Origin: Propionibacteriaceae bacterium
GTDB lineage: Bacteria > Actinomycetota > Actinomycetes > Propionibacteriales > Propionibacteriaceae
Direction of reading: 5' to 3'
NCBI GenBank assembly: GCA_025965155.1
Contig: JAOPXN010000028.1
Span: forward strand, 1 to 42,011
Length of the DNA: 42,011 nt
The number at the start of each line of letters is the position of its first letter. Position 1 is the stretch's first letter. A program made the position numbers and the translations under genes. The notes beneath the pieces were generated by a model, which was given only the letters and a program-made list of their open reading frames with translations, was not told the DNA's origin and ran no database searches. This document shows, piece by piece, positions 1 to 42,011 of this stretch.

Positions 1-1
1 C

Positions 2-151
2 CGCTTCGCCTCCCGCGGCTGGACCTGCCACATCACCAACGGCATCCCCGAATGGACCCCACCCCACTGGCACGACAAACAACAACAACCGATGGTCAAC
101 AACCGCATCAAACGACGCCACCTCAACAACCACCGTCCGACGCAACTGAGA
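2..151 (+). CDS. DUF222/13E12-repeat HNH endonuclease family protein, C-terminal end only
   Basis: The gene begins before the window. Reading from base 2, the frame gives a peptide with RGWTCHITNGIPEWTPPHW followed by a basic NRIKRR and NNHRP tail. This is how the HNH-containing 13E12 (DUF222) proteins, abundant in actinobacteria, usually end. Recognisable similarity stops near base 148. The frame then stays open, antisense to the ku gene, until a TGA at 989-991, so the true stop is uncertain. A one-base shift would give a TGA at 147-149, which suggests a frameshift or a lost stop. The nuclease domain itself is outside the window, so activity cannot be judged. Family call is from recall of the conserved C-terminus. 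Confidence 0.6.
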
Positions 152-193
152 AAAGGTGCTAGAGCGTTTACTTCACCGCCGGTTGGTGCAAGC

Positions 194-1000
194 TCAGATG
201 GCTTTGGCCTGCTGCGCTTCTTCGCGGCGCTTCTTAGCCGCCTCGACCGACGCCCGAAGTGCGGCGACCAGATCGACGACCTCGGCCTCCTGCGGAGCCT
301 CGGGCTCCTCGGCAAGCTCGACCCCGGACGCCTTCGACTCAACCAGCTCCTCCAACGCCTCGCGGTAGCTGTCAGTGAACTCCTCCGGCTGGAAGTCGCC
401 GCTCAGCGCCTCAATGAAGGACTCCGCCATCATTACCTCGGCGTCGGAAACCGTCGCGGTGTCAGGCGGTGCAGCAAAGGAGCCGTCCCTGATCTCATCC
501 GGCCACAACATCGTGTGCATCAGCAGCACGCCGTCCTTCGGCCGAATCAGCGCCAGCGCTTCCCGCGACCGGAGTGCAACCTTGACGACCGCACTCTTGC
601 CGGTCTTGATCAACGCATCGCGGAGCAGAGCGTACGGCTTGACGCCGGGACCATCCGCCTGCAGAAAGTAGGACTTCGCGAAATACATCGGGTCGACATC
701 GTCCTGCGCAACGAACTGCACCACCTCGACCGCCTTCGTCGTGGCCAACGGCAGCTGGTCGAAGTCCTCCTTCTCCAAGATCACCATCCGGCCGTCGGTC
801 ATCTCATAGCCCTTAGCGATCTCGCCGAACGGAATCTCCTTCCCGCACTTCTCACAGACACGCTTGTACTTGATCCGTCCGCCGTCCTCAGGGTGTACCT
901 GACGAAAACTGATGTCCTTCTCTTCGGTGGCCGAGAAGAGCTTGACCGGGATCGTCACCAGACCGAAGGAGATGGCGCCCTTCCAGATTGAGCGTGGCAT
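194..1000 (-). CDS. ku: Non-homologous end joining protein Ku
   Basis: Bacterial Ku forms a homodimeric ring on double-strand DNA ends and recruits ligase LigD. The protein opens with MPRSIWKGAISFGLVTIPV, the conserved Ku start, and contains the CEKCGKEI zinc-knuckle-like segment, the LEKEDFDQLP stretch and the LALIRPKDGVLLMHTMLWPDEIR core. It ends in a basic Lys/Arg-rich tail, common in actinobacterial Ku and thought to aid DNA binding. I chose the ATG at 1000 because it fits the family start; an in-frame ATG at 1018 would add six residues. Neither has a strong ribosome binding site. It follows the DUF6912 gene by under 30 bases and is probably cotranscribed with it. No ligD is visible in the window. 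Confidence 0.95.
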   Translation of the reverse strand: MPRSIWKGAISFGLVTIPVKLFSATEEKDISFRQVHPEDGGRIKYKRVCEKCGKEIPFGEIAKGYEMTDGRMVILEKEDFDQLPLATTKAVEVVQFVAQDDVDPMYFAKSYFLQADGPGVKPYALLRDALIKTGKSAVVKVALRSREALALIRPKDGVLLMHTMLWPDEIRDGSFAAPPDTATVSDAEVMMAESFIEALSGDFQPEEFTDSYREALEELVESKASGVELAEEPEAPQEAEVVDLVAALRASVEAAKKRREEAQQAKAI

Positions 1001-1027
1001 GGACCCAGTCTGCCGCATGGGATGCGC

Positions 1028-1537
1028 TTAGGCGGGTAGCGCGTCCAGCTCCTCTGGGGCGAACCAGAGCAGGTCATGCTCGTCCAGCAGCGTCTCCACT
1101 GCCGGCACCTCCAATGCCTGTCCAAGAGTCGTCCCACTATCCATGGCGGAACGGGCAGCAGAAACGGACCGGGCGGCCGTAGCCTCGTCGGCGAACAGGG
1201 CTGTCACACCCTGCCACCGCAGCCGGTCAGCCCGAACCTCACCGTAGGGGTCGTCAGCGCCGCTGCGGATCTCGTTGTCAGGGACGTCCACCGCCACGAC
1301 CAGTCGAAGACGATCATCGGCGACCGTCAGGGCGCGCACGCCGGCGTAGCACAGGGCCGCATACTCGGCATCCTCCAGCTGCGACGCGTCGTACTCGTGC
1401 GAGCTCATCATCGCGCGTGTCGTCGTGTGCCCCACCCAGCCTGCCCTCTGCTCGGCTCCCACCGATTCCGTCGACCGCTGCGCAGCGTCTCGCAGCTCCG
1501 TGGCCTGCTTGCGGCTGAGCGGCACGAAGATCATCAT
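1028..1537 (-). CDS. DUF6912 family protein
   Basis: A 169-residue soluble protein of unknown function matching the actinobacterial DUF6912 family as I recall it: a short N-terminal strand (MIFVPLSRKQATEL), a middle ALTVADDRLRLVVAVDVPDNEI segment, and a C-terminal acidic LLDEHDLLWFAPEELDAL end. No catalytic motif, signal peptide or membrane segment is visible. Its ATG overlaps the stop of the upstream acyltransferase in an ATGA arrangement, which implies translational coupling. Ku follows closely downstream. The link to lipid or DNA-repair functions is positional only. Confidence 0.75.
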   Translation of the reverse strand: MMIFVPLSRKQATELRDAAQRSTESVGAEQRAGWVGHTTTRAMMSSHEYDASQLEDAEYAALCYAGVRALTVADDRLRLVVAVDVPDNEIRSGADDPYGEVRADRLRWQGVTALFADEATAARSVSAARSAMDSGTTLGQALEVPAVETLLDEHDLLWFAPEELDALPA

Positions 1538-3204
1538 CCGGCATCCTTGTTCGTCGCCGGCGGCCGACGCGGAGCGACCTTCTTGGCCGGCCGGCGCGCC
1601 GCCGGGGGCTTCTTGGCGGTCAGTCCGGTGGCTCCGATCTCGACAGCCTTGGTAGCGAGCTTACGTACGGCCGCCCGCTTCTGCGCTGCCGCCTGCTGGG
1701 CAGCCTCCGCCTTCGCCGCCGCCTTCTTCGCCGCAGCACGCTTGGCGGCCGGCGATGCCTTCCTGGTGGGCTGACGGGATGAGACCGCCCGTACGGTCGT
1801 ATCCAGCAGCTCCTCCAGCGAATCGACCAGGCATTGCGCCAGGACATCCAAGTCGCTGATGGCATTGCGGTCGGCGGTGAGGCCAAAGAACACCTCGCCG
1901 TCGTACGAGGTCACGCCGATGGCCAACAGGTGCCCCGCACTCAGCGGCAGCACCGGATAGCTGGCCACCATTTGCGACCCGGCAGCGAACAACGGCACCT
2001 GCGGGCCAGGCACGTTGGTGATCAACACGTCATGCTGCTTGCGGATCGTCTCAGCCGAGACCCGTACACCCAAGGCGTGCAGCGTGGTCGGCGCGAAACC
2101 GGCGATGTCGGACAGCGTCCGGGCGCCGATCGCACGACCGGTGTCCTTGTGCGCCTGGGTGGCGTAGGCGACCTGGTGCAGCCGCATCAACGCGCTCGGC
2201 TCCCCGATCGGCAGGTTCTGCAGGTGCGGCGCCACCTGACTGCCCAGGGACGTCGGTTCATCTGTGTCCTCGGCGACGCTCATCGGCACCAGCGCCGTCA
2301 CCGAGCTGCTCGAGCTGACGGACTCCCCGCGGGTCAGCAGCCAGGACCGCAGGGCGCCGGCGATCACGGCTAGCACCACGTCGTTCACGGTGTGGTCATG
2401 TTCTTGGCGGATGGCCTTGAAGTCATCCAGCGAAGCGGCCACCGTCGCCACTCGGCGCTGCTCGGACACAGGCCCAGCCAGCGGCGAGTCTGACCGCGGC
2501 CTACCCCCGCGAAGTGCAGTCCCAGCCAGCTCACCGAGCGCGCCACCCACACCGCCGACCGCCTCACCGACCGCGACAGCAATTCCCAAGGCGCCGGTCA
2601 AGGTGCCACGGACGTTCTCCAGGGCCAGTGCCGGGTCCTGCGCACCGCGCCACAGGGCACCAACCAGCAGCTCCGCGGAACTCGGCTCCGGTAACGGCTG
2701 CCAGGTGTTGGTCGGAGTCGCGTGAACCAGCGCATCGGAATCCAGCAGGACCTGACCGATGTCGACGGTGTCGATGCCGTCCACCAGGCTCAGGTGCGAC
2801 TTGGACACCAGGGCGAACCTGTTGTTCTCCAGCCCCTCGACCAGATACATCTCCCACAGCGGACGCGAGCGGTCCAGCCGCCGGGCCATCACCCGGCCAA
2901 CGAACTCGCGGAGCTGTTCCATGGTTCCGGGCCGCGGCAACGCCGACCGGCGAACATGGAAGGTGAGATCGAAGCTTTCGTCATCCACCCAGACCGGCCC
3001 GGCCAGCCGGGCCGGGATCGAACGGACCCGCTGGCGGTAGCGCGGGACGAAGGAGATGCGTTCGCGGATCAACGCGATGAGCCGCTCATAGTCGAACTCG
3101 TCCGGGCCCGCGTCGAAGACGTCGACGGTGCCGACATGACCAGGGGTGTGGGCGGTGTCCAGGGCGAGCATCGACACCTCGAGCGGGGTCAGGCGTTCAG
3201 GCAT
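1534..3204 (-). CDS. WS/DGAT/MGAT-type O-acyltransferase with Lys/Ala-rich tail
   Basis: Proteins of this family transfer acyl groups from acyl-CoA to long-chain alcohols or diacylglycerol, making wax esters or triacylglycerol storage lipid. The N-terminus (LTPLEVSMLALDTAHTPGHVG), the PLWEMYLVEGL motif (about residues 115-125) and the NDVVLAVIAGALR motif match the family. The usual HHxxxDG active-site motif reads HLSLVDG at residues 137-143, so the second His, normally the catalytic base, is Leu. The last 70 or so residues are a Lys/Ala/Pro-rich low-complexity tail resembling histone H1, not typical of the enzyme. The start at 3204 is favoured by GGGAGGGAG just upstream; an ATG at 3228 would add eight residues. 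Activity as a true acyltransferase is uncertain because of the substituted His. Confidence 0.87.
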   Translation of the reverse strand: MPERLTPLEVSMLALDTAHTPGHVGTVDVFDAGPDEFDYERLIALIRERISFVPRYRQRVRSIPARLAGPVWVDDESFDLTFHVRRSALPRPGTMEQLREFVGRVMARRLDRSRPLWEMYLVEGLENNRFALVSKSHLSLVDGIDTVDIGQVLLDSDALVHATPTNTWQPLPEPSSAELLVGALWRGAQDPALALENVRGTLTGALGIAVAVGEAVGGVGGALGELAGTALRGGRPRSDSPLAGPVSEQRRVATVAASLDDFKAIRQEHDHTVNDVVLAVIAGALRSWLLTRGESVSSSSSVTALVPMSVAEDTDEPTSLGSQVAPHLQNLPIGEPSALMRLHQVAYATQAHKDTGRAIGARTLSDIAGFAPTTLHALGVRVSAETIRKQHDVLITNVPGPQVPLFAAGSQMVASYPVLPLSAGHLLAIGVTSYDGEVFFGLTADRNAISDLDVLAQCLVDSLEELLDTTVRAVSSRQPTRKASPAAKRAAAKKAAAKAEAAQQAAAQKRAAVRKLATKAVEIGATGLTAKKPPAARRPAKKVAPRRPPATNKDAG

Positions 3205-3471
3205 CAAGCTCCCTCCCGATCGGTTCACACCGACCTCTGTATGGCCACCGACAAAGGTTCGGGCCCGCCGCCGTATACGGTACTACCCGGAGTCCGGCGG
3301 GAGCCGCCCCGAGAGCCGCCCCGGCCGGGTCACCACTGCTTTGCAGCGGAGGCGCGCGGGTACGGGGAACGAAGAGGTCTGCTCGTTCGTGGGCAGAGGT
3401 TGTGGTCTGTTCGCTGCTCGGCCAACGCAGGCACCGGCGGGCAGACCGAAGCCGTAGATCGAAAGGTAGTC

Positions 3472-3933
3472 ATGTCAATGCTTGCGCGTCGCGCTCTCCC
3501 CACCGCTGTCACGGTGGTAACGCTGGCGCTGTGGGTGGCCGGATGCACCTCCACTTCGCCCAACAGTCCCGCACCGAGCGCCCCAGCCGCTAGCGCGTCG
3601 ACCCAGCCGTCACCAAGTGCCTCCCGCACCGGTTCGCCCCAGGCCAGCCCGTCGCAGGATGCGAACGCGGTCACGATCGACATCACCATCGCCGGCGGCA
3701 AGGTCGACCCCAGCGGCGAGCGGGTCAATGTAGCCAAGGGACAGACCGTGATCTTGAACGTGACCAGTGACTCCGACGACGAGGTACACGTCCATACCGC
3801 CGGCGACGGGATCGAGATTCCGGTGAAGGCAGATGTCCCCGCTACGGCAAGGTTCGTCGCAGCTGACACCGGCAGCTTCGAGGTCGAGTCGCACCACCTC
3901 AACAAGATCATCGTGATCTTGAACGTACGCTGA
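3472..3933 (+). CDS. Cupredoxin-like lipoprotein
   Basis: A 153-residue secreted lipoprotein. Residues 1-24 form a signal peptide ending in the lipobox LWVAGC, with Cys25 as the lipidated residue. A Ser/Pro/Ala linker (about 26-66) precedes a single beta-sandwich domain (about 66-153) with the VNVAKGQTVILNVTSDSDDE and HVHTAGDG segments found in cupredoxin-like domains. It has His residues (HVH and SHH) but no Cys or Met in the mature domain, so it is not a classical type-1 copper protein. GAAAGG at 3461-3466 supports the ATG at 3472. The membrane protein gene starts 23 bases downstream, so the two are likely cotranscribed and may work together at the outer face of the membrane. A role in metal handling is inference. 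Confidence 0.8.
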   Translation: MSMLARRALPTAVTVVTLALWVAGCTSTSPNSPAPSAPAASASTQPSPSASRTGSPQASPSQDANAVTIDITIAGGKVDPSGERVNVAKGQTVILNVTSDSDDEVHVHTAGDGIEIPVKADVPATARFVAADTGSFEVESHHLNKIIVILNVR

Positions 3934-3956
3934 ACCGTGCCGGGCCAGGTCTCTCC

Positions 3957-5282
3957 GTGATCGAACTGCTGCCGCTGCACGGCATCGGTACCAGGCATGA
4001 CCTTCCGCTGCCGTTCTCTTTCGTGGTGGTCGGTGCTGCGGCTGCCCTGGTTATCTCCTTCGTAGTGTTGTTCGTTGCCTGGCGCGTCCCCCGGTACAGC
4101 AGCCCGGGGGGAATCCCGCTGCCGCGCCTGACCAAGATCGTCGACCACCCGGCCACCCGCCGGACCGCTCAGCTGGTGATCTTCGCGGTCTACGCGTGGG
4201 CGGCGATGGCGCTGTTCCTGGGCGAGGATCTGCTGACTAACCCGATTTTCGGCTTCGTCTACGCGTGGATGTGGGTCGGGCTTGTCCCGCTGTCGCTGCT
4301 GCTCGGGCCGTTCTGGCGAGCGACCAACCCGCTCCGCACCGTCCATCGCCTGCTCTGCCTGGCCGCTCGAACCGATCCCGATGTCGGCCTGATGCGGCTT
4401 TCGCCCCGGGTGGGTATCTGGCCGGCGGCGGTCGGGCTGTTCGGATTCGGCTTTCTGGAGCTGGTGCAGCCAGACCGTACAACGTTGGCCGTACTGCGGC
4501 TGTGGGCAGTCGGCTGGCTGGTGATCATCGTGCTGGGCGCGGTCATCTTCGGTCGCCGCTGGATAGCCGCCGCCGACCCGTTTGAGACCTACGCCACGGT
4601 GGTGGCCCAGCTCTCGGTCTGGCGTCGGGTCGACGGCCAGATCAGGCTGGTCAAACCGCTCGCCAACCTCAGCTCGTGGTCTCCGCCGCCGGGTGCCCCC
4701 GCCGTCGTCGCCGTGCTGCTCGGAAACACCGCGTTCGACAGCTTCGCCAACACAAGCTGGTGGATCCGCACCGTGCAGGACTCCTCGGCCCCCGCCACCG
4801 TCTGGGCAACCGCCGGTCTGATCTGCATGATTGTGATCGTCTACGCCACCTTCAGCGCCGCCGCGGCATGGATGTGCCGCTACCGGCGCGACCCCGCGCT
4901 CGGGCCGGCTGACTTCCCACGCCTGATGGCGGGGTCGGTGGTCCCGATCGCCGTCGGGTACGCGGTGGCGCACTACGCCACGCTGCTGATCGTCGAAGGG
5001 CAGCGGACCGCGATCAACATGTCCGATCCACTGGGCCGAGGTTGGAACGTCTTCGGGTCCGCGGAGATGGGGGTCAATGCCGCAATCTTCAGCCACCCCA
5101 CCGTCACCGCCTGTATCCAGCTCGGCGCGATCCTGCTCGGGCACATCCTCGGCATCGTCGCCGCGCACGAGAAGGCCCTCGCCCTGATCCGCCCGGACGC
5201 CGCGTTGCAGGCGCAGTGGCCGATGCTGCTGGTGATGGTGTTCTACACCTGCTCCGGGCTGATCCTGCTCTTCTCGCCATAG
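3957..5282 (+). CDS. Polytopic membrane protein, resembling proteins named 'fenitrothion hydrolase'
   Basis: A 441-residue integral membrane protein with roughly ten hydrophobic segments, beginning at GTG 3957. Its opening, LLPLHGIGTRHDLPLPFSF followed by a long hydrophobic helix, resembles actinobacterial proteins that databases label fenitrothion hydrolase. That label comes from one organophosphate-degrading plasmid and should not be read as the function here. A loop of charged residues (RVPRYSS, then KIVDHPATRR) follows the first helix. No known catalytic motif or transporter signature is recognised. It sits 23 bases after the cupredoxin-like lipoprotein gene, suggesting an exported-domain and membrane-partner pair. 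Confidence 0.7.
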   Translation: MIELLPLHGIGTRHDLPLPFSFVVVGAAAALVISFVVLFVAWRVPRYSSPGGIPLPRLTKIVDHPATRRTAQLVIFAVYAWAAMALFLGEDLLTNPIFGFVYAWMWVGLVPLSLLLGPFWRATNPLRTVHRLLCLAARTDPDVGLMRLSPRVGIWPAAVGLFGFGFLELVQPDRTTLAVLRLWAVGWLVIIVLGAVIFGRRWIAAADPFETYATVVAQLSVWRRVDGQIRLVKPLANLSSWSPPPGAPAVVAVLLGNTAFDSFANTSWWIRTVQDSSAPATVWATAGLICMIVIVYATFSAAAAWMCRYRRDPALGPADFPRLMAGSVVPIAVGYAVAHYATLLIVEGQRTAINMSDPLGRGWNVFGSAEMGVNAAIFSHPTVTACIQLGAILLGHILGIVAAHEKALALIRPDAALQAQWPMLLVMVFYTCSGLILLFSP

Positions 5283-5313
5283 CCGTGCCGAGGTGACCCG
5301 CGTCTTCGCGCTT

Positions 5314-5337
5314 GCATGACCTAACATCTGGTCATGC
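5314..5337. promoter_or_regulatory. Perfect inverted repeat upstream of the GntR regulator gene
   Basis: GCATGACC, eight bases (TAACATCT), then GGTCATGC: a perfect 8-bp-arm inverted repeat 40-63 bases before the gntR-type ATG and 32 bases after the preceding stop. There is no T-run, so an operator for the neighbouring regulator is favoured over a terminator for the upstream gene, but either is possible. Confidence 0.55.
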
Positions 5338-5364
5338 GCATATCACGTCGTTAGCGCAACCGGG

Positions 5365-5370
5365 CATACT
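5365..5370 (+). promoter_or_regulatory. Possible -10 element for a leaderless GntR transcript
   Basis: CATACT lies exactly 12 to 7 bases before the ATG at 5377. If it acts as a -10 box, transcription would begin at the start codon. The only purine run (GAGG, 5371-5374) is two bases from the ATG, too close for a normal ribosome binding site, which fits a leaderless mRNA. No good -35 is visible. Confidence 0.35.
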
Positions 5371-5376
5371 GAGGCT

Positions 5377-6135
5377 ATGAGCGAACTGCCGACGACGACG
5401 CGAGAGCTCGACATCACCCTCGACCGCAACTCCCCCGTGCCGCTTTACTACCAGCTGGCGCAGTCGATCGAGCATGCCATCACCGACGGAACCCTGGCCC
5501 CCGGTGACCGGCTGGAGAACGAAGTTTCGCTCACTCAGCGTCTCGGTCTGTCACGGCCCACCGCACGGCAGGCTATTCAGGAACTGGTGAAGAAAGGGCT
5601 GCTGGTCCGCAAACGGGGTGTCGGGACACAGGTGGTGCACTCCCAGTTCAGCCGCGAAGAACGCCTCACCAGCCTGTATGACGACCTGGTGCAGGCCGGC
5701 AAACGCCCGGGGACCCGGCTGTTGTCCTATCAGGTCGGCGAGCTCGAACCGGATGTCCGCGACGCGATCAACTCCATCGAGAACACCGACACCGACTTCA
5801 TCAAGATCCGACGGCTCCGGCTGTCCGACGATGAGCCGCTGGCCGTGCTCACCAACTACCTCCCGGCCCGCTACGGTCTCACCGAGGAGGGGCTGCAGGA
5901 CAAGAGCCTGTACGCCTGCCTGCGCTCCTCTGGGGTGAACCTGAAGATCGCCCACCAGCGGATCGGTGCTCGGCTGATGACGTCGGAGGAGGCCGAGCTG
6001 CTCGACGAGGAGGACCCAGCCGCGTGTCTGACCGTGGACCGTATCGCCTACGACGACACCGGCCAGTTCGTTGAGTTCGGTCGCCACATCTACCGCGCCA
6101 CCCACTACACGATTCAGTCCTTTTTGGTGGTTTGA
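5377..6135 (+). CDS. GntR family transcriptional regulator (HutC/UTRA subfamily)
   Basis: A 252-residue DNA-binding regulator. Residues about 15-85 are the winged helix of the GntR family: PLYYQLAQSIEHAI, then LAPGDRLENEVSLTQRLGLSRPTARQAI, then LVRKRGVGTQV. Residues about 100-245 form the UTRA effector-binding domain, with KIRRLRLSDDEPLAVLTNYLP and a C-terminal FVEFGRHIYRATHYT. HutC-type regulators usually respond to a small metabolite such as a sugar phosphate or amino acid derivative. The ligand here cannot be told from the sequence and no catabolic operon sits beside it. A perfect inverted repeat lies directly upstream, consistent with autoregulation. Confidence 0.93.
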   Translation: MSELPTTTRELDITLDRNSPVPLYYQLAQSIEHAITDGTLAPGDRLENEVSLTQRLGLSRPTARQAIQELVKKGLLVRKRGVGTQVVHSQFSREERLTSLYDDLVQAGKRPGTRLLSYQVGELEPDVRDAINSIENTDTDFIKIRRLRLSDDEPLAVLTNYLPARYGLTEEGLQDKSLYACLRSSGVNLKIAHQRIGARLMTSEEAELLDEEDPAACLTVDRIAYDDTGQFVEFGRHIYRATHYTIQSFLVV

Positions 6136-6311
6136 CCTCCGGGCAGGGGGCAGCTTCCGGGTTCATCACCTCCCTGCTCATCGCTGCTCCTCCCGGCATG
6201 GTCTCGACCGGACCGGGTTTTCCACAGATGACCGTCCGGACCGGCTGCACCCCGGGGCGGTGCTCCACGCTGAGAGTCACCGACCGCTCGAGACGACTTC
6301 CGGGGGACGTC

Positions 6312-6869
6312 ATGTCAGACACGCTCATTCAGCCATCGGTGCTGCCACAGCTGCAGCCAGTGGTCGATGGGCGGCCACCGGCTCGCGCGTGGCCGTGCCC
6401 ACCGTCGGTGCCGGCTAACCAGCCCAGCCTGCTGACCGTCGCCGCGGAGGAGTCAGAACGAAGCGTCGTGGTGCTGAGGAACCGCTGGTCGGCCGTCCCG
6501 GCCAGACATCTCCCGGACCCTGGAGCGTGGAGCGCCTCGTTGGCGTGCGCGCTGCTGGAGACGCTGCACGGCCATCGCCCGGCGGCTCAGCTGAGCCGCT
6601 GGGTGGACGAACCGGTACTGGGCGCCATCAGCCTGCATCTGCGACGCCGCCGGGCACGTCGACCAACGCCGCGACCGAATGCGGGACGTCGACCGCCCGC
6701 AGTGCGATCGATCCGGGTTCAGTGCCCTGATCCCAACGCGGTGGAGGTGACAGCACATCTGCTGCTGGGTCAGCGGTCGGTGGCCATGGCGTTCCGGCTG
6801 GAGGCGTGTACCGACCGGTGGCTGTGCACTGCCTTGGAGATGGGTCCGCGAGTGAGCGCGGCCGAATGA
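6312..6869 (+). CDS. Rv3235 family protein
   Basis: A 185-residue protein of unknown function. The conserved core is LACALLETLHGHRPAAQLSR followed by WVDEPVLGAISLHLRRRR and a C-terminal half with VTAHLLLGQRSVAMAFRLE, matching the actinobacterial family named after M. tuberculosis Rv3235. The Pro/Arg-rich N-terminus looks disordered. The frame is open back to 6132, but I place the start at the ATG at 6312, where similarity begins. It is preceded by GGGGGAC. In mycobacteria the family also lies near secA1, as here, where the secA block begins on the opposite strand eight bases past its stop. Function is unknown. Confidence 0.75.
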   Translation: MSDTLIQPSVLPQLQPVVDGRPPARAWPCPPSVPANQPSLLTVAAEESERSVVVLRNRWSAVPARHLPDPGAWSASLACALLETLHGHRPAAQLSRWVDEPVLGAISLHLRRRRARRPTPRPNAGRRPPAVRSIRVQCPDPNAVEVTAHLLLGQRSVAMAFRLEACTDRWLCTALEMGPRVSAAE

Positions 6870-6877
6870 AACCGATC

Positions 6878-7882
6878 TCACCCTTGTAGCAGGACCCAGC
6901 TTCGGCCGGGCTTGAGCGGAATCGCTTCGCCGTTGCTGTCGGTGAGGGTCATCGCACCGTGCACCGTGGTTCGGCTCCAGGTGCCGGTCAGCCGCCGACC
7001 GTCGCGGTAGACGGTGACCTTGCCTTTGCCTACCGTCTCCGACACCACGGAGATGTTGGAGGTGGAGTCGCTGTCGTGACGGTTCTTTACGGCCAGCACG
7101 ATCACGTTGTCGGTCCGCACCGGCTTCCGTGAGTCCCCATCGATGTTCGGCCGGCCGTTCCAGCTCACCGCGTACCGGCCGTTGCGGTAGCCGAAGGTCG
7201 TGGTGTCCATGCCCACCTTCACCTTGACCGACCCGGCCGATTCCGCCGAGGTCCAACGGGCATCCTTCGCGGCGAAGGTGAAACCGAACTGCTGTGCTCG
7301 GCCCACCTTGTGCGATTCCGCCAGCCTCTTGAGGTTCACCATCACGTTATGCGGGGCGAGTCGAGCGGAGTCGCGGTCGGACCGCTCGATCGGTACCAGC
7401 GAGGCGGTCCGAAGGTTCTTCTGCACCTTCCGGTTGGCGCCGGAGTACACCAGACCCGGTTTGCCAAACATCGGCAGCAGCTGCGCATCGGTGTTACGGG
7501 CGCTCCGGACCGGTCCGACGCGGGTCGGGAACGTGGTGTGGAAGACCCCGATCAGGCGGGTGATCTTAGCCTCCACCTCCTCCACCACAACGATGTCCGC
7601 CTGGTTGAGCCCGACCTGCGGCCTGGCCGCTGCAGTGTTCTCGATCTTCACCGCGAAGACCTCGTTACCGGACCGCCTGCCGCCGGTCAGCGGATCGGTG
7701 GTCGGCTCTTTCGACGGTTCGGCCGGAGTCGGGACCGGCTTGGACGGCGCGGCTGCCGCCGTCGTCTCAATGCCGGGCTCCGGGGCGGGGCTGTCCGCCG
7801 CCTTCGTGCAGGCCGCGGTGGTGCCGGTGAGGCACAGCACCATCGCGGCCGCGTACAGACTCCTCGATCGGGTGGTGCTCAT
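6878..7882 (-). CDS. DUF3048 domain lipoprotein (YerB-like)
   Basis: A 334-residue exported protein. The N-terminal signal ends at TTAAC, with Cys25 as a probable lipid anchor. A Pro/Thr/Ala-rich linker precedes the DUF3048 domain, recognised by VFAVKIENTAAARPQVGLNQADIVVVEEVE and the following FPTRVGPVRSARNTDAQLL segment; the C-terminal half (VLAVKNRHDSDS to MTLTDSNGEAIPLKPGRSWV) is the second DUF3048 part. The Bacillus homologue is YerB; the biochemical role is unknown. The start at 7882 is chosen because it opens the signal peptide. It lies 37 bases after secA on the same strand, so cotranscription with secA is likely. Confidence 0.9.
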   Translation of the reverse strand: MSTTRSRSLYAAAMVLCLTGTTAACTKAADSPAPEPGIETTAAAAPSKPVPTPAEPSKEPTTDPLTGGRRSGNEVFAVKIENTAAARPQVGLNQADIVVVEEVEAKITRLIGVFHTTFPTRVGPVRSARNTDAQLLPMFGKPGLVYSGANRKVQKNLRTASLVPIERSDRDSARLAPHNVMVNLKRLAESHKVGRAQQFGFTFAAKDARWTSAESAGSVKVKVGMDTTTFGYRNGRYAVSWNGRPNIDGDSRKPVRTDNVIVLAVKNRHDSDSTSNISVVSETVGKGKVTVYRDGRRLTGTWSRTTVHGAMTLTDSNGEAIPLKPGRSWVLLQG

Positions 7883-7919
7883 GGGTACCCACCCTAGAAG
7901 ACACAGGTGATGCGTCTCC

Positions 7920-10832
<2,913 letters not shown>

Positions 10833-10869
10833 GGAGGTGCTCTACTTCCCTTGTCGACACTCGTACGGA

Positions 10870-10885
10870 TGACCTGAAAAGGTCA
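10870..10885 (-). promoter_or_regulatory. secA: Inverted repeat at the predicted 5' end of the secA mRNA
   Basis: TGACCT-N4-AGGTCA, a perfect 6-bp stem with a 4-base loop, just downstream of the predicted -10 box. On the mRNA it would form a hairpin at or near the very 5' end. It could stabilise the transcript or be an operator. There is no T-run, so it does not look like a terminator. Confidence 0.45.
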
Positions 10886-10893
10886 ATCGATGA

Positions 10894-10922
10894 AAACTAG
10901 CGCAGGTTCAGGCTGAGTCCAA
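10894..10922 (-). promoter_or_regulatory. secA: Sigma-70-type promoter for secA
   Basis: Reading the minus strand, TTGGAC (10922-10917) and TAGTTT (10899-10894) are separated by exactly 17 bases. This places the start of transcription near 10887 and gives a leader of about 55 bases before the secA start. Both hexamers match the housekeeping consensus at four or more positions. Confidence 0.6.
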
Positions 10923-11008
10923 GGGCTCACCCACCCGTTCATCCATGGTAGGCCAGTACATTGCGCGTACCGCGCCGCAGCCGGAAACGAGCCGCAGTAC
11001 CGCACCCC

Positions 11009-12229
11009 TCAACCCGCAGTGACCGACTGCAGGATCAAAGCGAGGTCGCCGCGCGGCATCACCTCCACATCATCGAGCCCGAGCCAGCCGGCCATCAGGT
11101 GCAGCTCGGCGTGGAGCTCCGCCGCGATCTGGTCGTGGTCGTACCCGGTCCGCTGCTCGACCCAGGCGGAGTTGACCCGCAGCACACCTCGGGCCCGGTC
11201 GGCCTTGAGGTCGACCCGGGCAACGAACCGGTCCCCGAGCAGGAACGGGTAGACGTAGTACCCGTGGATCCGCTTCGGTTCGGGCACATAGATCTCGATC
11301 CGGTAGAAGAAGTCGAACATCCGCTCCAGCCGGACCCGCTCGAAAACCATCGAGTCGAAGGGCGACAGCAGGGCTCGGGCCTGGACAGCCCGTGGGAAGC
11401 GGGCGGTGTGCCACAGATACATCGGCCGGTTGTCCCATCCCTCGACCGACACCGGCAACAGCTCACCGGATTCGACCAGCTCGGCAATCGCCTGCCGGGT
11501 CATCGCGGATCGGGTCCGGAAGTAGTCCCGCAGACAGGCCTCGCTGGCAACCCCGAGCGCCTGCGCCGCCCGGCGGACCAAGCCACGGGCCGAATCCTCG
11601 ACGGTGGGAGTCGGTGCGTTCAGAACCGACGCCGGCAGCACCCGCTCCGGGATGTCGTAGACGCGCTCGAACTGGGTGTTGCGGCGGGCCGAGGTCACCT
11701 CGCCGCTGTAGAACAGCCATTCCAGCACCGTCTTGACCGAGGACCAGTTCCAGCCCCACTGGTCCCGGGTCCGTTCCTCGACGAGCTCGATCTGACGTGC
11801 GCTGACCGGTCCCCGTGCGATCACCTGCTCGCGGACCCAGTCCACCAGCGTCGGCTGCTGCCGGGCCAGTCGCTCGACCCCAGCCCACACGTCCCGGAAG
11901 CCGGCTTGCATCCGGAACCGCAACAGTGGCTGCAGCTGGACGTCGATCAGGCTGGCGGCATGCCCCCAGTACTCGAAGAGGCGCCGGGGTGGCAGGTGCG
12001 CGGCGCGTTCCAGCAGAGCAGTGTCGTAGGGGCCGAGCCGGGAATACAGGGGTGTGAAGTGGGCCCGGGTGACGACATTGATCGAGTCGATCTGAAATTG
12101 CCCCAGCCGGTTGATCACCGACTGCACGTCCCTAATCCCGATCAACCGGTCCGGCCGAGGCGTCCCGAAGCCCTGAGCCGCCAGCGCGACTCGTCGCGCC
12201 TGGGCTTTGGACAACACTTGTCTGCGCAC
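11009..12229 (-). CDS. Winged helix DNA-binding protein, YcaQ/AlkX-type DNA glycosylase family
   Basis: A 406-residue protein of the HTH_42 / YcaQ family, which in E. coli unhooks DNA interstrand crosslinks by base excision. The N-terminal region carries FQIDSINVVTRAHFTPLYSR: the QID at residues 46-48 fits the Q-hydrophobic-D catalytic motif of the YcaQ branch (the AlkZ branch has Q-x-Q). The RLGPYD, WGHAASL and central GPVSARQIE winged-helix segments also fit, and the C-terminal part has the ALLSPFDSMVFERVRLERMF and HGYYVYPFLLGD blocks. The start is GTG 12229. The gene is on the same strand as secA but separated from it by 176 bases with its own promoter. Repair activity is inferred from the family. 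Confidence 0.88.
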   Translation of the reverse strand: MRRQVLSKAQARRVALAAQGFGTPRPDRLIGIRDVQSVINRLGQFQIDSINVVTRAHFTPLYSRLGPYDTALLERAAHLPPRRLFEYWGHAASLIDVQLQPLLRFRMQAGFRDVWAGVERLARQQPTLVDWVREQVIARGPVSARQIELVEERTRDQWGWNWSSVKTVLEWLFYSGEVTSARRNTQFERVYDIPERVLPASVLNAPTPTVEDSARGLVRRAAQALGVASEACLRDYFRTRSAMTRQAIAELVESGELLPVSVEGWDNRPMYLWHTARFPRAVQARALLSPFDSMVFERVRLERMFDFFYRIEIYVPEPKRIHGYYVYPFLLGDRFVARVDLKADRARGVLRVNSAWVEQRTGYDHDQIAAELHAELHLMAGWLGLDDVEVMPRGDLALILQSVTAG

Positions 12230-12311
12230 CCGTGCAGCGTACGGAACGGCACCGACGCTTACGGCCGACCCTCAACCTCGCGGTCGACGGGCCGCCTTCG
12301 AGGGTGCCAGC

Positions 12312-12596
12312 TCAGTGCTGCAGCGGACGGGTCATGTCGATGGCATCTGGGTCCGGCGGCAGTAGCGGCCTCAGCCTGGCCCAGATCAGGAAGAACAGAC
12401 CCAGGGCCAGCATCCCCAAGCCGAGCCAGCGGTTGATGTTGATGTCGGCCGCCTTCGCCAGCTCGGCCGCGGTGGTGAAAAAGCTGTAGAGGGTGAGCAG
12501 CAGCCCGTAGACAACGAAGAGCCCTCCGATCATCAGCCGGATATCGAAAAGCCGGGACGCGGCCGACTTCGGTGCAGTGGAACTCGGCTCACTCAT
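12312..12596 (-). CDS. Small two-helix membrane protein beside a sodium/solute symporter
   Basis: A 94-residue protein with two hydrophobic helices (about residues 24-46 and 57-76), a polar N-terminus and a Pro-rich acidic C-terminus. AAAGGAG lies eight bases before the ATG at 12596, an excellent ribosome binding site; longer in-frame starts would run into the symporter gene. It begins 14 bases after the symporter stop and is surely cotranscribed. No enzymatic motif is seen. It may be an accessory subunit of the transporter, an inference from position and size. Confidence 0.82.
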   Translation of the reverse strand: MSEPSSTAPKSAASRLFDIRLMIGGLFVVYGLLLTLYSFFTTAAELAKAADININRWLGLGMLALGLFFLIWARLRPLLPPDPDAIDMTRPLQH

Positions 12597-12610
12597 CAAT
12601 GGCTCCTTTC

Positions 12611-14287
12611 TTAGATGAACAAGAGCGACAGCACGAAGACGATGGCCAAGGCGGTGAAGCCGAGCAGCTTGGGCGACTCCCACCACTTGCGGACGTAACC
12701 GGCGTGCGGGTCACCGGCTGCCGGGTCCGGCACTCCCCAGACCAGACCGGCCAGCTCCGACACCGGTTTCGGAGTCGTCAGCAGGGTCACGATCACTGTC
12801 ACCACGGCGTCGGCCAGAAAAGCCGCGATGGCTCCGTAGAAGTTGATCATCTGCGCGTTCGCGGGCCCTGCCAGCGTCTGCCCGGCATGGAAGTAGGCGA
12901 TTTTGGGGCCGATCAGATGGAAGACACCTGCTCCCAGCGTACCGGCGATCAGGCCCGCCAGGCCGGCCCACGGGGTGGTCCGCTTCCAGAACATAGCGAT
13001 GATGAACGTGGCAAACAGCGGGGCATTGAAGAAGGAGAACAACAGCTGGATGTAGTCCATGATGTTGTTGTAACCGGCCGCGATGAAGGCGGTCCCGATC
13101 CCGATCACGATGCCCGCCACGGTGACAATCCGGCCCACATTGAGGTAGTAGTGGTCGGGGAAGTTCTTCCGGATGTAGGTCTGCCAAATGTCATAGGTGA
13201 ACACCGTGTTGAAGGAGCTGACATTGGCGGCCATACCGGCCATGAACGCTGCCAGCAGACCCGCCAGGGCGATCCCCAGAGCGCCGTTCGGCAGATAGTG
13301 GTTCATCAGCAGCGGAATTGCGTCGTTGTAGGTGGTGCCAGATCCTTCCTTTCCCAACTCCGGCACGATCACGATCGCGATCAGGCCGGGAATAATCGTC
13401 AGCGCGGGTATGAAGATTTTCGGGTAGGCGCCAATCAACGGGGTCCGCTCGGCCGCGGACAGGTCCTTTGCCGAGAGCGCGCGCTGCACCTCGGCGAAGT
13501 TGGTGGTCCAGTATCCGAAGGACAGGACAAATCCGAGCCCCATCACGATGCCGATCCAGTCGCCCAACGGGTTGGTCCAGGCTCCCACCTGGGTGCCGGC
13601 CCAGGTGGAGAATGCCTCCGGGCCGAGTTCGGTCTCTTCGATGACTCGGCGTTGCAAGCCGCTCCAGCCGCCGACGTCTTTCAGACCTATCACCACCAGG
13701 GGGATCAGACCGGCCAGGATGACGAAGAACTGCAGCACCTCGTTGTAGATGGCGCCAGAGAGACCGCCGAGGGTGATGTAGACCAGCACGAAGGTGGCGG
13801 CGAGGATGATCGACAACCAGCTGGGCCAGCCGATCAACGCCTCGATGACCAGCGCCAGCGCATACAGGTTCACTCCGGCGGTGAGCACCGCCGCCACCGC
13901 GAAGCTGATCGCGTTGAAGAGGTGGGTAGGTGCGTTGAAGCGGCGCCGCAGGTATTCCGGCACACTGCGGACCCTGGATCCGTAGTAGAACGGCATCATT
14001 ACCAGGCCCAGGAAAACCATGGCCGGTACGGCGCCGATCCAGTAGAAATGCACCGTCGACAGCCCGTATTTCGCGCCATTGGCCGCCATACCGAGAATTT
14101 CGATAGCGCCGAGATTCGCGGAGATGAATGCCAGTCCCGTGACCCAGGCCGGCAATGATCGGCCCGACAGCAGAAAATCTTCACTGGTGGCGATGGCGCG
14201 TCGGGCGAGCAGACCGATGGTGACCACTAATGCGAAGTAGATCCCCAGGATCAGGTAGTCGAACAAGTTGACGTCGAGCTGAGTCAA
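12611..14287 (-). CDS. Sodium:solute symporter family (SSS) transporter
   Basis: A 558-residue membrane transporter with about 14 helices. It shows the SSS signature regions: a first helix in LFDYLILGIYFALVV, the SGRSLPAWVTGLAFISANLG stretch of helix 2, and GMAANVSSFNTVFTYDIW around the family's conserved core. The SGLT-like layout suggests uptake of a sugar or related polyol driven by sodium, but the substrate cannot be read from sequence. The start is TTG at 14287, supported by GAGGAGG seven bases upstream. A strong promoter (TTGTGA-17-AATAAT) lies 48-76 bases upstream. The small membrane gene follows. Confidence 0.93.
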   Translation of the reverse strand: MTQLDVNLFDYLILGIYFALVVTIGLLARRAIATSEDFLLSGRSLPAWVTGLAFISANLGAIEILGMAANGAKYGLSTVHFYWIGAVPAMVFLGLVMMPFYYGSRVRSVPEYLRRRFNAPTHLFNAISFAVAAVLTAGVNLYALALVIEALIGWPSWLSIILAATFVLVYITLGGLSGAIYNEVLQFFVILAGLIPLVVIGLKDVGGWSGLQRRVIEETELGPEAFSTWAGTQVGAWTNPLGDWIGIVMGLGFVLSFGYWTTNFAEVQRALSAKDLSAAERTPLIGAYPKIFIPALTIIPGLIAIVIVPELGKEGSGTTYNDAIPLLMNHYLPNGALGIALAGLLAAFMAGMAANVSSFNTVFTYDIWQTYIRKNFPDHYYLNVGRIVTVAGIVIGIGTAFIAAGYNNIMDYIQLLFSFFNAPLFATFIIAMFWKRTTPWAGLAGLIAGTLGAGVFHLIGPKIAYFHAGQTLAGPANAQMINFYGAIAAFLADAVVTVIVTLLTTPKPVSELAGLVWGVPDPAAGDPHAGYVRKWWESPKLLGFTALAIVFVLSLLFI

Positions 14288-14334
14288 GAGATTGCCTCCT
14301 CACCGCGTCAGGGCACCGACGCACCCCCTCGCGG

Positions 14335-14363
14335 ATTATTCTCCGCCGTTTGGGAGTTCACAA
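14335..14363 (-). promoter_or_regulatory. Sigma-70-type promoter for the SSS transporter
   Basis: On the minus strand, TTGTGA (14363-14358) and AATAAT (14340-14335) are spaced by 17 bases. Predicted transcription start is near 14328, about 40 bases before the TTG start codon. The -10 differs from TATAAT at one position, unusually close to consensus for such GC-rich DNA. Confidence 0.6.
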
Positions 14364-14390
14364 GAGTCACGATCAGCCGCGTACGGCAAC

Positions 14391-14419
14391 GGCCGTACCA
14401 CCGTAAAGGTGATACGGCC
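14391..14419 (-). terminator. Hairpin terminator after hpf
   Basis: A 12-bp stem (GGCCGTATCACC pairing with GGTGGTACGGCC, one G-T pair) closes a 5-base loop, 22 bases past the hpf stop. No T-run follows on the minus strand, so it is a hairpin-only type, as often seen in high-GC actinobacteria. It would separate the mtr-to-hpf block from the symporter promoter. Confidence 0.55.
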
Positions 14420-14441
14420 GCAGACGACCCGAGGCGACGAC

Positions 14442-15083
14442 TCAGTGGTCGTTGGCCACCATGAGCTCGGTGTGCTCGAGCCTGATGACGCCGTAGTCGT
14501 ACGCACGCCGACGGTAGACCACGCTCGGCGACAGGTGCTCGGCGTCGATGAAGAGGTAGAAGTCGTGTCCGACCAGCTCCATCGCGTCCAGCGCCTGCTC
14601 CAAGGTCATCGGAGTTGCCCGGTGCTTCTTCTCTCGGACCACTAGCGGTCCGTCTCCGTGGACTTCCATCCCGGCCACCGTGTGCACGTCATCGGATCCA
14701 TCGATCACCGGCTCCGCAGGCGTCGTTGTCGGCACATCCGCCGCCGCCTCGTGCAGGGACCGAGGAGTGCGGGAACCCCGATGCACCCGCTTACGGTCGG
14801 CCGCTTTGCGAAGCTGGGCCATCAGCTTGTCGATGGCCATGTCGAACGCGGTCACCTTGTCCTCTGCAGCGGCCTCAGCCCGGACCACGGGGCCCTTGCT
14901 GATGACGGTAATCTCCACCCTGTTCGCCTGATCGTGTTGTCGTGGGTTCCTCTCCGCCAAGACCTCGACCTCGACCGCAATAACGCGGTCATCTAGCTTC
15001 TCAAGTCGGGTGATCTTCTCCTCGACGAAACTGCGGAACTGATCCGACACGTTGCAGTGACGGCTCTTGACGACAACATCCAT
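14442..15083 (-). CDS. hpf: Ribosome hibernation promoting factor, long form
   Basis: A 213-residue protein that dimerises 70S ribosomes into inactive 100S particles in stress or stationary phase. The N-terminal RaiA/HPF domain (about 1-105) has VKSRHCNVSDQFRSFVEEKI, EVEVLAERNP and KVTAFDMAIDKLMAQLRKAADR; the C-terminal dimerisation domain (about 150-213) has PMTLEQALDAMELVGHDFYL and the VVYRRRAYDYGVIR end. TGGAGG sits a few bases before the ATG. In mycobacteria the homologue lies directly between comF and secA1. Here an AKR/SDR pair sits on one side and a symporter cluster on the other. A second, shorter HPF-like gene is at 38740. Confidence 0.95.
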   Translation of the reverse strand: MDVVVKSRHCNVSDQFRSFVEEKITRLEKLDDRVIAVEVEVLAERNPRQHDQANRVEITVISKGPVVRAEAAAEDKVTAFDMAIDKLMAQLRKAADRKRVHRGSRTPRSLHEAAADVPTTTPAEPVIDGSDDVHTVAGMEVHGDGPLVVREKKHRATPMTLEQALDAMELVGHDFYLFIDAEHLSPSVVYRRRAYDYGVIRLEHTELMVANDH

Positions 15084-15339
15084 CTCAACCTCCAGTGGGT
15101 CTGTTGGGGTCCATCCACCGTACGTTACGACCGTAGACTCACAGCCGCATCGACGCGGACGGTAGAACTGACGCGGCCTCCACCCAACGATCCTTCCGGG
15201 CTGGCCGGGGGTGGATCTCGCGGGCGGAAGCCATAACTTGACGCTAGTCCTCGGCCGGTCCGATTACTACTACCGCCGCTCCTTCCTCACCGACTTCTCA
15301 GCCGGTCGAGGGACGTTGTACGGGACCGGAACCGGCCGG

Positions 15340-16311
15340 TCAGCGCGGTGCCGGACCGGACCCTGGAAACAAGGTCTGGTCAGGGACGAGAGTGTCCAGC
15401 TCGCTCCAGAGCGCGTCGGGGATCGACACCTGTCGCTGGTCGAGGCAGTCCTGCACGGTGGCAGCTGTCTCGGCCCCGAGCACGACCCCGGTGACGGCCG
15501 GGTTCCGGTGCGGGAACTGTAGCGCTGCTGCCCTCAGCTGCACCCCGAACCCCAGGCATGCCTGCTCCATCTTCAACGCCGCCTCGACCAGCTGGACCGG
15601 GGCGGGCTCGTAGTTGTAGTTGGCCTCGGGACGCGGCGCGGCCAGCAGCCCGCTGTTGAGGACTCCGGCGGTCAGCACCGAGATGCCCCGGTCCGCACAG
15701 GCCGGTAGCAGCTCTGTCTCGGCGCCTCGCTCCAGCAACGTGTAGCGGCCAGCGATCAGGACGTGGTCGATGTCGCTCTCGGTGGCGAACCGCAGTGCGA
15801 CGTCGACATAGTTGGTGCCGACCCCGTAACCGCCGATGACACCTTCGTCGCGGAGCGCGCTGAGCGCCGGAGCGGCCTGACTCAGCGCCTCGTCCATATG
15901 CTCCTCCGGGTCGTGGATCAGCAGCAGGTCCACCCGATCCAGTCCGAGCCGGGTCAGCGACTCCGCCAGGGACCGGCGTACCCCGTCCGCGGAGTAGTCG
16001 CGGACCCGACGGCGCCGTGGCGTGCCGGCGAAGCCCTCCCCGTGGTCCGGGGCGTCGGGGTCCTCGACGAGCAGCCGACCCACCTTGGTGGACACCACGA
16101 ACTCGTCGCGCGGCTTTCCCCGCAGAAACCGGCCGAGCCGCTCCTCCGAAAGCCCGACCCCGTAGTGCGGGGCGGTGTCGAAGGCGCGAACTCCCAGCTC
16201 CCAGGACCGCTGCAGGGCCTGCTGCACGGTCTCCTCCGGCACCGGTGCGTACAAACCGGCCATCGCGGCGCAGCCCTGAACCAAGGGTGCAAACCGGCTC
16301 GGCGCGGTCAC
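15340..16311 (-). CDS. Aldo/keto reductase, L-fucose/D-threo-aldose dehydrogenase-like
   Basis: A 323-residue NADP(H)-type oxidoreductase of the AKR fold. The catalytic tetrad is visible: Asp45 and Tyr50 in FDTAPHYG, Lys76 in STKVG and His133 in LLIHDP. The long insertion RRRRVRDYSADGVRRSLAESL and the C-terminal layout resemble AKRs that oxidise L-fucose or other aldoses at C1. It starts at GTG 16311, overlapping the SDR stop (GTGA), so the two are translationally coupled. Together they could perform two oxidation steps in non-phosphorylated L-fucose breakdown. That pathway assignment is inference, since no lactonase or dehydratase gene is present. Confidence 0.88.
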   Translation of the reverse strand: MTAPSRFAPLVQGCAAMAGLYAPVPEETVQQALQRSWELGVRAFDTAPHYGVGLSEERLGRFLRGKPRDEFVVSTKVGRLLVEDPDAPDHGEGFAGTPRRRRVRDYSADGVRRSLAESLTRLGLDRVDLLLIHDPEEHMDEALSQAAPALSALRDEGVIGGYGVGTNYVDVALRFATESDIDHVLIAGRYTLLERGAETELLPACADRGISVLTAGVLNSGLLAAPRPEANYNYEPAPVQLVEAALKMEQACLGFGVQLRAAALQFPHRNPAVTGVVLGAETAATVQDCLDQRQVSIPDALWSELDTLVPDQTLFPGSGPAPR

Positions 16312-17114
16312 GACTGAGCCGGCCGCAGTCGGAGGGCCTGCATGCCACCGTCAACGGCCAGCGCCACACCATTGGTCGAGCCGGAGGTGGGCGCAGCGAG
16401 GTACGCGATCGCCGCCGCCACCTCGGAGGCATCCACCAGCCGGCCGTGCGGCTGTCGCGCCTCCAGCGCCCGGCGCTCGGCGGCCGGATCCGGCGCGGAG
16501 TCCAGCAACCTGCCCACCCATGGTGTGTCCGCCGTACCGGGGTTCACGCAGTTGAACCGGATCCGCTCGCCGATGTGGTCGGCGGCCATGGCCTGGGTGA
16601 GTGAGAGCACGGCCCCCTTGGTGGCTGAGTACAGCGCCCGCGCGGGCAGTCCGGCGGTGGCGGCGATGGAGCAGGTGTTCACCACGGCTGCAGATGCCGA
16701 CTGGCGCAGGTACGGCAATGCCGCTCGGGTGACCCGGACCATGCCGAACACGTTGACGTCGAAGACCCGCTGCCATTCCTCGATCGGGTTGTCCTCGACG
16801 GTCCCCTGAGCGCCGATGCCGGCGTTGTTGACCAGGATGTCGATACCGCCCAGCTCCGCGGCCGCCTGAGCGACTCCGGCGCGTACCGCCTCGTCGTTGC
16901 TCACGTCGACCGGCACGCCGAGCAACGGCTCGGGCACGCCCGCCTCCACCGAGGCGGCCAGGTCGAACACCGCTACCCGCGCTCCTTGGGCGGACAGCAG
17001 CAACGCGGTGGTCAGACCGATCCCGCTGGCTCCGCCGGTCACAACTGCCCGGAGCCCGGCCAGCGGCGCGTACCCCGCCACCGGAGCCGCAGCAGCGGCG
17101 TCCTGTTCCGTCAT
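16308..17114 (-). CDS. SDR family oxidoreductase, resembling 2-keto-3-deoxy-L-fuconate dehydrogenase
   Basis: A 268-residue short-chain dehydrogenase. The nucleotide-binding motif TGGASGIG spans residues 26-33 and NNAG is at about 96-99. The catalytic Asn121, Ser149, Tyr162 and Lys166 (YSATK) are all present. The C-terminal region (GTADTPWVGRLLD to VDGGMQALRLR) resembles SDRs paired with fucose-oxidising enzymes. ATG 17114 overlaps the comF stop as ATGA, and its own stop overlaps the AKR start. This gives a coupled comF-SDR-AKR chain inside what is otherwise the conserved mtr-lpqB-comF-hpf block. Substrate is inferred, not proven. Confidence 0.88.
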   Translation of the reverse strand: MTEQDAAAAAPVAGYAPLAGLRAVVTGGASGIGLTTALLLSAQGARVAVFDLAASVEAGVPEPLLGVPVDVSNDEAVRAGVAQAAAELGGIDILVNNAGIGAQGTVEDNPIEEWQRVFDVNVFGMVRVTRAALPYLRQSASAAVVNTCSIAATAGLPARALYSATKGAVLSLTQAMAADHIGERIRFNCVNPGTADTPWVGRLLDSAPDPAAERRALEARQPHGRLVDASEVAAAIAYLAAPTSGSTNGVALAVDGGMQALRLRPAQS

Positions 17115-17842
17115 CTCCGACTCTCCCTCGAATCATCTGATCTATTTGCCCGGAATCTTACGGTGGCCGCAACGGTAGCGGCACCCAGGACCGACAGCCC
17201 GCCGGCCCGCAGCGCCCGTGCCGCTTCCACCAGGCTGCTTCCGGTGGTCACCACGTCGTCGATCAGCAGGATCGCCCGGTCGCGTGGCGGCTCGCGCCCC
17301 ACGCGCAGGCGACCTCCCAGGTTCGCGGCCCGAGCCGACGCGTCCAGCCCGGCCTGGTCGCGGACGCCACGCCGTTGCTGCAGCAGCCGGACCGGCACGA
17401 CATCCACGCCCTGTCCGCGCAGCTCACCTGCTACCCGCCGGGCCAGCGCCCAGTTGGCGTCGAAACCGCGCTCCCGGACCGCGGCCGCCGACGAGGGCAC
17501 CGGCACCAGGGCGATCCCGGCGTGGGCCGGCGCCGAACTGCGCAGCAGGAACCCGGCCGCACCGGCCAGCTGACCAGCCAGCACCGGTGTCACCGACCTG
17601 ACCTGTCTCTCCTTGTGTGCGTTGACCAGCCGCTTCAGCAGCGGATCGTACGGTCCGCCGGTCGCGGTGAGTGGGAAGCCTGCCGGGCAGGGAGTCGGCC
17701 TCGTCAGCGCCGGCGACCGGCTGTCCAACACGGCTGTGCAGCCGCCGCAGACACCCCAGCCCGGTCGGTCGCACCCCGCGCAGGTAGCCCCGAGCAGCAG
17801 GTCAGCGGCCGCATCCCACCACTGTCCGGGTCGTCTGAGCAC
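17111..17842 (-). CDS. ComF family protein (phosphoribosyltransferase-like)
   Basis: A 243-residue ComF/GntX family protein. An N-terminal four-cysteine zinc-finger-like motif (CAGC at 21-24, CGGC at 32-35) is followed by a type-I phosphoribosyltransferase fold with the PRPP motif ILLIDDVVTTGSS near residues 201-213. ComF of Bacillus helps pull transforming DNA into the cell. Its role in actinobacteria is unclear, although it is a standard neighbour of lpqB. The start is GTG 17842, with GGTGGAGGT directly before it. Stop overlaps the SDR start. Confidence 0.9.
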   Translation of the reverse strand: MLRRPGQWWDAAADLLLGATCAGCDRPGWGVCGGCTAVLDSRSPALTRPTPCPAGFPLTATGGPYDPLLKRLVNAHKERQVRSVTPVLAGQLAGAAGFLLRSSAPAHAGIALVPVPSSAAAVRERGFDANWALARRVAGELRGQGVDVVPVRLLQQRRGVRDQAGLDASARAANLGGRLRVGREPPRDRAILLIDDVVTTGSSLVEAARALRAGGLSVLGAATVAATVRFRANRSDDSRESRR

Positions 17843-17907
17843 ACCTCCACCCTGACGTGCCGACCCCCGTACCGGAACGCCCTGGAGTCAATCTGTGGGC
17901 GGAGATG

Positions 17908-19653
17908 CTAGTCGGGAAACGCCATCGACAGCATGCCGTCCACGAACGGCGACCATCGCTGGCTGCCGTCGTCGCGCCAGGTCTGGCCGGACCGGCCGAC
18001 GATGACCGTGGTCATCGGGTTCTTCAGGCTGACCGCCACCTCGACTGCGTTCCAGTTGCTCGGCTGACCCATCGAGGTGAGCGCCCAGCCGTCCTGGGTG
18101 ATCCGGTACGGGGCCACCTGGCTGTCCTGCGTGGTGGCTCCGAGCAGCACCAGCGTGGTGGCATCCGACCAGGCGACGTCGACGAAGCTGGTCAGGCCCT
18201 CGGTGTTGCTGACCGGCGGGTCCAGCACCCGCCACCCGTCCACGGTGATGGTGTCTGAGCGGTTGATCCGCGCGATGCCCAGCTCGGTCCGTCCCTTCGT
18301 GGTGCGGATCAGCGCCATCCGCACCCCGTCCGGGGAGATCTTGAAGGCCTTGACTCGGCCACCGTCCAGGACCAGGCTGCTCACCCGCACCGACCGCTCG
18401 CCGGTGAACATCCACAGCCGCTGCCGACCGCCCTGGTCACCGATGGCGAACAGCTCGTCATAGCGACTGAACTGCGGTCGGAGCAGGTTGGTGACCCCGC
18501 TCAACAGGGTGCTCACCTTGTCCCCTGAGGACTGGCGGAGAGCGGTTCGACCGTCGGTCACAGCGGCCAGGCTGGTGTTGGTCACCGACGCGGCAACCTG
18601 GTCTACCGGGTACTTGGCAGCTCCCAGCGGTCCAGCCACCGGGCCGACCGAGACGGTGTCGGACCTGGTGTCTACGACCCGGATACCGTCCTTGGTCACC
18701 CCGTAGTAGACCTCGGCCGCGTTGCTCGGCACCGGTTCGAGCTCAGACGGGAGCGCCGACGCGGACACGGTGAAGTCGTGGGCATCGCTATCAGGCACCC
18801 GGTAGGGCTGTTGTCCCACGCTGAAAAGAACCTTGTCCACCCCTGCCACCTGCTGGAGGGTGTGCACCACCTGCGCTGCCATCAACCGCCGCTGGACGTC
18901 GTCCAGCGGCAGGATGGTCTCACTCAGCGACACGTCCGCGATTCCGTCGCGGACAGTGACCGACACCCCCAGTGCAGTGTTTGGCGGGATGGCGGTGGTG
19001 ACGGCCGGCTTCAGCCAGCTCGATGCCCCGCTCAACAGCCGCTGGACCAGGACGGTTGCCTCGTTCACCCGCGGCGGCAGGTAGATCGGGTCCGGAACCA
19101 GCGACCGCCCGTTCCCGATGAAGAACACGTTGAACGGCCGGTAGAAGCGGTCGAAGGAGTACTTCGCTACCAGCAGACCCTCCGGCGGAGAGCTGATCCG
19201 CCACTCGCCGTTCTCCTTCACCATGTCGAAGGAGACCTTCAGCGGCTGGCTCCGGGCGCTGTAGCTACGGTCGCCGTCGAGTAACCCGGTCAACTGCCCG
19301 TCGAGCACGACCTTGGCGCCGGAGGAGGTGGTTGCCCCGGAGTAGATCAAGGTGCGCTGCTCGGGCACCCAGGTGCCAGCCGCCTCCTGGGTCAGGTACT
19401 GCCGGGCCACCCCGTAGTTCGGCTGGTAGTTCGACATGGCACGCAGGTAGCCGTCGACGACCTGCTTCGGCTGGTCACCGGGGGTCGGCGGCGCAACGTC
19501 GATGTCCACACACTCCGAACATCCAGGCGGCTCGCCGCCGGCCTTCTCCACCGGACCGTCCGTCGGCACCGTGACACACCCGGTGAGCACCACAGCCAGC
19601 GTTAGCAGCAGTGCGGCGAGGAGCGTCCACACCCCGGTACGTCGGGAGGTCAT
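17908..19653 (-). CDS. lpqB: Lipoprotein LpqB, modulator of the MtrAB two-component system
   Basis: A 581-residue lipoprotein. The signal peptide runs to the lipobox VLTGC, with Cys26 lipidated. A GerMN-type domain (VNEATVLVQRLLSGASSWL through VHTLQQVAGVDKVLF) lies in the middle, followed by a C-terminal beta-propeller-like region. In mycobacteria LpqB binds the extracellular part of MtrB and tunes MtrA phosphorylation. The frame is open far upstream, but the ATG at 19653 is right: it starts the signal peptide and overlaps the mtrB stop as ATGA, giving translational coupling. It is the third gene of the mtrA-mtrB-lpqB operon. Confidence 0.95.
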   Translation of the reverse strand: MTSRRTGVWTLLAALLLTLAVVLTGCVTVPTDGPVEKAGGEPPGCSECVDIDVAPPTPGDQPKQVVDGYLRAMSNYQPNYGVARQYLTQEAAGTWVPEQRTLIYSGATTSSGAKVVLDGQLTGLLDGDRSYSARSQPLKVSFDMVKENGEWRISSPPEGLLVAKYSFDRFYRPFNVFFIGNGRSLVPDPIYLPPRVNEATVLVQRLLSGASSWLKPAVTTAIPPNTALGVSVTVRDGIADVSLSETILPLDDVQRRLMAAQVVHTLQQVAGVDKVLFSVGQQPYRVPDSDAHDFTVSASALPSELEPVPSNAAEVYYGVTKDGIRVVDTRSDTVSVGPVAGPLGAAKYPVDQVAASVTNTSLAAVTDGRTALRQSSGDKVSTLLSGVTNLLRPQFSRYDELFAIGDQGGRQRLWMFTGERSVRVSSLVLDGGRVKAFKISPDGVRMALIRTTKGRTELGIARINRSDTITVDGWRVLDPPVSNTEGLTSFVDVAWSDATTLVLLGATTQDSQVAPYRITQDGWALTSMGQPSNWNAVEVAVSLKNPMTTVIVGRSGQTWRDDGSQRWSPFVDGMLSMAFPD

Positions 19654-21389
19654 CGGGTTGATCCTGTCGCGGGTTCGTGGCTCGGCTGGTCCGGCTGCGA
19701 CCCCGGCGAGGTCACCTGCGCCGCGCCCGGCGACGACACCTGCGCCGAGCCCGGCGACGCTTCGGGTGCTGGAATACTGCTGGACAGCGGCTCGGCCTGC
19801 TCGGACCCGTCCGGCCGGGTCACGCTCGGCCCGACCAGGTCGCGTGGCACCAGCGGCAGTGGGGACTGCTCCAAGATCCCGCCGGCGGCTCGAGGCAGGG
19901 TCAGCCGGAACTGGGCACCCATCCCGGGACGGCCCCATGCGGTCAACCAGCCACCGTGCAGACGGGCATCCTCCATCGAGATGGACAGTCCCAGCCCGGT
20001 GCCGCCCATCGTGCGGGCGCGAGCCGGGTCGGCGCGCCAGAAGCGGTGGAACACCTGCTTGGCCTGCCCGGCCTCGAACCCGACACCGTGGTCGCGTACC
20101 GCCACCGCAACCGCGCGCTCGTCGGCGTCCATCAAGATGTCGATCGGTCGGCCCTCGCTGTGCTCAATGGCGTTGACCAGCAGGTTGCGGATGATCCGCT
20201 CAATCCGGCGGGCATCGACTTCAGCCTTGATCGGGCCTGGGGCATGTACCGTCAGCTTCACGCCGGCCTTGGCAGCGAACCGGGCGTGCGCCTCTACGAC
20301 ACGGTTCACCACGTCCCGCAGGTCCACCTCGTCGATGGCCAGCACCGCGGCGCCGGCGTCGAACCGCGAAATCTCCAGCAGGTCGGTGAGCAGCGCCTCG
20401 AACCGGTCCAGCTCGGTCTGCAGCAGCTCGGCGGAGCGGGCGGAGACCGGGTCGAACTGGTCGCGACCCTCGTGCAGTACCTCCGCCGCCATCCGTACCG
20501 TCGTCAACGGCGTCCGGAGCTCATGAGACACGTCGGAGACGAACCGCTGCTGGACCCTGGACAGGTCCTCGAGCTGGTTGATCTGCTTCTGCAGCTCCGA
20601 TGCCATGTAGTTCATCGAGGTCGCCAGCCGGGCCAGGTCATCCGAACCGCGTACCTTCATCCGGTCGTCCAGGTTGCCCGACGCCAACGACTCGGCGGCG
20701 CGCCGGGCGGCCCGTACCGGCGTCACGACCTGGCGGCTGACGAGAGTAGCGATCAAACTCAGCAGCACCACCAGGAGGGCGCCGGTGCTGACCACCGAGT
20801 TGCGCAACACGGTCAAGGTGTCCGCCTCCTGCTGAAGCGGGAAGGCGAAGTAGATCTCGTACCGGCCGGTGCCGGCAAGTGTCAGCGAGGACCCGACCGC
20901 CATACCCGGGACCGGCCGTCGGCCGTCGTCGTAACGGATCTCGGTCGGGGTGAGGTACATGTCGTTGCCGGTGGCCACCTGCTGGCGCAGTGCATCCGGG
21001 ATGCTGGCGGCGTCGACCCGGCCCACCCGGATGGTCTGGCCCCGGGTGATCAGAACCACCTCGTACTGGTCACTGCCGCCGGGTCGGTTGACCACGTTGG
21101 TTGCCAGGTCGGTGAGCAGCTCGTCGGAGTTGACCGAGACCGACTGGTCGGTGGCGTTCAGCCGCTGCTGGGCGTTGTCCACGACGGCACGTGCCTCGCT
21201 GGTGACCGATCGCTTCTTGCCGTCCAGGACGCCGTTGGTGGCCTGCTTCATCAGCAGAAACCCGCCGAGCACCAGGACCAGCACTGAAGCGACGAGGACG
21301 GACGCGATCACTCGGAGCGGAAGGGACCGCCACCACCAGTTGACCGGAAACTGCCACCAGGGCGACGATCCCGGTCTAGGTATGGACAT
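19650..21389 (-). CDS. mtrB: Two-component sensor histidine kinase MtrB
   Basis: A 579-residue membrane sensor. Transmembrane helices at about 26-47 and 199-218 flank an extracellular sensor region. A HAMP domain (about 219-271) precedes the dimerisation/phosphoacceptor segment with His289 in SDVSHELRTPL. The ATP-binding domain shows the N box (RNLLVNAIEHSEG), G1 (RDHGVGF) and G2 (GGTGLGLSI). It phosphorylates MtrA in control of cell wall hydrolases and division. The C-terminal tail after the kinase is Pro/Ser/Gln-rich and contains two and a half copies of an eight-residue SPGxAQVx repeat. It starts 27 bases after mtrA. Confidence 0.96.
   Translation of the reverse strand: MSIPRPGSSPWWQFPVNWWWRSLPLRVIASVLVASVLVLVLGGFLLMKQATNGVLDGKKRSVTSEARAVVDNAQQRLNATDQSVSVNSDELLTDLATNVVNRPGGSDQYEVVLITRGQTIRVGRVDAASIPDALRQQVATGNDMYLTPTEIRYDDGRRPVPGMAVGSSLTLAGTGRYEIYFAFPLQQEADTLTVLRNSVVSTGALLVVLLSLIATLVSRQVVTPVRAARRAAESLASGNLDDRMKVRGSDDLARLATSMNYMASELQKQINQLEDLSRVQQRFVSDVSHELRTPLTTVRMAAEVLHEGRDQFDPVSARSAELLQTELDRFEALLTDLLEISRFDAGAAVLAIDEVDLRDVVNRVVEAHARFAAKAGVKLTVHAPGPIKAEVDARRIERIIRNLLVNAIEHSEGRPIDILMDADERAVAVAVRDHGVGFEAGQAKQVFHRFWRADPARARTMGGTGLGLSISMEDARLHGGWLTAWGRPGMGAQFRLTLPRAAGGILEQSPLPLVPRDLVGPSVTRPDGSEQAEPLSSSIPAPEASPGSAQVSSPGAAQVTSPGSQPDQPSHEPATGSTR
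19713..19760. repeat. mtrB: 24-bp tandem repeat inside mtrB
   Basis: Two adjacent 24-bp copies, differing at two positions, with a partial third before them. They encode SPGSAQVS and SPGAAQVT in the C-terminal tail of MtrB. The length is a multiple of three, so copy number could change without breaking the frame. The tail is outside the kinase domain. Confidence 0.85.
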
Positions 21390-21416
21390 GCGAGGGTTTC
21401 ATCTGGTGCGCCGGGC

Positions 21417-22142
21417 TCAGTGCTTGACCTCGGCGTCGCCGGCCTTGTAGCCGATCCCGCGGACGGTGACGACGATCTCGGGGTGTTCGGGATCGCGTTC
21501 GATCTTCGACCGCAGCCGCTGCACGTGCACGTTGACCAGGCGGGTGTCGGCGGCATGCCGATACCCCCACACCTGCTCCAGCAGCACCTCGCGGCTGAAC
21601 ACCTGCCAGGGCCTGCGCGCCAAGGCGAGCAGCAGGTCGAACTCCAACGGGGTGAGCTGGATCGGAGTTCCGTTCCGCTTCACCGAGTGGCCGTCGACGC
21701 TGATCACCAGGTCGCCGATGTTGAGCGTCTCCAGGTCGGTATCGTCGGTCTGCCGGCGGAGCCGGGTCCGGATTCGCGCTACCAGCTCCTTGGCCTTGAA
21801 GGGCTTGGCGACATAGTCGTCCGCCCCGGCCTCCAGACCTGCCACGACGTCGATGGTGTCGGACTTGGCGGTCAGCATCACGATCGGCACACCGGACTCG
21901 GCTCGGATGTCCCGACAAACGTCCACGCCGTCGCGTCCGGGGAGCATCAGATCCAGCAGGACGAGGTCCGGCTTCGAGTCGCGGAATGCAGCGAACGCCT
22001 TGTCGCCGTGGGAGCACCAGACCGGGTCGAAGCCTTCGTTCCGGAGCACGATGGACAGCATTTCGGCAAGCGCGGCGTCGTCATCGACAACCAACACCCG
22101 ACCGCGTCCGCTCGTACTCTTGCTCGCGTCTGACACATCCAC
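21417..22142 (-). CDS. mtrA: DNA-binding response regulator MtrA
   Basis: A 241-residue OmpR/PhoB-type response regulator. The receiver domain carries Asp20 and Asp21 in the acidic pocket, the phosphorylated Asp64 in VLLDLMLPGRDG and the conserved Lys of MLTAKSD. The C-terminal winged helix includes LTPLEFDLLLALARRPWQVF and the DTRLVNVHVQRLRSKIE recognition region, which closely matches mycobacterial MtrA. It controls cell wall and division genes with MtrB and LpqB. The start is taken as GTG 22142. Three RTRAC repeats directly upstream point to autoregulation. Confidence 0.97.
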   Translation of the reverse strand: MDVSDASKSTSGRGRVLVVDDDAALAEMLSIVLRNEGFDPVWCSHGDKAFAAFRDSKPDLVLLDLMLPGRDGVDVCRDIRAESGVPIVMLTAKSDTIDVVAGLEAGADDYVAKPFKAKELVARIRTRLRRQTDDTDLETLNIGDLVISVDGHSVKRNGTPIQLTPLEFDLLLALARRPWQVFSREVLLEQVWGYRHAADTRLVNVHVQRLRSKIERDPEHPEIVVTVRGIGYKAGDAEVKH

Positions 22143-22149
22143 ACCCTTC

Positions 22150-22176
22150 GTTATCTCCCCGTCACCGTTTCGTTAT
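22150..22176 (-). promoter_or_regulatory. mtrA: Predicted MtrA binding site: three direct repeats
   Basis: Reading the minus strand, ATAAC, GTGAC and ATAAC occur with exactly six bases between each (plus-strand starts 22172, 22161 and 22150, an 11-bp period). MtrA is known to bind direct repeats of a GTAAC-like pentamer about one helical turn apart. The array ends eight bases before the mtrA start codon. A further GTAAC lies on the minus strand at 22214-22218. Confidence 0.6.
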
Positions 22177-22317
22177 CCTCAGCCATCCTATTCTTTCGTC
22201 CAAGAATTGGGCGGTTACGGCGAGTCGGGCGCGGTGCGGTGCCGGACAGCCGCTGAAAGTGCGCTACGACCGCACGTCGAACCCCTCCCACGAGCGCCGC
22301 AGGCGTCGGTCGTGGAA

Positions 22318-22824
22318 CTATTTCAGCGGTCCCGCCAACCGGAAGGCAAGCCGAGTCTCCCAGCGGCTCATGTCGGGTTGCTCGGCCGGGTCGGTCAGGT
22401 ACTCCTCCAGCCGCGCTACCCAGCGCTCCCCGCGACCTTCCGGTGCCATGTCGAACTGCAGCCCCTGTTCCTCCGCCCAGGCGAGCAGATCTGCGGTGGC
22501 CTGCATCAGCTCCGCCGGATGCCCGACGTGCACCACCGTGGCGTAGCGGCCCGCGGGGATCTCGCCGGCCTGGATCCGCTGGTCGGCTGCGGCCAGCTCG
22601 GCGGTTGGCACGGCTACCTCGATCTCCATTGCGGCTTCCATCGAGATCAGGTTGTACTTCCACAGCGGCGGACCGGCGGGGGCGATCCCGTGCGCCTCCA
22701 GCCAGCCGAACACCTCCGGATGCAGTGCGGGCAGCACCTCACCAATCTGGTCCATGGTGACCGTGCTCGGGATGCCGACGTACGGCTGGGCCGGCCGGGT
22801 CTGGATCGACGGTTGAGCTGCCAT
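22318..22824 (-). CDS. GyrI-like / AraC effector-binding domain protein
   Basis: A 168-residue protein built from a single GyrI-like (SOUL/AraE-type) small-molecule-binding domain. Typical features are IQTRPAQPYVGI at the start, a central IEVAVPTAELAAADQRIQAG and the GRYATVVHVGHPAELMQATADLLAWAEEQG helix-strand block. There is no DNA-binding domain, so it is a stand-alone ligand-binding module; homologues bind hydrophobic compounds or hydrolyse cyclopropyl-type xenobiotics. ATG 22824 has GGGGGAGGAG just upstream, which fixes the start. It is the last gene of the minus-strand run from malic enzyme. Confidence 0.8.
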   Translation of the reverse strand: MAAQPSIQTRPAQPYVGIPSTVTMDQIGEVLPALHPEVFGWLEAHGIAPAGPPLWKYNLISMEAAMEIEVAVPTAELAAADQRIQAGEIPAGRYATVVHVGHPAELMQATADLLAWAEEQGLQFDMAPEGRGERWVARLEEYLTDPAEQPDMSRWETRLAFRLAGPLK

Positions 22825-22844
22825 GGTGTCTCCTCCCCCGCAAC

Positions 22845-22862
22845 GCCGACCCCTGTGTCGGC
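22845..22862. terminator. Small hairpin between yqgE and the GyrI-like gene
   Basis: GCCGAC-N6-GTCGGC forms a perfect 6-bp stem in the 79-base gap. No T-run follows on either strand, so it is a weak terminator or attenuator candidate only. Confidence 0.25.
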
Positions 22863-22903
22863 TGCCGCTAATCATGCCTGGTCGGTGGGGACCTCGGGTA
22901 GGC

Positions 22904-23470
22904 CTAGTTCAGCTCCGGGTCCTCGACCCAGGTGGAGAAGAACGCCAGCTCGCCGGACTGCCGGCGCAGCACCGTTCGCCACAGCTCGATCGGATGGGCA
23001 CCGAAGACGTCGTCATACTCGGCGTCAATGACGTGCCACATGCCTTCGGCCAGCTCGGTCTGGAGCTGGCCGGCCGCCCAGCCTGCATACCCGGCGAAGA
23101 TCCGGAGGTCCTGGTAGGCGCCGGCGACGATCTCGATCGGGGTGTCCAGATGCAGCAGGCCGACGTTCTCGAACAGCGGTCGCCACCCCGGTGGTTCCTC
23201 ACCCTTGGCCGCCACACTGGCCAAGCAGATCGCTCCGTTGGGTGATACCGGCCCGCCGTGAAACAGCAGCCGCGGCTCGGACACGGCACCCACCCAGTCC
23301 GGCAGGACCGCGTCCAGCGGGGTCTGGGAGATTTCGTTCAAGATCACCCCGAGCGCACCGTCCTCGTCGGAGTCCAACACCAAGACCACGGTCTGGTTGA
23401 AGATGCCGTCGGCCAGCAGAGCGCTGGCCACCAGCAGGTCCCCGGGAACGGGCTCACGGGCGGCCGTCAT
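22904..23470 (-). CDS. YqgE/AlgH family protein
   Basis: A 188-residue UPF0301 protein. The start PGDLLVASALLADGIFNQTVVLVLDSDEDGALGVILN and the FHGGPVS motif are diagnostic, and the C-terminal IFAGYAGWAAGQLQTEL segment also matches. Pseudomonas AlgH was once thought to be a transcription factor, but the biochemical role of the family is unsettled. ATG 23470 overlaps the VanZ-family stop as ATGA, so the two are coupled. Confidence 0.93.
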   Translation of the reverse strand: MTAAREPVPGDLLVASALLADGIFNQTVVLVLDSDEDGALGVILNEISQTPLDAVLPDWVGAVSEPRLLFHGGPVSPNGAICLASVAAKGEEPPGWRPLFENVGLLHLDTPIEIVAGAYQDLRIFAGYAGWAAGQLQTELAEGMWHVIDAEYDDVFGAHPIELWRTVLRRQSGELAFFSTWVEDPELN

Positions 23471-23961
23471 GGTCGAGCCGGTTCGGGCCGGCCGGCCGCT
23501 GTGCCGCGTCGTAGCGCCCGGCGGCGGACCAGCCCGAACACCCCCCAGCCCAGCGCGATGCCGGCCAGGTCAGCGACCACGTCCAACGGGTCTCCCTTCC
23601 GCCAGACGTAGAACGCCCCCTGGATCAGCTCACTGGCAACGGAGTGCAAGGAGAACAGGACCAGCACGGTACCGACGAACCGTCGGCTGACAGCCCGGCG
23701 CCGTCGTGCGCGATAACGCCAGTCAGCGATCAGCACAAGGGCAACGGGGACGGCGAATCCGGTCAGGTGCTCCGCCTTGTCCACGCCCGGGAACAGCTCG
23801 GGCTGCGGCGGGCCACCTGTCCGGTACAGCCCGTACAGCTGGGCGAGCACCGCAAGACCGGCCAGCGCCGGGAGCGCAGCCGCCCAGAGCCGGGAAGAGC
23901 CGCCATCCGGCTTACGCTGCATTGTTCCGGCGACCTGTCGGGTGTCGTTGATCTGCGACAT
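23467..23961 (-). CDS. VanZ family membrane protein
   Basis: A 164-residue membrane protein with about four helices. The VanZ-like pattern is visible: VDKAEHLTGFAVPVALVL, then HSVASELIQGAFYVWRKGDPLDVVADLAGIALGW, where the SELIQ and D-LDVVADLAG motifs are characteristic. VanZ of Enterococcus gives low-level teicoplanin resistance, but most homologues, including this one, have no shown role in resistance. It begins three bases after the malic enzyme stop and overlaps yqgE. Confidence 0.85.
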   Translation of the reverse strand: MSQINDTRQVAGTMQRKPDGGSSRLWAAALPALAGLAVLAQLYGLYRTGGPPQPELFPGVDKAEHLTGFAVPVALVLIADWRYRARRRRAVSRRFVGTVLVLFSLHSVASELIQGAFYVWRKGDPLDVVADLAGIALGWGVFGLVRRRALRRGTAAGRPEPARP

Positions 23962-23964
23962 TGC

Positions 23965-25386
23965 CTACAGGTGGACTTCGGTGTCGACCGGCAGCTCCAC
24001 CGGGCCACCGGCTGCCCGGCGGACCGCGGTGGCCACCGTGTGATGCACGTCGGCGTGGAAGACGCTGGGCATGATGTAGGCCGCGTTCAGCTCGTCGTCA
24101 CTCACCACCGAGGCCAGCGCCCGCGCAGCGGCAAGCAGCATCGGGGTCGTGATCTCGGCCGACCGGGCGTCCAGCAAGCCGCGGAAGACGCCCGGGAAGG
24201 CCAGCACGTTGTTGATCTGGTTGGGGAAGTCGGAGCGGCCGGTGGCCACCACCTCGGCGTATTTGCTCGCCTCCGCCGGATCGACCTCCGGCTCGGGGTT
24301 GGCCAGAGCGAAGACGATGGCCTTGTCGGCCATCTTGGCAATGTCGTCGCCGGTCAGCACTCCGGGGGCGGACACGCCGATGAACACGTCCGCGCCGACG
24401 ACCGCATCCTTCAGGGTTCCGGTAACGCCGAGCTTGTTGGTGTGTTCAGCGAGCCAGGCCAGCTCACCACTGATGCCGGGGCGACCCTGGTGGACCACGC
24501 CCGCGATGTCGGCCACCACGATGTCGTTGACACCGGCGGCCAGCAGCAGTTTGATGATCGCGGTGCCGGCCGCTCCGGCGCCCGACATCACGATGTTGAC
24601 CTCGCTGATCGACTTGTCCACGACCCGCAGCGCGTTGTACAGGGCGGCGAGTACGACGATGGCAGTCCCGTGCTGGTCGTCGTGGAAGACCGGGATATCC
24701 AGCAGCCCCCGCAGCCGCGCCTCGATCTCGAAGCAGCGAGGTGCGGAGATGTCTTCGAGGTTGATCCCGGCGAAGCCCGGAGCGACCGCCTTCACCACGG
24801 CGATGATCTCCTCGACGTCCTGGGTGTCCAGGCAGAGCGGCCAGGCGTCGATGTCGCCGAAGCGCTTGAACAGGGCGGCCTTGCCCTCCATCACCGGCAT
24901 GGCCGCCTCCGGCCCGATGTTGCCCAGTCCGAGCACCGCGGAGCCGTCGGTGATCACGGCGATGCTGTTGCGCTTGATCGTCAGCCGGCGCGCGTCTTCC
25001 TTGTTCTTGGCGATGGCCAGGCAGACCCGCGCGACGCCGGGGGTGTAGATCATGGACAGGTCGTCGCGGTTACGGATCGGGTGCTTGGAGTTCATCTCGA
25101 TCTTGCCACCGAGGTGCATCAGGAAGGTCCGGTCGCTGACCTTGCCGATCACCACACCAGGCACCTTGCGCATTGCCTCGACCAGCTGCTCGGCGTGTTC
25201 GGTGTCCCGCGCCGCACAGGTGACGTCGATCTGCAGCCGCTCATGCCCGGACGCGGTCACGTCCAGGGCGGTGATCGCGCCCCCGGCCTGCTCCACGGCT
25301 GTGGTGAGCTGGCTGACGGCTGCGCCGCCGGCAGGCACCTCCAGCCTGACGGTGATCGAGTACGAGACTGACGGGACGGCGCTCAC
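23965..25386 (-). CDS. NAD(P)-dependent malic enzyme with N-terminal ACT domain
   Basis: A 473-residue enzyme that converts malate to pyruvate and CO2. An N-terminal ACT-like regulatory domain (about 1-85, YSITVRLEVPAGG through VPGVVIGKVSD) is followed by the malic enzyme core: IYTPGVARV with the catalytic Tyr, GSAVLGLGNIGPEAAMPVMEG, LEDISAPRCFEIE and VFHDDQHGTAIV for metal and substrate, then the Rossmann GAGAAGTAIIKLLLAAG. The short bacterial form lacks the phosphotransacetylase tail. The start is GTG 25386. Cofactor preference (NAD or NADP) cannot be settled by eye. Confidence 0.95.
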   Translation of the reverse strand: MSAVPSVSYSITVRLEVPAGGAAVSQLTTAVEQAGGAITALDVTASGHERLQIDVTCAARDTEHAEQLVEAMRKVPGVVIGKVSDRTFLMHLGGKIEMNSKHPIRNRDDLSMIYTPGVARVCLAIAKNKEDARRLTIKRNSIAVITDGSAVLGLGNIGPEAAMPVMEGKAALFKRFGDIDAWPLCLDTQDVEEIIAVVKAVAPGFAGINLEDISAPRCFEIEARLRGLLDIPVFHDDQHGTAIVVLAALYNALRVVDKSISEVNIVMSGAGAAGTAIIKLLLAAGVNDIVVADIAGVVHQGRPGISGELAWLAEHTNKLGVTGTLKDAVVGADVFIGVSAPGVLTGDDIAKMADKAIVFALANPEPEVDPAEASKYAEVVATGRSDFPNQINNVLAFPGVFRGLLDARSAEITTPMLLAAARALASVVSDDELNAAYIMPSVFHADVHHTVATAVRRAAGGPVELPVDTEVHL

Positions 25387-25420
25387 AGACCAGATCTTCT
25401 CACGGTTCCTCTTCCCGGAC

Positions 25421-25439
25421 GGGGAGCGACGTACTCCCC
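25421..25439 (-). terminator. Possible hairpin terminator between the VWA gene and malic enzyme
   Basis: GGGGAG-N7-CTCCCC forms a 6-bp GC-rich stem, extendable by two pairs with a bulge, in the 97-base gap after the VWA stop at 25484. No T-run follows. It may end or weaken transcription of the five-gene SWIM-to-VWA operon. Confidence 0.35.
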
Positions 25440-25483
25440 GGACTGCTCGTTCAGGCCGCCGATGGAGGGGCCGGCCGGCTGGG

Positions 25484-26659
25484 TCAGCCGCGGCGCCGCT
25501 CCAGCTGCATGGTCGACACCCAATGCTGCAGGTCCTGTTTCGCCAGGGCGGCGGCGAGCAGGTCGGGGAAGGCGTCCGGGGTGCACGCGAAAGCGGGTAC
25601 CCCGAGCTCCGCCAGCGCGGCGGCGTGGTCGTGGTCGTAGGACGGAGCTCCGGAGTCGGAGAGGGCCAGTAGCACGATCACAGTGACACCGTCGCGGAGC
25701 AGCTCGGCGACCCTGCGCAGCATCTCGTCGGCGATGCCGCCCTCGTAGAGGTCTGAGATCAAGATCAGCACGGAGTCGGCCGGGCGGGCGATCAGCTGCT
25801 GGCAGTAGGCGATGGCCCGGTTGATGTCGGTACCGCCACCGAGCTGGCAGCCGAACAGCACCTCCACCGGGTCGGCAAGCTTCTCGGTCAGGTCGACAAT
25901 CTCGGTGTCGAAGGCGACCAGGGAGGTCCGTACCGTCCGGATCGATGCCATCGTCGCGGCGAACACCGACGAGTACACAACCGACTCCGCCATCGAACCG
26001 GACTGGTCGATGGCAATCACCACGTCCTTGGCCACCGCCTGGGAGCTGCGGCCATAGCCGACCAGTCGTTCCGGAATGACGGTCTTGTGTTCGGGCTGGT
26101 AGGTCGAGAGGTTCTTGCCGATGGTCCGGTTCCAGTCGATGTCCTGCAGCCGCGGCCGGTGGGTACGGCTGGCGCGGTTCAGCGCCCCGGCCACCGCGGT
26201 CCGGGTACGGGTCGCGATCCGGCGCTCAATCTCCGCCACCACTGCGCCGATCACCACCCGGGCCGTGGCCTTGGTCGTCTCCGGCATCACCGAGCTCAAG
26301 CTGACCAGAGTGGAGACCAGATGGACGTCCGGCTGGACCGAGTCGAGCAGCTCCGGCTCCAGCAGCATCGAGGTCAGATCCAGCCGTTCGATCGCATCCC
26401 GCTGCATCACCTGCACCACGCTGGTCGGAAAGTAGGTCCGGATGTCGCCCAACCAGCGCGCCACCCGTGGCGCGGAGGCGGAGAGCCCGCCGGCCCGGCG
26501 GCCCGGCGATCCGTCGTCCTCGCCGTCGTACAGCGCGGCCAGAGCGGCGTCCATCTCGGTCTCGGCCCGGTCCAGGCCCACTCCGAGCGGCTCGTCGGAC
26601 GCTCCGCCGAGCAGCAGCCTCCACCGCTGCAGCCGTTCCTCTCCGGTCCCGCTCATCAC
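25484..26659 (-). CDS. VWA domain-containing protein of a MoxR-type system
   Basis: A 391-residue soluble protein. The C-terminal von Willebrand A domain (about 213-370) has an intact MIDAS metal site: Asp218, Ser220 and Ser222 in DQSGSM, Thr277 in GGGTDIN and Asp303 in ISDLYEGG. The N-terminal 200 residues are helical with a basic region and the WNRTIGKNLSTYQPEHKTVIPERLVG stretch before the VWA domain. VWA partners of MoxR ATPases act as metal-dependent adaptors that bring the ATPase to its target. The GTG at 26659 and the next ATG both overlap the DUF5682 stop. It is the last gene of the five-gene operon. Confidence 0.9.
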   Translation of the reverse strand: MMSGTGEERLQRWRLLLGGASDEPLGVGLDRAETEMDAALAALYDGEDDGSPGRRAGGLSASAPRVARWLGDIRTYFPTSVVQVMQRDAIERLDLTSMLLEPELLDSVQPDVHLVSTLVSLSSVMPETTKATARVVIGAVVAEIERRIATRTRTAVAGALNRASRTHRPRLQDIDWNRTIGKNLSTYQPEHKTVIPERLVGYGRSSQAVAKDVVIAIDQSGSMAESVVYSSVFAATMASIRTVRTSLVAFDTEIVDLTEKLADPVEVLFGCQLGGGTDINRAIAYCQQLIARPADSVLILISDLYEGGIADEMLRRVAELLRDGVTVIVLLALSDSGAPSYDHDHAAALAELGVPAFACTPDAFPDLLAAALAKQDLQHWVSTMQLERRRG

Positions 26660-29043
26660 GCTGCCCCCAGGATCAACCGGACCGTCGCCAGCGCCGGAGC
26701 GGCCAGTTCCAGATCCAGATCATCGTCTGCTCGCTGCTCGGGTCGCTGACCGGCTCCGGCGGCCACCCGCCCGGCGATGGCTCGACGCTCCGACTCCGCA
26801 AACGCCCCGAAGGTACGCCGCACCAACGGCAGCACGTCGACGAACTCCTCCTGCCCCAGCCCGCTGACCCACTCGTCCAGCAGGGACAGCAGCTCGGGAT
26901 CGTGGATCAGCAGCACCGCTCCGTCGGAGAAGAACCCGTCGATCCAGGCCGCCTTGGTGGCGGCGCCGACACCATGCGACAACGCGCGATGCAGCCGGAC
27001 CGGAGCGTCGCTCAACAGCTCGGCGTCCACCAGGATCCGGATGATCCGGCCCGCCAGCTGACCGTTCAGGTCGGGCCGGTCCGCCACGCTGGCCAACACC
27101 GCCAGCCAGCGCTGACGGCCAGTCGGGCCGGGAGTTGATGTGCTCGGGGCACCGTCCTCGGCGGCGGCGGACGCCGCCAGCAGCCCGCCGGCGGCGTCCG
27201 CCGCCAGTAATCCAATCGCGGCATGCACCGCATCCAGCCGCCGGCGCATGGCCGCGGCCGCGTCGTCATCCAGGCCGGCCAGTGCCTGCGGCAAGCCGGT
27301 GCAGATCCGCAGCAGCAACGCCTCGCTGACCTGGCGCAGGCTCGCGGTGTCGGTCCGGCGGACGTCCCCGTACCGCTGGGCCCGGGCGAGATCAGGGACG
27401 GCATCCATCAGATGGACGACGTCGATGTCGAGTGCCGCCTTCTCCGCCAGCGCCGCCAGCAGCCGGCCCAGCGCGTCCGGCAGGTCGGCCAGCAAACAGT
27501 CCCCGACCGCGGCGGTGAGCTCGGCGAGGGAGCCCTCGGCGGCGACCCGGTCGATCTTCGCCGCTGCAGCGGCCTCGACGGTGGTCCCCCACACCGACGC
27601 CTCGACCAGGGTGACCGCGTACTCCGGTCGCCAGGTCGCCTCCCAGGTCTCCCGGAAGGTGCCCTGGCTCTGGATGCCGCTTTCGGCGGGTTGGATCCAG
27701 CGAAGCCCGAGCAGACCGAGCCGGTGGAACAGCTTGGACTTGGCCTGGTCGTGGCTGGTCCGCAGGTCCAGATCGTGCTGCCGCGTGGTCGGCTCCCGCC
27801 TGATCCGGAGCCGCCGGCACTGGGCGGTGAGGTCGGCGTCCAGCGGCACCGTCGGTACGCCGTCGCTGACAGTACCGAGCGCCTGACCGACCACCAGGTG
27901 GTCGGTCACGAACCGGACGGCGACCTCGTCACCGTCGCAGAGCACCGCCCGGGTGGCCTCGGTGACCTCCGACAGACCGGCCAACGGCCGGCCGCGGAGC
28001 GCGGCCAACGTGTCGGCCAGCCGGACCGCCTCGATCACGTGTGCGCTGGACACCATCAGGTCCTTGCCGCGCAAGGATCGCGCCACCGCGGTCAGCCAGC
28101 GGACGATGGGCTGGTCCGGGGCCGTCCACAGGTGGTGGTACCAGCCCGGAGAGGTCACGCCGGCTCCGTAGCCGGAGGCGCTGGCGAGCCGTTCGTGGGT
28201 CCAGGGCACCCAGGTAAGGGTGACTTTCCGCTTCGGGGCGCCGCGCAGGATCCGGGCGTCCGCGTTCGCCGGCGGCAGCGGCAGGGTGAGCACCGGCGCA
28301 TGCCAGGCGCCGCAGACCACAGCAACCCGCCGACGTCCGGCTTTCAGCGCCGCTCGGATTGTCTGCCGCATGTACGCCTCCCGGCGGGCCTCCTGCTCGG
28401 CCGCCAGGCCCGGGACGGTGCCGACCTCCCGGCGGACCTCCGCCATTGCCTCGATCAGTGCAGGGAACGGCGACGCGCCGTCCATCCTGGACTCGATCAC
28501 GTCGTCCCACCAGCGCTCGGCGTCGTCGTATCCAGCGGCCGCCGCCAGCAGCGCCAATGGGTCCTCGGTGGCCTGCCGGTGCTGCCGGCCCGCATCATCG
28601 TGGTCCAGCGGCGGCTGCTCATCGGTCGGCTCGCCGTCGGGTCCGGGCTCCGACTCGTCGGGATGGTCCGCGGTCGCTGGGGAGCTCCGACGGCGTTCGG
28701 CCAGGGTCATTGCCGCGGGCAGGTCGCAGAAGGACACCGCCACGTCTCGGCGCAGCGCCCACCGCATCGCCTGCCACTCCGGCGAGAAGACCGCATACGG
28801 CCAGAAGGCGGCCACGCTCGGTCGGTCCTGGGCGTAGCCGAGCAGCGCAACCGGCGGCTCCATTCCCTCGGCGGCCGCCCAGCCGATCAACGGGTCCGCG
28901 TCGGCCGGGCCCTCGATCAGCACCGCGTCCGGCTGGTAGTCATCCAACGCGGCCAGCAGCGACCGGGCCGAGCCGGGTCCGTGATGCCTGATCCCGAAGA
29001 CCTCGACCCGGGCCGGCTCAGCAACCAGAGCAGCCGTTGCCAC
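26656..29043 (-). CDS. DUF5682 family protein, EreA/TraB/ChaN-like
   Basis: A 795-residue protein, the largest of the operon. The N-terminus EVFGIRHHGPGSARSLLAAL followed by PDAVLIEGP, and later RRVAVVCGAWHAPVL, form a pattern (His motif, Glu motif, G-x-H motif) like that of the erythromycin esterase/TraB/Tiki/ChaN fold. These include metal-dependent hydrolases. The middle has a charged, Asp/Glu-rich segment (about 120-165), and the long C-terminal half is helical and Ala/Leu-rich. It starts at GTG 29043, right after the MoxR stop with no gap. Hydrolase function is inferred from the motifs only. Confidence 0.82.
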   Translation of the reverse strand: MATAALVAEPARVEVFGIRHHGPGSARSLLAALDDYQPDAVLIEGPADADPLIGWAAAEGMEPPVALLGYAQDRPSVAAFWPYAVFSPEWQAMRWALRRDVAVSFCDLPAAMTLAERRRSSPATADHPDESEPGPDGEPTDEQPPLDHDDAGRQHRQATEDPLALLAAAAGYDDAERWWDDVIESRMDGASPFPALIEAMAEVRREVGTVPGLAAEQEARREAYMRQTIRAALKAGRRRVAVVCGAWHAPVLTLPLPPANADARILRGAPKRKVTLTWVPWTHERLASASGYGAGVTSPGWYHHLWTAPDQPIVRWLTAVARSLRGKDLMVSSAHVIEAVRLADTLAALRGRPLAGLSEVTEATRAVLCDGDEVAVRFVTDHLVVGQALGTVSDGVPTVPLDADLTAQCRRLRIRREPTTRQHDLDLRTSHDQAKSKLFHRLGLLGLRWIQPAESGIQSQGTFRETWEATWRPEYAVTLVEASVWGTTVEAAAAAKIDRVAAEGSLAELTAAVGDCLLADLPDALGRLLAALAEKAALDIDVVHLMDAVPDLARAQRYGDVRRTDTASLRQVSEALLLRICTGLPQALAGLDDDAAAAMRRRLDAVHAAIGLLAADAAGGLLAASAAAEDGAPSTSTPGPTGRQRWLAVLASVADRPDLNGQLAGRIIRILVDAELLSDAPVRLHRALSHGVGAATKAAWIDGFFSDGAVLLIHDPELLSLLDEWVSGLGQEEFVDVLPLVRRTFGAFAESERRAIAGRVAAGAGQRPEQRADDDLDLELAAPALATVRLILGAA

Positions 29044-30150
29044 CTAGGACAGCTCCCGGCACGCGCTGTAGAACTCAGCCCAGCCGCTGCGCTCGCGGAC
29101 CACGACCTCCAGGTACTCACTCCACGCGACCTGGTCGGCGACCGGGTCCTTGACCACGGCGCCCAGCAGCCCGGACGCAATGTCGCCGGGCCGCAGCTCA
29201 CCGTCGCCGAAGTGTGCCGACAGGGCCAGCCCGCTGGTGATCACCGAGATCGCCTCGGCCGTGGACAGGCTCCCGGACGGGCTCTTGATCTTGGTCCGGC
29301 CGTCCTCGGTGACGCCGGAGCGGAGCTCGCGGAAGACGGTGACCACGCGACGGATCTCCTCGATTGCGGGCGGAACCGGAGGCAGCTCCAACGACTTGGA
29401 CATGTCAGCCACCCGGCTGGACACGATGGCGACCTCATCCTCGGCGCTGTCCGGCAGCGGCAGCACCACGGTGTTGAACCGCCGCCGCAGTGCCGAGGAC
29501 AGCTCGTTGATCCCCTTGTCGCGGTCGTTCGCGGTCGCCACGATATTGAAACCCTTGGCAGCCGCCACCTCGATGCCGAGTTCGGGCACCGGCAGGGTCT
29601 TCTCCGACAAGACGGTGATCAGCGCATCCTGGACGTCGGATGGGATCCGGGTCAGCTCCTCAATTCGGGCAATGGTCCCGTTCCGCATCGCCACCATCAC
29701 CGGGGACCACACCAACGCAGCTTCGCTCGGGCCTTCGGCGAGCAGCCGGGCGTAGTTCCAGCCGTACCGGATGGACTCCTCCGCCGTCCCGGAGGTGCCC
29801 TGCACCAGCAGCGTCGAGTTGCCCGAGATCGCGGCGGTGAGGTGCTCCGACACCCACGACTTAGCGGTGCCGGGCACACCGAGCAGCAGCAGCGCCCGGT
29901 CCGTCGCCATGGTGGCCACGGCGACCTCCATCAACCGCCGGGCACCCACGTACTTGGGAGAGATCACTGTGCCGTCGGGCAGCGTGCCGCCGATCAGGTA
30001 GGTCACTACGGCCCAGGGCGACATCCGCCAGTGCGGTGGCCGGGGACGGTCGTCGGCGGAATGCAACGCCACCAGCTCCGCTGCAAAGACCTGCTCGGCG
30101 TGAGGTCGCAGCAGATCCGCGGTTGGGGGCGGTGCGGCGACTTCGGTCAT
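29044..30150 (-). CDS. MoxR-type AAA+ ATPase with altered Walker B
   Basis: A 368-residue ATPase. Walker A GVPGTAKS is at residues 91-98, and the sensor 1 Asn is in VATAND (about 209). An ALRRRF arginine-finger-like motif is at about 220-225. The expected Walker B (hydrophobics then DE) reads IARIEEL, with Glu164-Glu165, so the Asp is replaced by Glu. A Met/Ser/Glu-rich N-terminal region precedes the core. MoxR ATPases with VWA partners remodel or insert cofactors into target proteins. The ATG overlaps the DUF5691 stop (ATGA), with GGAGG upstream, giving tight coupling. Confidence 0.92.
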   Translation of the reverse strand: MTEVAAPPPTADLLRPHAEQVFAAELVALHSADDRPRPPHWRMSPWAVVTYLIGGTLPDGTVISPKYVGARRLMEVAVATMATDRALLLLGVPGTAKSWVSEHLTAAISGNSTLLVQGTSGTAEESIRYGWNYARLLAEGPSEAALVWSPVMVAMRNGTIARIEELTRIPSDVQDALITVLSEKTLPVPELGIEVAAAKGFNIVATANDRDKGINELSSALRRRFNTVVLPLPDSAEDEVAIVSSRVADMSKSLELPPVPPAIEEIRRVVTVFRELRSGVTEDGRTKIKSPSGSLSTAEAISVITSGLALSAHFGDGELRPGDIASGLLGAVVKDPVADQVAWSEYLEVVVRERSGWAEFYSACRELS

Positions 30151-31493
30151 AACGGCCTCCTGGTATCAGCAGCTACGGGCGAGCTGGTCTCACCCGCTAC
30201 GGTCGACCTCTGACCGAAGGCCTGGTCGATCTCAGCCCGGAGCTGCATGGTCTGGTCCACAGCGGCAAAGGCTGTGCGGACCAGCATCAGCGTGCTCGCC
30301 GGTCGATCCACGCCGTTGAGGTAGTAGTCCGCAGCCTCGTGGGCAGCGTCGTGGTCGGACAACGGGATCCGAGCCCCGATGGCTGAGGCGTAGTCAACGC
30401 TGGCCGACCCTAGGGCCCTGGTACCGAGCAGCCGCAGCGCGGACAGCCAGATCTGCCGCGGCCACGGCTCCGGCCAGGACAGCAGCAGCTCCAAGATCAT
30501 CTCCGGCTGACGGTCCGCGCGCAGCCAGTCCATGACTATCGCGAGCCGCTGCTGGACCGGGACCAGCCGATGGAGCGCCGCTGCCTGCCGGCCGCGATAG
30601 CCGGCCTCGGTCAGCGCGGCGGCCCATCCGGCGTGGGCATCCCGGACCGCCGCCGCGGCCCACCCGTCCACAAGGTCCTCCCGCCATTGCGGCGCCGTGC
30701 GCAGGACCAGGTCAAGGATCTGCGGCGGCGACTCGTTCCACTCGGTGGGCCACAGGTCAGCAGCAGCCGCCGTGACGAGTTGCCGCAGCACGTACGCACC
30801 GGCGCCGATCCGGCTCCCGGCCGGCGGGCGAGGCGACACCCCATCGACTCGCATCGCCTCATCGACCGGTGGCGGCGTGATGATCAAGATCGGACCACGA
30901 TCGCTGTCGGGCTCGAGCCGAACCGCCGCCAGCGCCCGCTGGTTACGACGCTGTCCGAGCTCGGCGCGTTCGGCGCGACCGAGCTGAATGTCAGCCTCGG
31001 TGGCTTCCTGCCCGTCGGCGAGGAGCTTCGACAGCCGGGACCAGCGCGGGTTCTGATCAAGGAACCAGCGCCCTTGGGTACCGAAGGCCGATCGGAGCAG
31101 GGCCACTGGATAGCGTCGGTGGCGGGCCAGATGGTCGGCCAGTGACGTCCACAGCTGAGGCGCCACGGTGAACCCGTGATCAGCACATCCGGTCAGCCAG
31201 AGCGTGATCAACAGCGGGTCGGGTCGGAGCAGCAGGCGCTCCAGCACCTGCTGGGCTGCGTCGGGCGCCGCGTCACGCTGACCCGACGGTACGGCGCCCG
31301 CCGCAGCCACCCGAGGCGCCGGGCCGCCGGTCCGCGCCGCCGCCCGGTATGCCGCTGCCAGGTCGAGCAGCCGCCCGGCCGGGTCGGGATCCGCGGAGTC
31401 GAAGCGGGTCCACGGCTCAGCCAGCTGCGCCGGCACGGGTCGACGGTCGGTGCCCAGCAGCGCGGTCGTCACCAGCTCGGTCCACCCGTTCAC
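30147..31493 (-). CDS. DUF5691 family protein
   Basis: A 448-residue soluble protein recognised from its start WTELVTTALLGTDRRPVP. The body is almost entirely helical (HEAT-like look, repeated Trp/Leu/Ala/Arg patterns such as ILELLLSWPEPWPRQIW), suggesting a scaffold. A loop with DRGPILIITPPPVDEAMR is the most distinctive conserved block. No catalytic motif is seen. The open frame extends further upstream, but GTG 31493 overlaps the SWIM gene stop as GTGA and begins the conserved region. Family seen beside MoxR, DUF5682 and SWIM genes; function unknown. Confidence 0.8.
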   Translation of the reverse strand: MNGWTELVTTALLGTDRRPVPAQLAEPWTRFDSADPDPAGRLLDLAAAYRAAARTGGPAPRVAAAGAVPSGQRDAAPDAAQQVLERLLLRPDPLLITLWLTGCADHGFTVAPQLWTSLADHLARHRRYPVALLRSAFGTQGRWFLDQNPRWSRLSKLLADGQEATEADIQLGRAERAELGQRRNQRALAAVRLEPDSDRGPILIITPPPVDEAMRVDGVSPRPPAGSRIGAGAYVLRQLVTAAAADLWPTEWNESPPQILDLVLRTAPQWREDLVDGWAAAAVRDAHAGWAAALTEAGYRGRQAAALHRLVPVQQRLAIVMDWLRADRQPEMILELLLSWPEPWPRQIWLSALRLLGTRALGSASVDYASAIGARIPLSDHDAAHEAADYYLNGVDRPASTLMLVRTAFAAVDQTMQLRAEIDQAFGQRSTVAGETSSPVAADTRRPL

Positions 31494-32815
31494 TGGGTGA
31501 GCCTGTTCGTGAACGGGCGACCCTGGGGATCGGGCAGCACGCTGATAGGCCGCAGTACGGACGAGCTCCACTCGCCGAACAGGCTGACTGGTCCCGCTGC
31601 GGCGTGGGCCAGCAGGGGCCACGGATCGTCCTTCAGGCCGACCAGGTCGCAGCCCAAGCCCGCTGTGTCGCGGAACCGCCATGGCCGCCCCGGGCCTTCG
31701 GGTCGGACCGGGACGCCGGCCAGCACCACCGGCATCCGGTCGGCCCACGGGTCGGCCGCCACCAAGGCTGCGAACTCTCGGGCTACCTGGTCCAGGTCGA
31801 CAGCCGGCGCAGGGTCGACGCCACCGACTGCCTGGACCTGCCCGACCAGCGCCCGGAACTGACCCGAACCTGGGTAGAAATGCAGCGCCCCCTCGTACGC
31901 CTGGCCCACTGAGACAGCGGCCTCCAGCCGCTGACCGGGCGGAGCGAAGGCCAGGTAGAGAGCCCAACGTCGGCTACGGCTCCCGCGGAGCCAGACCCGA
32001 CGGGTCTCCAGCCGGTATTCGACTGTGTCCACCGAGCCCAGCGCGGTCCAGCGGTCGACGACGGGTGGTCCGGCCAGCACCTCGCCCTTCGCCACCGGGT
32101 ATCCGATTCGGGACCGCACCGTCGCCGCCAGCTCGGCTGGGAGGTGGTCAATGCGGCGGTGGGCCGTGATCAGCAATCGGAGGGCGGCCATCGACTGCAG
32201 CAACCGGCTCGGCCAGTCCTCGCGGGCCAGCTCCGACGGCATCGACCGCAGCATGCTGGCCACGCCGGGGGCCTGGGCGTCGACCATCCGTGCGGCGACC
32301 TGTTCGAAGTGGGCATAGCCCGCCCGGTTGAGACCCGCGAGACCGGAGCGCACCTGGTCACGGAGCCAGCGGTCCAGGTCGTCCAGGCCGGCGGTCACCC
32401 GGTCGCGTCGTGCGGCGGCGCGTCGCTGGACCGCCTCGGGGTCCACCACTGTGGACTTGTCGACCGTATCGACCTGCGCGGTGCCGCGTGCGGACCGTCT
32501 GGCTATCCAGGCGGCGGCGAACGGTTCCGGACGGGCCGCCGGAATGCCTCCAGCGGTCCACAGCAACAGCAGCCCCAGTACGTGCTTGCAGGGACTCTTC
32601 CGGCTGGGGCAGCTGCAGTCGAAGGCCGGCGGCGGTCCAAGTTCCACCACCGACTGGTACGGCGCCCGGCCACTGCCCAGGCAGGTTCCCCACAGGTGCG
32701 ACTCGTCGTGGCCCAACCGGGTCCAGGGCCGAGGCGTCGCGAGGCTGCTGGCCGCGCTCGCCGACGCAGGGTCGGGCGCAAGCGCAAGCACTCCCGCACG
32801 CTCCCAGACAGCCAT
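31490..32815 (-). CDS. SWIM zinc finger family protein
   Basis: A 441-residue protein opening the five-gene operon. Near the N-terminus a SWIM motif CxCx6CxH is intact: Cys67, Cys69, Cys76 and His78 in FDCSCPSRKSPCKHVLGL. SWIM domains bind zinc and contact DNA or proteins. The N-terminal VLALAPDPASASAASSLA and WTRLG blocks are typical of this bacterial subfamily. The remaining part is helical and then beta-rich (WALYLAFAPPGQR, ALHFYPGSGQFRALV). I chose the ATG at 32815, where homology begins; GTG 32845 is an alternative. The gene is 80 bases after folP2. Confidence 0.87.
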   Translation of the reverse strand: MAVWERAGVLALAPDPASASAASSLATPRPWTRLGHDESHLWGTCLGSGRAPYQSVVELGPPPAFDCSCPSRKSPCKHVLGLLLLWTAGGIPAARPEPFAAAWIARRSARGTAQVDTVDKSTVVDPEAVQRRAAARRDRVTAGLDDLDRWLRDQVRSGLAGLNRAGYAHFEQVAARMVDAQAPGVASMLRSMPSELAREDWPSRLLQSMAALRLLITAHRRIDHLPAELAATVRSRIGYPVAKGEVLAGPPVVDRWTALGSVDTVEYRLETRRVWLRGSRSRRWALYLAFAPPGQRLEAAVSVGQAYEGALHFYPGSGQFRALVGQVQAVGGVDPAPAVDLDQVAREFAALVAADPWADRMPVVLAGVPVRPEGPGRPWRFRDTAGLGCDLVGLKDDPWPLLAHAAAGPVSLFGEWSSSVLRPISVLPDPQGRPFTNRLTQ

Positions 32816-32895
32816 GCACGACAGCGTAGTTGCGACCACCGACACGACCTGGCGGCGGTGAGGATGCCCCCAACGCCAGACGAGTGGCGGAGGAC

Positions 32896-33789
32896 TTAGT
32901 GCAGGTTGTGTTCGAGATATTTCGGTGGGCGGAATCCCAAGATCGCCTCGGTCATCGTCACTGCCTGCACCGCGGCTGCGACATCATGCATCCGAAGTAT
33001 CCGGGCGCCGTTGAAAACGCAGACCGTGGCCGCGGCAATCGACGCGTTCAGCCGGTCCGGCTTGGCCAGACCGGTCGACTCGCCCACGAAGTCCTTGTTG
33101 GAGACCGCGGCCAGCAACGGCAGCCCGATGGCGGCGATCTCGTCCAGCCGACGGGTCAGCTCCAAGGTGTGCAGGGTGTTCTTGTTCAGGTCATGTCCCG
33201 GGTCGATCACGATGCGGTCCTCCGGAACGCCGAGCCGGGTGGCCAGTTCCACCCTGCTGATCAAGAACTCGCGGATCTCGGTGGCGACATCTCCGTACTG
33301 TGGGCGCGGGAAGTGCCTTCGGGGCTGCGCGCGGCTGTGCGTGATGACCAGGCTGGCCCGGGAGGAGGCGACCACCTCGGCCACCTGCGGGTCGTACAGT
33401 CCGGAGGTGTCGTTGATCACCGCGGCCCCGGCGGCAATGCTGCGCTCGGCCACCTCGGCGCGGAAGGTGTCGACCGAGATCACCACGTCGCTGGCCGCGG
33501 CGACGGCTTCGACCACCGGCACGACGCGCTCGATCTCCTCGCTGGCGCTGACTTCGTCGGTGTTGGGTGAGAAGGGCACCCCACCGACGTCCACCCAGCC
33601 GGCGCCCGCCGCGGCGGCCGCCAACGCCGCCTCCACCGCCCGATCGAGAGCGAAGGTGCGGCCCGCGTCGAAAAAGGAGTCCGGTGTCCGGTTGACGATT
33701 CCCATCACCACCACCTCCCGAGCGAAGTCGAAGGTGCGTCGACCGATCTGACGTACCGGATGCCGCAGCGGCGGGAGGTAGGCGCTCAC
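32896..33789 (-). CDS. folP2: Dihydropteroate synthase-like protein (FolP2 type)
   Basis: A 297-residue TIM-barrel protein. It keeps MGIVNRTPDSFFD (the pterin-site loop 1) and the C-terminal SNKDFVGE and RMHDVAAA blocks. The second loop, usually with an S/T-R-P-G motif that binds p-aminobenzoate and is the sulfonamide target, reads DVGGVPFSPNTDEVS instead. This is the pattern of mycobacterial FolP2, reported as lacking normal dihydropteroate synthase activity. So it may not make folate; a related methyltetrahydrofolate-like or glycolipid-related role is possible. The start is GTG 33789. It precedes the SWIM-to-VWA operon on the same strand. Confidence 0.85.
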   Translation of the reverse strand: MSAYLPPLRHPVRQIGRRTFDFAREVVVMGIVNRTPDSFFDAGRTFALDRAVEAALAAAAAGAGWVDVGGVPFSPNTDEVSASEEIERVVPVVEAVAAASDVVISVDTFRAEVAERSIAAGAAVINDTSGLYDPQVAEVVASSRASLVITHSRAQPRRHFPRPQYGDVATEIREFLISRVELATRLGVPEDRIVIDPGHDLNKNTLHTLELTRRLDEIAAIGLPLLAAVSNKDFVGESTGLAKPDRLNASIAAATVCVFNGARILRMHDVAAAVQAVTMTEAILGFRPPKYLEHNLH

Positions 33790-33889
33790 ACGGCGATCGT
33801 AGAGGCAGCGGCCCTTTTCCCGTGCCGCGAAGCCCGGCAGTCAGCATCAGCACTGCCCGAAGGATCGCCGGACACTACGATGCCTGGTC

Positions 33890-34894
33890 ATGACCTATGT
33901 CGCCGACGACAACCGCTACTCCGCCATGAAGTACCGCCGTTCAGGACGAAGTGGGCTCCAGCTGCCCGAACTGTCCCTCGGCCTGTGGCACAACTTCGGA
34001 CACGAGCGTCCGATCGACACCCAGCGCGCGATCCTCCGCCGCGCCTTCGACCTGGGTATCACCCACGTCGACCTGGCCAACAACTACGGCCCACCTCCAG
34101 GCAGCGCCGAGAGCAACTTCGGTCGGGTCTTCGCCGAGGACTTCCGCCCGTACCGGGACGAGATGATCATCTCGACCAAGGCCGGGTACGACATGTGGCC
34201 CGGGCCGTACGGCGAGTGGGGTTCCCGCAAGTACCTGCTCGCCTCGCTGGACCAGTCGCTGGACCGGATGGGACTGGACTACGTCGACATCTTCTACTCC
34301 CACCGCCCCGACCCGAGCACTCCGATCGAGGAGACGATGGGCGCGCTGGCCAGTGCTGTCCATCAGGGTAAGGCGCTGTACGTGGGCATCTCCAGCTACA
34401 ACCCCGAACAGACCCGTGCTGCGGCTGCGGCGCTGGCCGAACACAAGGTGCCGCTGCTGATCCACCAGCCGGTGTACTCCATGTTCAACCGGGGCCTGGA
34501 GGAGGGTTTGCTGCCCACCCTGGAGGAGCTCGGGCTCGGCTGCATCGTGTTCTCCCCGCTCGCGCAGGGCCTGCTCACCGACCGCTACCTGGACGGCACT
34601 GTGCCGGCGGGATCGAGGGCGGCCACCAGCCGGTTCCTGTCGGGGGCCTCGATCGAAGAGACCTACCTCGAGCGCGCCCGCGCCTTGAACGAGATCGCGG
34701 CGGCCCGCGGCCAGACCCTGGCCCAGTTGGCCCTGAGCTGGGTGCTGCGGCACCAGACCGTCACGTCGGCGATCATCGGTGCGTCCAGTGTCGGGCAGCT
34801 CGAGCAGAACGTCGCGGCCCTCTCCTTCCCCGCCCTGACGGAGGCGGAGATCAAGGCGATCGAGCCGTACGCCGTCCACGGCACCGGTTCCTGA
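33890..34894 (+). CDS. Aldo/keto reductase, YghZ / L-glyceraldehyde-3-phosphate reductase type
   Basis: A 334-residue NADPH-dependent reductase. The tetrad is Asp61 and Tyr66 (DLANNYG), Lys97 (STKAGY) and His138 (YSHRPD). The sequence PPPGSAESNFGR and MWPGPYGEWGSRKYLLASLDQSL are typical of the YghZ/KvAbeta-like branch, which reduces aldehydes such as L-glyceraldehyde 3-phosphate and methylglyoxal. It is a plus-strand gene between divergent folP2 and convergent VOC. TACGAT at 33876-33881 could be its -10 element. It is unlike the AKR at 15340, which belongs to another branch. Confidence 0.9.
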   Translation: MTYVADDNRYSAMKYRRSGRSGLQLPELSLGLWHNFGHERPIDTQRAILRRAFDLGITHVDLANNYGPPPGSAESNFGRVFAEDFRPYRDEMIISTKAGYDMWPGPYGEWGSRKYLLASLDQSLDRMGLDYVDIFYSHRPDPSTPIEETMGALASAVHQGKALYVGISSYNPEQTRAAAAALAEHKVPLLIHQPVYSMFNRGLEEGLLPTLEELGLGCIVFSPLAQGLLTDRYLDGTVPAGSRAATSRFLSGASIEETYLERARALNEIAAARGQTLAQLALSWVLRHQTVTSAIIGASSVGQLEQNVAALSFPALTEAEIKAIEPYAVHGTGS

Positions 34895-34915
34895 TCGGAG
34901 CCCTCGGCCGCGTTC

Positions 34916-34936
34916 TGGCCGGCGGAGAGCCGGCTA
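34916..34936. terminator. Hairpin between two convergent genes
   Basis: TGGCCGGC-N5-GCCGGCTA pairs over eight positions, including one G-T pair, in the 39-base gap and reaching into the stop codon of the VOC gene. It can serve both strands. No T-run. Confidence 0.4.
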
Positions 34937-35332
34937 GGACGCGCCGTCCGGGGCCGCATACAGCTCCAGCGCAATGTCGTCCGGGTCCTTGAAGTTGAGG
35001 ACATGTCCGTACGGCGTCTGCTGGCTGGGATCGAAAGTCACGCCGAGCTCAGTGAACCGCTGCTCCCACTCGGACAGCTCCGCCGGCGACGCGACATGCA
35101 GGGCCAGATGGTCCAGCCCGATCCGCGTCGGGTCGAAAGCATCCTTGCTCCCACTGTCATACTGCCGCAGACCTATCAGCGGACCGTCCGGCAGCGTGCC
35201 GACAGAGAACAAGACTCCGTCGCCCTCACCCGCCATGATCGGCTGCCAACCCAGCACTCGGCCGTACCACTCCTTGCTGCGCTGGAGATCTGAGACCGTG
35301 ATGGCCACATGCGCTACACCGGTGACTGCCAT
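34934..35332 (-). CDS. VOC family (glyoxalase-like) protein
   Basis: A 132-residue protein of the vicinal oxygen chelate fold, one full pair of beta-alpha-beta-beta-beta modules. Metal-ligand-like residues are His in VAHVAI, His in LDHLAL and Glu in IALELY. The segments DLQRSKEWYGRVLGW and DPDDIALELY are typical. It might be a glyoxalase or dioxygenase; the substrate is not evident. The ATG at 35332 is chosen because GGGGGAGG sits in front of it. The Nramp-like transporter is 25 bases upstream on the same strand. Confidence 0.9.
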   Translation of the reverse strand: MAVTGVAHVAITVSDLQRSKEWYGRVLGWQPIMAGEGDGVLFSVGTLPDGPLIGLRQYDSGSKDAFDPTRIGLDHLALHVASPAELSEWEQRFTELGVTFDPSQQTPYGHVLNFKDPDDIALELYAAPDGAS

Positions 35333-35357
35333 GCCTCCCCCTTCCCACACCTCAAGC

Positions 35358-36809
35358 TCAGAACAGCTTGCGGATCTGCTCGTTCAGTGCCAACACCGCC
35401 ATGAAAGCAAAGAAGACCGCCGACCAGACCAGCGCGACGACCCGGTACGAACGGACCCGGATGGCCGGCGGCAGCAAGCGCCGGTTCATGATCAACAGCA
35501 GGATGGAGTAGAAGAACATCATCACACCCGCCGTGCAGGCCGAGATGACCAGCAAGATCAACGGCTGGTCCAGACCGGCCAGCAGAACTCCGACCCCAAC
35601 CAGGCACAGCGACCACACGAGCAGGAAGTAGAGCTTGTTCTCGGCGATGTCCTTCTTGCGCAGGTAGGTGCTCTTGAGTACGTCCGACATCAGCCGGGTG
35701 GTGTAGTCGACGATGCCGGTCGCCGCTGCAAACAGGGAGAACGCACCGATTGCCCAGAACAGCACGGCGAACCACGGACCCACCACCTCGGCCAGCACCT
35801 GGCCCTCCGTCTGAAGGAAGCTGATGTTGTTGGCCACGTCGTCCCGACCGAACAGGGTGGCGGTGGCCAGCATGGACGTCGCAGTAATCGTCAGCACCGT
35901 GATCAACACAAATGTGGACAGCTGCTCGATGTTGGCGAACCTCCACCAGGCCTGCCACTTGCGTCGGTTCTCCTCGGTGTCAGGGAAGACGAATCCGGTG
36001 GGCTCCGCCGCCGCATGCTTCTCGCCAGTGATGGGACTGGTGAGGTGGGGGACGTGGTGGCCCATGCCGAACCCCTTGTCGCGAATCCAGTTGCTCTGAC
36101 AGAGATTCTGTCCGCCTCCGGCGCCGGCGTACGCGATTGCCCCCATCATCACGGCGAAGCCGAGCTCGCTCGGGAAGCGGCCGAAGTTCGTCACCGCCTG
36201 TGGCAGATCAGCCCAGGTGTCGCCCTTGACCACCAGCGCCAAGGCCAAAATGAAGAAGCCGCCGATCAAGATGATCTTGACGGTGATCAGTCGCTCCAGC
36301 GCCAGGTACACGACTGGGGCCAGCGTGAGAATGCAACCTATGCCAAGGAGAATGCCGATCGCGATCCACCGTGGGTTGCCGCCGAAGATGTACGACAGCA
36401 TCGCCGCCGAGCTGGTGGCCCACCCCGGCCAGAGGTTGGATAGGTAGGCCATGATCGCGAAGAACAGCCCCCAATGCTTCCAGCTCCGGTTGAAGCCGGT
36501 CAGCGCGGTCTCGCCGGTGGCAAGGGTGTATCGCTCGATCTCCATGTTCAAGAACCACTGGGTCAGAACGCCGACGAACGCGCCCCAGAGGAACACCAGA
36601 CCGACCTGACTGGCGATGTAGGGCCAGAGGATGAACTCCCCCGAGGCCAGCCCTACCCCGGCACCGACCAGCCCCGGACCGATGATGCGTCCCCAACCGA
36701 CCGGGGGTTCGGGAAGATCGCGGACCGCTGGAGGCGGGAGGTTCTTGGTCGGCAGCCGAAAGCCCGTATCGGTGGCCGATCGAGTCTGGGAATGAACGTC
36801 CTCGGTCAT
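35358..36809 (-). CDS. Nramp-like membrane transporter lacking the usual metal-site motifs
   Basis: A 483-residue protein with about 11-12 helices and the LeuT/Nramp layout. The first helix motif is GPGLVGAGVGLASGEFIL: the family's metal-binding DPGN is replaced by ASGE (residues about 55-58). The helix-6 motif, normally containing MPH, reads MMGAIAYAGAGGGQ. The loss of these residues suggests it does not move Mn/Fe like a classical Nramp protein. A hydrophilic segment with two His and many charged residues (MGHHVPHLTSPITGEKH) lies in the middle. ATG 36809 is supported by GAGAGGAG. Substrate unknown. Confidence 0.85.
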   Translation of the reverse strand: MTEDVHSQTRSATDTGFRLPTKNLPPPAVRDLPEPPVGWGRIIGPGLVGAGVGLASGEFILWPYIASQVGLVFLWGAFVGVLTQWFLNMEIERYTLATGETALTGFNRSWKHWGLFFAIMAYLSNLWPGWATSSAAMLSYIFGGNPRWIAIGILLGIGCILTLAPVVYLALERLITVKIILIGGFFILALALVVKGDTWADLPQAVTNFGRFPSELGFAVMMGAIAYAGAGGGQNLCQSNWIRDKGFGMGHHVPHLTSPITGEKHAAAEPTGFVFPDTEENRRKWQAWWRFANIEQLSTFVLITVLTITATSMLATATLFGRDDVANNISFLQTEGQVLAEVVGPWFAVLFWAIGAFSLFAAATGIVDYTTRLMSDVLKSTYLRKKDIAENKLYFLLVWSLCLVGVGVLLAGLDQPLILLVISACTAGVMMFFYSILLLIMNRRLLPPAIRVRSYRVVALVWSAVFFAFMAVLALNEQIRKLF

Positions 36810-36926
36810 TGCGTCTCCTCTCGACCTACTCACACTAGAACCGAGAAAGCATTGTGGAAAGCACATACCGCGACTAGCCTGGCCGCCCCCGGATAAGGGC
36901 CGGGTGCAGCAGTTGGACGGTGAGGC

Positions 36927-37805
36927 TCAGTGATGGGCCGCGTGAGTCAGGTCGCCGCCGTGTTTCTCGCCCATATTGTGCCGTGGGATGACAGCAACCG
37001 GGCAGTGCGTGCGGTTCAGAACCAGGCGAGCCAGCGACCGCGTCCAGGATGCCAGCCCCGTGGCCCGGGAGGTGCTCACCACCAGCAGCGACGCACTCAG
37101 CGACGACTCGAGGACCACTCGGTCGGGGTCGCCCACCACGGTGCTGACCGAGACTGCGACATCTGGGTAGTCGCTGCGGTAGCCAGCCAGCAGTTCGGCC
37201 AGATTCCTTTCCTCCGCCTCGACATCGTCGGGCGACGCGCCGACCGGCATCGCGTGCAGCGCAATCATGCTCACCTGCCTGAGCACTGCCTCTTCGAAGG
37301 CAAGCGTGAGCGCCTCGGCGGCAGCCGACCTGCCGGCGAGGGCGATCACCACCGGCCCCTGCTGCACGAGATCCTGACGCCACGTCGTCGGGACCACAAC
37401 GACTGGGCAGCTGGCGTCCTTGCACAGCCGGGATGCCACACTTCCGACCAGCAGCCGCTCGAAGAAGCCGACATGGTCTTGCCCAACTACGATCAGCTGC
37501 GAGGACTCGGCAGCCTGCTCGAGCAGAATGATCGGAGCCGTCTGCCCGACCAAGGTGCTGACCCGGACGGTCGGGGGAATATCGAGCCGCGCCACCAGGT
37601 CAGCGACGATGCTCTCCGCGGCCTCGCGCAGGCAGGTGAACATGTCCCCCGTCATGGCTGCCTCGATGGGCGGCAACGGGTAGGCGTGCACCAACAGCAG
37701 GTCGAGGCCACGTGCCTCGGCCTGCCTGACCGCGTACTGCGCGGCTACCAGCGCCTCCGCTGACCCATCGACCCCGACCACGACCTTGCGTTTAGTCTTC
37801 GACAC
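36927..37805 (-). CDS. Tandem universal stress protein (UspA family)
   Basis: A 292-residue protein with two UspA domains. The first (about 1-140) starts KRKVVVGVDGSAEALVAAQ and carries the ATP-site pattern VVGQDHVGFFERLLVGSVASRL. The second (about 150-280) has VVIALAGRSAAAEAL and SWTRSLARLVLNRTHCPVAVIP. Such tandem Usp proteins are common in dormancy regulons of actinobacteria. GTG 37805 is chosen because the homology starts there and AAGGAAG precedes it. A 30-bp palindrome lies 71-100 bases upstream of its start. The last residues (MGEKHGGDLTHAAHH) are His-rich. Confidence 0.92.
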   Translation of the reverse strand: MSKTKRKVVVGVDGSAEALVAAQYAVRQAEARGLDLLLVHAYPLPPIEAAMTGDMFTCLREAAESIVADLVARLDIPPTVRVSTLVGQTAPIILLEQAAESSQLIVVGQDHVGFFERLLVGSVASRLCKDASCPVVVVPTTWRQDLVQQGPVVIALAGRSAAAEALTLAFEEAVLRQVSMIALHAMPVGASPDDVEAEERNLAELLAGYRSDYPDVAVSVSTVVGDPDRVVLESSLSASLLVVSTSRATGLASWTRSLARLVLNRTHCPVAVIPRHNMGEKHGGDLTHAAHH

Positions 37806-38205
37806 CGCAGTCACTTCCTTGAACTCGTACTCTGGCCTGGGTGGTGGACGTCCCCGTTCCCGTGGACAGAGGAAACCGGACCAAAGGACGTACGTCCTGG
37901 TCCGGCCCACCGCACACGGCCGCCTCCTTGCATCGACAGTCTCCCACTGCCAGGGCAGTCATGGGCTCGGACACGACGACTTGCGACTGGGACGTGCGGT
38001 CGGGAGCGGGCTCCTGGTGTGTCCGCGGCGGCCAGGCGTACATTCAAGGGTGGCTGTGCATTCCCCGAGCGGACTCGGGAATCTGGCGCTTCTTCGTCTC
38101 GCCGTCCGCCCGAGGTTACTCAGTGCACCCGGATGCTCGTACCCAGACGTCGTTTCGGGCTGCACCTTCCCGAGGTAACTTCCAGCGCATCAGGAGCACC
38201 ACATC
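37806..38205. other. 400-base intergenic region between divergent stress genes
   Basis: The gap separates the universal stress protein (minus) and the histone-fold gene (plus). It contains the palindrome at 37876-37905 and CCCGAGGTTACT and CCCGAGGTAACT at 38109 and 38169, similar blocks 60 bases apart. I see no credible gene in it. Its length fits two promoters and their regulators. Confidence 0.5.
37876..37905. promoter_or_regulatory. 30-bp imperfect palindrome with DevR-like core
   Basis: CCGGACCA and TGGTCCGG arms flank GGACGTACGTCC, itself a perfect 12-bp palindrome; two extra A on the left side break the full symmetry. The core GGAC-N4-GTCC has the spacing of the DosR/DevR box (GGGAC-TWWA-GTCCC). 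It is 71 bases before the universal stress protein start and 300 before the histone-fold gene. A hairpin role is also possible. Confidence 0.5.
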
Positions 38206-38655
38206 ATGGAACTCATGGCCGTCTCCCGGTTCGAAGACTTCTTCCGCCAAGCCGCCGGCATCGACATTGACAAGAGCGATCTGCGGCGCTTCGACGACTT
38301 CATCAACGACAAGGTCTATGACCTGCTGCTGCGAGGGGCCGCGAACGCGAAGGCCAATGGTCGCGACGTCATCGAGCCGCAGGACCTGCCGATCACCAAG
38401 GGGCTGCAGGAGTCCATCAACGACTTCAAGTCGATCGACCAGGTGGTGTCGCTGGAAGCAATCCTGGAGCAGCTGACCCGACGCCCTCCCCTCGACGTGA
38501 CCTACAGTAATGAGACCCAAGAGAAGTTGCCGGAGATCGCAGGCGGACTAGGCGTTGCACTGGCCCGGTCGTTTCCGATTCTCGACGAAGACGTGAAGAA
38601 CCCGCAGACACGGCACTGGGAAAAGGCCATCCAAATCTTCAACCTGCTGCTCTGA
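38206..38655 (+). CDS. DUF1931 family histone-fold protein
   Basis: A 149-residue protein resembling the bacterial DUF1931 histone-fold family (prototype Aquifex Aq_328). The first half shows the histone-fold pattern: FFRQAAGIDIDKSDLRRFDDFINDKVYDLL, then GRDVIEPQDLPITKGLQESI. The second half (ILEQLTRRPPLDVTYSNE onwards) would supply the paired fold in one chain. Basic surface patches seem modest, so DNA compaction is unproven. AGGAG at 38192-38196 gives a good spacing to ATG 38206. It lies between the universal stress protein and an HPF-like gene, 85 bases before the latter. Confidence 0.85.
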   Translation: MELMAVSRFEDFFRQAAGIDIDKSDLRRFDDFINDKVYDLLLRGAANAKANGRDVIEPQDLPITKGLQESINDFKSIDQVVSLEAILEQLTRRPPLDVTYSNETQEKLPEIAGGLGVALARSFPILDEDVKNPQTRHWEKAIQIFNLLL

Positions 38656-38739
38656 GCCACCTCCTGCACCGGCTGGATCTGTGGTTCGCCGGGTGGGTAT
38701 ACCGTCGAGACAGGCGCTCTGTTAGAAAAGAGGCTAGCG

Positions 38740-39105
38740 GTGGGTGAGACCGAGAACCCCCGGACCGACATCCTCAATGAGGTCCTCCACCTGGGGAGGG
38801 GGTTCTCGGACGCCGACCGGCCATGGGTGCTGGACTCGCTGTCGCTCCTCGTGCCGCACCTGTCCCGTTGGGATCCCGCCGACGTGACCGTGGACGTCTC
38901 GGTCAAGGACCGCGACAGCAAGGAGCAACAGGTCACCCTTCGCGCCGATCTGCCTGGATACCCCGAGTTGGTCGCGAAGGCCTCGGACTCGAACCTGGAG
39001 TCGGCGCTCGCCGAGGCCAAGCGCGAGCTGGTCCGGCAGATCGAGGACGAGAAGAAGAAGCGCGAGCCCAAGAGCAACCGTCAGCTACGGAAGAAGACAA
39101 CCTGA
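38740..39105 (+). CDS. HPF/RaiA-like ribosome-associated protein
   Basis: A 121-residue protein. The middle DVTVDVSVKDRDSKEQQVTLRADLPG, then PELVAKASDSNLESALAEAKRELVRQIED, matches the beta-alpha layout of the RaiA/HPF domain, and the C-terminus is strongly basic (KKKREPKSNRQLRKKTT), suited to RNA binding. It lacks the C-terminal dimerisation domain of the long HPF at 14442, so it would be a short monomeric type. The start is GTG 38740, with AAGAGG upstream. The gene runs in the same direction as the histone-fold gene and may share its transcript. A ribosome role is inferred. Confidence 0.7.
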   Translation: MGETENPRTDILNEVLHLGRGFSDADRPWVLDSLSLLVPHLSRWDPADVTVDVSVKDRDSKEQQVTLRADLPGYPELVAKASDSNLESALAEAKRELVRQIEDEKKKREPKSNRQLRKKTT

Positions 39106-39154
39106 CGCCTTTGAACCCTGGCAGCCGGGGAGAATGTTGGCAGCAGGACGCCGG

Positions 39155-40048
39155 TCAGATTGGTGGTGGCGGCATCCCAGGCGGAAGCCCCACAAACGCG
39201 GCCCGCGCCTCCCCCAGCCAGTCCTGGAGTCGGCGAGGCTCCCGGCCCGTCACTTTCTGGACGTCGTCGGTGACCGAATCCATGGCGTCGCGGCGGATCC
39301 ATTCGAAAAGCTCCATCCGTCCGTCCACCTGCCACGGTGTGAAGCCGTTCTTCCGCATGGCCGAGCGAGCCGCCTCAGGTGCGAGGTCGGCGTAGTCGAC
39401 CGTGCGTGCGAACACGGTCGAGATACGGTCTGCGACGTCGGCGAAGCTCAGCGGCTCCGGCCCGGTGAGGACCAGCACGTCCCCGTCGTCGACCTCGGCA
39501 GCGCCAGTCAGCACCGCGGCGGCTACGTCCGCCACGTCGCGGGCGGCCACCAGGCCGACCCGAGCGTGACCCGCCGGAGCGGAGAGCACCGCCTGGTCAC
39601 GGATCGCCTCGGCTGATGTGAGCAGCTCCTCCATAAACAGGGTGGGTGCCAGATAGGTCACCGGAAGGCCGGTGCGTTCCAGATGGGCCGCGACCACGCG
39701 ATGGGTGTGCATGAACCGCACCTCGCAGTCGGGGTCCTGGAACCCGTCGTACGCCACCTTCACCAGCCGAGGCCGATGACCAGCGGCGACCAGAGCGTCA
39801 ACGAAAACGATCTCCAGCTCGGCCTGCGCCTCGCCCTCGGGACTGAGCAGGAAAACCTGGTCGAACTGCTCCAGCACCTCCGGTGGCGGTGGGTCGTCCA
39901 GTGTTCCGACGAGATGGTCGACGCGGGCTGGGAGGTCGACGGCCCTCGCCTCGACCCGAACCATCGCCGTCGTCGGCGCCGCCGCGTCACGGAGATTTTC
40001 CAGCAACCGGTACCCCACCTTGCCGGTGGCACCGGTCACGAGGATCAC
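39155..40048 (-). CDS. NmrA-like NAD(P)-binding protein
   Basis: A 297-residue protein of the atypical SDR type. The opening VILVTGATGKVGYRLLENL has the GxxGxxG dinucleotide-binding motif. The remaining pattern (VDHLVGTLDDP, FLLSPEGEAQAEL, THRVVAAHLERTGLPVTYLAPTLFMEEL) follows NmrA/TMR-type quinone or triphenylmethane reductases and redox sensors. The usual catalytic Tyr-x3-Lys is missing, as common for this group. The open frame extends far upstream, but homology begins at GTG 40048. It is convergent with the HPF-like gene and divergent from the NYN gene. Confidence 0.85.
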   Translation of the reverse strand: MILVTGATGKVGYRLLENLRDAAAPTTAMVRVEARAVDLPARVDHLVGTLDDPPPPEVLEQFDQVFLLSPEGEAQAELEIVFVDALVAAGHRPRLVKVAYDGFQDPDCEVRFMHTHRVVAAHLERTGLPVTYLAPTLFMEELLTSAEAIRDQAVLSAPAGHARVGLVAARDVADVAAAVLTGAAEVDDGDVLVLTGPEPLSFADVADRISTVFARTVDYADLAPEAARSAMRKNGFTPWQVDGRMELFEWIRRDAMDSVTDDVQKVTGREPRRLQDWLGEARAAFVGLPPGMPPPPI

Positions 40049-40162
40049 GGCCTGGCCCTGTCCATCCAACGAGTCTAACCAGCCGCGGCGGGCGGTCGCC
40101 ACCGGCTGAACTGAGGAGGAAGATGAGGGTCTGACCTGCTCATCCTCGCGACCGACGGAGGT

Positions 40163-40585
40163 GTGGTGGACACGTCCGGACAGCCGCAGGAGGTGGTGTT
40201 GCTCGTCGACATCGCCAATGTGATGGGATCGCGCCCGGACGGCTGGTGGCGCGACCGGGCAGGTGCAGCGACTCGGCTGCTGAACGCGTTGGAGCCGCTG
40301 AACCGTATCCAGGTCACCCTTCCGGACGGGACGGGGACGGTGCGAATTGGGGAGGTTCGTGCCGTTCTGGAGGGTGCGGCCAAGCCCGCGGAGGGCCCGG
40401 ATGCTGTGTCGGTACTGCGCGCCGAAACGGACGGCGACAGTGAGATCGTCGAGGAGGCTTTTCGTATCACAGCGTCGGGGAAGATACCGCTGGTCGTCAC
40501 GGCTGACCGCGGGCTGCGTCGTCGCCTTCCTGAGCAGTCCCTCATCATCGGGCCAGGGTGGCTGAACCGCCTCATCGGACGGTAG
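40163..40585 (+). CDS. NYN/PIN-like domain protein
   Basis: A 140-residue protein with the signs of a PIN/NYN nuclease-like fold: an early Asp in LLVDIANVMGSRPDGWW, a middle DGDSEIVEEAF and a late VVTADRGLRRRLPEQ. Such acidic positions hold metal in NYN RNases. Actinobacterial homologues are often called NTP pyrophosphohydrolase-like without proof. The start is GTG 40163 or the adjoining GTG 40166, with GGAG at 40157-40160. It is short and single-domain. Nuclease activity is inference. Confidence 0.75.
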   Translation: MVDTSGQPQEVVLLVDIANVMGSRPDGWWRDRAGAATRLLNALEPLNRIQVTLPDGTGTVRIGEVRAVLEGAAKPAEGPDAVSVLRAETDGDSEIVEEAFRITASGKIPLVVTADRGLRRRLPEQSLIIGPGWLNRLIGR

Positions 40586-40658
40586 ACCGGCGGCACGGTA
40601 CGAGAGCGTTACTGCCGCGATGGAGGATCCCACAGCTCCAGCACAGACGCCACAGCGC

Positions 40659-40696
40659 GAAAATGCCCACCACGCCGCTCAGGCGGCACGACGGGC
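40659..40696 (-). terminator. ssrA: Intrinsic terminator of ssrA
   Basis: On the minus strand a 14-bp stem (GCCCGTCGTGCCGC with GCGGCGTGGTGGGC, including G-T pairs) closes a 4-base CTGA loop and is followed by ATTTTC. It starts 45 bases after the tmRNA 3' end. This is the clearest terminator in the window, and it may also serve the convergent NYN gene. Confidence 0.85.
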
Positions 40697-40740
40697 ATCT
40701 GCGAACCGGGTACTCGCACGTTCACGAGCACCCCGGGGGG

Positions 40741-41108
40741 GGTGGAGGTGGCGGGAATCGAACCCGCGTCCTTGAGCGATGAAGCAAGACTTCTCCGGGC
40801 GCAGCTGGCTAGGCGTTCTACTTGGCTCCTGCACTCGCGCCAGCACGTTGCAGACAAGCCCAGCCTTAGTTAGTTTCCCTGTTGAGCCCCAAGGCGGCTC
40901 TCAACAGGTTAGCCCTCTTGATGAGGCCAGGATCCGGGACGAAGGCAAGCCCGGTCTGACCCTTCGATCACTGCTTAGGCAGCGAGAGCGAAGTCAGTGC
41001 GCTTAGAGTCGGCACTTATTGGTTTCCAGGGAACATTAACGAGTTGACCCTAGATTCTCGGCCCGCTTCTCTTGGAACGATCGACTCAAGTCGAAACCGA
41101 TCACCCCC
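40741..41108 (-). ncRNA. ssrA: Transfer-messenger RNA (tmRNA)
   Basis: About 368 bases encoding the ribosome-rescue RNA. The 5' end GGGGGTGATCGGTTTCGAC pairs with the 3' acceptor strand CACCTCC; the T-arm GGGTTCGATTCCC is present. The tag reading frame (41013-40975) is GCC GAC TCT AAG CGC ACT GAC TTC GCT CTC GCT GCC TAA, i.e. ADSKRTDFALAA, which marks stalled proteins for proteolysis. The 3' end has ACC followed by C in the genome, so the final A of CCA is probably added after transcription. Two ORFs that seem to cross it are not genes. Confidence 0.97.
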
Positions 41109-41129
41109 TATTGAGTTGTGCACCGCCCC

Positions 41130-41147
41130 GTCCCGGTCACCCGGGAC
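41130..41147 (-). terminator. Hairpin between the DUF1707-DUF4870 gene and ssrA
   Basis: GTCCCGG-N4-CCGGGAC is a perfect 7-bp stem, 70 bases past the upstream gene's stop and 22 bases before the tmRNA 5' end. No T-run. It is a terminator candidate, or an element of the ssrA promoter region. Confidence 0.45.
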
Positions 41148-41216
41148 TGGAGCGGCTTCCCACTCTACCTGCTGTGTAACGCCGGCGGCACCAGATTTGT
41201 TTCCGTGTCGACGAGA

Positions 41217-41825
41217 CTACTTCTCGTTCAGCACCTGGAGCTTGAGTACGGACTTGACCGGGTTCCGCCAGTCCTCCCCCTGCAGGGCCTTCGCGCCGCT
41301 CACGATCGTCAGCACCAGCCAACCCAAGAACATCAGTGGGAAGATCCAGTCGAAGACCTCGCCCCCGGTGATGCCGTGGACGATGCCGGCCGCAATGAAG
41401 GCGAGCAGCGAGACCAGCTGAAAGTTGAAGGCCTTGGCAGCCTCCCGTCGGGCATAGCTGCCCTGCGCCGAGAGGGCGAATACCAGGCCAGGGGCGACGA
41501 ATCCCATGAACAGAAAGGGCGAGAAGTGCGCCAGTGCGGCCGCTCCGCGTCCTGCCTGTGCCTTGGTTTCCGGCCGGATCATCGGCTGGTACGCCGGGTG
41601 GACGCCGAGCGCCTGGGAGGAGACGGGGACCCGAACCAAGCCATAGAAAGCCTCGTTCAGCTCTTTGCGGGTTTCGGATGAGAGGACCTGACCGATCCGG
41701 CGATCGAACTCCTCTTCGCTCATCCGACCCTCTGCGTAAGCCTGCTGCAACCAGTGCTCGGCTCGTTCGCGTTGTTCGTTGGTGACCTGCATAGTCAGGC
41801 TGGGATGCTCATACGCGGCGCTCAT
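41217..41825 (-). CDS. DUF1707 and DUF4870 domain membrane protein
   Basis: A 202-residue protein. The N-terminal DUF1707 domain (about 12-65) has the ERAEHWLQQAYAEGRMSEEEFDRRI pattern (SHOCT-like). The C-terminal half is a DUF4870-type membrane domain with three helices (ALAHFSPFLFMGFVAPGLVFAL, then KAFNFQLVSLLAFIAAGIV and FPLMFLGWLVLTIV). Function is unknown; DUF4870 proteins are small Tic20-like membrane proteins. The start is ATG 41825 or 41837; neither has a strong ribosome binding site. Divergent from the FKBP gene. Confidence 0.8.
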   Translation of the reverse strand: MSAAYEHPSLTMQVTNEQRERAEHWLQQAYAEGRMSEEEFDRRIGQVLSSETRKELNEAFYGLVRVPVSSQALGVHPAYQPMIRPETKAQAGRGAAALAHFSPFLFMGFVAPGLVFALSAQGSYARREAAKAFNFQLVSLLAFIAAGIVHGITGGEVFDWIFPLMFLGWLVLTIVSGAKALQGEDWRNPVKSVLKLQVLNEK

Positions 41826-41936
41826 AGGGACAAGCATCCACGTTCGTCCAATCTGGCACCATCAGGCGACCCCCCGGATCGACCCCGGCTCTCTGCGCTG
41901 GCGACCATGACCCTGCCGTCACGAACCACCCTGCGG

Positions 41937-41952
41937 GTCTTAGGTTTAAGAC
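41937..41952 (+). promoter_or_regulatory. Leaderless-type promoter and palindrome at the FKBP start
   Basis: GTCTTA-GGTT-TAAGAC is a 6-bp-arm palindrome ending at the base before the ATG. Within it TAGGTT (41941-41946) sits exactly at -12 to -7 from the A of the ATG, a TANNNT -10 box. Transcription would begin at the start codon, without a leader. Confidence 0.5.
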
Positions 41953-42011
41953 ATGACCGAGAAACCAGAAATCGACTTTCCCGAGGGCCCACCACCCTCC
42001 GACCTTGAGAT
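41953..42011 (+). CDS. FKBP-type peptidyl-prolyl isomerase, N-terminal fragment
   Basis: The window ends 59 bases into this gene. The reading frame gives MTEKPEIDFPEGPPPSDLE, the conserved beginning of actinobacterial cytoplasmic FKBP-type prolyl isomerases, followed in the family by an acidic linker into the FKBP domain. There is no ribosome binding site before the ATG, which fits a leaderless transcript. The gene continues outside the window. Confidence 0.8.
   Translation, partial: MTEKPEIDFPEGPPPSDLE

Follow-up and report, generated by a model that had tools for sequence, protein, structure and literature searches.

A SWIM-DUF5691-MoxR-DUF5682-VWA operon in a Propionibacteriaceae bacterium with a core homologous to E. 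coli YehL-YehM-YehP

Five consecutive genes in a 42,011-nucleotide stretch of Propionibacteriaceae DNA (referred to here as the window) raise the question of whether their products form a single machine and, if so, on what that machine acts. A sequence-only reading of this DNA had described five minus-strand genes with overlapping or abutting ends, and the same ORFs, order and junctions were recovered at 25484-32815, with 4-base overlaps at 31490/31493, 30147/30150 and 26656/26659 and an abutting MoxR/DUF5682 junction at 29044/29043 (Table 1). The frame of the SWIM protein opens with a GTG at 32845, the start used earlier (32815) being an in-frame ATG. Pfam matches were obtained for SWIM (PF04434, 22.6 bits against a cut-off of 19.6), DUF5691 (PF18944, 164.8 bits), AAA_5 in the MoxR protein (120.8 bits), DUF5682 (PF18934, 880.4 bits) and VWA_CoxE (PF05762, 176.8 bits).

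Table 1. Features of the five-gene operon in the window
Feature	Position	Strand	Basis
SWIM-family protein, about 440 aa	31490..32815	minus	ORF, PF04434, model of fused homologue, YehQ profile match
SWIM zinc finger CxCx6CxH, residues 76-94 counted from the 32845 start	32564..32620	minus	ORF and Pfam
DUF5691 protein, predicted HEAT-like alpha-solenoid, putative adaptor	30147..31493	minus	ORF, Pfam, model of SWIM-DUF5691 fusion, HEAT/alphaRep-type matches
MoxR-type AAA+ ATPase, YehL subfamily	29044..30150	minus	ORF, Pfam, 38% identity to YehL, tree
MoxR Walker A, GVPGTAKS	29857..29880	minus	Alignment
MoxR Walker B acidic pair, Glu-Glu	29656..29661	minus	Alignment
DUF5682 protein (YehM homologue), 795 aa	26656..29043	minus	ORF, Pfam, 28% identity to YehM, model
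Probable TIKI/TraB-like domain of DUF5682, residues 9-300	28144..29019	minus	Model, Foldseek, lenient Pfam scan, hhalign
DUF5682 His20-His21, first GX2H motif (GIRHH)	28981..28986	minus	119/119 rows
DUF5682 Glu44 (VLIEG)	28912..28914	minus	119/119 rows
DUF5682 Arg221 (REAYM), aligned to invariant Arg of TraB proteins	28381..28383	minus	119/119 rows; hhalign
DUF5682 His248, second GX2H motif (GAWH)	28300..28302	minus	119/119 rows; hhalign
CoxE-type VWA protein (YehP homologue)	25484..26659	minus	ORF, Pfam, 38% identity to YehP
VWA MIDAS, DQSGS (DxSxS)	25994..26008	minus	ORF and alignment

The operon and its counterpart in E. coli

The identity of the MoxR protein as a MoxR-type AAA+ ATPase was borne out. 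The alignment shows Walker A, Walker B, sensor 1 and the arginine finger. The protein is nearest to E. coli YehL, with 38% identity across 367 columns, and more distant from RavA, CoxD/APE2220 and MoxR proper. Its gene lies beside those for a VWA protein (YehP) and YehM, both of which we take to belong to the definition of the YehL subfamily. The first position of Walker B is Glu in 114 of 119 rows, so that Glu-Glu replaces the usual Asp-Glu; the five rows with Asp are MoxR genes flanking Actinomadura loci (L036, L072, L078, L086 and L087) rather than the operon's own. MoxR subfamilies have been defined by sequence together with local gene structure (PMC3893208). Midasin and NorQ are the solved relatives of this MoxR by sequence. 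One fragment aside, MoxR identities in the 45 plasmid records listed, out of 76, fall into two groups with a gap between them: 24 rows at 38-79% that cover 92% or more of the protein, and 20 at 25-33% that cover no more than 58%. In a MoxR tree a single change parts the 32 MoxRs of DUF5682 genomes from 7 others, on long branches and with a support of just 72/69. The VWA protein is 38% identical to YehP and has the intact MIDAS ascribed to it, the D, S and S of DxSxS being present in 112 of 112 rows, the T in 108 of 111 and the final D in 111 of 111; a sequence search of the PDB gave no match for it at E <= 0.1.

In E. coli, the consecutive genes yehL-yehM-yehP-yehQ likewise encode MoxR, DUF5682, VWA and SWIM proteins. 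The operon's MoxR and VWA proteins are homologous to YehL and YehP over nearly their whole length. DUF5682 is 28% identical to YehM over residues 15-521; BLAST aligns the first two thirds of YehM, which matches the Pfam model almost in full. YehQ is related to the SWIM protein by profile only (187 columns, E 6.5e-5, probability 64%). Judged by these alignments, the MoxR-DUF5682-VWA core is a homologue of YehL-YehM-YehP. The two operons differ in that E. coli has yehI (DUF4132) upstream and the larger YehQ (614 aa) last, whereas SWIM and DUF5691 come first here; DUF5691 was not found in E. coli, and a kinship of DUF5691 with DUF4132 or YehQ was rejected (hhalign E about 0.6). SWIM and DUF5691 are also missing from E. 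coli-type and type-3 loci among the 37 stretches described below, and thus lie outside the universal core. Two adaptor variants exist around one core, SWIM plus DUF5691 here and DUF4132 plus YehQ in E. coli, which is a new observation. The operon had been called under-described, which passes over the correspondence of its core to yehL-yehM-yehP and to a published subfamily, although the open-licence literature yielded no published function for the core or the cluster, and no mention of DUF5682 or DUF5691.

The SWIM-family protein consists of an N-terminal SWIM finger (found by Pfam), a helical middle and a C-terminal beta-rich domain, as modelled in a fused homologue. The four zinc-finger ligands are present in all 84 SWIM rows that have those columns. 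In three cyanobacterial genomes that hold all five families, the SWIM-family protein has no zinc finger, which weakens the earlier proposal that SWIM is the element providing specificity. SWIM and DUF5691 are joined in a single open frame in 15 Nocardia loci and one Phytohabitans locus, 16 in all among the best 80 of at least 564 relatives, as well as in Hymenobacter, and in at least three lineages overall. The model of this fusion predicts that DUF5691 is a HEAT-like solenoid, which is new here and agrees with the helical scaffold proposed before; its structural matches are of the HEAT/alphaRep type, and a Foldseek search of the PDB returned generic solenoids and nothing at E <= 0.001.

Co-occurrence of the five families

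DUF5682 was found in 41 of 739 genomes drawn evenly from three phyla (19 of 246, 10 of 194 and 12 of 299). Matches to DUF5691 above the cut-off occur in 17, 9 and 5 of these genomes, and all 31 also have DUF5682 (Fisher p 2e-24, 1e-14 and 4e-8 for the respective samples, in tests that ignore shared ancestry), so these families do not mostly occur apart. Not all of these DUF5691 matches are complete: in the first sample 5 of the 17 cover no more than 210 of 491 positions, with scores of 61-71 bits.

The 80 DUF5682 loci studied most closely are the best 80 of at least 564 confirmed relatives and, since they were chosen as best matches to the window, are biased to its relatives; 78 are from Actinomycetota. 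All five families are present in 69 of these 80, and in 66 of the 69 they are plainly in line. The families are also in line in L064, where SWIM is split across two frames, and in L065, which has an additional weak VWA match, and L092 has all five with SWIM/DUF5691 divergent. A contig end cuts 10 of the 80 loci, and a single one (L103) has DUF5682 alone.

A second set of 37 DUF5682-bearing stretches was chosen by us from 52 listed places above the cut-off (16 of 29, 9 of 10 and 12 of 13 by sample). Within it L125 duplicates locus L106. Stretches L129, L130 and L132-L135 contain single scattered genes; L171 is left by a contig edge with MoxR and DUF5682 only and was assigned no locus type; and L165 gave no match to our own DUF5691 profile but has DUF5691 at 68 bits by Pfam. 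MoxR adjoins DUF5682 in 34 of the 37, the other three being from cyanobacteria with MoxR and VWA elsewhere in the genome. In two cyanobacteria (G249 and G313) the five genes are dispersed over a single contig, each at its own place and no two nearer to each other than 69-74 kb, yet all have been kept. These two genomes are probably kin and may count as one case, because their scores and gene spacings are similar.

The set of SWIM, DUF5691, MoxR, DUF5682 and VWA genes is more than a chance neighbourhood. It might be argued that the neighbourhood is kept by operon inheritance only and that the five proteins form no single machine, given that most of the closely studied loci are relatives of the window. 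This is already disfavoured, and we consider it very improbable, by the co-occurrence across three phyla, the scattered yet complete cyanobacterial gene sets and the fusion of SWIM with DUF5691 in several lineages. The same evidence supports the earlier view of one unit, and the five genes look like one old bacterial machine.

The N-terminal domain of DUF5682

The sequence-only reading noted His/Glu/His motifs in the 795-residue protein and likened them to those of EreA, TraB and ChaN. The motifs are present and invariant: both motif His residues and the Glu occur in 119 of 119 rows, and the Gly in 108 of 119 for the first motif and 119 of 119 for the second. The protein thus has the two GX2H motifs and conserved Glu of TIKI/TraB proteins, under a motif definition partly read from 7 TraB rows. 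Equivalents of the whole H/E/R/H set are found in all seven rows, which comprise YbaP and six plasmid-record loci and include near-copies; a TraB set sought with YbaP in viral contigs gave none. In the model of DUF5682 (pLDDT 88, from an alignment that excludes E. coli YehM) a probable TIKI/TraB-like N-terminal domain precedes a long helical C-terminal part.

The resemblance to TraB proteins is remote. In a viral library Foldseek ranked a TraB protein first, with a probability of 1.00 but an E of 0.019, an rmsd of 12.3 A and TM values of 0.41 for the target and 0.13 for the query. Against the PDB the whole model gave generic solenoids, none of them reaching E <= 0.001. A sequence search of the PDB gave one match (E 0.046), and a profile search of it with the N-terminal domain returned no TIKI protein; its matches, to designed PPR proteins on a helical stretch (E 1.5e-5) and by chance, were set aside. 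When 43 DUF5682 members were scanned leniently against Pfam, only three further families were hit by two or more members, namely TraB (4), ChaN/Tiki (3) and DUF5694 (2), the last of which we take to be kin of TraB; one member matched RepB_primase_C better (4.6e-4). With hhalign the GX2H, E, R and GX2H of TraB fall on H20, E44, R221 and H248 at a probability of only 23%, and the default alignment comprises just 36 columns around R221 and H248, the first two motifs needing a relaxed setting. Taken together, these data make it probable that DUF5682/YehM begins with a TIKI/TraB-like domain in which the H/E/R/H set is invariant. This is new here, and it retains the TraB/ChaN part of the earlier likeness as a probable, if remote, assignment. 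DUF5682 shares the two GX2H motifs, the Glu and the Arg with the superfamily of TIKI, TraB, ChaN and erythromycin esterase, and its N-terminal model is compatible with that kinship; it differs from the superfamily in its very remote sequence and in the fusion of about 500 mostly helical residues. The literature consulted links no member of this superfamily to a MoxR-VWA pair.

Not every protein with the TIKI fold is an enzyme; ChaN, for instance, binds haem. DUF5682 could be a structural or substrate-recruiting subunit whose TIKI-like pocket binds a cofactor, the MoxR-VWA client being a respiratory or metal enzyme encoded elsewhere. One proposal is that RavA-ViaA matures the Nuo complex (PMC3893208), and no nuo gene lies within 10 kb around ravA-viaA; the ChaN family is among the weak matches above, and the C-terminal half of DUF5682 is predicted to be a large helical region. 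The invariance of H/E/R/H in 119 of 119 rows is, however, what catalytic or metal-binding residues typically show, and we regard the subunit role as rather unlikely. The flanks of the operon bear on this as well. An all-against-all comparison of flanking frames (at least 100 codons, within 8 kb) in 37 type-1 loci gave two clusters reaching at least 6 loci, presumably an ABC ATPase and a short-chain dehydrogenase, both generic, and a conserved sixth gene or client beside the operon was thus rejected. Eight large frames neighbouring type-3 loci comprise six without a Pfam match, one VWA and one TerD protein.

A possible ATP-driven remodelling machine

NorQ-NorD, CoxD-CoxE and RavA-ViaA also pair a MoxR ATPase with a VWA protein that has a MIDAS, the VWA being of CoxE type. 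They differ from the operon in that NorQ, CoxD and RavA belong to another MoxR group and have no DUF5682 beside them in the short stretches fetched, and we know of no TIKI-like partner for any of the three pairs. In CO dehydrogenase clusters the client gene adjoins the MoxR-VWA pair; MoxR genes of the cox kind, named CoxD, directly follow a CO dehydrogenase gene and precede a VWA gene. NorQD remodels NorD for metal insertion (PMC13036017). The earlier remark that no obvious client lies beside the operon overlooks DUF5682 itself, which adjoins MoxR in the 34 of 37 stretches (from 52 listed places) and is the natural candidate for a client.

We estimate at about one half the probability that the operon encodes one ATP-driven remodelling machine of the YehL kind, in which a MoxR-VWA ring acts on DUF5682 as its client with SWIM-DUF5691 as an adaptor. 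By analogy, the MoxR ring and VWA protein would work as in NorQ-NorD and CoxD-CoxE, and the VWA protein would dock into the ring and use its MIDAS to hold the client. DUF5682 would be the dedicated client, a predicted and presumably cytosolic hydrolase of the TIKI/TraB superfamily acting probably on a peptide or ester bond, and the ring may open it, load its metal or free it from an inhibited state. The SWIM-DUF5691 solenoid could bring the substrate or position the client.

Alternatively, the operon could be a conflict system directed against phage or stress, like the MoxR-vWA systems of multicellular bacteria, with DUF5682 as a toxic effector released upon infection. MoxR-vWA pairs have been recruited in predicted conflict systems, and the terms DUF5682, SWIM and YehL are absent from the paper describing these (PMC7159879). 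The MoxR-vWA-beta-propeller ternary systems resemble the operon in joining MoxR and VWA to a third partner, and the operon's MoxR has a weak bpMoxR match (22.2 bits, under the Pfam cut-off of 27), but Pfam found no beta-propeller family in the five proteins. The distribution across the three samples is patchy, a DUF5682 match occurs in 36 of 72,556 plasmid records (4 predicted conjugative and 5 mobilizable), and the TerD gene lies beside one type-3 locus. On the other hand, none of the five proteins has a PADLOC match, the flanks of 37 loci contain no recurrent defence gene, and none of 24 pattern-matching stretches in viral contigs encodes a DUF5682 relative. The DUF5682 core is kept rather than swapped. 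Unlike a variable defence gene, yehM finds a match in 5284 of the 5426 complete E. coli genomes, 5166 of them matching 80% or more of its length, and 5289 of 5291 places are chromosomal. A conflict role is thus improbable, more so than the subunit role. The yeh region is dispensable in a genome-reduced E. coli, since that strain lacks the entire region (PMC10652928). One phage-collection record with MoxR, DUF5682 and VWA is an unverified faecal scaffold and more likely bacterial DNA.

YehL, YehM, YehP and YehQ belong to the unassigned proteins of E. coli, the best-studied bacterium, and we found no function for the core in open-licence literature. Recognition of YehM as a likely TIKI/TraB-superfamily protein names residues to mutate and an activity to assay, while the fusion of SWIM with DUF5691 and the existence of two adaptor variants indicate which proteins to co-purify. 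More tentatively, there may be a widespread class of ATP-gated hydrolases in which a MoxR-VWA ring loads or opens a cytosolic TIKI-superfamily peptidase or esterase, DUF5682/YehM, and interchangeable adaptors, SWIM plus DUF5691 or DUF4132 plus YehQ, choose the substrate. Such a class, if real, would be a bacterial machine for regulated hydrolysis that is not built on Clp, Lon or HslUV.

Operon organization and E. coli relatives

The window belongs to a 4.49-Mb genome (G000, contig C2), and the five minus-strand genes described in the sequence-only reading were confirmed, with three of the four junctions being 4-base overlaps and the fourth abutting. Pfam assigns the proteins to SWIM, DUF5691, AAA_5, DUF5682 and VWA_CoxE, and an NCBIfam search of the five gave no family above cut-off. 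Among the genome-collection matches listed, the nearest relatives of DUF5682 are from Propionibacteriaceae bins (66-67% identity).

The genes yehL (MoxR), yehM, yehP (VWA) and yehQ (SWIM) are consecutive in E. coli K-12. The window MoxR shares 38% identity with YehL over 367 columns, the VWA protein 38% with YehP over 366 columns, and DUF5682 28% with YehM over residues 15-521; YehM itself matches PF18934 at 330.8 bits. BLAST found no similarity between the window SWIM protein and YehQ, and a profile-profile comparison matched 187 columns (E 6.5e-5, probability 64%). YehL names one of the seven published MoxR subfamilies (PMC3893208, in excerpt). Passages in the open-licence literature name YehL as a subfamily only, and no function of YehL, YehM, YehP or YehQ was found there; no mention of DUF5682 or DUF5691 was found in open-licence literature. 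The yeh genes are among those deleted from a genome-reduced E. coli strain (PMC10652928, in excerpt) and are therefore dispensable in that strain. In E. coli HNSQ2209 (NZ_CP137737.1, search hit H52), yehM is listed as two fragments separated by an IS5 family transposase. The cluster is thus kin of a known E. coli operon, one with no function found in the open-licence literature.

Features of the window and of fetched loci
Sequence	Coordinates	Strand	Feature
Window	32815-25484	minus	SWIM-DUF5691-MoxR-DUF5682-VWA operon
Window	29656-29661		MoxR Walker B, Glu-Glu
Window	40741-41108		ordinary tmRNA gene, tag ADSKRTDFALAA
L212 (Deinococcus)	8765-9001		extra small gene between MoxR and DUF5682, 79 codons including stop
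L213 (Hymenobacter)	8368-8979		additional small gene separating MoxR from DUF5682, 204 codons including stop
L211 (Methylosinus trichosporium OB3b plasmid pOB3b3)	11160-12385		VWA gene broken over three frames
L180 (type-3 locus)	6137-7870		TerD-domain frame directly adjoining MoxR-DUF5682-VWA

Core, variants and co-occurrence

Forty further genome stretches were taken; 37 of them carry DUF5682, chosen from 52 listed DUF5682 places. Profile typing gave 19 loci of the window type (in one, L165, DUF5691 is visible to the Pfam model only), 8 of the Yeh type in addition to E. coli itself, in every case with DUF4132 as well as YehQ surrounding MoxR-DUF5682-VWA, and 6 with MoxR-DUF5682-VWA but neither SWIM nor DUF5691 (type 3). 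In two of the type-3 loci (L138 and L139), DUF4132 is weakly matched roughly 5 kb away. Six stretches are scattered single genes from three cyanobacteria, and one (L171), which ends at a contig edge, was left untyped. MoxR adjoins DUF5682 in 34 of the 37 stretches. As three genes are common across the variants, MoxR, DUF5682 and VWA form the constant core. Beyond the three sampled phyla, the operon is annotated on Deinococcus and Hymenobacter plasmids, and one Fusobacterium record has adjoining matches to MoxR and DUF5682 (hits H16 and H64). A DUF5682 match occurs in 36 of 72,556 plasmid records, some of them chromosome-sized. In the pOB3b3 operon, the four genes other than VWA look intact, and the region also contains IS elements.

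The sequence-only reading proposed that the five families form one assembly, and the genome search for co-occurrence supported one functional unit, as every sampled genome with DUF5691 over cut-off also has DUF5682. In even samples, DUF5682, DUF5691 and both were found over cut-off, respectively, in 19, 17 and 17 of 246 genomes of the window's phylum, 10, 9 and 9 of 194 cyanobacteria, and 12, 5 and 5 of 299 genomes of the E. coli phylum; Fisher tests were used to assess the association, ignoring shared ancestry. The two matches are 1.2-3.3 kb apart in all 17 genomes of the window's phylum that have both. Among 80 loci fetched by DUF5682, which as best matches to the window are close kin, 68 have all five genes in line, 10 are interrupted by contig ends, one (L092) has all five families with SWIM/DUF5691 divergent, and one from a cyanobacterial bin (L103) has DUF5682 alone. 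The genome of the latter (G246) has MoxR and VWA, with no DUF5691 or SWIM match. The strongest single result for one unit is the scattered yet complete sets in two cyanobacteria, G249 and G313, which keep all five families at five places on one contig (5.0 and 4.9 Mb), the nearest pair, SWIM-MoxR, being about 69 and 74 kb apart; their scores and spacings are alike, and the two genomes may represent one event. A further genome, G365, has all five families on five separate contigs.

SWIM and DUF5691 occupy a single open frame in 16 of the 80 loci (15 Nocardia, 1 Phytohabitans) and on the Hymenobacter plasmid, so the fusion is present in three or more lineages from two phyla.

Predicted properties of the components

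A model of the Nocardia fusion built from 57 rows had a mean pLDDT of 92. Structural matches of DUF5691 include HEAT proteins (PP2A scaffold, CpcE/CpcF) and alphaRep designs, none at E <= 0.001, and its profile matches alphaRep sequences at E 0.004-0.05; DUF5691 is thus predicted to be an alpha-solenoid. SWIM-family proteins of G249, G313 and G365 (loci L195, L196 and L197; open frames of 320-321 residues) have no zinc finger, and the finger motif is absent from all frames of at least 60 codons in the surrounding 11-12 kb. The finger is therefore not indispensable.

In a tree of 39 MoxRs, one change divides the 32 that belong to DUF5682 genomes from the remaining 7 (RavA, cox-type, MoxR proper and the like); support for the split is modest (72/69) and branches are long. 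The ATPase motifs are present, with one departure in Walker B: of 119 MoxR rows, 114 have Glu-Glu in place of Asp-Glu, and the five exceptions are further MoxR genes in flanks. The Glu-Glu pair is an easily read sequence marker of the YehL group.

The model of DUF5682 (795 residues, 43 sequences, mean pLDDT 88, low confidence at residues 124-158) has an N-terminal alpha/beta domain of about 300 residues followed by a long, mostly helical part. H20, H21, E44, E89, D107, R221, E222, G245 and H248 are invariant in 119 rows. Against the PDB the whole model matched nothing at E <= 0.001; against viral structures the first match was a TraB family protein (probability 1.00, E 0.019; TM 0.41 on target and 0.13 on query, rmsd 12.3 A). 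Under lenient Pfam settings, 42 of 43 N-domains matched DUF5682. Only three other families drew more than one N-domain, namely TraB (4, best E 0.013), ChaN/Tiki (3, best E 0.0075) and DUF5694 (2); 17 further families drew one each, including RepB_primase_C at 4.6e-4. The hhalign comparison with seven TraB proteins (probability only 23%, E 8.6e-4) aligned 36 columns by default, pairing R221 with the arginine of TraB and GAWH248 with GX2H, and a relaxed setting added the first GX2H on GIRH20 and a glutamate on E44. The TraB counterparts are invariant in 7/7 rows, some of which are near-copies. Based on the model match, Pfam scan and hhalign motifs, the N-terminal domain is probably TIKI/TraB-like. 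TIKI-superfamily enzymes cleave peptide or ester bonds with a 2His/2Glu site, and some members are inactive (PMC6254334, in excerpt); DUF5682 is a putative hydrolase.

Biological role and proposed mechanism

No support was found for a defence role. PADLOC gave no match for the five proteins, no DUF5682 relative was found in viral contigs, no defence genes recurred beside the operon in the neighbourhood survey, and yehM is matched in 5284 of the 5426 E. coli genomes. On the side of such a role stand the patchy distribution across phyla and the occurrence on plasmids. An unverified 'Bacteriophage sp.' scaffold (L214, MT835988.1) encoding MoxR-DUF5682-VWA is probably bacterial DNA within the phage collection. 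The TerD-domain frame next to the type-3 locus in L180 is a hint, for that variant only, of a stress or metal context.

Known MoxR-VWA pairs remodel a client. In NorQ-NorD, a VWA-domain finger occupies the pore of the ring, and the proposal is that NorD twists as ATP is turned over, opening the target for iron (PMC13036017, in excerpt). On two plasmids the MoxR gene has a CO dehydrogenase gene on one side and a VWA gene on the other. By analogy, DUF5682, which is kept with MoxR and VWA, would be the client; docking and client remodelling or metal loading by the MoxR-VWA pair are proposed, DUF5682 would carry out hydrolysis, and SWIM-DUF5691 may select the substrate. What the sequences show is homology, motifs, linkage and co-occurrence. 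The machine is real, old and coherent, a YehL MoxR-VWA variant with its own adaptor set, and a named candidate enzyme, DUF5682, is now in hand together with its residues.
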